A DNA stretch of 48,323 nucleotides from an uncultured Anaerolineaceae bacterium (GTDB lineage Bacteria; Chloroflexota; Anaerolineae; Anaerolineales; Anaerolineaceae), in contig CALMGN010000001.1 of the NCBI GenBank assembly GCA_937863605.1, positions 1 through 48,323 on the forward strand. The letters run 5' to 3'. Shown here piece after piece: positions 1 through 48,323 of this stretch. The position numbers and the translations under genes were made by a program. Numbering within the stretch: the stretch's first letter is position 1; each line of letters begins with the position of its first letter. The notes under the pieces were generated by a model. The model had not been told where the DNA came from. It saw only the letters and a program-made list of their open reading frames with translations, and ran no database searches.

Positions 1-33
1 GCTGACATTCGCTTCTTGTTGAAAGAAAAATGA
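1..33 (+). CDS. C-terminal end of an upstream truncated CDS (…ADIRFLLKEK*)
   Basis: Open frame from base 1 to TGA at 31-33, just before the ATG at 35; only 10 codons visible, so no product can be named. Confidence 0.4.
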   Translation, partial: ADIRFLLKEK

Positions 34-34
34 G

Positions 35-550
35 ATGAGCCCCATGGTGCGCGCCGCATTAATCCGCCTGGGAATAACTTTTCTGGTTTGCATGGTTTTC
101 GCCTACCTGGTGGCGGAGGTCTCATACCAGATGGTCAAAAACCAGTCTGAGCGCGCGCCGCGACAAATCGAAATTCTGATTCCTCCCGGCACAGCCGCGG
201 AAATTGCCCAGGGGAAGCCCGGGCCGGCGCTGCCCGATATGCGTTTTGCCGAGGATGATCAAATTATCGTGCGCAATATGGATTCAGTCAGTCACCAGCT
301 GGGTCCGCTGTGGATTCCAGCCGAATCGTCCAGCGTGCTCACGCTCGACCGGCCGAGCAGTTACAGCCTGTCCTGCACCTTCCAGGCGTCGCAAAGCATC
401 GATATCGAGGTGGTTGCCAGAGCAAAAGCCTCAGACCGGGTGTTGGGAATCCTCTCCATTGGCTTGCCGACCTGGATGCTGGTTTGGTTGTACACGCTGA
501 TCGCCATCCCCATGCCGCCCAATCCGCCTCAGCCCGCTCCGGAGCGGTAA
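35..550 (+). CDS. Membrane-anchored cupredoxin-like protein, N- and C-terminal TM segments
   Basis: ORF 171 aa; N-terminal TM, β-rich middle with 'NMDSVSHQLGPLWIPAESSSVLTL…YSLSCTF', C-terminal TM; directly upstream of SURF1. Confidence 0.65.
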   Translation: MSPMVRAALIRLGITFLVCMVFAYLVAEVSYQMVKNQSERAPRQIEILIPPGTAAEIAQGKPGPALPDMRFAEDDQIIVRNMDSVSHQLGPLWIPAESSSVLTLDRPSSYSLSCTFQASQSIDIEVVARAKASDRVLGILSIGLPTWMLVWLYTLIAIPMPPNPPQPAPER

Positions 551-558
551 ATAAGCCT

Positions 559-1356
559 ATGTTGAAACGTCTGCTTACTTTTCGCTGGATCCTTACGACT
601 GTACTAGTCATTGCTGGTGTGGGCGTATTAATCCGCCTGGGCATCTGGCAGTTGGACCGGCTGGAGTGGCGGCGAGCCTTCAATGCGCGCGTAACCAGTC
701 AGATGACTGCACCGACCCTGGATTTAAACGCCAGCCAACCGGTGAACGGACTGTTTGACATGGAATATAGGCGCGTGGCGGTGACAGGCAGCTACGATTT
801 TAGCCAGGAAGTGCTGCTGCGCAACCAGGTGTGGGACAACCGCCTTGGTTTTCATGTGTTGACGCCGCTGAGGGTGGCCGGGACCGACTGGTACGTGCTG
901 GTTGACCGCGGCTGGATCCCTTTTGAGGATGCGGCTGCCAGAGTTAAATATTATGAACCCGGCACGGTGACCGTGCAGGGGATGATTCGACGGTCGTTGG
1001 AAAAACCGGATTTCGGCGGAGTGCCTGATCCGACTTTAGCTCCGGGTGAGACGCGTCTGGACGCCTGGAACGTGGTCAATGTACCGCGCATCACTGCGCA
1101 ATCCGGCTTGAAGATGCTGCCAGTTTACATCGACCAGGCGCCTGACGCGGCCTGGGTAAGTCTGCCTTACCGCAGCCTGCCGGAAATTGAAATCAGCGAA
1201 GGTCCGCACCAGGGTTATGCGCTGCAATGGTTCACGTTTGCAACCATTCTCGGGCTGGGTTATCCCTTTTTCGTGCGCCGGCAGATCGGAAAACAATCCC
1301 GCCAGGCGGAAGAGGCGGTTGGACAGCCCGTGGTTGATCAGGGAGGAGTATCCTAA
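559..1356 (+). CDS. SURF1 family cytochrome oxidase biogenesis protein
   Basis: In-frame ATG at 559 inside ORF 310-1356; 'LGIWQLDRLEWRRAFNARV', 'VLLRNQVWDNRLGFHVLTPLRVAGTDWYVLVDRGWIP' are SURF1-like. Confidence 0.9.
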   Translation: MLKRLLTFRWILTTVLVIAGVGVLIRLGIWQLDRLEWRRAFNARVTSQMTAPTLDLNASQPVNGLFDMEYRRVAVTGSYDFSQEVLLRNQVWDNRLGFHVLTPLRVAGTDWYVLVDRGWIPFEDAAARVKYYEPGTVTVQGMIRRSLEKPDFGGVPDPTLAPGETRLDAWNVVNVPRITAQSGLKMLPVYIDQAPDAAWVSLPYRSLPEIEISEGPHQGYALQWFTFATILGLGYPFFVRRQIGKQSRQAEEAVGQPVVDQGGVS

Positions 1357-3147
1357 ATGGAAAATGTGAAGAAACATAAGGATGGGTTCCAGCGGGTATT
1401 GATCGCTGTTGCGGTCCTTACCTTTTTACTGGTGATGGCAGGCTATCTGGTTCGATTTGACGGAACCGAAGGCGCTTGCCCGGATTGGCCAACCTGTTAT
1501 GGTCAGTGGGGCATTCCTGCGGGTCTGGCTGCCCAGCTTGAGATGGCTCACCGCGTGCTGGCAGCGGCGGCGGCCGCCGCCGTGCTCGGGATTGCAATCT
1601 GGGCGTTCACCCGCCGGACAACGCGCCGCAGCGTGCAAATCTTGCTGGCATCCGCTTTGGTAGGCATTCTCGCTGAAACGGTGGTTGGTGCGGACATCGT
1701 AGGCAGCCTGAATGCCGCCTGGTTGTCCAACCTTCATCTTGGCCTGGCGCTGATTGTCATGGCTTTGGTCACCGCGGCTGCTGTGCTCGGGAATGTAACC
1801 GGTGAAACCCATACGTCAATTACCTTCCGCTCGGGATTCTCGCGACTGGCAGCAGCAACGCTGCTGGCTGTCTTTGTGTTGATGGTATCCGGGGCATGGC
1901 TGGCAGCTGCGGGTGGTGGGCAAGCCTGCGCTGGTTGGCCGCTGTGCTCCGGCGGACTACCGGACAGTCCGTCAGGTTGGCTGGCCTTCTCTCATCGCAT
2001 CCTGACCGTGGCAGCCGGCGTTCTGGCCGCAGCCCTGTTTTACACTGCCTGGCGCAAGCATTACCGCCAGCCGGTCGTTCTCACCAGCGCAACGGCGGTC
2101 GGGCTGTTGTTTACCGGGCAGGTGCTGATCAGCGCGCTCAAGGTGAGCCGCGGTTACCCGCTAGACCTGGTAGCGCTGCATGCCGCTGCCACGGCTGCTT
2201 TGTGGGCAGCGCTGGTGGTGACACTCACCGCTGCGTCCGTGGAGAAAGAAGCAGTCGCAGTAGTAGAGGAAGCTGCCCGTCCAGCGGGCGTCAAACGGTT
2301 CAAAGCTTTCCTGATGCTCAATAAACCGATTATTGTCGTGCTGCTGCTGGTCACCACCTTTGCCGGCATGGTGGTCGGCGGCAAAGAAATGCCCGACTTT
2401 TGGCTAGCGTTTTGGACCATGCTGGGCGGCGCGCTGGCGGCTGGGGGAGCATCCGCGCTGAACCAGGTGATCGACCGCGAGATCGACGGTCAGATGCAGC
2501 GCACTGCCCAGCGGCCGCTGCCGTCTGGAGCGCTGACTCCTGCCGAGGGGCTGGCTTACGGGCTGGGCGCCTGCCTGGCGGCATTTTTCATCCTGGCAGG
2601 CTTTGTCAACTTGCTGGCAGCGGTGCTCTCGCTGGCTGGCATGGTGTATTACGTGCTGTTGTACAGTGTCTGGTTGAAGTATGCGACGGTGCAAAATATT
2701 GTCATCGGCGGTGGTGCGGGCGCTATCCCGCCGCTGGTTGGCTGGGCGGCGGCGGCTGGTTCGCTGAACGTGCCGTCGTTGTTCCTGTTCGCCATCGTCT
2801 TCATGTGGACGCCGCCGCATTTCTGGGCGCTCGCCATTGTGCGCAAGAATGATTACGCCCGGGCTGGCGTGCCGATGCTACCGGTGGTCAAGGGGGAGCA
2901 GCAAACCCGCACGCAGATCTTTATTTACACGCTTGAACTGGTCGCCCTTACCTTGCTGATGCCGCTTTTCAAAATGACCGGCAGCCTGTTCCTGGTTTCA
3001 GCGGTTGTGCTTGGCCTGTGGTTGATCTATACCGCCTGGAACGTGCTGCGCAAGCCGGGCAACAAGGTGGCGTGGACGATGTACCGTTATTCGAGCATGT
3101 ACCTGGCGTTCATATTCCTGGCGCTGGTTTTAGACGTGCTGGTTTAA
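1357..3147 (+). CDS. ctaA-ctaB: Fused heme A synthase (CtaA/COX15) - protoheme IX farnesyltransferase (CtaB/COX10)
   Basis: 596 aa; N-half CtaA-like (GACPDWPTCYGQ, QACAGWPLCSG), C-half UbiA/CtaB-like (ALNQVIDREIDGQMQRTAQRPLPSG, MWTPPHFWALAI). Confidence 0.93.
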   Translation: MENVKKHKDGFQRVLIAVAVLTFLLVMAGYLVRFDGTEGACPDWPTCYGQWGIPAGLAAQLEMAHRVLAAAAAAAVLGIAIWAFTRRTTRRSVQILLASALVGILAETVVGADIVGSLNAAWLSNLHLGLALIVMALVTAAAVLGNVTGETHTSITFRSGFSRLAAATLLAVFVLMVSGAWLAAAGGGQACAGWPLCSGGLPDSPSGWLAFSHRILTVAAGVLAAALFYTAWRKHYRQPVVLTSATAVGLLFTGQVLISALKVSRGYPLDLVALHAAATAALWAALVVTLTAASVEKEAVAVVEEAARPAGVKRFKAFLMLNKPIIVVLLLVTTFAGMVVGGKEMPDFWLAFWTMLGGALAAGGASALNQVIDREIDGQMQRTAQRPLPSGALTPAEGLAYGLGACLAAFFILAGFVNLLAAVLSLAGMVYYVLLYSVWLKYATVQNIVIGGGAGAIPPLVGWAAAAGSLNVPSLFLFAIVFMWTPPHFWALAIVRKNDYARAGVPMLPVVKGEQQTRTQIFIYTLELVALTLLMPLFKMTGSLFLVSAVVLGLWLIYTAWNVLRKPGNKVAWTMYRYSSMYLAFIFLALVLDVLV

Positions 3148-3159
3148 TGAATAACCTGC

Positions 3160-4824
3160 CTACTTCCCTTTAACAAACTGACTGGCAATGACCACGGGAA
3201 TGTTTTGCAGATTATCGGCATAACCATAAAACTCCGCTCCTTCCGGGTTGTCCTCGTCCCGGAATTTTTCGGCCCAGCGGTAACCGATCGACTGGTAGAG
3301 TAGTTCAACCTCGATCGTATATTCACCGGATGCGGCTGGAACGCGGTAGATCACCAGGTCTCCGCCGCCGATGAAATCCTCGTCATCCACCGCCTCTCCG
3401 TAAACGCCTATGTAAGCGCTGGCAGTAGCTTTATCGAAGCCGGTTGGCAGCAGGCGGTTGTCCTTCAGGTAAGACTTGGCGCGCAGCAAGGCAGTGGTCA
3501 CCTTTCCGTCCGGGTCGCCGATAATCGTTTCATAGATCTGAACTTGATCCGGTTGGTTAATTTCGCTGTAATGCGGCTCGAACAGGCTCGCATCGCGGTC
3601 ATTGTCATTTTCCAGGATCATGCCATCCGCCTGCCAGGCGCCGGATTCAAATAGGACAGCACCTGCGCTGTCTTTGACGGTCACATGCAGCCAGGCGCGG
3701 CGGGATGGAAAGCTGGTGGGCAGCTTATGCCCGGTCTGCACGGCCACTTTGACCACAACCACCAGCGTTTCGGCTTCAGTCTTAGTCGTTACGGTCAGGG
3801 CAGCGCTGCGCTGTTGCAGCAAATCCAGGATGGCGGTGCGGGTATCCGTCAACTGTTCCTGGGTGGCAGTGACCTCCAGAGCTTCGGCGTTGGCTGAGAG
3901 GATATTCAGCATGTAGGCGTTACCGCCAGCAAAGGTGTGCTGCATGAAGGGGGTGCGCAGCGGGCTGCCGGTGTTTGCCAGGGCAACATCGCCCACGGCT
4001 GCTGGCATGTGGCACACCTGGCAGGAAGCGCCAGTCTGGTAAACCGAGTGCTGCCATTCCAGATGCGGGGTTTGTTCCGGGAACAATTCGGTGCTCAATT
4101 CTCCGGCATTGGTAATATACGGTGTGAACAGGTTGTGGCACACCGCGCAAATCTCCGACTGTTTGACAAAGTCGGTCTGCTGCGGCTGAAAGCCGCTGGC
4201 GCTTTTCATCACCGCAGCCATGGCGTCCGCCACGGCAAAATGACCGAACACAAAACGCTCCCCGGCTGGAGTCTGGCTGTCAACCTCATAGCCGCCGCTG
4301 TAGCTTTCCACCGAGCCGAATCCGCCCGCTTGAATTTGATGACATAAGGAGCAGGAGACCCCGTCGGCTGCCAGCGGGTAGAGGGCATTTGACGGGTCAA
4401 GGAATCCCTGGCCGGGAAGCATTTGGATGGATTGCCCGCTGTTTTCAGCGGTGTGGTAGGCCATGCCAATATGGCAGATGGAACATTTCTTTTCGATCGC
4501 GGTCTGATGCTCGGGGTAAGCCAGTGTTTCAGACCGCACCGATGCGCGGTAATACGGGTCGCGGGTGGAATTGGCCATCATCGAGGAACGCCAGGCGCTG
4601 TCAATCGAAACGTCTGTACCGGCAGCATCGGACATTCCGGTGTGGCAATATGCGCACTCGCCGGAGGTGGAGAAAAAATCACCCCGGAAACGGATCAAGG
4701 CGTTGGGTGGTGCGGTAGCGGTTGGGGTCGATGCAGTGGTTGGGATGGCGGGCGAGCAGCCCGTCAGAATCACCACCAAAACCCCCAGGATAACGGCAAT
4801 TTGCCACAAGCCCTTGTTTTTCAT
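3160..4824 (-). CDS. Multiheme c-type cytochrome lipoprotein (5 CXXCH motifs)
   Basis: CAYCH, CSICH, CSLCH, CAVCH, CQVCH; lipobox LTGC near N-terminus. Confidence 0.88.
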   Translation of the reverse strand: MKNKGLWQIAVILGVLVVILTGCSPAIPTTASTPTATAPPNALIRFRGDFFSTSGECAYCHTGMSDAAGTDVSIDSAWRSSMMANSTRDPYYRASVRSETLAYPEHQTAIEKKCSICHIGMAYHTAENSGQSIQMLPGQGFLDPSNALYPLAADGVSCSLCHQIQAGGFGSVESYSGGYEVDSQTPAGERFVFGHFAVADAMAAVMKSASGFQPQQTDFVKQSEICAVCHNLFTPYITNAGELSTELFPEQTPHLEWQHSVYQTGASCQVCHMPAAVGDVALANTGSPLRTPFMQHTFAGGNAYMLNILSANAEALEVTATQEQLTDTRTAILDLLQQRSAALTVTTKTEAETLVVVVKVAVQTGHKLPTSFPSRRAWLHVTVKDSAGAVLFESGAWQADGMILENDNDRDASLFEPHYSEINQPDQVQIYETIIGDPDGKVTTALLRAKSYLKDNRLLPTGFDKATASAYIGVYGEAVDDEDFIGGGDLVIYRVPAASGEYTIEVELLYQSIGYRWAEKFRDEDNPEGAEFYGYADNLQNIPVVIASQFVKGK

Positions 4825-4886
4825 TTCCCCTCCCGAAAATGGTTTGAAGGCTGGTCATTGCAGCTTCCCAATACCGGTATTATGAA

Positions 4887-5222
4887 TTATTGCAATCTGA
4901 CCAGTACTTTACCCTTTTCCCACAATTCTTCTAATCGATAATAATCACGCTGTTCCGGTGAAAATAAATGAACCACCACATCCCCCAGGTCGACTACCAT
5001 CCAGCCTGATCTGGGGCCGCCTTCGATGCGGCCGATGATTTGAAAATTCTTTTTAGCGTTCTGTGACGCCTCATCCGCCAGTGCATCCAGCATCCGATCA
5101 CTGGTGCCGGAGCAAATAACGAAATAATCGGCGAATGAAGAGATTTCTTGGATATCCAGGAGCAAAATATCTTCCCCCTTTTTGTCTTCCAATGCATTTA
5201 TGACACTGCGTGCGACTTCCAA
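4887..5222 (-). CDS. rsfS: Ribosome silencing factor RsfS
   Basis: 'DILLLDIQEISSFADYFVICSGTSDRMLDALAD…GWMVVDLGDVVVHLFSPEQRDYYRLEELW'; TTG start. Confidence 0.95.
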   Translation of the reverse strand: MEVARSVINALEDKKGEDILLLDIQEISSFADYFVICSGTSDRMLDALADEASQNAKKNFQIIGRIEGGPRSGWMVVDLGDVVVHLFSPEQRDYYRLEELWEKGKVLVRLQ

Positions 5223-5301
5223 TGTGTTCAGTTGGCACCTCTTTCTAAAAATTTTGTTATAGGGTCGATTTTAACATAGATCGTATGGGAAAAGCAACGC
5301 G

Positions 5302-5907
5302 TCACTCGAGCGATCCGGCGAGCGGAAAATGCGCCAGAGGCGTGTACAACGGCCCCTGCGGTCGCAGGTCGCTGCGGAACAGCGTGAAGGCATCCGCGGT
5401 CATGGAACCGAAGTTGCCAGCCTGTAGGCTGCCCAGGGCGCTGCTCAAGGCCTGAAGCTCGACCGGGGTAACGTCATTTTTGACCCGGCCAAGCGTCAGA
5501 TGCGGAGAAAATCCGCGCTCCTCCGTTGGAATTCCAATTTGGAAAGCCGCGTCTTCGATAGCAGTAAACAAGTCATTCAATGCCGCCGGCCCCTGGAACC
5601 CCACCCAGATTACCCGCGGCTTGCGGTTGTTCGGGAACGCGCCAACCCCGCTCACCTGGAATGGAAACGGGGAATGCCCGACAGCCGTAGTCTGTAAAAT
5701 TTTCGATAACCTACTCAGGTTGGCCGAATTCGTATTGCCGAGAAATTTAAGGGTCAAATGTATGTTCTCGACCGCCACCCAGCGTACCCCGGTGATGTGC
5801 AGCGTCTTGAATTTTTGAATTAGCTCGCCTAGCTGAGAGCGAATTTCAGGGCTGAGTTCGATGGCGATAAAAGCGCGAATGTCATCCAAGGGCAGGGACA
5901 GCTCCAT
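5302..5907 (-). CDS. thpR: RNA 2',3'-cyclic phosphodiesterase (ThpR, 2H phosphoesterase)
   Basis: 'RAFIAIELSPEIRSQL', HLTLKF and HLTLGR (two HxTL motifs). Confidence 0.92.
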   Translation of the reverse strand: MELSLPLDDIRAFIAIELSPEIRSQLGELIQKFKTLHITGVRWVAVENIHLTLKFLGNTNSANLSRLSKILQTTAVGHSPFPFQVSGVGAFPNNRKPRVIWVGFQGPAALNDLFTAIEDAAFQIGIPTEERGFSPHLTLGRVKNDVTPVELQALSSALGSLQAGNFGSMTADAFTLFRSDLRPQGPLYTPLAHFPLAGSLE

Positions 5908-6048
5908 TTTCCATTTTGACCAGTATAGGATGCGGGCGAAGGCCTGTCAAGATGAAGGGCGCTGAACACGGATTCACGAATTAACCCATGCCATCCTTGA
6001 CTCGATCATCCTACCCAGTCATTTCATTATGTGATATAAATTGATTAG

Positions 6049-6214
6049 CCCTGCTGTGTTCGTGATGCAGCACGACCGGTTTTGAGCCAACACCCCCTTA
6101 AAGGGACCCACATCACTCCTGTGAAGCGATAGGCTTCGGCCAAGGCTGATCAGGGTTGGAGGGCCCCGCCTGCGAAAGCAGGTTCAAAACTATGCGGCAC
6201 ACGGCACGGCGGGG
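6049..6214 (+). ncRNA. ssrS: 6S RNA-like transcript
   Basis: 10-bp closing stem CCCUGCUGUG (6049-6058)/CACGGCGGGG (6205-6214, with G-U pairs); second long stem GUUUUGAGCC/GGUUCAAAAC; CCAAC/GUUGG; CCUGC-GAAA-GCAGG hairpin; central unpaired regions; TTTTATTT directly after. Exact ends approximate. Confidence 0.8.
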
Positions 6215-6265
6215 TTTTATTTAAGGGAAACACTCATGGGGACAGAGTTTCAGCCTTTATTCACG

Positions 6266-6294
6266 TTGACACACATGCGGTATTTCGCTAAACT
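6266..6294 (+). promoter_or_regulatory. Sigma70-type promoter for the FHA gene
   Basis: TTGACA (6266-6271) - N17 - TAAACT (6289-6294). Confidence 0.65.
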
Positions 6295-6324
6295 AATAGA
6301 GAAATTGTGAGCAAGGAGGATTCG

Positions 6325-6969
6325 ATGAACCCCACCTTCAAGCTGGTATTGAAATCTGGGCCCAATAGTGGGCAGGTATTCCCGCTCGAAACCAGCGAAA
6401 TTATCATCGGGCGCGACATTAACGCAACTTTTGTAATCAACGACCCCGAAGTATCCCGCCGGCACGCCCGGTTGTCTCTGCAGGGCGTGAATTACATCAT
6501 CGAGGATCTCGGGTCTACGAACGGCACCATGGTAAGCGGTCAGCGGTTGGCTGGCCCTTATATTTTGCGGCCAGGTGAGATGATCACCCTTGGCGAGCAT
6601 ACCAATGTGCTGTTTGAGAGCCTTGACCCGAATGCGACGGTCGCTTCCCTGCGTCCCATGGATGCCCCGGCACAGCCTTCCTTTGACGTGTATGCTGCGC
6701 CAGCCGAAGGTGTGGTGAGCGATTTTGGCGAAGAGCCCATTCCCGCTGTTGCTCCAGTCCGGGAATACGCGGGGAAAGTCCCTTCTCAGCCGCGCCCGAC
6801 AGTTCGCCCGCGGAAAAAGAAAAAAGTATCTCTGGTCGTTATTCTGATCATTCTGGTCGCCGTATTAGCCTGCGGATGCATCGCTTTTGCCATCTTTGAT
6901 GCGCTGAACCTCTATTGCGAAATTCCGGGGGTCATGAATTTCCTGATCCCGGGTGCGTGCCCGCCATAG
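6325..6969 (+). CDS. FHA-domain protein with C-terminal TM segment
   Basis: FHA motif 'IIIGRDINATFVINDPEVSRRHARLSLQ…IEDLGSTNGTMVSGQRL'; AAGGAGGA before ATG 6325; TM near C-terminus. Confidence 0.92.
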   Translation: MNPTFKLVLKSGPNSGQVFPLETSEIIIGRDINATFVINDPEVSRRHARLSLQGVNYIIEDLGSTNGTMVSGQRLAGPYILRPGEMITLGEHTNVLFESLDPNATVASLRPMDAPAQPSFDVYAAPAEGVVSDFGEEPIPAVAPVREYAGKVPSQPRPTVRPRKKKKVSLVVILIILVAVLACGCIAFAIFDALNLYCEIPGVMNFLIPGACPP

Positions 6970-6996
6970 AAAACACCTTTCCTAAAATGATTTTAT

Positions 6997-7036
6997 GCAT
7001 TGCCCCTCCCATTTACCAGCGGAGGGGCAATGTTTT
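6997..7036 (+). terminator. Rho-independent terminator
   Basis: CATTGCCCCTCC-N11-GGAGGGGCAATG (12-bp perfect stem) then TTTT. Confidence 0.8.
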
Positions 7037-7091
7037 CCCCGCTCAACGCACTAAATCGGCAGCCGGTTAGCGGAATATGTCGGTGGGACTA

Positions 7092-7119
7092 TTGCACTCG
7101 TCCAGCCTTTAGGTAAAAT
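7092..7119 (+). promoter_or_regulatory. Putative sigma70 promoter for AI-2E-type permease
   Basis: TTGCAC-N16-TAAAAT. Confidence 0.45.
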
Positions 7120-7150
7120 AGGGTATAACGAAATTCATTCGGATGTGTGC

Positions 7151-8527
7151 ATGTCAGACGAGATCGTCTCGAGTAGTCCAAAAGGAACAAGCAACTCGCC
7201 GCGCTGGAGCAGCACGACCAAATTGGTCGTAGCCTTAACGCTGATCGCGCTCATGGCGGGTCTCCTAATTCGTTTCCGGCAGATTGTTGCTCCGCTGTTT
7301 ATCGCTTTTCTGCTGGCTTACGTGCTCTATCCGGTCGCCATGTTCTTGCACCGCCGGGTCAAAATATCCTGGCGATTAGCCTCTGCCATTATTCTCCTGA
7401 TCCTGTTGGTCATCATCATCGGTCTGCTGACCCTGGGCGGCCTGGCCATATTCAACCAGATTCAGAGTCTTATCAATTTCTTGCAAGAACAGATTCGCAA
7501 CATTCCGACTTTTGTTGAGAATATTACCAACGAGCCGATTGAATTTGGACCTTTCTCACTCGATTTGACTACCCTGGACGCCACGAACCTGGCCAACCAG
7601 TTGCTTGGATTGATTCAACCAATCCTTAGCAACACGGCCACCATTCTCGGAAATATCGCCACTGGCGCTGCTACAACCATCGGCTGGATATTTTTTACTG
7701 TGCTGGTTGCGTACTTTATCCTCTCCGATTCCGGCGGCGCACGCACCCGGTTGATTAATCTCAGAATCCCCGGGTATTCGGAGGACATGGCGCACCTGGG
7801 GCATGAACTTGGCAATATTTGGAACGCTTTTGCCCGCGGGCAGATGATACTTTTGGTGATCACGGTAATCGTTTATGTGATCATCCTTGGCGGTCTGGGG
7901 GTCAATTTCTATTTTGGCCTGGCGCTGCTGGCCGGGCTGGCTCGCTTCGTTCCATATGTTGGTCCGTGGGTCGCCTGGATCACGTATGGCTTGGTGACTT
8001 TCTTCCAGGTAAACAATTATTTTGGGCTTCAGCCGATTGGATATGTGTTCCTGGTCGTTGGCATCGCGATCATCATTGACGTGGTGATGGATAACGTGGT
8101 CGTCCCGCGGATGATGGGGGATACCTTGAAAGTGCATCCCGCAGCCGTGATGGTGGCAGCCATCGTGTTCGCCAGTCTTTTTGGTATTCTCGGGGTACTG
8201 CTGGCCGCCCCGGTCATGGCAACCCTGACGCTGGTCTTAACCTATGTGGTCAGGAAACTATTCGACATTGACCCCTGGCAGGGGTTTGAGACGCGGAAGG
8301 TCAAACCACTGCCGCCGGTTTTCCACACTATAGGAGCTATGTTCGTAAGATTCTGGCATTGGCTGAAAGCGAAATACGATGCCCAATGGCCACAAGGCAT
8401 TCCATTCTTCCGCAAGGTCGGATCGTTTTTTGGAGGGTTAGAACAGAAAATGAGCCGAAAACCGCAACCGCCAACAACCACAACCAATGGAGGAAAAGAT
8501 GAGCAGCTCGATGGAACCCAAAACTGA
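7151..8527 (+). CDS. AI-2E family transporter / permease
   Basis: Multi-TM protein with PF01594-like features ('RFVPYVGPWVAWI', 'VVPRMMGDTLKVHPAAVMVAAIVFASLFGILGVLLAAPVMATL'). Confidence 0.9.
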   Translation: MSDEIVSSSPKGTSNSPRWSSTTKLVVALTLIALMAGLLIRFRQIVAPLFIAFLLAYVLYPVAMFLHRRVKISWRLASAIILLILLVIIIGLLTLGGLAIFNQIQSLINFLQEQIRNIPTFVENITNEPIEFGPFSLDLTTLDATNLANQLLGLIQPILSNTATILGNIATGAATTIGWIFFTVLVAYFILSDSGGARTRLINLRIPGYSEDMAHLGHELGNIWNAFARGQMILLVITVIVYVIILGGLGVNFYFGLALLAGLARFVPYVGPWVAWITYGLVTFFQVNNYFGLQPIGYVFLVVGIAIIIDVVMDNVVVPRMMGDTLKVHPAAVMVAAIVFASLFGILGVLLAAPVMATLTLVLTYVVRKLFDIDPWQGFETRKVKPLPPVFHTIGAMFVRFWHWLKAKYDAQWPQGIPFFRKVGSFFGGLEQKMSRKPQPPTTTTNGGKDEQLDGTQN

Positions 8528-8696
8528 CACAATTGCTGAAACTGAAAGCTACATGGCCTGGCGTGCCGAAGAACCCGATGGCGAGACCACCTTCCATCTG
8601 GAACTGAACAACATCACCATCCACTTTTTCAACGAGGAATGGGATGAATTCCTGACGCTGGTGCGCGCAGTGGTAAAGGAAGCTGACGGGAAGTAA
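8499..8696 (+). CDS. Small acidic hypothetical protein
   Basis: ATG 8499 preceded by AATGGAGG; overlaps the end of the previous CDS by 29 nt; no family recognised. Confidence 0.6.
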   Translation: MSSSMEPKTDTIAETESYMAWRAEEPDGETTFHLELNNITIHFFNEEWDEFLTLVRAVVKEADGK

Positions 8697-8708
8697 CCCG
8701 GCTGTAAA

Positions 8709-10871
8709 TTAATACCGGCCGCGCGGCTGGGCCGGGACTGCGCCGGTCATCTCCTGCTCGAAGGCTGGGGCAATGCGGACCACGCCGGCTTTATATTCCG
8801 GGATCTTTGCCTGCGGATCGACGGCATCGGTCGTCAGAATGTTCGCAGCTGCTTCCCAGAAATGGAACGGGATAAATACCACACCCGGGTTGGCCTTGGG
8901 TGTCACCCGCGCTCGCAAGACTATCGACCCGCGGCGCGAAGTCACGCGCACCGGGCCGCCGTCGTTGATGCCTAATCTCGCGGCGTCTGCCGGGTTGATT
9001 TCCATCAAAGCTTCAGGGAAAAGATCGTCCATCCATGAGTGGCGCGTCATTGTTCCGCCGTGCCAGTGTTCCAGAACGCGCCCGGTGCTGAGGACGAACG
9101 GGTATTCCTCGTCCGGCATTTCAGCGTTCGGCACGTATTCCAGCGGGTGGAACTTACCCCGCCCACGTGGGAAATCGTTCGTGTAGAGGTAAGCCGTTCC
9201 CGGATGGTCTTCGGTTGGGACCGGGGTCTGCAGGCCAACTTTATCGATGTTGGCATAGCGTACACCGGCATAGTCTGGGACGTTGCTGCCCATTTCCGCC
9301 AGGATTTCGGACGGGTGAGTGTAGTCCCAGTAAGCGGATTGTGGCCTCCCCAGTCGTTTTTCGATGCGTTTTGCGATGTCACAGATGATCTGCCAGTCTG
9401 CGCGAGCTTCCCCGCGTGGCGGGAACGCCTGGCGCACGCGCTGAACGCGTCGGTCCGTGTTGGTGAAGGTGCCGTCTTTTTCGGCAAATGCGGCTGCCGG
9501 CAGGAAAACATCGGCAAAGGCGCCGGATTCATTGATGAACAGGTCCTGCGCGACCACAAATTCCAATTCTTCCATCTTCTTACGGGTATGATTCAGGTTC
9601 GGTTCAGACATCATCGGATTTTCACCCATGATGTACAGCGCTTGCACCCCGCCGGGGTGGACAGCCGAGAGGATTTCGGTGGTGGTTAAGCCGCGCTGGC
9701 GGTTCAAACCGCCGGGTTCGATATTCCAGGTTTTTTCCCAGCGCTGGGCGTTTTGCTCGTTGTCCACCGTCTGATAACCTGGGTAGTGCCAGGGCATGGC
9801 GCCGGAATCGGATGAGCCTTGGACGTTATTCTGCCCGCGCAGCGGGTTCAAGCCGGTGCCGCGGCGGCCGATTTGTCCGGTCACCAGCGCCAGATTAATC
9901 AGACTGAGGGCGTTGGCGGTGCCGTGAGTCGATTCAGGGATGCCAAGCGCCCAGTAGATAGCGCTTTTGCCGGCTGTGGCGTACATGCGAGCTGCGTCGA
10001 TGATCAACTGCCGGTCAACGCCGGAAATAGTTTCGGCATATTCCGGGGTGAACTTCTCCATCGAAGCAGCAAAGGCTTCGAAGTTTTCTGTCCGCTCAGA
10101 GATGAACTGCGTATTTTGTAAATTCTCTTTCAAAATTACATGCGCCATGGCTGAAAACACGGGCACGTCGCTGCCGGGTTTGATCGGCAGGTAGAGCGCC
10201 GCGTAATTGACCATCTCAATGCGCCGCGGATCCACCACGATGAGCCTGGCGCCGTGTTTCTGCACCGCTTTTTTCATTTGCAGCGCAATAATCGGATGGT
10301 TTTCGGACACATTCGAGCCGGTCAACATGAACACGTCACTCTCGACTACCTCGGCAGCCGTGTTGCTCATGGCAGCCGATCCGACTGCCATTTGCAGCGC
10401 TATTACGCTGGCAGCATGACATAACCGGGTGCAGTGATCGACATTGTTGGTGCGGAAGAGAGCCCGGTACATCTTCTGCAGCAGGTAGTTATCTTCGTTG
10501 GTGGCTTTTGCGCAGCAGTATACCGCCATCGCCTGCGAGCCGTCGCGCTGGTAGATTTCGACCAGACGGTCGGCGGCATAATCCAGCGCCTCATCCCAGG
10601 TCGCATCGCGCCATTCGGAGCGGTCAAATGCCTGGGTGCGCGAGCCAGGAGCTTGCCGAGTTTTGCGAATCAGGGGCGTGGTAACGCGCTGCTTATTATA
10701 GATATAGTCGTAACCAAAACGGCCTTTGACGCATAAATTCCCATGGTTAACCACGGAATCAAAGGGCGAGGTCACCCGGTAAATAAAATCATCCTGGATG
10801 TGCAACTGCAAGTTACAACCAACACCGCAGTATGGGCAGGTCGTTGAAACGATTTTTTCAGCTTTTAACAT
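8709..10871 (-). CDS. fdhA: Formate dehydrogenase catalytic (molybdopterin) subunit, Cys type
   Basis: '[14 protein letters not shown]…[12 protein letters not shown]' 4Fe-4S motif; '[10 protein letters not shown]' with Cys at the usual Sec/Cys position; C-terminal '[18 protein letters not shown]…[12 protein letters not shown]'. Confidence 0.93.
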
Positions 10872-10882
10872 GATTCCTCCGG

Positions 10883-11614
10883 TCAGGCCTGCTCGTTTGA
10901 GGGGACTTCGACGCGGCGCCGGCGGTTGCGGCGTTCCGAACGGGTCAGGTCCATAATCTCATCAGGGGTGCGGCCAAGTTCCATCAACCACTGGCGTTTG
11001 GGTTTCAGTGCTCCGGTTGGGCAGACCCCCACGCATTGCCCGCAAAAGACGCAGGTGGATTCGGGCATGGGAATTTCATAAAAGGTGCTGATTTGGGTAT
11101 CGTAGCCACGGCCGGAGAAATTAATGGCGTAGGTGTACTGGGCATCTTCCGCGCACACTTGCACGCAGCGCCAGCATAAAATGCACTTGGCATAGTCGCG
11201 CAGGTACATGGGGTTATCGTCGATAGGCGTTGAAATCCGGCTTTTCGCCTGAGGGTAACGGTCAGGTTCAGCCTTATATTCGGTGATCATGGATTGAATC
11301 TCAGGCGCGTCGGAGAGGTCAACCGTGGATTCCAGCATCTCTAAAATTGTCCGGCGGGAGCGCATGACGCGTTCCGATTGGGTCTGGACTTTCATGCCTT
11401 CGCTGACATTTGCCACGCAGGACGGCACTAATACCCGTGATCCTTCGACTTCCACCACGCAAATACGGCACAGCGCATTGGAGGTGGTTGCTTCGTGAAA
11501 ACAGATGGTTGGAATTTCAATGCCGGCTTCACGCGCAGCGGCCAGGATGGTGGTGCCAGGCGGAACGAATACTTGCTTCCCGTCAATGATCAGGTTGATG
11601 GTATCGCTCATCAC
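10883..11614 (-). CDS. 2Fe-2S / 2x4Fe-4S electron transfer subunit (HoxU / NuoG N-terminal type)
   Basis: '[37 protein letters not shown]', '[11 protein letters not shown]', '[11 protein letters not shown]'. Confidence 0.9.
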
Positions 11615-11626
11615 GGTTCCTCTCGG

Positions 11627-13363
11627 TTATTGTGCCAGTGCTTCGGGAGTCTGAAACAGGTGGGGCCAGTGCTTCATGGCGCTCAGCACCGCGCTGGCGG
11701 CGGTTTGACCCAACCCGCACAAAGACGCATCGGTCATGGTCCAACCAATGTCTTGCAGCCTGTCCCAGTCAGCGGGCAGGATTTGTCCATCCAAAACTCG
11801 CTGGATGATCTCAACCTGGCGCTGGGTGCCCATCTGGCAGGGGTAGCATTTACCACAAGACTCGTCGGCAAAGAATTGAGCCAGGCGCAGACAAATATCG
11901 CGCATATCGCGGGTTTCATCAAACACGGTGATTACGCCGGAGCCAAGGGGAAGGCCAGCAGCGCGTAAATCTTCGAAGGTCAGACGCACATCCAGGTGGG
12001 ACTCCAGAGCAAATGCACCCGCTGCGCCACCAAAAAGCGCGGATTGTAAGCTATGCCCGCTGCGTACGCCGCCCGCCAGGTCGAAAAGTAATTCGCGGAA
12101 GGTGGTGCCAAACGGGACTTCGTACAAACCCGGATGCGCCACGTCACCCGAAAGGCAAAACAGCTTCGGGCCAGGTGATTTCTCTGTGCCAATCTTGCGG
12201 TACTCCTCGGCCCCCATGCGCAAAATCAGTGGCACGTTGGCCAGGGTTTCAACGTTGTTGATCGAGGTCGGTTTGCCGAATAATCCGTTTGTGGTTGGAA
12301 ATGGCGGCTTGACGCGCGGGAAACCGCGTTTCCCTTCGATTGACTCGAACTGGGCAGTCTCCTCCCCGCAAATATAAGCTCCAGCCCCGCGGCGCAATTC
12401 GATGTCAAACTTGAAACCGCTGCCAAAGATATTCTCCCCAAGGAAACCGGCTTCACGGGCTTCCTGCACGGCTGCTTTCATCATCTGGTAGGGACGCAGG
12501 TATTCGCCGCGGACGTAAATGTAGCCTTTACTGGCGCCGACGGCAAAGGCTGCGATCATCAGACCTTCCAAAATGGTATGCGGGTCATCTTCCATCAATA
12601 CCCGGTCTTTGAAGGTGCCGGGTTCCGCCTCATCGGCGTTGCACACCACATATTTTTCGGTACCTGGAGCGCGGGAGGTACCTTCCCACTTAACGCTGGT
12701 CGGGAAAGCTGCCCCGCCGCGGCCTACCAACCCCGCAGCCTTCACCACATCGATCACGGTTGTCGGGCTGCCTGTCAGGGCTTTGCGGTAAGCGGTGTAG
12801 CCGCCCCGGGCTTCATATTGACGCAGGGTGAGGGTATATCCCTGGCCGCAATTAGCGGTTAGAAGCCGGATCGTGCCGCCAACTTTGGCTTCTAGCTGGC
12901 GGGTTTCACCGTTCAACATTTCTTCCCAACTGCGCACATCTGAAAGTCCAACCGGTTTACCGCGCACAAGTGCCGTTGGTGCATGTTCACACAGGCCAAG
13001 GCAAGGGGCGCGTTCAATGGTGACCGTTTGATAGTTTGGATTCTCGGGTGAAAGGGATTCCAGGTGCTGCGTCAACCGCTTCAGAATCGGTTCCGAGCCG
13101 GCCATGGTGCAGGCCGGGTCATTACAGACGTGGATAACCGTTTTTCCGACCGGCTCGCGGTAAAACATGGTATAAAAATCGATGACGCCAAACACTTCCA
13201 CCAGCGGCACGTTCAAGCTGCGGGCGACTTCGGCTGCCACCGGTTCCGGCAAATAGCCGTAAATCTCCTGTGCAGCGTAGAGGGCAGGCAGAAGCGCAGT
13301 TCTGCCCTGTGGAGCGTAATCACCCATTACCGCTTTAAGCGGAGTCAGGTCGAAATCGGTCAT
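11627..13363 (-). CDS. Fused NuoE-NuoF-like NADH-oxidising diaphorase subunit of formate dehydrogenase
   Basis: N-part NuoE ('HVCNDPACTMAGSE…APCLGLCEHAPTALV'), C-part NuoF ('GRGGAAFPTSVKWEG', 'RRGAGAYICGEETA', 'SCGKCYPCQMGTQRQ'); ATG 13363 preceded by GGAGGC on the minus strand. Confidence 0.93.
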   Translation of the reverse strand: MTDFDLTPLKAVMGDYAPQGRTALLPALYAAQEIYGYLPEPVAAEVARSLNVPLVEVFGVIDFYTMFYREPVGKTVIHVCNDPACTMAGSEPILKRLTQHLESLSPENPNYQTVTIERAPCLGLCEHAPTALVRGKPVGLSDVRSWEEMLNGETRQLEAKVGGTIRLLTANCGQGYTLTLRQYEARGGYTAYRKALTGSPTTVIDVVKAAGLVGRGGAAFPTSVKWEGTSRAPGTEKYVVCNADEAEPGTFKDRVLMEDDPHTILEGLMIAAFAVGASKGYIYVRGEYLRPYQMMKAAVQEAREAGFLGENIFGSGFKFDIELRRGAGAYICGEETAQFESIEGKRGFPRVKPPFPTTNGLFGKPTSINNVETLANVPLILRMGAEEYRKIGTEKSPGPKLFCLSGDVAHPGLYEVPFGTTFRELLFDLAGGVRSGHSLQSALFGGAAGAFALESHLDVRLTFEDLRAAGLPLGSGVITVFDETRDMRDICLRLAQFFADESCGKCYPCQMGTQRQVEIIQRVLDGQILPADWDRLQDIGWTMTDASLCGLGQTAASAVLSAMKHWPHLFQTPEALAQ

Positions 13364-13426
13364 GCGGCCTCCTGGTAGAGATAAATTGACAATGGGAGTG
13401 GGGAAAGAGAATTTTACCTTGAAAGG

Positions 13427-13460
13427 TATAATTATATCCAATGTCGCTATCAGTTGTCAT
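13427..13460. promoter_or_regulatory. Overlapping divergent promoters (nuoEF minus / mobA plus)
   Basis: Near-palindromic GGTATAATTATATCC carries TATAAT on both strands (plus 13427-13432; minus 13436-13431); minus strand also has ATGACA at 13460-13455, 18-nt spacer. Confidence 0.6.
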
Positions 13461-14046
13461 TCAAGCTGGCGGTGAATCGCAGCGAATGGGGTCCAATAAG
13501 GCCTTAATGCCCTTTTTGGACGTATTGTTGATCGAGCGGGTATTGGCCCGTGTCCGGCATCTGGCGGACGAATTGCTGGTAACCACCAATCAGCCAGCCG
13601 ATTTCGGCTTTTTGAACTTGCCTCTGTTCCCAGATTCGGTACCGGGTCAGGGGGCGCTGGCCGGCTTGCAGACCGCGTTGGCGGCAGCCAGTCTTCCCTA
13701 TGTGGCGGTCATTGCCTGTGATATGCCGTTTGCCAGTCCGGAACTGATCGCTTACCAATTGGATTGCCTGGTGACCGAAAAGGTGGATGTGGTTGTACCG
13801 CTCACGGATCAAGGCTACGAACCCTTTCATGCCGTTTACCACCGGGAAGTGTGCCTGTCCGCGGTTGCAAACGCGCTGCAAAGCGGGAAAAAACGCATGA
13901 TATCCTGGTTCGACCAGGTCAAAGTCAGAGAATTAGGCACCGAAGAAATCCTCCGGTTCGATCCGCACGGTCGTGCGTTTTTGAATGTCAACACGCCGGA
14001 AGAATTCGCTGCTGCAGAGCAGATGGCTCAAGCCAGCGAGGTTTGA
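13441..14046 (+). CDS. mobA: Molybdenum cofactor guanylyltransferase MobA
   Basis: 'VIQAGGESQRMGSNKALMPF', 'VPGQGALAGLQTALAAA', 'ACDMPFASPELI'. Confidence 0.93.
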   Translation: MSLSVVIQAGGESQRMGSNKALMPFLDVLLIERVLARVRHLADELLVTTNQPADFGFLNLPLFPDSVPGQGALAGLQTALAAASLPYVAVIACDMPFASPELIAYQLDCLVTEKVDVVVPLTDQGYEPFHAVYHREVCLSAVANALQSGKKRMISWFDQVKVRELGTEEILRFDPHGRAFLNVNTPEEFAAAEQMAQASEV

Positions 14047-14852
14047 GCCGGAGTTTCGACCGGCTGTACAGCCCAATTTTCAGGAGAGTACAGCCGGTCG
14101 GGGTGGGTGTACACGTTGCACTGATTGCGGCGGGCATAGCCAACCAGCGTAATGCCAAAATCCTCAGCCAGCTGGATCGACATGGAACTGGGTGAGGTGC
14201 GGGACACCAGGATGGTCGCTCCCATACGCGCTGATTTCTGCAGCATTTCAGAGCTGATGCGCCCGGTAGTGACGATCATGCGCTGCCCGGGTGAAACGTG
14301 CTCGAGTAACAGCAGCCCGGCGATTTTATCAAGGGTATTATGCCGGCCTATATCTTCCGCCTGCGCCAGAATCTCAACACTGTCCGTCAGGATGGAGCAG
14401 TGGACGCCGCGCACTTCGCGGTAAAGCTCCTGGTTTTCCAGCAGCCGGTCCATCCAGCCGAGCAGTATATCCACTGACACCTGATCGCCGGAAACCAGCC
14501 GCTCCGTTTTTTCCTGCGCCGCATCCGAGGTCACTCCGCCGGTGCAACCTGAAGTACGCCGCCAGTGCGGCGGTTTTTCGACCGGATGGGTGAGCCAGAC
14601 GTCCACATTGTCACCGTTATCGCACGGACGTATGACGTCAATTTCATCTAACGAGTGGATGATCGCCTCATTGTATAAGAACCCAACCGCCAACGCTTCC
14701 AATTGGGTGGGGGTGCACATAAAGGTCAACCACAACTGCCCGTTTACAGTTAAACCGACATTTGCTTCAGTGATGATCCCGCCAGTGGACGGTTCCCAGC
14801 CGCGGCTGGATATTTTTGTGTATTGAATGGGGGTAAAAGGAAGTGGTTTCAT
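14028..14852 (-). CDS. fdhD: Formate dehydrogenase accessory sulfurtransferase FdhD
   Basis: 'FMCTPTQLEALAVGFLYNEAII', 'GCTGGVTSD', 'AEDIGRHNTLDKIAG', 'GRISSEMLQKSARMGATILVSRTSPSSMSIQLAEDFGITLVGYAR'. Confidence 0.95.
   Translation of the reverse strand: MKPLPFTPIQYTKISSRGWEPSTGGIITEANVGLTVNGQLWLTFMCTPTQLEALAVGFLYNEAIIHSLDEIDVIRPCDNGDNVDVWLTHPVEKPPHWRRTSGCTGGVTSDAAQEKTERLVSGDQVSVDILLGWMDRLLENQELYREVRGVHCSILTDSVEILAQAEDIGRHNTLDKIAGLLLLEHVSPGQRMIVTTGRISSEMLQKSARMGATILVSRTSPSSMSIQLAEDFGITLVGYARRNQCNVYTHPDRLYSPENWAVQPVETPAQTSLA
14057..14100. repeat. 13-bp perfect inverted repeat (CGACCGGCTGTAC…GTACAGCCGGTCG)
   Basis: Arms 14057-14069 and 14088-14100, 18-nt loop, inside the 3' end of fdhD next to the mobA stop. 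Confidence 0.85.
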
Positions 14853-15005
14853 CCGATTTCCTTGGCCGTTTCTTCGAGATAAATGGAACCTAATTCTATC
14901 AAATTTAGCTAAATCCTGCCTTAAAGAGAAGGGTGCCCGGTTGATTGTGTTACAATCGGCCCGCTCTGTTGAAGTTCCAATCAGCGGTAGAATATATCAG
15001 TAATC

Positions 15006-16058
15006 ATGAAATTTTACTCTACTCTTGCCATCAAACTGGTCATCCCAGGCGTAATTTGTTTTGCGCTGGTTTCCGCCTGTAATCTCCCTGGGGGAATAGA
15101 TCTGGATTCGGTAAATATTACCGCGGTTTACCAGACAGCCAATGCGTTGGTCAACCAGGGAATTCAAACGCTCAAGCCCGGTGAACCTGCAACCGGGAAC
15201 ACCCCGACTCTGTTAGTCATCACCCCCACGCCGCTGCGGCGGACGGCAACCAAAATTCCCACGGAAGGCGCAACGACCGCCTTTGCGCAGCGCTGCGATC
15301 AAGCCGGTGCTGGCAGTCCGCTGGACGTTACCATTCCGGATGACACCCGCCTGGTACCCGGCGAAGAATTTACCAAGATCTGGCGGCTCATCAACCTTGG
15401 GACATGTGAATGGTCATCCGGCTATGCGATGGTTTGGTTTTCGGGTGACATTATGGGTGCGGTGCGCGAGCAGCCGTTCCTTTCAACTGTCCCGCCGGGT
15501 GAGACCATTGATTATGCCGTGGACATGACAGCCCCAGCTGTCCCTGGCTTGTATTCGGGTTACTGGATGCTGCGCAGCCCTTCCGGTGACCTGTTTGGAA
15601 TTGGACCTAATGGAAATTCACCGGTCTGGGTGCGCATTCAGGTAGTAGCGGTGGAGACCGCGGTACCAACCAGTACGATAACGGTGGCGCCGACCTCTAT
15701 TGTGTTGGCTGATGGTAAAGCCAGCCTGCTGGCCAGTCAGGCGTTTGACCTGGACACCGGGCAGAACGCGGCTGATAATCAGCTAGATATTCGACTGGAG
15801 GAAACTGACCCTGGCATCCTCCAATGGGCGCCGCTTAACAATGCACGGTTCGCAGTGTTCGGGTTAACTACCCCCGGCGAGTTAGAGTGCCAGTACGCCA
15901 CCATGACCGACCAGCCGCTGGCTGTGAGTAGTTTTGAGTCCGGCATATTTCTTTGTTACCGTACCAGTCAAGGACTGCCCGGTAGGCTCCAGATCGAGAG
16001 CCTGCCCGTCGGCGGGTCACCGCTGAACCTGAATTTTACAACCTGGTCTGTTCCATAA
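15006..16058 (+). CDS. Lipoprotein with NBR1-type Ig-like domain
   Basis: Lipobox 'VSACN'; 'VTIPDDTRLVPGEEFTKIWRLINLGTCEWSSGYAMVWFSGD…VPPGETIDYAVDMTAPAVPGLYSGYWMLRSPSGDLFG' is N_BRCA1_IG-like. Confidence 0.88.
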   Translation: MKFYSTLAIKLVIPGVICFALVSACNLPGGIDLDSVNITAVYQTANALVNQGIQTLKPGEPATGNTPTLLVITPTPLRRTATKIPTEGATTAFAQRCDQAGAGSPLDVTIPDDTRLVPGEEFTKIWRLINLGTCEWSSGYAMVWFSGDIMGAVREQPFLSTVPPGETIDYAVDMTAPAVPGLYSGYWMLRSPSGDLFGIGPNGNSPVWVRIQVVAVETAVPTSTITVAPTSIVLADGKASLLASQAFDLDTGQNAADNQLDIRLEETDPGILQWAPLNNARFAVFGLTTPGELECQYATMTDQPLAVSSFESGIFLCYRTSQGLPGRLQIESLPVGGSPLNLNFTTWSVP

Positions 16059-16086
16059 AATATTTTATCCCTGTGGAGGTTGTCGC

Positions 16087-17139
16087 ATGAACCTGGACGA
16101 TTCCAGCCGGTTTACAGAATTAGATACGTTGAATATGCTGGGGGAGATCGAAGGTCTGCCAGATCAGTTGGAAAAAGCCTGGTCTCTCGGCAATCGCCTT
16201 GAACTGCCGACCTTACCTGAAATTAACCAGGTGCTAGTGGCCGGAATGGGCGGTTCAGCCATTGGAGCTGACCTGCTGGCAGCCTATATTGAGCCATTCT
16301 GCAAAGTTCCCCTTTTTATCCAGCGCGACTACACCCTGCCCGCCTGGGCCAGCGGCAGCCAGACGTTGGTGATAGCTTCCTCGCATTCCGGCAATACCGA
16401 AGAGACCCTGTCCGTATTCGAACAGGCCCGGCAGGCTGGATGCTCATTGTTTGTGGTTTCTACCGGCGGTAAGCTGATGCATCTGGCAGCCGAGAGCGGC
16501 ATCCCGGTCTGGAAGTTTGAACATTCCGGTCAGCCGCGGGCTGCGGTGGGGTATTCCTTTGGGCTTTTATTGGCTTTGTTTGAGCGCCTGGGCTTGATCC
16601 CGGCCCAGGATGGCGAAATCGCGGACGCTTTGCAAGCGCTGCGCGAACAGCAGGCTGTCCTGCGCGCTGACGTTCCGGCGGTGCAAAACCCGGCCAAACG
16701 TCAGGCTGGTCAAATGATGGGGCGTTGGGTCGTGGTGCTCGGGGCTGGACTACTGGCTCCGGTAGCACGCCGCTGGAAAGGTCAGATCAGCGAATTGGCC
16801 AAAGCCTGGGGGCAGTTTGAAGCTTTGCCGGAGGCCGATCACAATACCCTGGCAGGCATCGGATTTCCGGAAGGCGCACTCACCAATACTCTGGTCATTT
16901 TCCTGCGCTCAGCGTCGGATCACCCGCGCAACCGCCTGCGCAGTGAACTGACCCTGCAATCCTTCATGGTGGCCGGTATGGGCACTGATTTTTACAAAGC
17001 CAAAGGCAGCACCCGCCTGGCGCAATTGTGGACCGCGCTGCATTACGGGGATTACACCGCTTACTACCTGGCCATGGCGTACAACGTCGATCCGACGCCC
17101 ATTCCCGCCATCAGCGCGCTCAAAGAGGCCATGGCGTAA
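16087..17139 (+). CDS. Bifunctional phosphoglucose/phosphomannose isomerase
   Basis: 'VAGMGGSAIGADLLAAYIE', 'SSHSGNTEETLSVFEQA', 'LPEADHNTLAGI'. Confidence 0.93.
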   Translation: MNLDDSSRFTELDTLNMLGEIEGLPDQLEKAWSLGNRLELPTLPEINQVLVAGMGGSAIGADLLAAYIEPFCKVPLFIQRDYTLPAWASGSQTLVIASSHSGNTEETLSVFEQARQAGCSLFVVSTGGKLMHLAAESGIPVWKFEHSGQPRAAVGYSFGLLLALFERLGLIPAQDGEIADALQALREQQAVLRADVPAVQNPAKRQAGQMMGRWVVVLGAGLLAPVARRWKGQISELAKAWGQFEALPEADHNTLAGIGFPEGALTNTLVIFLRSASDHPRNRLRSELTLQSFMVAGMGTDFYKAKGSTRLAQLWTALHYGDYTAYYLAMAYNVDPTPIPAISALKEAMA

Positions 17140-17158
17140 TTTGTAGTTTCTCCTCACC

Positions 17159-18901
17159 ATGAATTTCGACCGAAATTTGTTGAATACAGCGCGCCGGGAA
17201 TGGCTGGCGCTGGCGTTGACAATCCTGCTGAGTCTGTTGGGCGGGCTGACTATCCTTCTCCAGGCCCGTCAATTGAGCGCCATCCTTTCAGCAGTATTTA
17301 TCGATGGTCAAGCCCGCAGCGCCGTTACCTCGTTGTTGGTCCCGTTGTTGCTCATTCTGATCGTCCGGGCTTTGCTTGCCTGGCTGGCGGAAGCAAGTGC
17401 TGGAACGTTGGCAATTCAGGTGAAAGAGAGCTTGCGCAGCCAACTGGTAAACCATTTATTTCGATTAGGGCCAGCCTATACCCGGGGAGAAAACAGCGCA
17501 GAACTGGCCAATACGACTCTGCAGGGTATCGAGAATTTGGATGCGTATTTCAGCCAGTATCTGCCGCAGGCAGCGCTGGCCGGGTTAATCCCATTAGCTG
17601 TGCTGGCTGTAGTCTTCCCGCTGGACTGGCTTTCCGGGCTGATCCTGCTGCTGACAGCGCCGCTGATCCCGATCTTTATGATTCTGATCGGTAAAGCATC
17701 CGAGGCAGCCACCCGCCGCCAATGGAATGCACTCAGCCGGTTAAGCGCTTATTTCCTGGACACGCTGCAGGGGCTGCGTGAGTTAAAGCTGCTTGGGCAG
17801 AGTGAACGGCGCGCTGTCAAGGTGGGGGAGGCTGCCGATCAGTACCGCCTGACGACCATGAATGTGCTGCGGGTGACGTTTTTGTCTGCACTGGTGTTGG
17901 AAATGGTCGGCACCATCAGCACTGCGGTTGTTGCGGTACAAATCGGGCTGCGGTTGCTGCACGGCGGGCTGGGGTTCGAACAGGCATTTTTTATCCTGCT
18001 GCTGACGCCTGAGTTTTACCTGCCGCTGCGGCTGCTTGGTCAGCGCTTCCATGCCGGCGCCAGCGGGATCACTGCTGCGCGGCGGATCTACGCCATCCTG
18101 CAAACACCTGCCTTGCTCGAGCCGGCTGTGACTGTTGAAAACCAGGCAAATTTATCCATCCCTCCGCAAACGATCGCCTTTCAAAACGTCAGCTTTGCCT
18201 ACCCTGGTCAGGCTGGCCTGGCGGTAGAGGATGTCAGTTTTAGCTTGCGACGCGGAGAACTTACTGCGTTGGTCGGCGCCACCGGGGCTGGCAAGAGTAC
18301 TCTGGCGCACCTGCTGCTGCGCTTTGCGCTCCCGGTCAGCGGTCAGATTCTGGTTGACGGAGTCCCGCTGGAAACCATAACAACTGAATTATGGCGCAAA
18401 CAGATCGCCTGGGTGCCGCAGCAGCCGGTTCTGTTTCAGGGGACGATTACTGAGAATATTGGGTTGGGCAAACCGCTGGCATCTCTGGCTGAAATTCAGA
18501 GGGCTGCCCAGCAGGCGTCCCTTGACCAGCGAATTGCTGCACTGCCGGCTGGCTACGATACAGTTCTTGGCGAGTTTGGCGCCCGATTGAGCGGCGGTGA
18601 GCTTCAGCGCCTGGCTTTGGCGCGCGCTTTCCTGATGGATGCGCCGATTCTGGTTTTAGATGAGCCCTCCGGCCACCTTGACCCGGCATCCGAGGCGCTG
18701 CTCGAAGAATCCGTGAGGCGCCTATGCGCCGGCCGCACGGTTTTGATCATCGCTCACCGCCTGCCAACGGTTTACCGCGCCGACCAGATTCTGGTACTGG
18801 ATCATGGGCGGATTGTGGAAAGCGGCACGCATCCGACTTTGACCGCTGCCAACGGAGTATACGCCCGGCTGGTGAATGCTTACGGTGGGAGTCGCGCATG
18901 A
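17159..18901 (+). CDS. cydD: Thiol reductant ABC exporter subunit CydD
   Basis: ABC exporter; Walker A GATGAGKST, LSGGELQRLALARAF, Walker B LVLDEPS; cydD-cydC arrangement. Confidence 0.92.
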   Translation: MNFDRNLLNTARREWLALALTILLSLLGGLTILLQARQLSAILSAVFIDGQARSAVTSLLVPLLLILIVRALLAWLAEASAGTLAIQVKESLRSQLVNHLFRLGPAYTRGENSAELANTTLQGIENLDAYFSQYLPQAALAGLIPLAVLAVVFPLDWLSGLILLLTAPLIPIFMILIGKASEAATRRQWNALSRLSAYFLDTLQGLRELKLLGQSERRAVKVGEAADQYRLTTMNVLRVTFLSALVLEMVGTISTAVVAVQIGLRLLHGGLGFEQAFFILLLTPEFYLPLRLLGQRFHAGASGITAARRIYAILQTPALLEPAVTVENQANLSIPPQTIAFQNVSFAYPGQAGLAVEDVSFSLRRGELTALVGATGAGKSTLAHLLLRFALPVSGQILVDGVPLETITTELWRKQIAWVPQQPVLFQGTITENIGLGKPLASLAEIQRAAQQASLDQRIAALPAGYDTVLGEFGARLSGGELQRLALARAFLMDAPILVLDEPSGHLDPASEALLEESVRRLCAGRTVLIIAHRLPTVYRADQILVLDHGRIVESGTHPTLTAANGVYARLVNAYGGSRA

Positions 18902-20658
18902 GAACCACCGTGCGCTTGCTGCAATTCTTGAAACCTTTCACTGGCTGGGTAGCGCTTTCGGTTTTATTGTCCACTGCCACCATTGCCAGCGGGATTGGAT
19001 TGTTGGGCACATCAGCCTACCTGATCTCGCGCGCAACATTGCAGCCTTCGATTGCAGTTCTGCAAGTCGCCATCGTCGGTGTGCGGTTTTTCGGCATTTC
19101 CCGCGGGGTTTTCCGCTATTTGGAACGGCTGACATCGCATTCGGTCAATTTCCGGCTGTTGGCGCGGCTGCGGTTATGGCTCTACCGCACCATCGAGCCG
19201 CTGGCGCCGGCCAAACTGCAAGATTTTTCCTCGGGCGACTTGCTCAATCGTGTCCTTGCCGACGTGGACACCCTGGAAAACTTTTATGTGCGCGTGGTAG
19301 CGCCTTACGCAGCGGCTGGGCTGACGATTATCGGGATGGGGTTATTTCTCGGCCGGTTTGACCTGAAGTTGGGGCTGGTTTTGGCAGGCGGATTAATTTT
19401 CAGCGGGGTTGGTATTCCACTGGCAGCCTATGCGATTGGTCGGGGACCGGGGAAGGCAGTAGTAGCGGTAAAAGCCCGGCTGAGTTCCACGCTGATCGAA
19501 TCGATTCAGGGTATCGGTGATTTGACCGCATTCAACCGCAGCGAGGCAGCTGCCGCCCGCTTGAACAAGTTAGGTGGCAGTCTGGCGCAGGCGCAGCACC
19601 GCATGGTCTGGGGCAGCGCCTGGATCAATGCCGGCAATGGCCTGCTGGCCAACCTGACCATGGTCGCGATTTTGTGGCTGGCCATTCCGCTGGTCTCCAG
19701 CGGCCAGCTGGAGGGTTTCCTGCTGCCGGTGGTGGTTATGCTCTCTATGGCTTCCTTTGAAGCGGTCACCCCGTTGGCAGTCGCCGCCCAATACCACAGC
19801 GCCAGTTTGGAGTCTGGCGCGCGGTTGTTTGGAATGGAGAAAATTACCCCTGAAGTGAACGATCCAGCCGCACCGCTGCCCATCCCTCCGCTCCCACTCA
19901 GGCTGGAAGTGCGGGAAGTCAGCTTGCTATATGAGGATAATCCGGACAATGCGCTGACGAACATCACCTTGCGGCTGGATCCAGGAAAGAAAATAGCGCT
20001 GGTCGGCCCAAGCGGGGCAGGAAAAACCTCTTTGGTTAATGTTCTGTTGCGGTTGTGGGATTACGACCGCGGTGAAATCCTGTTGAACGGCACGGATTTG
20101 AGCCGCTTCCGTGCGGCGGATGTCCGAGCGCAATTTTCGGTCATCTCGCAAACCGCCTATCTTTTTAACGCCACCCTGCGCCAGAATCTGCGCCTGGCAC
20201 GTCCGGGTGCTGGCGATGACGAGCTGCATACCACCCTGTTGCGGGCCGGGTTAGATAACTGGACCGCCGCACTCCCGAATGGATTGGACACCTGGGTCGG
20301 CGAGCATGGATTGCGGTTGAGCGGCGGCGAACGTCAACGTCTGGCTGTTGCCCGGACACTGCTGCGTGACACCCCGGTGGTTATTCTGGATGAACCGACC
20401 GCCAACCTGGATGCGGTCACCGAAGCTGCGCTGATCCAGCAGTTGCAATCTGCCCTGGCGGTAAAAAGCGTGCTGTGGATTACACACCGTCTGGTGGGTT
20501 TGGAGTGGATGGACGAGATCCTGGTGATGGATGGCGGGCAGATCGTAGAGCGCGGTACCGCCGCAGAATTAATAAAAACAGGCGGGCTTTACGCCCGCCT
20601 GTGGGAAATTCAACAGCGCATGCTCCCGTCTACTTTTTCAAAGCCGTCATCATCGTGA
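18898..20658 (+). CDS. cydC: Thiol reductant ABC exporter subunit CydC
   Basis: ATG 18898 overlaps the cydD stop (ATGA); GPSGAGKTSL, LSGGERQRLAVART, VILDEPT. Confidence 0.92.
   Translation: MRTTVRLLQFLKPFTGWVALSVLLSTATIASGIGLLGTSAYLISRATLQPSIAVLQVAIVGVRFFGISRGVFRYLERLTSHSVNFRLLARLRLWLYRTIEPLAPAKLQDFSSGDLLNRVLADVDTLENFYVRVVAPYAAAGLTIIGMGLFLGRFDLKLGLVLAGGLIFSGVGIPLAAYAIGRGPGKAVVAVKARLSSTLIESIQGIGDLTAFNRSEAAAARLNKLGGSLAQAQHRMVWGSAWINAGNGLLANLTMVAILWLAIPLVSSGQLEGFLLPVVVMLSMASFEAVTPLAVAAQYHSASLESGARLFGMEKITPEVNDPAAPLPIPPLPLRLEVREVSLLYEDNPDNALTNITLRLDPGKKIALVGPSGAGKTSLVNVLLRLWDYDRGEILLNGTDLSRFRAADVRAQFSVISQTAYLFNATLRQNLRLARPGAGDDELHTTLLRAGLDNWTAALPNGLDTWVGEHGLRLSGGERQRLAVARTLLRDTPVVILDEPTANLDAVTEAALIQQLQSALAVKSVLWITHRLVGLEWMDEILVMDGGQIVERGTAAELIKTGGLYARLWEIQQRMLPSTFSKPSSS
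20570..20602 (-). terminator. Rho-independent terminator for the minus-strand CpXC gene, embedded in cydC
   Basis: Minus-strand ACAGGCGGGC-GTAAA-GCCCGCCTGT then TTTTTATT. Confidence 0.8.
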
Positions 20659-21985
20659 TGCGCACCACGATGCGGTTGATCTCTTTGAGCTTATTGATCA
20701 ACTCTTCGGGCTGATTTTGAGCTTCGGTTTGAGCGATCAAGCCGCTCAACATCTGCGTGAATTCGGGGGTCACCATTTCCGCTTTGGACTGCATCAGCTT
20801 CATACGGTCATCATAGGATTCAAGCTCTATGAGCTGCTCGATGAACGCGATTTCAGGCGGTGGAGCGGAAGCCTCTTCGATCACAGCAGTGATTTTTTGT
20901 AGTTTACCAATGCGGTTCAGATCGGCTGCGGTGCGGGCATTTTTTAATTCCTGGTCGACCAATTGCATGAAGTATTCGTCGATTTCTTCAAAATGCTCTT
21001 TTACCGCTTCGCCGGGGTTCGGCGCCGCCAGGATGGCATCCAGCAATTTGCGGGTTTGCTGCATCTGAACCTGACGCTGGTCATCGATCTCTTTGATGTA
21101 ACCCAGCAGTTTTTCGCGCATCCCCTCGAGTTTGGCCTTCTTTTCATTCTCGAAGGTGTTGATTTTATCGGTGAGCAGCTGGAAGAAGGTGTAATCCAGA
21201 CCGGTGCGGATCAGACTGACCAGGGTAGTCAGGCGTACATCGCTGTCAACCGAGTCGATGAAAATATCCACCAGCTTCTCGCGGGTGAGTCCATCCTTGC
21301 TGGCTTCTTGCAAAGTCTTGATGACTTCCTGAGCTTCCCGCGATTGTTCCTGTATTTTTTTGCCGGCTTCGGTGTTCTCCACCAATTCCTGGTGTACCGC
21401 CGCCAGGGCGCGGGCTGAACGCTCGTCCCCTTGCGCCATGGTGGCTTCCATCAACCGGGCAAACATGCTGAAGAAATTCTCGTCAATCAGCGCTTCTTCC
21501 TGTTTGATGACTTCCAACCGCGATTCGGCCGCCGGGATGGAAAGCAACCGCTGCAGCAGCGCCAGCCGTTTTTGTTGATCATCGATCATCTGGCGGCTGA
21601 TGCCATCCCCCTCCAGGATCTTTTCGATCATGGTCTGGAAGGTGAGCATCGATTGCGGGCGCAGGATGTAGGCTTTGCGTTTTTCGAGAGGCAAGCGGTT
21701 TACGACCTGATTAATCAGCGGTCCGATCAGGCGTTCCTGCTCGTTCAGAGGCAGGCCCATCTCGGAGGGGAAGAAGGTGAGCAGTAATTCTTTTTCCGGG
21801 TCGTGATAAATGACGGGGGTACCCATCATTCCGTCGTAGCCGCAGTTGGGGCAGTGGATCACATTGACCTGGCCAGAAAGAAGCCGTTGTTTTGCCTGCG
21901 GATCCTGGTTCAGGTCAAAAACCTGCTCAACTTCAGCAACGACCGGTGATTTACAACGTGGACAACTGGTTTGGACTTTAGCCAT
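20630..21985 (-). CDS. CpXC-domain protein
   Basis: N-terminal 'TSCPRCKSPVVAEVEQVFDLNQDPQAKQRLLSGQVNVIHCPNCGYDGMMGTPVIYHDPEKELLLTFFP' resembles PF14353. Confidence 0.88.
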   Translation of the reverse strand: MAKVQTSCPRCKSPVVAEVEQVFDLNQDPQAKQRLLSGQVNVIHCPNCGYDGMMGTPVIYHDPEKELLLTFFPSEMGLPLNEQERLIGPLINQVVNRLPLEKRKAYILRPQSMLTFQTMIEKILEGDGISRQMIDDQQKRLALLQRLLSIPAAESRLEVIKQEEALIDENFFSMFARLMEATMAQGDERSARALAAVHQELVENTEAGKKIQEQSREAQEVIKTLQEASKDGLTREKLVDIFIDSVDSDVRLTTLVSLIRTGLDYTFFQLLTDKINTFENEKKAKLEGMREKLLGYIKEIDDQRQVQMQQTRKLLDAILAAPNPGEAVKEHFEEIDEYFMQLVDQELKNARTAADLNRIGKLQKITAVIEEASAPPPEIAFIEQLIELESYDDRMKLMQSKAEMVTPEFTQMLSGLIAQTEAQNQPEELINKLKEINRIVVRITMMTALKK

Positions 21986-22171
21986 GTATTCTTCTCGCGA
22001 TTCTATTAAGTGTCTGTGGATTCAAACGCAATCGGATGCGTATTTCTCAACGTGATTAATTTACACAACCTGGAACAATGCGCGGTTGCAGGCACCCATG
22101 CAGGGCCTTAACTCGGTGCAATTCGCCCCAGCGGACGCAAAATTATACCATTTTTCGAGGAGGGGGTTGCC

Positions 22172-23740
22172 TCAGGTGCTGCTTTCCTGCCGGGGTAGCA
22201 GGAAACAGAAGCGCGCGCCTTTGCCAAACTCGGAATCGACCCAGATCCGGCCACCGTGGGCTTCAATGATGGAGCGGGTAAGGTATAAGCCCAGGCCAGC
22301 GCCCTTGGTATTGCGGGCAGCATCGGTTGAGCGGTAAAAACGGTCAAACACGTGCGGAATGTCTGCTTGCGCGATTCCAGGACCCTGGTCGCTAACGCAA
22401 ACAATGACGATATCTGGACGTACCTGGCTGCTTACTTTAATTTCCCCACTGGGTGAATACTTGATCGCATTTCCAATCAAATTGGTCAGGACCTGGTTCA
22501 TGCGGCTCTCATCTGCCAGAATCACCGGGAAATCAGTTGGAAAATCGCAAACGATCGTATGCTGCCCGGTTTGGGTCTGCATGCGCTCGGCCGTCCGGCG
22601 CGCTAGATCAGGCAGCAGGACATCGGAGTGTTTGATAGCCAGGCTGTTAGCTTGCAAGCGGGAGGCATCCAACAGATTTTCAACCAGCTCTGCCAGTCGG
22701 TCGGCTTCCTCTTCGATCACGGCCAGACTCTCTTTAACAATGGCGCGGTCCCAGCGGGCATCTTCGCGGCGCAGAGTGCTGACGTACCCCTTGATGAGCG
22801 CCAGCGGCGTTTTCAGCTCGTGGCTGATGACCGAGACGAAGGTGCTTTTTAGTTCGTCGGCCTGGCGGAAATGGGTGATGTCGCGCACGGTGGCGATAAT
22901 ATTGAGCAGGACATCGTCGCTAGACATGAGCGGGGAATACGTGATTCCTACCGGCAGTGGGGGCAAAGCGTCGTCCACCCTCAGGTCGCCCTCGACATAC
23001 AAATGCGCATGCGGGGTGAGCGGCCAACCCCCGGCGACGGCCTGCTCCAACGTCATATCCGTCGTCCTTTTGGCCCAGCGGATGACCTCGTCGTGGGCTT
23101 TCCCTTGAATTTCATTGCAATGGATCGAAAGCAGCCGCTCCAGCGCCGGGTTGCAGCGTTCTACCTGTTGGCTGGGCGTTAGGATTAAAATGCCGTCCGC
23201 GACCGAATCCAGCAGACCGTCCATACGCTGCCGGCTGCGCACCGACTGCTGATACAACTGCGCATTTTGCACAGCGATCGCTGCCTGGTCGGCAAAACTG
23301 CGCAGCAAAGCGCGGTCATTGACCGAAAACGAATCAGCATAAGAGCGGAAGAGGAAAATAACACCCACTACGGATTTATGGGTCACCAGCGGCAGAACCA
23401 CCCCGTTCAACAACCCGCGGGAGGCCTTGTGCGCCAATTCCACCAGCCGGCGGTTAATTTCGAGTAATTCAAACTGGTCGGCATCCACGGCTTTGGAAAT
23501 TTCGGCCAGGTACGGCACCAGGTATTTCAGAAAAGCCTCGGGTAAGCCGTTGGAAACAGGAACGCTCCAGTTTTCCTGTTCATCACGCAAAGCGATCAAA
23601 CCGGCCTGCCCGGCTAGCATTTCAATGGATATCGCCAGAATGCGCCCCAGCAGTTTTTCGAGGTCCAGTTCCTGGGTGATGGCGCGCGAAATTTCGAGCA
23701 TGTAATCGCGCTGGCGGACACGAAAATCAGGGAGCAGCAT
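22172..23740 (-). CDS. Sensor histidine kinase (GAF-PAS-HisKA-HATPase)
   Basis: 'FVSVISHELKTPLALIKGYVSTL' H-box, 'NQVLTNLIGNAIKYSP' N-box, 'DQGPGIAQADIPHVFDRFYR', 'GAGLGLYLTRSIIEAHGGRIWV'. Confidence 0.95.
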   Translation of the reverse strand: MLLPDFRVRQRDYMLEISRAITQELDLEKLLGRILAISIEMLAGQAGLIALRDEQENWSVPVSNGLPEAFLKYLVPYLAEISKAVDADQFELLEINRRLVELAHKASRGLLNGVVLPLVTHKSVVGVIFLFRSYADSFSVNDRALLRSFADQAAIAVQNAQLYQQSVRSRQRMDGLLDSVADGILILTPSQQVERCNPALERLLSIHCNEIQGKAHDEVIRWAKRTTDMTLEQAVAGGWPLTPHAHLYVEGDLRVDDALPPLPVGITYSPLMSSDDVLLNIIATVRDITHFRQADELKSTFVSVISHELKTPLALIKGYVSTLRREDARWDRAIVKESLAVIEEEADRLAELVENLLDASRLQANSLAIKHSDVLLPDLARRTAERMQTQTGQHTIVCDFPTDFPVILADESRMNQVLTNLIGNAIKYSPSGEIKVSSQVRPDIVIVCVSDQGPGIAQADIPHVFDRFYRSTDAARNTKGAGLGLYLTRSIIEAHGGRIWVDSEFGKGARFCFLLPRQESST

Positions 23741-23752
23741 GATTGGGCCTGA

Positions 23753-25105
23753 TTAAGCTTTTTCTGTATCCGCCTGACTGACGAACAGCAGTTCTTCCTC
23801 GGCGCGGGTAATCACCCGGTCGAAGATCTCCAGCGCCTCTTCCATTTCACCGTAGGTGGTACACAGCGGCGGGGAAACGCGGATGACGCTGCGGCCGCAG
23901 CCTAGGGTGAGCAGTCCTTCTTCGAAGGCCAGATCGACTACCCGGTCGCGCAATTTGACCGCTGGTTCGCGGGTATCAGAATCCTGCACAAATTCTACTC
24001 CAATCATCAAGCCGATACCGCGGACCTCGCCGATAGAGGGGTGGCGCAACTGCATCTGGCGCAGCTTATCCAGCGCAAATGCGCCGACTGCAGCGGCATT
24101 ATGCATGTATTCTTTTTCAATCAAATCCAACGTTGCCAGCGATGCTGCGCAGGAGATCGGATTTCCGCCAAAGGTATTGCCGTGCGACCCGCGTGGCCAG
24201 GTGACGACGCTCTTGCGGGCAACCATCATCCCCAGCGGCATGCCCGAAGCGATGCCTTTGGCTGCACAGAAGATATCGGGTTCCACGCCGAATTGTTCGA
24301 TCGACCACCATTTTCCGGTACGGCCGGTGCCCGCCTGGACTTCGTCAGCAATTAATAAGATTCCATGACGGTCGCATAAAGCGCGCAGCGCCGGGAAGAA
24401 ACCGGGTGGAGGCACGATGTAACCGCCTTCCCCTTGAATAGGTTCAACCAGGATGCCCGCAACCGAATCGGCCGGTACGGTACGGCCAAATATTTCAGTT
24501 TCGATATAGCGGACCACAGTCTCCCCGTAATCTTCGCCGTCGTTCCCCTTTAGAATGGGGTGGTAGGGATCCGGGAAGGGTGCATGGGTGACACCGTTCA
24601 TCAAGGGGTAGAAGCCGCGGTGGTAAGCGGCTTTACTAGCGGTAAAAGTGACAGCTCCCATTGTGCGGCCGTGGAACCCGCCCAGGAAGCCGATAAACTC
24701 GGTGCGTTTGGTATGGTATCGTGCCAGCTTGATGGCTGATTCGACCGCCTCGGTGCCTGAATTAGTCATAAAACTGACCGCATCCTCTTTGAAGGGAGCA
24801 ATGTGGTTGATTTTTTCAGCCAACTCGATCCACTTGGTGTGATAAAAATCGGAAGAAATATGGATGAATTTCTCTGCCTGTTCCTGGATGGCCTTGACGA
24901 CCTGCGGATGGCTGTGACCGGTGGAAACCACTGCAATGCCAGCCGAAAAATCAAGGAATCGGTTTCCATCTACATCCCAGACTTCAACGCCGCGGCCGTG
25001 ATCCATCACAAAAGGATATCCGCGAGGATAGGATGGTGAAATGACCGCTTGATCGCGTTCGATCAAGAGATTGGCATTTGGCCCGGGCAAGGTGGTTTTC
25101 CGCAT
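23753..25105 (-). CDS. Class III aminotransferase (acetylornithine / 4-aminobutyrate type)
   Basis: 'LIADEVQAGTGRTGKWWSIEQFGVEPDIFCAAKGIASGMPLG', 'NSGTEAVESAIKLAR'; start at 25105 with GGAGGG. Confidence 0.93.
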   Translation of the reverse strand: MRKTTLPGPNANLLIERDQAVISPSYPRGYPFVMDHGRGVEVWDVDGNRFLDFSAGIAVVSTGHSHPQVVKAIQEQAEKFIHISSDFYHTKWIELAEKINHIAPFKEDAVSFMTNSGTEAVESAIKLARYHTKRTEFIGFLGGFHGRTMGAVTFTASKAAYHRGFYPLMNGVTHAPFPDPYHPILKGNDGEDYGETVVRYIETEIFGRTVPADSVAGILVEPIQGEGGYIVPPPGFFPALRALCDRHGILLIADEVQAGTGRTGKWWSIEQFGVEPDIFCAAKGIASGMPLGMMVARKSVVTWPRGSHGNTFGGNPISCAASLATLDLIEKEYMHNAAAVGAFALDKLRQMQLRHPSIGEVRGIGLMIGVEFVQDSDTREPAVKLRDRVVDLAFEEGLLTLGCGRSVIRVSPPLCTTYGEMEEALEIFDRVITRAEEELLFVSQADTEKA

Positions 25106-25293
25106 ATTTCCCTCCGTTGAATAATGTTGGATATCAGGTTGTTCGTTGAGCACCAGAAAATTAGCTGGTTGTTTCTTTAATATCGATTATAGCATCAGAA
25201 AAAATTGGGTCAGGGGACAGCGCCCCGGTATGCAATGCGCATAGTCAAAACACTTATAGGAGCGAATAAATCTCCCCCAATACAATGACTACC

Positions 25294-26232
25294 TTACCCA
25301 AAATCGGTGGTTTCGGCCAGCGCCAGCGCACCGATTAGACCGACATTGTCACCCAGCGAGGCGGTCACAATTTGGACCTGCTCAAGGTAGGAATGGCCAA
25401 GAATATATTCCGGCAGCGCTTTCTTAATCGGTTCCAGGATCAAGGAGCCAGCGGAAATTACACCGCCGCCCAATATGACAATGGAAGGGTTGAACAGATG
25501 CAGGTAATCGGCGAGCGTATGACCGATGTAAGTGCCCGCTGACGTAATGGCCTGAATGGCAAGCGCGTCTCCAGCTGCTGCTGCCTGGCTGACGTCCGCA
25601 GCGCTGGGGTTCGGCACACCGGCCAGCGACGATTCGACGCCAAGACTGATTCGTTCGACTACATATTTGGCAATCGCTGTTCCTGACGCTACCGCCTCCA
25701 GGTGCCCGCGGTGACCGCAGCCGCACAACGGCCCATTGGGGATAATAGTGATGTGGCCAAATTCGCCTGCCAGACCGCGATGGCCCACCATCAACTTGCC
25801 GTTGACGATGGCGCCGCCGCCAATGCCGGTGCTAATGGTCAGGAAAAGCAGGTTATCATGCCCTTTGCCGGCGCCGTAGCGCCACTCGCCAAGCGCCGCC
25901 AGGTTGGCGTCATTGCCAACCAGGACCGGCACGTGGAATTGTTCTTCCAGGAGGCGGCGAATTGGAAGGTTGATCCATCCCGGGACGTTGGGGGCTTCGA
26001 GGATGACCCCTTCATTTTTATCCAGGTAGCCAGGTACCGCCACCACAATTGCTGCCACCATGGTCGATGCTGGCCAAATCTCTTTGAAAAGCCCAATCAT
26101 GCGCTCGATGGGCGTCTGCACTTTATCGCGCGTGCGAATTTTCTTGATTTGCAGCGGAATGGGGTTCCCCGATTGGAACACGGCTGCCCGAATTTGCGTC
26201 CCGCCAATATCCGCAACAACGTACGTTTCCAT
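25294..26232 (-). CDS. ROK family sugar kinase
   Basis: 'VADIGGTQIRAAVF', 'GIGGGAIVNGKLMVGHRGLAGEFGHITIIPNGPLCGCGHRGHLEAVASG'. Confidence 0.95.
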   Translation of the reverse strand: METYVVADIGGTQIRAAVFQSGNPIPLQIKKIRTRDKVQTPIERMIGLFKEIWPASTMVAAIVVAVPGYLDKNEGVILEAPNVPGWINLPIRRLLEEQFHVPVLVGNDANLAALGEWRYGAGKGHDNLLFLTISTGIGGGAIVNGKLMVGHRGLAGEFGHITIIPNGPLCGCGHRGHLEAVASGTAIAKYVVERISLGVESSLAGVPNPSAADVSQAAAAGDALAIQAITSAGTYIGHTLADYLHLFNPSIVILGGGVISAGSLILEPIKKALPEYILGHSYLEQVQIVTASLGDNVGLIGALALAETTDFG

Positions 26233-26236
26233 ACTC

Positions 26237-26245
26237 GCGATTATA
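26237..26245 (-). promoter_or_regulatory. Extended -10 of the ROK kinase gene, leaderless geometry
   Basis: Minus-strand TGCTATAAT (TATAAT at 26245-26240), 7 nt before ATG at 26232. Confidence 0.6.
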
Positions 26246-26336
26246 GCACAGAGGGCTTTACCCGGTCATAGGGAGCACATGGGTGGATGGCAAACAATGC
26301 ATATGTCAGACATGTTTGGACATCCTGGCCGAATCG

Positions 26337-26365
26337 TTGACGTACAAATAAAAGAGAATTATAAA
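26337..26365 (+). promoter_or_regulatory. Sigma70 promoter of yvcK
   Basis: TTGACG (26337-26342)-N17-TATAAA (26360-26365), ATG at 26375. Confidence 0.65.
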
Positions 26366-26374
26366 TAGAGGTAT

Positions 26375-27727
26375 ATGCAGTCAAGGCAGAAATCCTGGTT
26401 AAGCCGCGTTTTCTCAGGCGCCCGGCCGCTCTTACGCTGGCTGGAACCGGGCATTGGTGTTAAACGGTACTTTTTCGTATTTCTAGCCGGCACAACCCTG
26501 CTCGGGGTTGGGTTGACTTTGTTAATTTTGGATGTTTACCGGACTGCGCCAAATACCTGGTGGCTGCCGATTTTTTCTTCGCTTTCTTTGCGGGGCTTGG
26601 AACGCCCGCTGCGGATTTTGATTTTTGGCGGAATCGGGATCGGACTGGTTTTATACAGCGTGATGGGAATCAACCGCTCGCTATTGAAACCGTTTGTCCG
26701 GCCGGGGAAACAACTGCTCGACACCGTCACCAATTACCGCCGGCGCGATCGCGGTCCGCGGGTGGTTGCTATTGGCGGCGGCAATGGGCTTTCCTCTTTA
26801 TTGCGGGGGATCAAATTTTATACGCATAACATCACAGCGATCGTCACGGTAGCGGATGACGGCGGGTCATCGGGCGAGCTGCGCCAAAGATTAGGGGTGC
26901 TTCCTCCCGGCGACATCCGCAACTGTCTGGCGGCTTTGTCCGACGACGAGGAGCTGATCACACAGTTATTCAAGTACCGCTTCGGGGAATCGGCCGGGTT
27001 AACTGGCCACAGCCTTGGCAACCTGTTAATCACTGCGCTTTCGGATATCACTGGAAGTTTTGAATCGGCGGTGGCTGAATCCGGCAAGGTGTTGGCGGTG
27101 CGCGGGCGCGTGTTACCCTCCACCTTGCATGATGTTAAACTGGTCGCTGATCTGCATCAGGCGGGATCTGACCGTGAGGTGCGGGTGAAGGGCGAAAGCA
27201 ACATCCCCACCACGCCGGGCAAGGTGCAGCGGGTTTGGCTGGACCCGAACAATCCCGAGGCCTACCCACCCGCTATTCAGGCGATCCTGGGCGCGGAGTT
27301 GATCATCATCGGCCCTGGGAGTTTGTTTACCAGCATTTTGCCCAATTTACTGGTCCCGGATATTGCCGCAGCTTTGAAAGCCAGCCGGGCTTACAAGTTT
27401 TTTGTCTGCAACGTGGCCACCCAACCTGGCGAAACAGATGGATTTTCCAGTTACGATCATGTCCGTGCCATAGAACAGCATCTGGGTGGAAGGGTATTTC
27501 ACCTGGTATTGTGTAATTCAAAGGTAATGACCGGGCTGCCAGATGATGTCCAACAGGTGATGGCGGAGTTAAAATTGGAAGAGAATTATGCGGTTTACAC
27601 TGCCAACCTGGTGGATGAAGAGCAGCCGTGGCGCCATGACGCGATCAAATTAGCGCGTTCCATCATGGATTTGTTCTTTGAGCGCACCGGACCGCAATCA
27701 TTAAGAGAAGATAACCCTGTTCGGTAG
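26375..27727 (+). CDS. yvcK: YvcK/CofD family gluconeogenesis factor
   Basis: 'VVAIGGGNGLSSLLRGIKFYTHNITAIVTVADDGGSSGELRQRLGVLPPGDIRNCLAALSDDE'. Confidence 0.95.
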   Translation: MQSRQKSWLSRVFSGARPLLRWLEPGIGVKRYFFVFLAGTTLLGVGLTLLILDVYRTAPNTWWLPIFSSLSLRGLERPLRILIFGGIGIGLVLYSVMGINRSLLKPFVRPGKQLLDTVTNYRRRDRGPRVVAIGGGNGLSSLLRGIKFYTHNITAIVTVADDGGSSGELRQRLGVLPPGDIRNCLAALSDDEELITQLFKYRFGESAGLTGHSLGNLLITALSDITGSFESAVAESGKVLAVRGRVLPSTLHDVKLVADLHQAGSDREVRVKGESNIPTTPGKVQRVWLDPNNPEAYPPAIQAILGAELIIIGPGSLFTSILPNLLVPDIAAALKASRAYKFFVCNVATQPGETDGFSSYDHVRAIEQHLGGRVFHLVLCNSKVMTGLPDDVQQVMAELKLEENYAVYTANLVDEEQPWRHDAIKLARSIMDLFFERTGPQSLREDNPVR

Positions 27728-27784
27728 GTTAACCCCCGCCGGATGGGATGATACTCATTTTTGTAAGGACCTAGGAGGTTTAGC

Positions 27785-28837
27785 ATGACAGTAAAAGTTG
27801 GTATCAATGGGTTCGGCCGCATCGGCCGGCAGGTGTTAAAGGCCATTATCGAAAACTACCCCGATGAATTGGAAGTAGTTGCGGTTAACGACCTCTTCGA
27901 TCCGAAAACAAATGCCCATCTGTTCAAATATGACTCGAACTACGGCATTTTCCCGGGCACAGTGGAAGTGGTAGAAAGCGATCTACTGATCAACGGCAAA
28001 AAGGTCAGAACGTTTGCTGAAAAAGATCCCGGCATGCTGCCCTGGAAGGAGCTTGGCGTCGAAATCGTGATTGAGTCTACCGGCGTTTTCACCGATGCGA
28101 TTGGTGACCCAGCCAAAGGCAAGGCTGGCGCTCGTACGCACATTGATTCCGGCGGAGCGAAGAAGGTTATCATCAGCGCCCCTGCCAAAAACGAGGATTT
28201 GACGGTTGTGCTGGGTGTCAACGAAGACAAATATGACCCCGCCAAGCATCACGTCATTTCAAACGCGTCCTGCACCACCAACTGCCTGGCTCCGGCAGTG
28301 AAGGTTGTTCACCAAAACCTCGGCATTATCAACGCAGTAATGACCACCATTCACTCGTACACCAATGACCAGGTGATCCTGGACCAAGGTCACAAGAAGG
28401 AAATGCGCCGCTCCCGTGCTGCCGGGCTTAACATCATCCCGACCACCACCGGTGCTGCGAAGGCCATTGCATTGGTCATGCCCGAACTGAAGGGGAAATT
28501 CGACGGCTTCTCACTGCGCGTTCCGACTCCCACCGTTTCCATCGTCGATTTCGTCGCTACGGTCGAAAAATCGACTACCAAAGAAGACTTGAACAATTTG
28601 TTTATCGAAGCTTCCAAGGGCAAACTCAAGGGCATTCTGGGCGTTACTCACGGGGAATACGGCGATCCGCTGGTTTCGATGGACTTTAAGGGCGACCCGC
28701 GCTCCTCGATTGTCGATCTTCCTTTGAGCATGGTCATGGGCGGAAATTTGATCAAAGTGGTGACCTGGTACGACAATGAATGGGGTTATTCCTGCCGCAC
28801 TGCCGACCTGGCTGCATTGATGGCAAAATCGCTCTAG
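27785..28837 (+). CDS. gap: Glyceraldehyde-3-phosphate dehydrogenase, type I
   Basis: '[16 protein letters not shown]', '[12 protein letters not shown]', '[34 protein letters not shown]'. Confidence 0.98.
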
Positions 28838-28855
28838 ACTTATACTTGACCTTAC

Positions 28856-28883
28856 GGGCGCGGTTGCTTTATGCACCGCGCCC
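28856..28883. repeat. Intergenic hairpin between gap and pgk
   Basis: GGGCGCGGT-N10-ACCGCGCCC, no T-tract afterwards. Confidence 0.7.
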
Positions 28884-28907
28884 ATTAATTAGATCGGGGA
28901 GACTTCC

Positions 28908-30083
28908 ATGTTTAGCAAGAAAACGGTTCGCGATATTGACGTAAAAGGCAAAAAAGTATTCGTGCGGGTGGATTTCAATGTACCAGTCAAGGACGGCGTG
29001 GTGGGGGATGACACCCGTGTTCAGGCTGCGCTGCCCACCATCCGCTATTTGCTGGATAACGGAGCGGCGGTGATATTGGCCTCGCACCTCGGTCGCCCGA
29101 AGGGTGGTCCGGATCCCAAATTCACCCTCAAACCGGTTGCCGATCATCTGAGCAAGCTGCTGGGTATGCCGGTAGCCTTCGCGGAGGATTGCATCGGTCC
29201 GGTTGCCGAAAAAGCTGCTAAAGCCTTGAAACCCGGCCAGGTACTGGTTTTGGAAAATACCCGTTTCCATCCCGAAGAAGAGAAAAATGGCGTGGAAATG
29301 TCGGAAGCGCTGGCTGGATTGGCAGATGTTTTCGTCAACGACGCGTTTGGCACCGCGCACCGCGCACATGCCTCTACGGCTGGTATCGCTGCCTATTTGC
29401 CGTCGGTTGCCGGTTTCCTGCTCGAAAAAGAGATCCAATACCTGGGGCAGGCCATCGACGACCCGAAACGTCCATTTGTTGCCATACTTGGCGGGGCGAA
29501 GATCAGCGACAAGATTGGCGTCATCCGCAATCTGCTCCAGAAAGCTGACGCGATCCTGATCGGCGGTGGTATGGCCAATACGTTCTTCAAAGCCGAAGGT
29601 TACCCGGTGGCTGATTCTCTGGTGGAGAATGAAGCCCTCGAAACTGCTCGGGAATTGTTGGCGATTGGCAAAACCAGGCTGCGCTTGCCGGTAGATATGG
29701 TCATCGCCGATAAGTTTGATGCCGAGGCAGCCGCCAGGACCATGCCGGCCGGCCCGGTTCCCGACGGCTGGCGGATCTTGGACATTGGCCCTGAGACCAT
29801 AGAAGCGTACTCTAAAGTGCTTAAAGGTGCTGGCACTGTGGTTTGGAACGGTCCGATGGGCGTGTTCGAATTCCCGCGCTTTGCGGCAGGGACGTTTGGC
29901 GTTGCCAAAGCGGTTTGTGAAAGTGGTGCGGTCAGCGTGGTCGGCGGCGGTGATTCGGTGGCAGCGATCAACGAGTCGGGGTTGGCAGATAAAATCACCC
30001 ACATTTCGACCGGCGGCGGCGCTTCGTTGGAAATGCTGGAGGGTTTAACCTTGCCCGGAGTTGCTGTACTGTTAGACAAATAA
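28908..30083 (+). CDS. pgk: Phosphoglycerate kinase
   Basis: '[16 protein letters not shown]', '[17 protein letters not shown]', '[18 protein letters not shown]', '[10 protein letters not shown]'. Confidence 0.98.
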
Positions 30084-30107
30084 GCCGGGGTCATATTGTT
30101 GTACAAT

Positions 30108-30143
30108 GGGTTTCGGGAGATATTCCTCCCGAAACCTTTTTTT
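30108..30143 (+). terminator. Rho-independent terminator after pgk
   Basis: GGTTTCGGGA (30109-30118)…TCCCGAAACC (30127-30136) then TTTTTTT. Confidence 0.9.
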
Positions 30144-30151
30144 ATCCAGGC

Positions 30152-31315
30152 TTGAGGGAAAAATACGAACGGTCGCTGACAAGCGGCAAAGGTAAATTAC
30201 TCTTTGAAATCGAGAGAATGAGTTTTGCTTCCATGGAGTATCATCCAAAATTGATATATTCTGGCGTTTTAGTAAAATACGGCGAACTGCTCGACATCCC
30301 GGCGCATACGCAGCCGGTCACGCTGCTGGAAGGCAATACTCCGCTGATTCCCATGCCGCGCCTGGCGCAGGAACTTGGCGGCGGGTTTGAACTGTGGGTC
30401 AAATTCGAGGGCATGAACCCCACCGGGTCGTTCAAGGACCGCGGCATGACAGTTGCCATTAGTGAGGCGGTCGGGCGCGGCGTTCAGGCGGTGATTTGCG
30501 CCTCGACCGGCAATACGGCTGCGTCCGCAGCGGCTTATGCTGCCCGGGCTGGTCGGCGGGCAGTGGTGATCATCCCGCAGGGCAAGGTTGCAGCCGGAAA
30601 ACTGGCAGGTGCCATTGCCTATGGCGCAGAAGTGATCCAGATTGACGGCTCGTTCGATGATGCGCTCAACCTGGTGCTGGAAATCAGTCAGCACTACCCG
30701 ATCGCGCTGGTCAACTCGCTCAATCCTTATCGTCTGGAAGGACAAAAGACGGCAGCCTTCGAAATTTGCGATGTATTGGGCAGCGCCCCGGATTGGTTGT
30801 GCCTGCCGGTTGGCAACGCCGGGAATATCACATCCTATTGGATGGGATTTAAACAATACCAGGAGTTGCGCCAAACCGGGTTACCCCGCATCCTTGGCGT
30901 TCAGGCTGCCGGGTCAGCACCGCTGGTGCTGGGTTACCCGGTGGAACACCCGGAGACGGTGGCAACCGCCATCCGGATTGGCAAACCAGCCCGCGGTGAA
31001 CAAGCCCTGCAGGCCGCTGAAGAATCTAATGGGCGCATTATGGCGGTTAGTGATGATGAAATATTGGCCATGCAGCGCCAGCTGGCTGCCAGCGGGGTGT
31101 GGGTGGAACCGGCGTCTGCTGCCGGGTTGGCCGGGTTGAAGCACGAACTGTTGGCTGGACACCTCAACCTGAAGGGTCAGCGCGTGGTAGCGGTTTGCAC
31201 GGGTCATGGGTTGAAAGATCCGGATATCATCGTGAAGCAATTCACTGCCCCGAAAGTGCTGCCCGCCGAACTCTCAGCGTTGGAAGATGCAGTCATGGGT
31301 GAGGGGCGAAAATGA
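30152..31315 (+). CDS. thrC: Threonine synthase (true start probably 30218 or 30233)
   Basis: 'LLEGNTPLIPMPRLAQELG', 'FEGMNPTGSFKDRGMTVAIS', 'ASTGNTAASAAAYAARAG'. Confidence 0.93.
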   Translation: MREKYERSLTSGKGKLLFEIERMSFASMEYHPKLIYSGVLVKYGELLDIPAHTQPVTLLEGNTPLIPMPRLAQELGGGFELWVKFEGMNPTGSFKDRGMTVAISEAVGRGVQAVICASTGNTAASAAAYAARAGRRAVVIIPQGKVAAGKLAGAIAYGAEVIQIDGSFDDALNLVLEISQHYPIALVNSLNPYRLEGQKTAAFEICDVLGSAPDWLCLPVGNAGNITSYWMGFKQYQELRQTGLPRILGVQAAGSAPLVLGYPVEHPETVATAIRIGKPARGEQALQAAEESNGRIMAVSDDEILAMQRQLAASGVWVEPASAAGLAGLKHELLAGHLNLKGQRVVAVCTGHGLKDPDIIVKQFTAPKVLPAELSALEDAVMGEGRK

Positions 31316-32223
31316 CCCCCGGGGCTGTGACCGTCCGCGTTCCGGCGACTACCGCCAACCTGGGTCCTGGCTTTGACTGCCTGGGGCTGGCCCTTGACCT
31401 GTGGAATACCTGCACATTCACAGTCAAACCGGGCGAAGTGCGGGTGGAGGTTGAGGGAGAAGGCGCTGGTCATTTGCCGGTCAATGCGCATAACCTGATT
31501 GCCCGGGCGTTTTTTGAAGTATACCGCCGGCAAGGACAGTTGCTGCCGGTCGGGGTGCGTATTGGCTGCGAAAACCGCATTCCACTGGGTTCGGGTTTAG
31601 GCTCGAGTGCGGCAGCGGTGGTGGCAGGCATTGCCGGGGCGAATACGATTTTGGGAAGTCCGCTGACCCTGCTCGATATGTTGCGCATAGCCAATGAATT
31701 GGAAGGACATCCGGATAATGCTGCAGCGGCGTTGTTTGGCGGGTTGACGGTGGTCACAAGCGATTCAACCGGATTCCCTATGGTACAAAAAATGGATTGC
31801 CAACCCTGGCAGGTGACAGTAGTTTTGCCAGAATTTAAGCTCTCAACTATTCAAGCCCGACGGGCGCTGCCTGAACAGGTGTTTTTGCGGGATGCCATCT
31901 TCAATATCGGGCATTCGCTGTTGGCAGTAGAAGCGCTGCGAACCGGCGACCGCGAGCTGCTTTTTCGCGCGCTGGACGACCGGCTGCACCAACCTTACCG
32001 CCTAAAGCTGATTCCAGGGGCTGAATCCGCTCTCCAGGCTGCCAGATCCCTTGGGGCGCCGGCCGCGCTCTCCGGGGCGGGTCCGAGTATCATTGCCTTC
32101 CCGGCAGAAAATCCAGAAGCAGTTCAGTCCGCGATGCAGAACGCATTCCGGGAAGCCGGAGTGGCTTCCCGCGCATGGACCTTAAAACCATCCTTCATTG
32201 GATTAATAACTGAGTTTACCTAG
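31312..32223 (+). CDS. thrB: Homoserine kinase
   Basis: 'VRVPATTANLGPGFDCLGLALDLWN', 'IPLGSGLGSSAAAVVAGI', 'LSGAGPSIIAF'; 4-nt overlap with thrC. Confidence 0.96.
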   Translation: MTPGAVTVRVPATTANLGPGFDCLGLALDLWNTCTFTVKPGEVRVEVEGEGAGHLPVNAHNLIARAFFEVYRRQGQLLPVGVRIGCENRIPLGSGLGSSAAAVVAGIAGANTILGSPLTLLDMLRIANELEGHPDNAAAALFGGLTVVTSDSTGFPMVQKMDCQPWQVTVVLPEFKLSTIQARRALPEQVFLRDAIFNIGHSLLAVEALRTGDRELLFRALDDRLHQPYRLKLIPGAESALQAARSLGAPAALSGAGPSIIAFPAENPEAVQSAMQNAFREAGVASRAWTLKPSFIGLITEFT

Positions 32224-32228
32224 CACAC

Positions 32229-32257
32229 TGGACAAAACCGCTTGCATAGAGTAGAAT
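32229..32257 (+). promoter_or_regulatory. Putative rpsT promoter
   Basis: TGGACA-N17-TAGAAT. Confidence 0.55.
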
Positions 32258-32299
32258 TCGAGGTCGCAATTCGTTGAACGATTATCTGGAGGAAGTACT

Positions 32300-32566
32300 T
32301 TGGCAAACATTAAGTCTCAAATCAAGCGCAACAAGCAGAACGAAACCCGCCGCCTGCGCAACCGCTTTTACCTGGGCAACGCCCGCAAAGCCGTCAGCAA
32401 AGCCGTTGTGGCTTTAGGTGAAGGTGAACAGGCCGAATCGCGCGAAGCGGTTCTGCTGGCTGTCCGCGCGCTCGACAAGGCTGCTGAAAAAGGCATCATC
32501 CACAAGAACAATGCCGCGCGCCGCAAGAGCCGCCTGATGAAGCGCCTGGCTACGCTGGCTAAGTAA
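32300..32566 (+). CDS. rpsT: 30S ribosomal protein S20
   Basis: 'MANIKSQIKRNKQNETRRLRNRFYLGNARKAV…AAEKGIIHKNNAARRKSRLMKRLA'; TTG start. Confidence 0.97.
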   Translation: MANIKSQIKRNKQNETRRLRNRFYLGNARKAVSKAVVALGEGEQAESREAVLLAVRALDKAAEKGIIHKNNAARRKSRLMKRLATLAK

Positions 32567-32605
32567 ATCCAACCCGCTCAGCGGGTATTCCGAATGAACA
32601 TTGCA

Positions 32606-32629
32606 GCGGGAGGACCTCCTCCCGCTTTT
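32606..32629 (+). terminator. Rho-independent terminator after rpsT
   Basis: GCGGGAGG-ACCT-CCTCCCGC followed by TTTT. Confidence 0.85.
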
Positions 32630-32676
32630 GCATCGGTTGTCAGTAATGGGGGAGAGCACTCGACGTAATAGCGCTG

Positions 32677-32685
32677 TGATATAAT
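32677..32685 (+). promoter_or_regulatory. Extended -10 element upstream of argS
   Basis: TGATATAAT (TGn-TATAAT); no clear -35. Confidence 0.55.
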
Positions 32686-32741
32686 TTCAACGTTGGCAAT
32701 AGGCGACCTGCCAATAATTTCACCTTAAGGCTCCGCGACCC

Positions 32742-34505
32742 ATGTTTGACGCTGAACAACGGCAGATCGAAGAAAAAATCAATGCATTCTGCGCCGCTAA
32801 CGGTCTGCCGGAAGCGGTATTGCAGTGGAAATGGATTCCGTTCAGCGGACATTGGGGAATTTCGATTGCATTCTTTCAATTAGCCGCCCTGGAAGCTCGC
32901 CAGGGCAAAAAAATTCAGGTCAACCAACGCGCACAGGAACTGGCTAGCCAAATCTCGGATCATCTTGGCATCCCGGTTGGATTTGAAAAATTAGAGGCCG
33001 TCAACGGCTACCTGAACCTTTATTTTGACCCGGCAGTGTACGCCCGACGGGTCATCGATACGGCTATTGAGCAGGGAACCGGCTTCGGGCGCGGGGCTGA
33101 CCGCGGTGAGCGGGTGATGGTCGAATTTTCTCAACCCAACACCCACAAAGCCTTCCATGTAGGCCACCTGCGCTCCGCCATCCTGGGTGATGGACTCAGC
33201 CGATTGCTGGCGTTCGCCGGCTATGATGTGATCCGCGCCAACTACCCTGGCGACATAGGCCTGCACGTTATCAAATGGCTGTGGTGTTACCGAAATTACC
33301 ATGCCGGTGAAAAACCGGATAAAGATATCACCCGCTGGATGGGCAGCATTTACGCTGAAGCCAGCCGCCGGTTGGAAGAAGCCCCGGAGTTGGAAGCGGA
33401 GATCCGTGAACTCTACGCCCGCTGGGACCGCCGCGAGTCGGAAATTGTGGACTTGTGGAAGGAAACCCGCGATTGGTCGTTGGACGGTTTTAAAGAGATC
33501 TATTCGAGGTTGGACATCCCGTTCGACCGCTATTACTTCAACAGCGAGGAAGAGCAGTCCGGCAAGGTGCTGGTCAATGACCTGATTGCCCGCGGGATCG
33601 CCAGCGATGAACGCCCGGACGGCGCGGTGGTCGTCAAGCTGGATAACCTGCTCGGCTTAAAGAACGACAAATACCGGGTGCTGGTGGTGCTGCGTTCTGA
33701 TGGCACGGCATTATACGCTACCGAGGATCTATCTCTGGCGCGCCGCAAGTTTACCGATTACCCCGACCTGGCCAAATCCTACTATGTGGTGGACGTGCGC
33801 CAGTCGCTGCACTTTCAACAGGTGTTCAAAACGCTGGAGATTGCCGGTTACGAGTGGGCAAATCGCTGCCAGCATATCCCCTATGAACTGGTCACGCTTC
33901 CCGGTAACGTCGTGATGGCCTCCCGTGAAGGGACGGTGGTGCTGCTGGAAGATTTGATTACCGAAGCGACCGACCGTGCCTATGAGGTCGTCAAGCTGAA
34001 GAACCCGGATCTGACTGAGGCGCAAAAACGCGCAGTCGCACGGGCAGTAGGCATTGGCGCCATCAAATACCCCATGCTGGCGCGTGAAAACACTAAACTC
34101 GTTACCTTTGACTGGGAGACCGCGCTGGATTTCAATGGCCAGGCAGCCCCGTATATTCAATACGCTTTTGTCCGCGGCGGCAGCATTTTGCGCAAAGGCG
34201 GGGTGGAACCGGCTGAGTCGGTCTCTCCGGCCTTCGAGCTGACCGCCGCTGAACTGGAATTGATCGACCTGCTGGCGCGCCTGCCGAATGAAGTGCAGCG
34301 GGCAGCTGGCGAACTGCGTCCGTTGTGGATGGCGACTTACGCTTACGATTTAGCGCGCGCCTTCAACGATTTTTACACGCAGTGCCCGGTTCTTCAAGTT
34401 GAAGAACCGGTGCGCAGCTTCCGGCTGCGCCTGGTTATGGCAACCCGTCAGGCTTTAGCCAACAGCCTGGCTTTGCTGGGCATCACAGCCCCACAAGCGA
34501 TGTGA
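32742..34505 (+). CDS. argS: Arginyl-tRNA synthetase
   Basis: 'VEFSQPNTHKAFHVGHLRSAILGDGLSRLL', 'QAAPYIQYAFVRGGSI'. Confidence 0.97.
   Translation: MFDAEQRQIEEKINAFCAANGLPEAVLQWKWIPFSGHWGISIAFFQLAALEARQGKKIQVNQRAQELASQISDHLGIPVGFEKLEAVNGYLNLYFDPAVYARRVIDTAIEQGTGFGRGADRGERVMVEFSQPNTHKAFHVGHLRSAILGDGLSRLLAFAGYDVIRANYPGDIGLHVIKWLWCYRNYHAGEKPDKDITRWMGSIYAEASRRLEEAPELEAEIRELYARWDRRESEIVDLWKETRDWSLDGFKEIYSRLDIPFDRYYFNSEEEQSGKVLVNDLIARGIASDERPDGAVVVKLDNLLGLKNDKYRVLVVLRSDGTALYATEDLSLARRKFTDYPDLAKSYYVVDVRQSLHFQQVFKTLEIAGYEWANRCQHIPYELVTLPGNVVMASREGTVVLLEDLITEATDRAYEVVKLKNPDLTEAQKRAVARAVGIGAIKYPMLARENTKLVTFDWETALDFNGQAAPYIQYAFVRGGSILRKGGVEPAESVSPAFELTAAELELIDLLARLPNEVQRAAGELRPLWMATYAYDLARAFNDFYTQCPVLQVEEPVRSFRLRLVMATRQALANSLALLGITAPQAM
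34386..34410. repeat. 25-nt palindrome in the 3' part of argS
   Basis: CCGGTTCTTCAA-G-TTGAAGAACCGG, perfect 12-nt arms. Confidence 0.9.
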
Positions 34506-34550
34506 AACAGATTTCTAATCTATATTCACATTAAAAGGAGATCCAAACGT

Positions 34551-35867
34551 ATGACCATTCGAACCTTGATCATGGGCGCCGCGGGTAGAGACTTCCATAA
34601 TTTCAACGTCTATTTCCGCGATAACCCCGGCTACCAGGTGGTAGCCTTTACCGCGACCCAGATTCCAAATATCGAAGGCCGGCGCTACCCGGAAGAGTTG
34701 GCAGGAAAACTCTACCCCGGCGGAATTCCGATCTTCCCGGAATCCGAACTGGTTCACCTTATCAAAGATTTAAAGGTTGAACAGGTTATCTTCGCTTACA
34801 GTGATGTCTCGCACGAGACTGTCATGCACAAAGCCTCGCAGGTGTTGGCAGCCGGCGCGGATTTCCGCCTGATGGGTCTTGAATCAACCCAGATTGCATC
34901 GACCAAACCGGTCATTTCGGTTTGCGCGGTACGCACCGGCTCCGGCAAGTCGCAAACCACCCGCCGCGTTTCACTCATCCTGCGCGACATGGGCCTGAAA
35001 GTGGCCGCCATTCGCCACCCGATGCCTTACGGCGACCTGGTAAAGCAGGCTGTGCAGCGCTTTGCCGATTACTCGGACCTCGACAAGAACGAATGCACTA
35101 TCGAGGAGCGCGAGGAGTACGAACCGCACCTCGACAACGGCGTGATCGTGTACGCCGGCGTGGATTACGAGAAAATCCTCCGCGCTGCCGAGAAAGAGGT
35201 GGACGTAATCCTGTGGGACGGCGGCAACAACGATTTCTCGTTCTATAAAGAAGACCTGTCCATCGTTGTGGTTGACCCGCACCGACCGGGACATGAGCGC
35301 CGCTATCACCCCGGTGAGACCAATGTGCGCCATGCTGATGTATTCGTGATCAACAAGGTCGATACTGCCAACCCCGAATCCGTCATCGCTGTGCGCGAGA
35401 GCATCCGCGAACTCAACCCTGGCGCAACCGTGATCGAAGCTGCCTCACCATTGTTTGTTGACGACCCGGCTGCCATCCAGGGCAAGCGTGTGCTGGTGAT
35501 CGAAGACGGCCCGACGCTGACCCACGGCGAAATGACCTACGGCGCCGGTTATGTGGCTGCCCGCCGCTTTGGTGCTGCTGAGATCGTTGACCCGCGCCCG
35601 TTCGCGGTGGGTTCGATCATCACCACCTACGAGAAGTACTCCGGCACTGGCCCGATCCTGCCCGCCATGGGTTACGGCGAAGAGCAAACCCGCGACCTGG
35701 AGCACACCATCGCCAATGCGGATGTTGACCTGGTCATCTCGGCAACCCCGATTGACTTGAACCGCGTTATCAAGGTCACCAAACCGATGCAGCGCGTTCG
35801 CTACGAACTGCAGGAAATCGGCCGACCGAACCTGGAGGACATCCTCAAGGCGAAGTTCGCCAAGTAA
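34551..35867 (+). CDS. Cyclic 2,3-diphosphoglycerate synthetase-like P-loop protein
   Basis: 'LIMGAAGRDFHNFNVYFRDNPGYQVVAFTATQIPNIEGRRYPEELAG', 'VRTGSGKSQTTRRVSLIL', 'VDPHRPGHERRYHPGETNVRHADVFVINKVD'. Confidence 0.85.
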   Translation: MTIRTLIMGAAGRDFHNFNVYFRDNPGYQVVAFTATQIPNIEGRRYPEELAGKLYPGGIPIFPESELVHLIKDLKVEQVIFAYSDVSHETVMHKASQVLAAGADFRLMGLESTQIASTKPVISVCAVRTGSGKSQTTRRVSLILRDMGLKVAAIRHPMPYGDLVKQAVQRFADYSDLDKNECTIEEREEYEPHLDNGVIVYAGVDYEKILRAAEKEVDVILWDGGNNDFSFYKEDLSIVVVDPHRPGHERRYHPGETNVRHADVFVINKVDTANPESVIAVRESIRELNPGATVIEAASPLFVDDPAAIQGKRVLVIEDGPTLTHGEMTYGAGYVAARRFGAAEIVDPRPFAVGSIITTYEKYSGTGPILPAMGYGEEQTRDLEHTIANADVDLVISATPIDLNRVIKVTKPMQRVRYELQEIGRPNLEDILKAKFAK

Positions 35868-35890
35868 AATATTTACGGTTGGGGCAACTC

Positions 35891-35932
35891 GGGGGAGAAT
35901 CCTCAAAGCCAAGTTGCCAGGTAAAGGTATTC
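35891..35932 (+). pseudogene. Decayed duplicate of the 3' end of the preceding CDS
   Basis: AATCCTCAAAGCCAAGTTGCCAGGTAAAGGTATT vs CATCCTCAAGGCGAAGTTCGCCAAGTAAAATATT (35840-35873). Confidence 0.6.
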
Positions 35933-35934
35933 TG

Positions 35935-35962
35935 GTAGGGGCGGCTCGCGAGCCGCCCCTAC
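35935..35962. repeat. Perfect 28-nt palindrome (REP-like)
   Basis: GTAGGGGCGGCTCG/CGAGCCGCCCCTAC. Confidence 0.93.
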
Positions 35963-36059
35963 GCTTGCCAGAATTGTTGGCTGCCTGAGGGTATAATTGG
36001 TTAGAGACAAACCATTATGTTTTGATTGATACTCACCAGAAAGATGGATGGCGGTTTGA

Positions 36060-37328
36060 ATGTTTATTGATGAAGCAGTAATTTTTGTACGGTCTGGCAA
36101 GGGTGGCGACGGCTTTGTCCATTTCCACCGTGAAAAATACGTCAATCGCGGCGGTCCGGACGGCGGCGATGGCGGGCGCGGCGGAGATGTGATCTTGCAG
36201 GTTGTGCCTACCCTGAACACACTGGTTAATTTCCGTTACCAGCGCAAGTTTATCGCCGAGGAAGGCAAAAAAGGCGGCATCAATGACATGACCGGGCGGT
36301 CGGCAGAAGATTTGATTGTGCCTGTGCCGCCGGGAACCATCATCTACGATAGTATCACCGGTGAATTGCTTGGTGACCTGACAGCCCCCGGGCAGCGGTT
36401 AGTGGTATGCAAAGGCGGTCGCGGCGGGCGCGGCAATCCGCATTTTGCCTCGTCCCGCAACCAGGCTCCGCGCACCGCAGAAAAAGGCTATCCTTCCGAA
36501 GAGCGCAACCTGCGCCTGGAACTCAAGTTAATCGCAGATGTGGGATTGGTGGGTGTGCCCAATGCCGGTAAATCCAGCTTCCTGGCGGCAGTGACCAACG
36601 CCCGACCAAAAATTGCCAATTATCCGTTCACCACCATCGAACCCAACCTGGGCGTGGCTGAACTCAATATGGAAACTACCCTGGTACTGGCAGATATCCC
36701 TGGCTTGATCGAAGGCGCACACGAGGGGGTTGGGTTGGGAGATGCTTTCCTGCGCCATATCCAGCGCACGCGGGTCCTTATTCATCTACTGGACGGTTTA
36801 TCCGAAGATCCGATGGCGGATTACTCGCAGATCAATTCCGAGTTGGCGTTGTTCGATCCGGAATTGAGCAACAAGCCGGTGATTGTGGCCTTAAACAAAA
36901 TTGATCTGCCGGAGGTTCAGGAACGCTGGCCTGCCATTAAAAAGCAGCTGAAGGCTCATGGGGTGACTGACCCGGTAGCTATTTCCGCCATGGCGCGTAC
37001 CGGCCTGGACCCGATCCTGTGGAAATGCGTCGAACTGCTGCAAACCACGCCTGAGCCGGTTGTGGTCAGGGAACTGCCGGTTTATAAGCCTGCCGAGGAC
37101 CCGCGCTCGTTCACTGTTACCCGCACGGATGACGGCGGCTATAAGGTCTCCGGCACAGCCATTGAGCGTGCTGCCAAGATGACGTACTGGGAGTTCGAGG
37201 GCTCGGTAAGACGTTTCCAGAAGCTAATTGAGGCGTTGGGGGTCGAGGACCGGCTGCGTGAAATGGGTATCGAAAACGGCGACACGGTTTACATTGGCGA
37301 CGACCATGAACTGGAGTGGCAGGACTGA
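36060..37328 (+). CDS. obg: GTPase Obg/CgtA
   Basis: 'MFIDEAVIFVRSGKGGDGFVHFHREKYVNRGGPDGGDGGRGGDVIL', 'GVPNAGKSSFLAAVTNARPKIANYPFTTIEPNLGV'; C-terminal OCT-like domain. Confidence 0.97.
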   Translation: MFIDEAVIFVRSGKGGDGFVHFHREKYVNRGGPDGGDGGRGGDVILQVVPTLNTLVNFRYQRKFIAEEGKKGGINDMTGRSAEDLIVPVPPGTIIYDSITGELLGDLTAPGQRLVVCKGGRGGRGNPHFASSRNQAPRTAEKGYPSEERNLRLELKLIADVGLVGVPNAGKSSFLAAVTNARPKIANYPFTTIEPNLGVAELNMETTLVLADIPGLIEGAHEGVGLGDAFLRHIQRTRVLIHLLDGLSEDPMADYSQINSELALFDPELSNKPVIVALNKIDLPEVQERWPAIKKQLKAHGVTDPVAISAMARTGLDPILWKCVELLQTTPEPVVVRELPVYKPAEDPRSFTVTRTDDGGYKVSGTAIERAAKMTYWEFEGSVRRFQKLIEALGVEDRLREMGIENGDTVYIGDDHELEWQD

Positions 37329-37332
37329 CCGT

Positions 37333-37956
37333 ATGCGCATCGGGATATTCGGCGGCACCTTCGATCCTCCCCACATCGGTCATCTCATTTTGGCGGCCGA
37401 AGCGCTGGATCAACTCAAGCTAGATCAAGTGCTATGGACGCTGACAGCTGATCCACCGCATAAACAAGGCCAAACGATTTCCGTGGTGGAAACCCGGTTT
37501 CAGTTGTTGCAAGCAGCCCTGGCAGACAACCCGGCTTTCCAAATCTCCCAGGTCGAAATGGACCGTCCCGGTCCGCACTACGCCGTCGACACCGTCCGAA
37601 TTTTACAAGGGCAGTACCCCCTGGCGGAACTCATTTACCTGATCGGCGGCGACTCACTGCGCGACCTGGTCACCTGGCATACACCCCGAACCTTAACTGC
37701 CCTGGTAGCCGGCTTTGGCGTCATGCGCAGGCCGGGTGCCGATATTGATCTTGATTTGTTAGCGCGCGACATCCCGGGGATCACCGCCAAAGTGCAATTT
37801 ATCGATACACCGCTCGTGGAAATTTCCGCCAGCCAGATTCGACAGCGAGCTGCGGCCGGTCAACCCTACCGCTATTTTCTCCCACCACAGGTATTTACGC
37901 TCGTGAAGGCTTTCGATCTCTACCGAAGTGTTGGTACCAAAACAGTGGTGAAGTAA
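37333..37956 (+). CDS. nadD: Nicotinate-nucleotide adenylyltransferase
   Basis: 'MRIGIFGGTFDPPHIGHLILAAEAL', 'IGGDSLRDLVTWH', 'VEISASQIRQR'; ATG 37333. Confidence 0.95.
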   Translation: MRIGIFGGTFDPPHIGHLILAAEALDQLKLDQVLWTLTADPPHKQGQTISVVETRFQLLQAALADNPAFQISQVEMDRPGPHYAVDTVRILQGQYPLAELIYLIGGDSLRDLVTWHTPRTLTALVAGFGVMRRPGADIDLDLLARDIPGITAKVQFIDTPLVEISASQIRQRAAAGQPYRYFLPPQVFTLVKAFDLYRSVGTKTVVK

Positions 37957-37965
37957 GGAGCAGTT

Positions 37966-38883
37966 GTGCAGCGAATTGTCTGGTTAAACCTGTTGCTTGG
38001 GCTGGTTCTGGCAGGTTGTTCGGTGCTTGGCACTGATCCTAATGCCGGGCAGCCAACCCCAACAGCGCTGCCTACAACCGACCCTGACGAAGGATTGCGG
38101 GTCACCGTTTCAACGGCCTGCCAGGTGCGCACCTTCCCAACCATCCATGTTGATCCGCCAGCCGGGGACATGATGGGGTGGAGTCCTGACGGGCAAATAT
38201 TTGCCTATGTTACCCCGTTCAATAATCAATGGGGTTGGTTTACCGGTAATTTGACGCTGTTATCCATGGAAACCGGTGAAATCCGCGCTACGCGAGACAC
38301 AAAAGTGACCGGGGATATCACCTGGTCGCCGGATGGCACCCGAATCGCGTTTACGGCGCTGCGTACGACCGAGAACCTGTACACGGTCATCGTGCTGTTG
38401 ACCTCCGACTTTACCCCGTTGGATTTGTATGCGGCCGGCGCCGCTACCGATGATTTTGGCAGCGCTAAAGGGATCGTGCGCTGGACGGATAACAACCGCA
38501 TCCAAGTGAACGAGACCTGCGGCGTGGATTGCTCGCGGGTGGTGGAAATCAATATCTCCGGTCAAGGCCAACAAGTGTTACAGACCGGCCGCAAACAAGA
38601 TGGTACCAGTCTGAAAATTGCACTCAATCAAAAGGGCATCGCCGCCAACCCGGAATGGCAGATGGCGAATGCTTCGCCGGATGGCAGTCGAATATTTTAT
38701 GTCGATCAAGACGACCAGGCCTGGATGGCTGCTCCGGATGAGGGCTATAAGTACCGGTTGACCCTGGATATGGAGTTTGTGCAGGAGTCGAAATGGTCAC
38801 CGGGCTCGCAGCTGATCGCGGTGCGTACCGACGAGAATATTTTCCTCTACGACCTGGAATGTTCACTCGACTTACCGGAGTAA
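37966..38883 (+). CDS. Lipoprotein with TolB/WD40-like β-propeller repeats
   Basis: Lipobox 'VLAGCS'; 'GWSPDGQIFAYV', 'TWSPDGTRIAFTAL', 'NASPDGSRIFYV'; GTG start with AAGGAG. Confidence 0.8.
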   Translation: MQRIVWLNLLLGLVLAGCSVLGTDPNAGQPTPTALPTTDPDEGLRVTVSTACQVRTFPTIHVDPPAGDMMGWSPDGQIFAYVTPFNNQWGWFTGNLTLLSMETGEIRATRDTKVTGDITWSPDGTRIAFTALRTTENLYTVIVLLTSDFTPLDLYAAGAATDDFGSAKGIVRWTDNNRIQVNETCGVDCSRVVEINISGQGQQVLQTGRKQDGTSLKIALNQKGIAANPEWQMANASPDGSRIFYVDQDDQAWMAAPDEGYKYRLTLDMEFVQESKWSPGSQLIAVRTDENIFLYDLECSLDLPE

Positions 38884-38951
38884 TCCTAAAAACTCCCCGG
38901 ACATCAAAAAACCATATATTTAACCCGAACAACAACATACAAATCATGATA

Positions 38952-38993
38952 ATAAAACAGACCGGTGGATCAATAACCCGCCGTCTGTTTTAT
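38952..38993. terminator. Bidirectional terminator between convergent genes
   Basis: ATAAAACAGAC…GTCTGTTTTAT inverted repeat with A-rich and T-rich flanks. Confidence 0.75.
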
Positions 38994-39015
38994 TTAATCC
39001 GGGTGGGCATATCGA

Positions 39016-39867
39016 TTACTGGCTAATCAAATCCAGGCTGCCGACGCCCATATTCACGGTGATATCGATTCGCGGTCCTGTGCCAGTTTTCTCATATACA
39101 TTGCCGGTGATCGACCAGGTGCCGTGCGGAGAAACATTGTTCAATCCGCCGGAAATAGTCACCCGGGCGGGGACATTTTCAGGGATGATGATTTCGATTT
39201 TGCTTACACCTGATGTTACTTTGACTGCCAGATCCTGCTCGAGCGTTCCGGAGAAATCCAGCCTGTAATCCCCGGCGCCGCCATCAAAGGTGAACAGGGA
39301 GGTGTTGGCGTTTCCAATCCCGTAAATTTTCACCTGCGAGGCGCCGGTTTTGTACGTAAAGCTGTCCATGCTAATCGGGTTGGGGCCGTTGAACTCCACT
39401 GTCGCTTTGCTGGCGCCGTCAGAGATTTTCAGGTTGGTCAGTGCCACCCCGCTCAGGTCGATCAACCCCTCATAAGCCCCGGCAGAGATTTCCAGGTCAG
39501 TTGGAAATGCGCCGAGTGAAAGATCCCATTCGTTAATCACTTTATTGTTTGGGATCTTGATATCTTCCAGTCGTCCCTGATGGATGCGTAAACTGCCGTC
39601 GCTGCGAGTGACTTCGGGCGTCCAACCAAAAACGTTGTAGGTGATGGTGCCTTCGATCAATCCCGCGGCGCCGCCGGTGAAGTTCAATTTTCCGGCGCCC
39701 ATATCAATTTCGACTTTGGCCTCCGCCAAATTTGTTGGAGCGGCCTCGTTAATTTCCATGACCTGAGTGTCACCTACTTTGTCCTCCTTGGTATTGACCG
39801 AGAATGAACAGGCCAGGGTGGCTCCGGTGATCGCCAGAATAGCTAAAGTGATTGCGATTTTTCTCAT
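39016..39867 (-). CDS. Lipoprotein with DUF4097/toastrack-like β domain
   Basis: Lipobox 'TLACS'; repetitive β pattern ('MGAGKLNFTGGAAGLIEGTITYN…ITVNMGVGSLDLIS'). Confidence 0.7.
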   Translation of the reverse strand: MRKIAITLAILAITGATLACSFSVNTKEDKVGDTQVMEINEAAPTNLAEAKVEIDMGAGKLNFTGGAAGLIEGTITYNVFGWTPEVTRSDGSLRIHQGRLEDIKIPNNKVINEWDLSLGAFPTDLEISAGAYEGLIDLSGVALTNLKISDGASKATVEFNGPNPISMDSFTYKTGASQVKIYGIGNANTSLFTFDGGAGDYRLDFSGTLEQDLAVKVTSGVSKIEIIIPENVPARVTISGGLNNVSPHGTWSITGNVYEKTGTGPRIDITVNMGVGSLDLISQ

Positions 39868-39914
39868 TTCCTTCTCCTTCGGTGATCTTATCCCGTACTA
39901 TTTAAGACAGATCG

Positions 39915-40994
39915 TTAAATGTTATTAGAGCTGTCATCTGCTTTAGGCGCTTCGGATGGAGCGTTTGGCGCCGGGCTGGCAGGTGGAATAATCTCGATGA
40001 CCGGGGCAGGTGGGGTGCCATTCGGGGCAGCGGTACGGGAGCCGAACCCGCTCAAGATAACGCCACCTAGCCCGGCACAAGCTGCGACAAAGCCGATCAA
40101 CCATCCTACGCACGGCACATAGCCCAGGATTGCAACCACAATTCCAAGGGCCAGTGTCCCAATGCCGGCTGAAACTGCATCTGCCCATTCGGTTTTGAAC
40201 AGCACCTCCATGCGCCGACCGATCTGGAACCCGATTGCAATCCAGCCGAAGATGATTGCCACGGCCAGTGCCAGGGCAGCCAGGAAGGTGAGAGGAATCA
40301 GGATGATGGTGATCGTTAAAACCAGCACCACAAAGGGCGTTACCAAGAATGCCAAAAAGCCGGCGCCGCCGCTCATCCACGGTTGGTTGACAATCGAGTC
40401 AGCCACCCGTTTGACGGGACGCGGCAGCAGTAATCCTAAAACTACTGCCAACACAGCCATTGCCAGAAGCTGCATGGCCTTTCCCAGGAATCCGAGGACC
40501 CAACCGCCGACTGTGTTAACGGGAGATGTTTGACCTGATTGCGGAAAACGGAAGGCGTCCCGGTCAAATTGCAGCGCACGGGGGGTGAAAGTGCGAATGC
40601 CGCCGCGGATGGTACCCAGCTCTGCACCGGTAACATTCCCGCCCATGCTGATGATTTCGCCGGTCACCAGGGCGCCCTTTGAAATGGATACGTTCGCCCC
40701 AATGGCGGCAATATCGCCGTTGGCGCTGCCGGCCAAATCGAGGTTGCCTCCCAGCAAGGCGATTTCACCATTGACCGCTGCACCGCTTGCGATGGTGACA
40801 GATCCGCCCAACACAACCAGGTCGCCGTTCAACGTCTGGCCGGATTGCAGAATGTAGTTATCCCCGAAAATCACCTGGTCGCCTGAGATGACTTCACCAG
40901 ACTGGTTCAATGGTTGAGCCAGAACCGCTGTCGGGGTGGTCAGGAAAATGAGGATGACTAGAATGGAGAATAAAAAATTAAAGTTTGTTTTCAT
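39915..40994 (-). CDS. Exported bactofilin-like β-helix domain fused to multi-TM domain
   Basis: Signal peptide; 'GQTLNGDLVVLGGSVTIASGAAVNGEIALLGGNLDLAGSANGDIAAIGANVSISKGALVTGEIISMGGNV' then several TM helices. Confidence 0.75.
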   Translation of the reverse strand: MKTNFNFLFSILVILIFLTTPTAVLAQPLNQSGEVISGDQVIFGDNYILQSGQTLNGDLVVLGGSVTIASGAAVNGEIALLGGNLDLAGSANGDIAAIGANVSISKGALVTGEIISMGGNVTGAELGTIRGGIRTFTPRALQFDRDAFRFPQSGQTSPVNTVGGWVLGFLGKAMQLLAMAVLAVVLGLLLPRPVKRVADSIVNQPWMSGGAGFLAFLVTPFVVLVLTITIILIPLTFLAALALAVAIIFGWIAIGFQIGRRMEVLFKTEWADAVSAGIGTLALGIVVAILGYVPCVGWLIGFVAACAGLGGVILSGFGSRTAAPNGTPPAPVIEIIPPASPAPNAPSEAPKADDSSNNI

Positions 40995-41527
40995 CTTAGT
41001 ATTTCTCCTTGACGATGAAATCGCTTGTATGTCAACGCGCCGGTAATCGTGAAAACCATCATCCAGGCGGCGATGATAATGCTGGCGCCTATCCAGGCCA
41101 GCGGAGGAATTTTAGTAAGCCAGAAGGCGGCAATGAAGCGTAATTCCAGCAGGTTGAACGGCGCATCCGCAATGACCCGGATGACTGAACCGATCCAATT
41201 AGCCGGCGAGGTGCGGGTGAGGGTATAGGCTGCCAGCAAAATCAAGATCACCAACAGAGAGATTCCAAGAGCCCCCAACATTTTTTGCGTCTGTTTGCGG
41301 TGAGCCAGGCGGCGGCGTTCAACCAGACTGTTTTGGAAGCGGATCGAGAAACCGGTGGGAGCCTTTACCCTTTGAGCGGTTTTCATCTCAATTTGGATGC
41401 AATCCCAGGTAGCAGCCGTCAGTCTACATTCGGGACAGGTCTCGAGATGGCGCGCCATTTCTGCCTGCTGATCAGGCGAAAGTACGGTTCGATCCAGGTT
41501 CCAGGTTTCAAAAGGCTGGTGATTCAT
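40991..41527 (-). CDS. Zinc-finger anti-sigma factor (putative), two TM helices
   Basis: 'HLETCPEC' HxxxCxxC motif, two hydrophobic helices; 20-nt overlap with the sigma gene. Confidence 0.75.
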   Translation of the reverse strand: MNHQPFETWNLDRTVLSPDQQAEMARHLETCPECRLTAATWDCIQIEMKTAQRVKAPTGFSIRFQNSLVERRRLAHRKQTQKMLGALGISLLVILILLAAYTLTRTSPANWIGSVIRVIADAPFNLLELRFIAAFWLTKIPPLAWIGASIIIAAWMMVFTITGALTYKRFHRQGEILR

Positions 41528-42131
41528 CGTGGATACCTCCCGGTGTGAGTTTCCGGTCAGCCTCATACAGGCTGGCGAACTTTATTCGTGCGCGGTGCAG
41601 CCTGCTTTTAACTGCGCTGACAGATAATTGCAGAGCCCGGCTGATTTCCTCTTCAGAAAATTCATACCAGTAGCGCAGGATGATCGCAGCCCGGTCCTGA
41701 GGATTTAAAGTAGCTAACATTCGATGTATACGTTCCTTTTCTTCACGGACGCCGGTTATTTTTTCCGGATTCGGAGTGTTGTCGGGCAGCACCTCTTCCA
41801 TCCAGTCCTCGATCTCCAGTGTTGGCAGGCGCCGTTTGCGCTGCTGGTCGATGCAGTAGTGAGCGGTGATCGAAAGAAGCCAGGTTGCGAACGGTCGACT
41901 CCGGTCATAGCGGCGAATGGCCTGGTACGCGCGCCAGAAGGATTCCTGGGCTGCATCTTCCGCTTCGGTTGGTTCGCCCAGCATGCGATAACACAGGTTA
42001 TAGACCGGATTTTGATACCGTTCTACCAGCTGCGTAAACGCTTCTTCACTTCCGTTCTGGGCAAGAACCAGCAACTCGTTCTCGTCGATGCTCAACGTTG
42101 GCTCCGCATTCGGATTTGTTTCTTGTTTCAT
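41508..42131 (-). CDS. ECF-type RNA polymerase sigma factor
   Basis: 'YQNPVYNLCYRMLGEPTEAEDAAQESFWRAYQAIRRYD', 'RAAIILRYWYEFSEEEISRALQLSVSAVKSRLHRAR'. Confidence 0.95.
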   Translation of the reverse strand: MKQETNPNAEPTLSIDENELLVLAQNGSEEAFTQLVERYQNPVYNLCYRMLGEPTEAEDAAQESFWRAYQAIRRYDRSRPFATWLLSITAHYCIDQQRKRRLPTLEIEDWMEEVLPDNTPNPEKITGVREEKERIHRMLATLNPQDRAAIILRYWYEFSEEEISRALQLSVSAVKSRLHRARIKFASLYEADRKLTPGGIHDESPAF

Positions 42132-42233
42132 ATACGCATTCCTCGCTTGCAGGTTGCGTTGAAGCAGGCGTGTCCCTGTTTTCTAATGCAAATTTAATCT
42201 ATCATACTGCGATTTCTGCTAATTGCGGGAGCC

Positions 42234-43139
42234 TTACAGCTCTTCCGCTGCGGACCGGACTTTAGCCCGCTGACGGAAGGATTGTGACTGTGCCAGAAGG
42301 AGGGCAGTCAGAATCAGCCCGCAGCCGAGCAACTGCGTTGGCAGTAATGCCTCATTGAGCAGCAGGACGCCAAACAAGGCTGCAAATACCGCCTCCAGGC
42401 TGAAGATCAGCGCAGCGTCGATGACTGGGGCGCGGCGCTGACCGAGAACCTGTAGTGTAAATGCAATGCTCACCGGGAAAATTCCAGAATATAAGACACC
42501 CCACCAGGCTTCCGGCTGCGGATTATAGTTTCCCCATTCCAGCAATCCGGCGCTGACCAAATTGAGTGCGGCAGCCACCCCGAATTGACCAATGGAAAAG
42601 GCCAGCGGATCGGAGTGTTTGCCATAAAGGCCAATTACCAGCACATGGCCGGCCCACAAAAATGCCCCGGCCAATTCGAGCCAGTCGCCGACGACAGGAT
42701 CAAACTGACCACCGGTGCTCAAAAGAAGCGTACCAGCGGCTGCCAGGCTTACGGCTGCCCAGATAACGGGTTGGATTTTCTGGTGTGCAAAAACCCACAG
42801 AACAAATGGAATAATGACAACGTAAAGACTGGTAATGAAACCAGCATTGGCAGCGGTGGTGGTCAGCAGCCCGAATTGCTGCAGTGTGCTGGCACCGAAC
42901 AATAAAAACCCGGCCAAAACGACCCAACGCCATTGATCTTTTGCAATCCGCTTTTTAAAGCCGGAAACCAGCAGCAAAATGACAAAACCCAGTAAAAATC
43001 TTATACCATTGAAGGTAAAGCTGCCCATGCTGTTCGCAGCAGCCCGTTGAGCGACGAAACCGCTGCCCCAGATAAGGGAAGCCAGTAACAGTAACCCATC
43101 GTATTTTAGACGTTGAGAGGAATCAGTTGCGGACTGCAT
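42234..43139 (-). CDS. EamA/DMT family transporter
   Basis: Ten-TM-like protein; 'LLLASLIWGSGFVAQRAA…FTFNGIRFLLGF', 'SLEAVFAALFGVLLLNEALLPTQLLGCGLIL'. Confidence 0.93.
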   Translation of the reverse strand: MQSATDSSQRLKYDGLLLLASLIWGSGFVAQRAAANSMGSFTFNGIRFLLGFVILLLVSGFKKRIAKDQWRWVVLAGFLLFGASTLQQFGLLTTTAANAGFITSLYVVIIPFVLWVFAHQKIQPVIWAAVSLAAAGTLLLSTGGQFDPVVGDWLELAGAFLWAGHVLVIGLYGKHSDPLAFSIGQFGVAAALNLVSAGLLEWGNYNPQPEAWWGVLYSGIFPVSIAFTLQVLGQRRAPVIDAALIFSLEAVFAALFGVLLLNEALLPTQLLGCGLILTALLLAQSQSFRQRAKVRSAAEEL

Positions 43140-43232
43140 GCCAAATAGGAAAATTTCCGGGTTGCCTTTCCCACCCGGCTAAACGCGGTCGGTTAGGTTA
43201 AATCGTTTAAATGGAGCCGGAATGCCAGTGAC

Positions 43233-43442
43233 TTATTCTTCCAGCGAGAAGCCAATCTTCAGGGTGACCTGCCATTGGCTGACATGGTTCTCATCGATTC
43301 GGCCGCGCATTTCGATGACTTCGAACCACTGCATCTGGCGTACGGTTTGAGAGGCACGGGCCACCGCGGATTGGATAGCATCATCGATGCCGAAAGTCGA
43401 GGTCCCGGTGACTTCGATTAGTTTATAGACAGCGTTGCTCAT
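43233..43442 (-). CDS. Dodecin family flavin-binding protein
   Basis: 69 aa: 'VYKLIEVTGTSTFGIDDAIQSAVARASQTVRQMQWFEVIEMRGRIDENHVSQWQVTLKIGF'. Confidence 0.95.
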   Translation of the reverse strand: MSNAVYKLIEVTGTSTFGIDDAIQSAVARASQTVRQMQWFEVIEMRGRIDENHVSQWQVTLKIGFSLEE

Positions 43443-43555
43443 TTTTTACCTCTTAGGGTCTCATGGATGACAATAGATTTATTTTACCCTGAACCTACGC
43501 ATACCGACCCGTCCGAATCACCCGGTGGGTTGGGATTTTCCAGAAGCTTCGGGTC

Positions 43556-44545
43556 TTAACCCGCCGTGGGGACAAACCGCCCGGCCGCGGTCAACACCGC
43601 CAGCGTTTCCACGGTGATCCATTCATTCATTTTGATACTGCTCGTTCCGCCCCAGTTAACCAGCGACCGGTTACTGGTGTTGCGGTTGGTGACGGTGTAA
43701 TAGCGCCGCTCAGCAGGATAACCACCGTCCGGCAGCCTTTTGGATTCGAGCAGGTCCAGCGCTTCACCGCAGCGCGGGTCGCCCAGGCGGCCGATTTCCC
43801 CCATGACCTTCAAACCATAAAGAATATTGTAATGCCAGTAATATGGAAAATGAAGTTCGATGAAGTGCGGGTCGATCACTTCACCGTCTGTCAGCCGCCG
43901 GAATAAGCCGCGCTTGAGGAACACTTCCGCGCCGTCATCCACTGCAAGGCGCACCCGCGGGTCGCCGCTTTTTCCAGCATACAGATTGAGTGCCCGCAGC
44001 GGGATCAGGGTCTCATGGAAAGAGGAATGGCTGGCCTGGGGCTTGCGGTCGCAATTCCAGCCGCCGTCGGGCCAACGCCAGCCGAGCACGATCTCAGCCA
44101 GGTGTTCGGTCAATCCGTCCGCCAGGCTCAATTTGAGCAGCGAGAGAATCGCGTTGCCTTCAATAGAGGCGCAAGCGCGCACCAAACCTTTCGAGTGAAT
44201 GATGTTCCGCTTATGGGACGGTTTTTCGCGCGTCCCGCTGAAAAAGTAGCCGTACACCTGTTCACGCAGCGGGACGAGGCTGAGGTCACCGTTGGGATAA
44301 TCCAGATCGGCCAATGCCGTCAACACCCAGTGAGCGCCGACCCACTTGGTATAGGGGTGATAGGGCAAGCGGCCTTCCGCGTTGCGCTCGGAGAGGAGCA
44401 TCTGTACCCGTTCGCACGTGCGAATATCCGCCTGCAGCGCCTGCATGGCGATGCTGGCCGGATCTTCCTTAAGGATAAGGCAACGGGTTTTGTAACGGAT
44501 GGCTGGTTCGTCCGATTCCAGTAATTTTCCAACGACAGGATCCAT
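43556..44545 (-). CDS. Terpenoid cyclase/prenyltransferase-like α/α-toroid protein
   Basis: Repeat pattern 'GWRWPDGGWNCDRKPQASHSSFHETLIPLRAL', 'ALDLLESKRLPDGGYPAE'. Confidence 0.7.
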   Translation of the reverse strand: MDPVVGKLLESDEPAIRYKTRCLILKEDPASIAMQALQADIRTCERVQMLLSERNAEGRLPYHPYTKWVGAHWVLTALADLDYPNGDLSLVPLREQVYGYFFSGTREKPSHKRNIIHSKGLVRACASIEGNAILSLLKLSLADGLTEHLAEIVLGWRWPDGGWNCDRKPQASHSSFHETLIPLRALNLYAGKSGDPRVRLAVDDGAEVFLKRGLFRRLTDGEVIDPHFIELHFPYYWHYNILYGLKVMGEIGRLGDPRCGEALDLLESKRLPDGGYPAERRYYTVTNRNTSNRSLVNWGGTSSIKMNEWITVETLAVLTAAGRFVPTAG

Positions 44546-44649
44546 TAAAAACCAAACCTTATTTTAAAAAGTGATGGGAGGGTTAAGGCTTTGGGTGGAG
44601 CCGCAATTAAGTCATATCAAACGGTCCGCATTAATTATAGATGCCCACG

Positions 44650-44675
44650 CAAAAAACCGTCGGCTTTTTACGACG
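44650..44675 (-). terminator. Weak terminator downstream of the GT39-like gene
   Basis: Minus strand CGTCG-TAAAAAGC-CGACG then GTTTTTT; only 5-bp stem. Confidence 0.4.
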
Positions 44676-44704
44676 AAAATTCAGGCTGGATTAGTTTTAG
44701 GGCA

Positions 44705-46864
44705 CTAGCGTGGAACAAAATAAATATAAAATTCGCGTCCGGGAAGTTCAGACGGGATTAACCGCAGTACGCCTTCCGGGTATATCCGGTTGAGCACTTC
44801 CAGGTCCGACGTGTCGTTGACGTTAAGGATGAATAGTTTTGGGGCGGGCTGCGCCAGTGTCAGGTCAAACTGATCGGTGAAGATCGCGTAATCTTTATCG
44901 GGTTCCCCTGCATTGATGCCTACCAGGCGGCTGTCAACCCAATGCGGGTACCCGACTAAGTAAGCCGAGTCTCGGTTGCCCCAGGTATCGACAAAATCGC
45001 GCACCACCGCCCCAATCTGGGCGCTTGGCCAGGAACCGTTATTAAAATTGGTGCGGTACTGGTTGAAAACCAGGTCGTAATTCTGGCTGGCGGATAAGAA
45101 CAGCAGGGCAGCAACCAACCCGCCGGCCAGGGTACGCCCCGATTTTCCCGTTGAGTGCGTAATCGCACTGAAGATCCCGTCAAGCGCGAAACCAACCAAT
45201 ATAAATACCGGGATAATCGCTCCAGCGGTTCGGTTCAGGCTAGGATTTTCAGCGGGGAATGCCAGCGAAAAAATGGACGGCAACATCAGGAACGGGATGG
45301 AAATCAGCAGCAGCAGATCAGTCCAGCGGCGCTTGCGCAAGTAGTTGACCAACACCGCCAGGAAGCCCAGATGGTAGAGCGCCCCGGTAACTACATCCAG
45401 GGCAGGACGGTGAGGGATGGAAAGAACCCACACTTCACCGTTGTCCCAGGCAAACATGGTCATTGCCCGCCACAGGTTTTGCAGAAAAATGACTACTGGT
45501 GACCCGGGGATAGCTTGTTCTGAGGAGGTGACCCGCGTCAAAGTGCGGTACATCACCATGTCCGGGTTGTCCACTGCGTAACGCGCCAACGGCAGTGCCA
45601 CGATCAAAGCTGCCACGCTGATCAACACCAGGCCTAATAGAGCGTGCTTCACCGCCCGGTTGGAGCGGTTATGCAGCAGGTAAAGCGCCACTGCCAGAAT
45701 GATCAGCGCTGGAACCACGCGGAAGGGGGTATAGCCATGCAGCCCGATCCCCATAAAGATGCCAGATAGGACAAAATAGCGCCGCTGGCCGGTTCGCATA
45801 CCGTGCAAGAAATAATACAAGGTGGGGGCAAAAAAGAAGGGATACAGGGTGAAACGCAGCGCTAAGCGTGAGATGAGGTTCGGCCAATAGGCAATACCAG
45901 CGAACAACATGCTGAATAAGCCTACCCTCGGACTGCCCAGTTGCTTGCCAAGCAGATACAGAAACGGCAGGGTAAATATCCCCAGTAAAACCGTTCCTAC
46001 CTTCAAGCTGAAAAATGTAATACCGGTGTTGAAAAGGTTGATCAGGAAAGCGGTCCAGTAGAATTGAAAAGCTTCGCGCCCGGTGTTACGTATGAAGAAG
46101 GTTGACAACTTGCCGTTCAGGATGTCCTGGACGTCGTACAGCTTTTCGGCATGATCGCTGACCATTTGCGATGGGACCTGATCAAACTGGTGGATGCGGA
46201 AGAAAATCCCCAGGATCAAAACGGCCACGCATAAGAGCAACCAGGGGGTGATCCTGATATTGATACCGGATTTCAGTTGCAGCCAGGCGCTTTGTGCCCA
46301 TTTTGCAAAACTGGCGTCTTTTGGCCTTACCGCATTAATAAAGGCTGCCAGGGATGCGAGCCAGATAATGGTGTTGACCGTGGTGAAATGCTCGCCGCCA
46401 AACAACAGGAAGGCAACCAATGCCAGCACCAGGCTGACCAGCAGCCCGATTCGGTTAGCTGACAAATCGACATCCGGCAGCTCCGATTCGTCAGGCTCGG
46501 CCAGACGAATCGGATTGCGCAGAATCGCCAGGATTAACCCAGCGCCGGCAGCAGTATAGAGAACCGCGCCAGTCATCCAGCTTCGGTCAGCGCGCGGTTC
46601 AAACGATAATTGGGCTGCCAGGGCTGCCAGGAGGACCAACAGCACCAGCCAGGGCAGCGCATGCTGCGGATTGCGGGTCGGCTGAACTTTCAGCGGTGCG
46701 GTTTCCTGCGCCATTCGAACGGATTGAGCGGCAGCTTGCAATGGTTCTTCAGATGGTTCCGATTCATCCACATCCACTGGCGGTGGAATTTGGATCAGTT
46801 TTCTCCCCGGTAGAAGGAGTGATTTCACGTAATCGAGAACGCTGGGTTCCTGGTCTTCATTCAT
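44705..46864 (-). CDS. GT39/PMT-like multi-TM glycosyltransferase
   Basis: Many TMs, 'VPSQMVSDHAEKLYDVQDIL', 'FYWTAFLINLF'; start 46864 (ATGA overlap) rather than 46990. Confidence 0.75.
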   Translation of the reverse strand: MNEDQEPSVLDYVKSLLLPGRKLIQIPPPVDVDESEPSEEPLQAAAQSVRMAQETAPLKVQPTRNPQHALPWLVLLVLLAALAAQLSFEPRADRSWMTGAVLYTAAGAGLILAILRNPIRLAEPDESELPDVDLSANRIGLLVSLVLALVAFLLFGGEHFTTVNTIIWLASLAAFINAVRPKDASFAKWAQSAWLQLKSGINIRITPWLLLCVAVLILGIFFRIHQFDQVPSQMVSDHAEKLYDVQDILNGKLSTFFIRNTGREAFQFYWTAFLINLFNTGITFFSLKVGTVLLGIFTLPFLYLLGKQLGSPRVGLFSMLFAGIAYWPNLISRLALRFTLYPFFFAPTLYYFLHGMRTGQRRYFVLSGIFMGIGLHGYTPFRVVPALIILAVALYLLHNRSNRAVKHALLGLVLISVAALIVALPLARYAVDNPDMVMYRTLTRVTSSEQAIPGSPVVIFLQNLWRAMTMFAWDNGEVWVLSIPHRPALDVVTGALYHLGFLAVLVNYLRKRRWTDLLLLISIPFLMLPSIFSLAFPAENPSLNRTAGAIIPVFILVGFALDGIFSAITHSTGKSGRTLAGGLVAALLFLSASQNYDLVFNQYRTNFNNGSWPSAQIGAVVRDFVDTWGNRDSAYLVGYPHWVDSRLVGINAGEPDKDYAIFTDQFDLTLAQPAPKLFILNVNDTSDLEVLNRIYPEGVLRLIPSELPGREFYIYFVPR

Positions 46865-47658
46865 GGCAGCGGCTTTTGACAGATAAAAAAGGTGCAAACA
46901 CCGTCCGGCTGAGGCTGGCTTTCGGTCCAGGCGGGGTTCACGATCTTGCGCGTGATGCCCAAGTTCCATGGGGCAGGCGCTACGATCCAACGGTGGATCA
47001 ACTGTTTAGCGATCCAGGCAGGAAGCCCCCAGTAATGTCCCCATTCCATGATGGCAAGCGCCTGCGGTGAAAAATAGTTCCAATGCTGCACCACCCGCAA
47101 TCCGGCAGTTTCAACGCGAGTCTGCCAGGTTGCCGGGTCGTCGAGGTGGGCGTGGCGGGAAATGAGGTCAAACCAGCGCCGGTAAGCCCGCGCCAGCCCT
47201 TTTAGTCCGATGCGGTCAAAAAGACGGGCGATGCTCAAGGATGGATCAAAATTATGGTTCGGCACGCAAAAATAAAAAGTCCCGCCAGGTTTTAACACCC
47301 GCGCCAGGTCGTCCAATACCGGCTGAATATCCGGAATATGTTCCAGAACTGAATTGGAGACCGCACTGGAAAAAGTGTTATCCGGCGCCGGAATGCGCTG
47401 GCCGTACGATCGTACGACCATCTGGTAAGCCCGGCGCTGTACCGCCTCACGCAATGGAGCCAACCAGGGATCAACTCCCAATTCCAACTGGCGGGGGAAT
47501 GTGATTTCAGCAAACTGACCGTCACCGCAGCCCAGGTCGATGGTCGGGGCTTCCAGCGGCAAGTCCTGATAAAAACGGCCCTCCACCGCACGCAGCAGAC
47601 CGCGGAAATACGGCAGCTCGCTGATATTTGCCCAGAGGAGGTCGCGCTGAGCGGTCAA
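46861..47658 (-). CDS. Class I SAM-dependent methyltransferase
   Basis: 'TIDLGCGDGQFAEI', 'NSVLEHIPDIQPVLDDLARVLKPGGTFYFCVPN'; TTG 47658 preceded by GGAGGT. Confidence 0.88.
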   Translation of the reverse strand: MTAQRDLLWANISELPYFRGLLRAVEGRFYQDLPLEAPTIDLGCGDGQFAEITFPRQLELGVDPWLAPLREAVQRRAYQMVVRSYGQRIPAPDNTFSSAVSNSVLEHIPDIQPVLDDLARVLKPGGTFYFCVPNHNFDPSLSIARLFDRIGLKGLARAYRRWFDLISRHAHLDDPATWQTRVETAGLRVVQHWNYFSPQALAIMEWGHYWGLPAWIAKQLIHRWIVAPAPWNLGITRKIVNPAWTESQPQPDGVCTFFICQKPLP

Positions 47659-48005
47659 GCTGGCTGACCTCCGCCTGAACGCTGCGCCCGAAGATAGCCA
47701 AAATGGTCGTTGGCTGTAAAAATGGTGTACTCGCCAAATCCCCCGCAATTATCGACCACCGACCAACCGTCCTGCACAGCACAACCGAAGCGCTCGTAAA
47801 ACCTGTCGAGCAGCGTCTCTTTGAGGCTCCTGACATCTATTTTCCCGTGCACCATGAATTTCAAACCCGTTTGAGACAGCTCGATGTGTGTATTTGGAGG
47901 GACTTTGGCTCCCAGAAATATTCCAGCAACTTGCAGCGGAGTTCGCATGCTCGAAAGCAGCGTATAAATGGAGAAAAGGTAAAAGGGGTAGCGGCGAAGC
48001 AGCAT
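47655..48005 (-). pseudogene. Truncated FkbM-like methyltransferase N-terminus (116 aa)
   Basis: 'TGLKFMVHGKIDVRSLKETLLDRFYERFGCAVQDGWSVVDNCGGFGEYTIFTA' matches the FkbM pre-motif-I/motif-I pattern, but the ORF ends about 20 aa later. Confidence 0.5.
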
Positions 48006-48156
48006 CGAGTTCTCTTTTGGAGGAGTAGCCCTATTATAACCGAGAACAAATCCGGTATTTACCAGTACGTAGATACCGACTTGATCGAAATTAATTGCTT
48101 AACAGTAGGCGTTCATAGCCAGGGTGACCAATGCGGTTTTGCCCCTCACCCCCTAC

Positions 48157-48212
48157 CCCCGCTCCCCGATTGGTTTTGCTTTTCCAGACGTCCAACCTTT
48201 CGGGAAGCGGGG
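48157..48212. repeat. Imperfect inverted repeat in a C-rich intergenic element
   Basis: CCCCGCTCCCCG (48157-48168) vs CGGGAAGCGGGG (48201-48212), 11/12 complementary; preceded by CCCCTCACCCCCTACC. Confidence 0.6.
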
Positions 48213-48224
48213 ATTAAATGAATT

Positions 48225-48263
48225 TCGAGTGTTTTTGCGCCCATACGGCGCAAAAACACTCGA
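48225..48263. repeat. 17-bp perfect inverted repeat with 5-nt loop
   Basis: TCGAGTGTTTTTGCGCC-CATAC-GGCGCAAAAACACTCGA. Confidence 0.93.
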
Positions 48264-48323
48264 TTAAGAATAAGCCCGCTCCAAGAATGGGGCTGGATGG
48301 GTGAGGTTGATAACCCATCGATC

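Follow-up and report, generated by a model that had tools for sequence, protein, structure and literature searches.

A sigma factor operon that also encodes surface proteins raises the question of which products sense the envelope and which are made in response. We address this question for a locus in a 48,323-nt stretch of DNA from an uncultured Anaerolineaceae bacterium (contig CALMGN010000001.1, hereafter called the window), in which four genes follow one another on the minus strand: an ECF sigma factor, a zf-HC2 anti-sigma factor, an exported bactofilin-like multi-transmembrane (multi-TM) protein and a Toastrack lipoprotein. An initial annotation had described these as four packed genes, with overlaps of 20 nt between the sigma and anti-sigma genes and of 4 nt (ATGA) between the anti-sigma and bactofilin-like genes, and had taken the two beta proteins to be the outputs of an envelope-sensing system. 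All four genes are present where it placed them and both overlaps are exact (Table 1). From sequence-based comparison of the locus with its relatives, we consider it fairly likely that the operon encodes a sigma-W-like ECF system that answers envelope stress, has a bactofilin-type protein as its membrane partner and drives a PspA-free response of the Psp/Lia/Toastrack type.

Table 1. Features of the sigma factor locus (positions in the window)
Feature	Position	Strand	Remarks
-35 element GCAACC of conserved ECF promoter, putatively autoregulatory	42152..42157	(-)	TGCAAC/GCAAC-N16-CGTATA upstream of sigma
-10 element CGTATA	42131..42136	(-)	conserved upstream promoter
Ribosome-binding site GGAGC for revised sigma start	42101..42105	(-)	from sequence; relatives share the GGAGC-xTG arrangement
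ECF sigma factor gene	41508..42095	(-)	195 aa from revised TTG start; ORF reaches ATG 42131
Sigma/anti-sigma gene overlap, 20 nt	41508..41527	(-)	anti-sigma start inside sigma gene
zf-HC2 anti-sigma factor gene	40991..41527	(-)	178 aa
Bactofilin-like membrane protein gene	39915..40994	(-)	359 aa; 4-nt ATGA overlap with anti-sigma gene
Signal peptide of bactofilin-like protein, residues 1-26 (AVLA|QP)	40917..40994	(-)	hydrophobic segment 7-25; helix 4-19 in model
Bactofilin-type beta-helix, residues 35-136	40587..40892	(-)	AlphaFold model strands; 6rib match
C-terminal multi-helix membrane domain, residues 161-315	40050..40514	(-)	six helices in model; TM segments
Toastrack lipoprotein gene	39016..39867	(-)	283 aa; lipobox cysteine C20
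Probable intrinsic terminator of operon	38950..38994	(-)	strong hairpin and U-rich stretch

The sigma protein matches Sigma70_r2 (PF04542, 1e-19) and Sigma70_r4_2 (PF08281, 8e-18) in Pfam and carries regions 2 and 4 only, as is asked of an ECF sigma factor. Its best NCBIfam model is SigW (PRK09641.1, 5e-39), with a score of 134.2 bits that lies below the curated cut-off of 209 bits; by this score it is no SigW orthologue, and it would resemble sigma-W in its way of working only. Its start codon is more likely TTG 42095 than ATG 42131, because the -10 hexamer CGTATA (42136-42131) abuts that ATG, which would thus sit at or before the transcription start. Starting at the TTG, behind its GGAGC, gives the protein the length that is usual in this sigma family. 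Upstream of the gene, a GCAA-N17-CGTA pair is found in 72 of 102 loci, compared with 7 for the best pair in shuffles, and the consensus reads TGCAAC-N16-CGTATA. Autoregulated ECF genes usually show their own promoter motif directly upstream; the promoter here has this form, and the operon is probably autoregulated. At the other end, RNA folding yields a terminator-like hairpin just 3' of the lipoprotein gene (-21.4 kcal/mol, z -5.6), and a generic sigma-70 and terminator scan of the locus returned nothing beyond shuffles.

The anti-sigma protein has a zf-HC2 match in Pfam (3e-5) with the motif HLETCPEC, and two TM helices are predicted at residues 83-101 and 143-161, with a short extracytoplasmic loop between them. 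It combines the features of a zinc-binding anti-sigma factor, namely an HxxxCxxC motif, a gene adjoining that of the sigma factor and a membrane anchor, and its family largely does the same (HxxxCxxC in 93/106 members, two TMs in 74/106). The outer loop spans just some 40 residues, and there is no evident extracytoplasmic sensor domain.

The third gene had been read as an exported bactofilin-type beta-helix preceding a multi-TM domain, and this reading is borne out by the signal peptide, by the AlphaFold model (pLDDT 86.8) and by a Foldseek match of that model to the Thermus bactofilin filament structure 6rib (prob 0.99, TMt 0.62, 14% identity). The match has a weak E-value (0.12), which probably reflects how much of the query is membrane domain, its share being a third or more in the model. 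Fold comparison was needed here: the protein itself has no credible match in Pfam or NCBIfam, and a sequence profile run against PDB chains reached a bactofilin only at E 0.24. Among its aligned relatives, 45 of 70 match Pfam Bactofilin (PF04519), so that the bactofilin fold is recognized both on the predicted model and in the family, whose alignment has a mean column identity of only 27%. The protein has the beta-helix in common with bactofilins (Thermus 6rib, BacA 2n3d, PF04519); unlike 6rib and BacA 2n3d, it possesses a signal peptide, a C-terminal membrane domain, a predicted location outside the membrane and a linkage to an anti-sigma factor. Bactofilins have a cytoplasmic beta-helix, whereas the signal peptide and N-out topology predict a non-cytoplasmic one here, and for this reason we call the protein “bactofilin-like.”

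The last gene encodes a lipoprotein, as initially annotated, and has a weak LiaF C-terminal match; its main domain is Toast_rack_N (PF17115, DUF2154; 4e-13 in Pfam), not the DUF4097 that had been proposed. Comparison with PDB 4qrk (1e-27 by sequence profile, 3e-15 by fold) likewise places it in the Toastrack family. The lipobox cysteine C20 is invariant in 47 aligned sequences, and a lipobox occurs in all 52 of 52 family members. Because of the signal peptide of the bactofilin-like protein and the lipobox of the Toastrack protein, both are predicted to face outward. Structure prediction thus gave the two beta proteins a bactofilin and a Toastrack fold, respectively, rather than the unrelated folds that would have spoken against the original description.

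How much of this arrangement is conserved? The bactofilin-like gene is present in 134 of 151 relative genomes, and among 110 loci, nearly all of those left intact by contig ends have the sigma and anti-sigma genes directly upstream of it. Most of the Anaerolineales loci that we examined have the complete trio, as do many loci from further Chloroflexota families and 71 of the 79 loci in another, named collection whose genomes are partly common to the first; since the relatives counted are related genomes, these statistics overstate independence. In 79/104 loci the sigma gene overlaps the anti-sigma gene by exactly 20 nt, and in 51/106 the anti-sigma and bactofilin genes overlap by 4 nt. The arrangement is therefore not due to chance, and such overlaps indicate translational coupling. 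The neighborhood is thus kept across Chloroflexota, so that the linkage test posed by the initial annotation did not refute it. The Toastrack gene comes next in only 52 of the 110 loci, its place being taken elsewhere by nadD-obgE or other genes, and in some Thermoflexales/Thermoflexia-type loci it lies between the anti-sigma and bactofilin genes. Because it comes and goes while the trio stays linked, the conserved core is sigma, anti-sigma and bactofilin-like protein, with the Toastrack gene as an extra in certain lineages; of the four-gene operon first described, the gene order stands and the core shrinks to three. Some loci have a second sigma gene adjoining the trio.

The promoter in front of the sigma gene offers a handle on what else the sigma factor may transcribe. 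We counted exact TGCAAC-N16-CGTATA sites genome-wide, the operons' own sites included, with the reversed pattern as a control. In the 36 scanned trio-bearing genomes of the host's family, there are 113 exact sites versus 6 control sites; none occurs in the 11 genomes in which no trio was detected. Within the host's family, 34/36 genomes with the trio and 0/7 without it have a site (Fisher 1e-6, an optimistic value because of relatedness, five of the seven trio-less genomes being of one genus). Many trio-bearing genomes outside this family have no exact site, and there the promoter may have diverged, may differ or may have escaped the exact pattern. Outside the operons, 79 sites were followed to the first ORF behind each, and these ORFs include DUF2807 lipoproteins (8), LiaI-LiaF-TM (7), PspC (4; near-duplicates removed), YccF (3), Sensor (3), ABC transporters (3), holin-4 (2) and a second, exported bactofilin (2).

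In a reverse test, PspC and DUF2807 genes were fetched by family, blind to the motif, with 270 ORFs beside the trio as controls. Upstream of PspC genes, 22/30 exceed the 99% shuffle threshold and 20/30 exceed every shuffle; 13/29 DUF2807 genes exceed every shuffle, compared with 1/270 control ORFs. The corresponding Fisher values against the controls are 8e-23 for PspC and 5e-14 for DUF2807, and, as the sequences are related, they are not independent-sample probabilities. Exact sites in the host genome precede a PspC/LiaF-TM pair, a 222-aa membrane protein and a small membrane protein, and sister species have similar sites before the corresponding genes. One-mismatch sites in the host genome are not above control (28 vs 48) and were dropped as noise, so that only sites that are exact or kept in sister species are credible there. 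A one-mismatch site just upstream of a second PspC gene (G000 contig 284) is plausible by position only.

PspA was found in just 1 of 41 genomes searched and is absent from the host genome, so the response would not be a Psp response in the strict sense, with PspA/IM30; it may be Psp/Lia-like, in that PspC and LiaF/Toastrack-type genes have a common promoter motif upstream. That the sigma operon has this promoter in common with the PspC, LiaF and Toastrack genes argues for the envelope-stress role originally proposed. The main outputs are predicted to be genes elsewhere in the genome, encoding PspC, LiaF-TM, DUF2807 lipoproteins, transporters and the second exported bactofilin.

If the main outputs lie elsewhere, what does the bactofilin-like protein of the operon do? 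Five genomes, from three genera that belong to one family (G294 and its relatives), have an ORF of 444-459 aa in which a zf-HC2 anti-sigma factor with its TMs and, behind it, a bactofilin-TM domain form one polypeptide, and two of these fusion loci carry TGCAAC-N16-CGTATA upstream. The fusion is confined to that family; apparent fusions in two other loci (L301 and L305) were rejected as overlapping frames. Proteins joined by natural fusions of this type usually work together in a single complex. On the strength of the fusions, the translational coupling and the outer loop of some 40 residues in the anti-sigma factor, we regard the bactofilin-like protein as a probable member of the sensing and inhibitory complex around the anti-sigma factor and not only an output; it may have a structural role besides. 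The earlier view of beta proteins as outputs therefore survives in part: a second exported bactofilin and Toastrack/DUF2807 genes are predicted regulon members, and the operon's own bactofilin-like protein probably belongs, given the fusions, to the sensor or inhibitor complex.

The mechanism we propose is as follows. The sigma factor would be held by the two-TM zf-HC2 anti-sigma factor, with which the bactofilin-like protein would form a complex, supplying the outward-facing sensing part. Envelope stress would alter this complex and free the sigma factor, which would transcribe its own operon and so produce more anti-sigma and bactofilin-like protein as feedback; in Anaerolineaceae, the operon would often yield the Toastrack lipoprotein as well. 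The freed sigma factor would also read scattered TGCAAC-N16-CGTATA promoters in front of genes for PspC, LiaF-TM and Toastrack/DUF2807 lipoproteins, and further targets may include small membrane proteins, transporters and the second exported bactofilin. PrsW-type proteases cut RsiW in the sigma-W system, and PrsW-family proteases are encoded in 28/31 relative genomes; by analogy, they are candidates for the release step.

Other readings of the locus have to be weighed against this mechanism. The sigma and anti-sigma factors might sense alone, with the bactofilin-like and Toastrack proteins being output surface scaffolds and nothing more. Both beta genes do sit in a probably autoregulated operon, and the predicted regulon takes in many Toastrack proteins along with a second exported bactofilin, which suggests that such proteins can be outputs. 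We nevertheless consider this unlikely, as the anti-sigma factor has no evident outer sensor domain of its own, is fused to the bactofilin-TM part in five genomes and is followed by the bactofilin gene across the phylum, while the Toastrack gene comes and goes. The fold match to the 6rib filament raises a related idea, in which the bactofilin-like protein has above all a structural task, as a scaffold that polymerizes outside the membrane, and is attached to the anti-sigma factor for localization only. To this we give little credence: polymerization is hypothetical, column identity in the family is low, and the membrane domain accounts for at least a third of the protein.

A further alternative concerns the regulon, since the promoter motif could be read by a different regulator, or by several ECF factors, in which case the PspC/LiaF/DUF2807 regulon would not be specific to the sigma factor studied here. 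The genomes likely encode other ECF sigma factors that could use the same promoter, and the second sigma gene beside the trio in some loci would fit this idea as well. However, the motif lies directly upstream of the studied sigma factor's own gene in most loci, and family members without the trio are devoid of sites, which makes a different reader of the motif quite improbable.

Returning to the proposed sigma/anti-sigma/bactofilin system, the closest known logic would be that of B. subtilis sigma-W, whose anti-sigma factor RsiW is a zf-HC2 membrane protein. Both systems have an ECF sigma factor (SigW being the best model here), a zf-HC2 membrane anti-sigma factor and PspC, Toastrack and holin-like targets, which in our case are predicted. 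Unlike RsiW, the Chloroflexota anti-sigma factor is predicted to cross the membrane twice and is accompanied by a gene for a bactofilin-TM partner; the promoter TGCAAC/CGTATA also differs from that of sigma-W, and PspA is absent in 40/41 relatives. A second parallel is B. subtilis sigma-M, which is inhibited by the adjacently encoded membrane protein pair YhdL/YhdK. There too an ECF sigma factor has an adjacent membrane protein pair; YhdK is small and without a beta-helix, unlike the Chloroflexota partner. The Psp-like operon yvlABCD of B. subtilis (PspC, Toastrack, holin-like) is at least partly sigma-W dependent (PMC12791056).

The partner domains Toastrack, LiaF-TM and PspC, described as such by Ravi et al. 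2024 (PMC11237479), are common to LiaFSR/Psp systems and the Chloroflexota system. Ravi et al. mention a Toastrack context with an operon-linked sigma factor and infer that the Toastrack domain is intracellular (PMC11237479). In contrast, the regulator here is an ECF sigma factor with a bactofilin-linked anti-sigma factor, and the Toastrack protein is a predicted exported lipoprotein. Judged by title and abstract, none of the papers found in our literature search ties a bactofilin to a co-encoded ECF/anti-sigma pair, and the ECF classification may already list this context.

A bolder reading, which we put forward as tentative and rather doubtful, is that the extracytoplasmic bactofilin is a signaling device, in which polymerization or binding of the beta-helix at the cell wall would be read via the anti-sigma membrane complex and would control PspA-free, sigma-driven membrane protection. 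If this were true, a membrane-protection response of Chloroflexota would be governed by a cytoskeleton-type fold outside the cell. The genomes compared here suggest that bactofilin folds can serve signaling outside the membrane and that Toastrack proteins, for which an intracellular location has been inferred elsewhere, can be exported as lipoproteins. Where PspA is lacking, they also put effector genes of the Psp/Lia type under what appears to be the control of an ECF sigma factor. A large phylum that is poorly known experimentally thereby gains a predicted envelope-stress regulon whose promoter code can be read. A homologue of the bactofilin-like protein is carried by Bellilinea caldifistulae GOMI-1; the operon occurs together with its promoter in cultured B. 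caldifistulae and Levilinea saccharolytica, and an arrangement of sigma factor, membrane protein and bactofilin is also present in a Verrucomicrobiota (Pedosphaera) MAG.

In five loci of Thermoflexales/Thermoflexia-type relatives, the Toastrack gene either lies between the anti-sigma and bactofilin genes (L371, L376, L378, L393) or is found 5' of the sigma gene (L396), placements that point to repeated joining of Toastrack to the sigma/anti-sigma/bactofilin operon. In six other loci (L055, L058, L060, L063, L081, L379), the bactofilin-like gene is followed on the same strand by a second ECF sigma gene. Two genomes encode a second, longer exported bactofilin-type protein (~490 aa), the gene for which is immediately downstream of the sigma-type promoter, TGCAAC-N16-CGTATA.

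The trio of sigma, anti-sigma and bactofilin-like genes was not found in the genus comprising G021, G052, G067, G077 and G085, which belongs to the same family as the window's genome. The same genus has 0 promoter sites, and the membrane-protection family PspC is absent from the two members checked (G021 and G052). The three-gene arrangement may reach beyond Chloroflexota: in a Pedosphaera (Verrucomicrobiota) MAG, consecutive genes encode a sigma factor, a TM protein of 160 aa and a bactofilin-like protein.

Coordinates of additional features in relatives and in the window
Feature	Location	Strand
Second exported bactofilin-type gene	L235:337-1830	
Second exported bactofilin-type gene	L237:921-2390	
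Sigma, TM protein and bactofilin-like genes (Pedosphaera MAG)	L394:1427-4015	
Lipoprotein with TolB-like WSPDG repeats	window 37966-38883	+
Molybdopterin oxidoreductase cluster	window 8709-14852	

Within the window, the convergent WSPDG-repeat lipoprotein gene sits between nadD and the Toastrack gene, and similar sequence adjoins the operon in several congeneric genomes. Elsewhere in the window, genes for molybdopterin oxidoreductase, NuoE/F-like and ferredoxin-domain subunits are clustered with mobA and fdhD-like genes, together resembling, judging from the translations alone, an NAD-dependent formate dehydrogenase.
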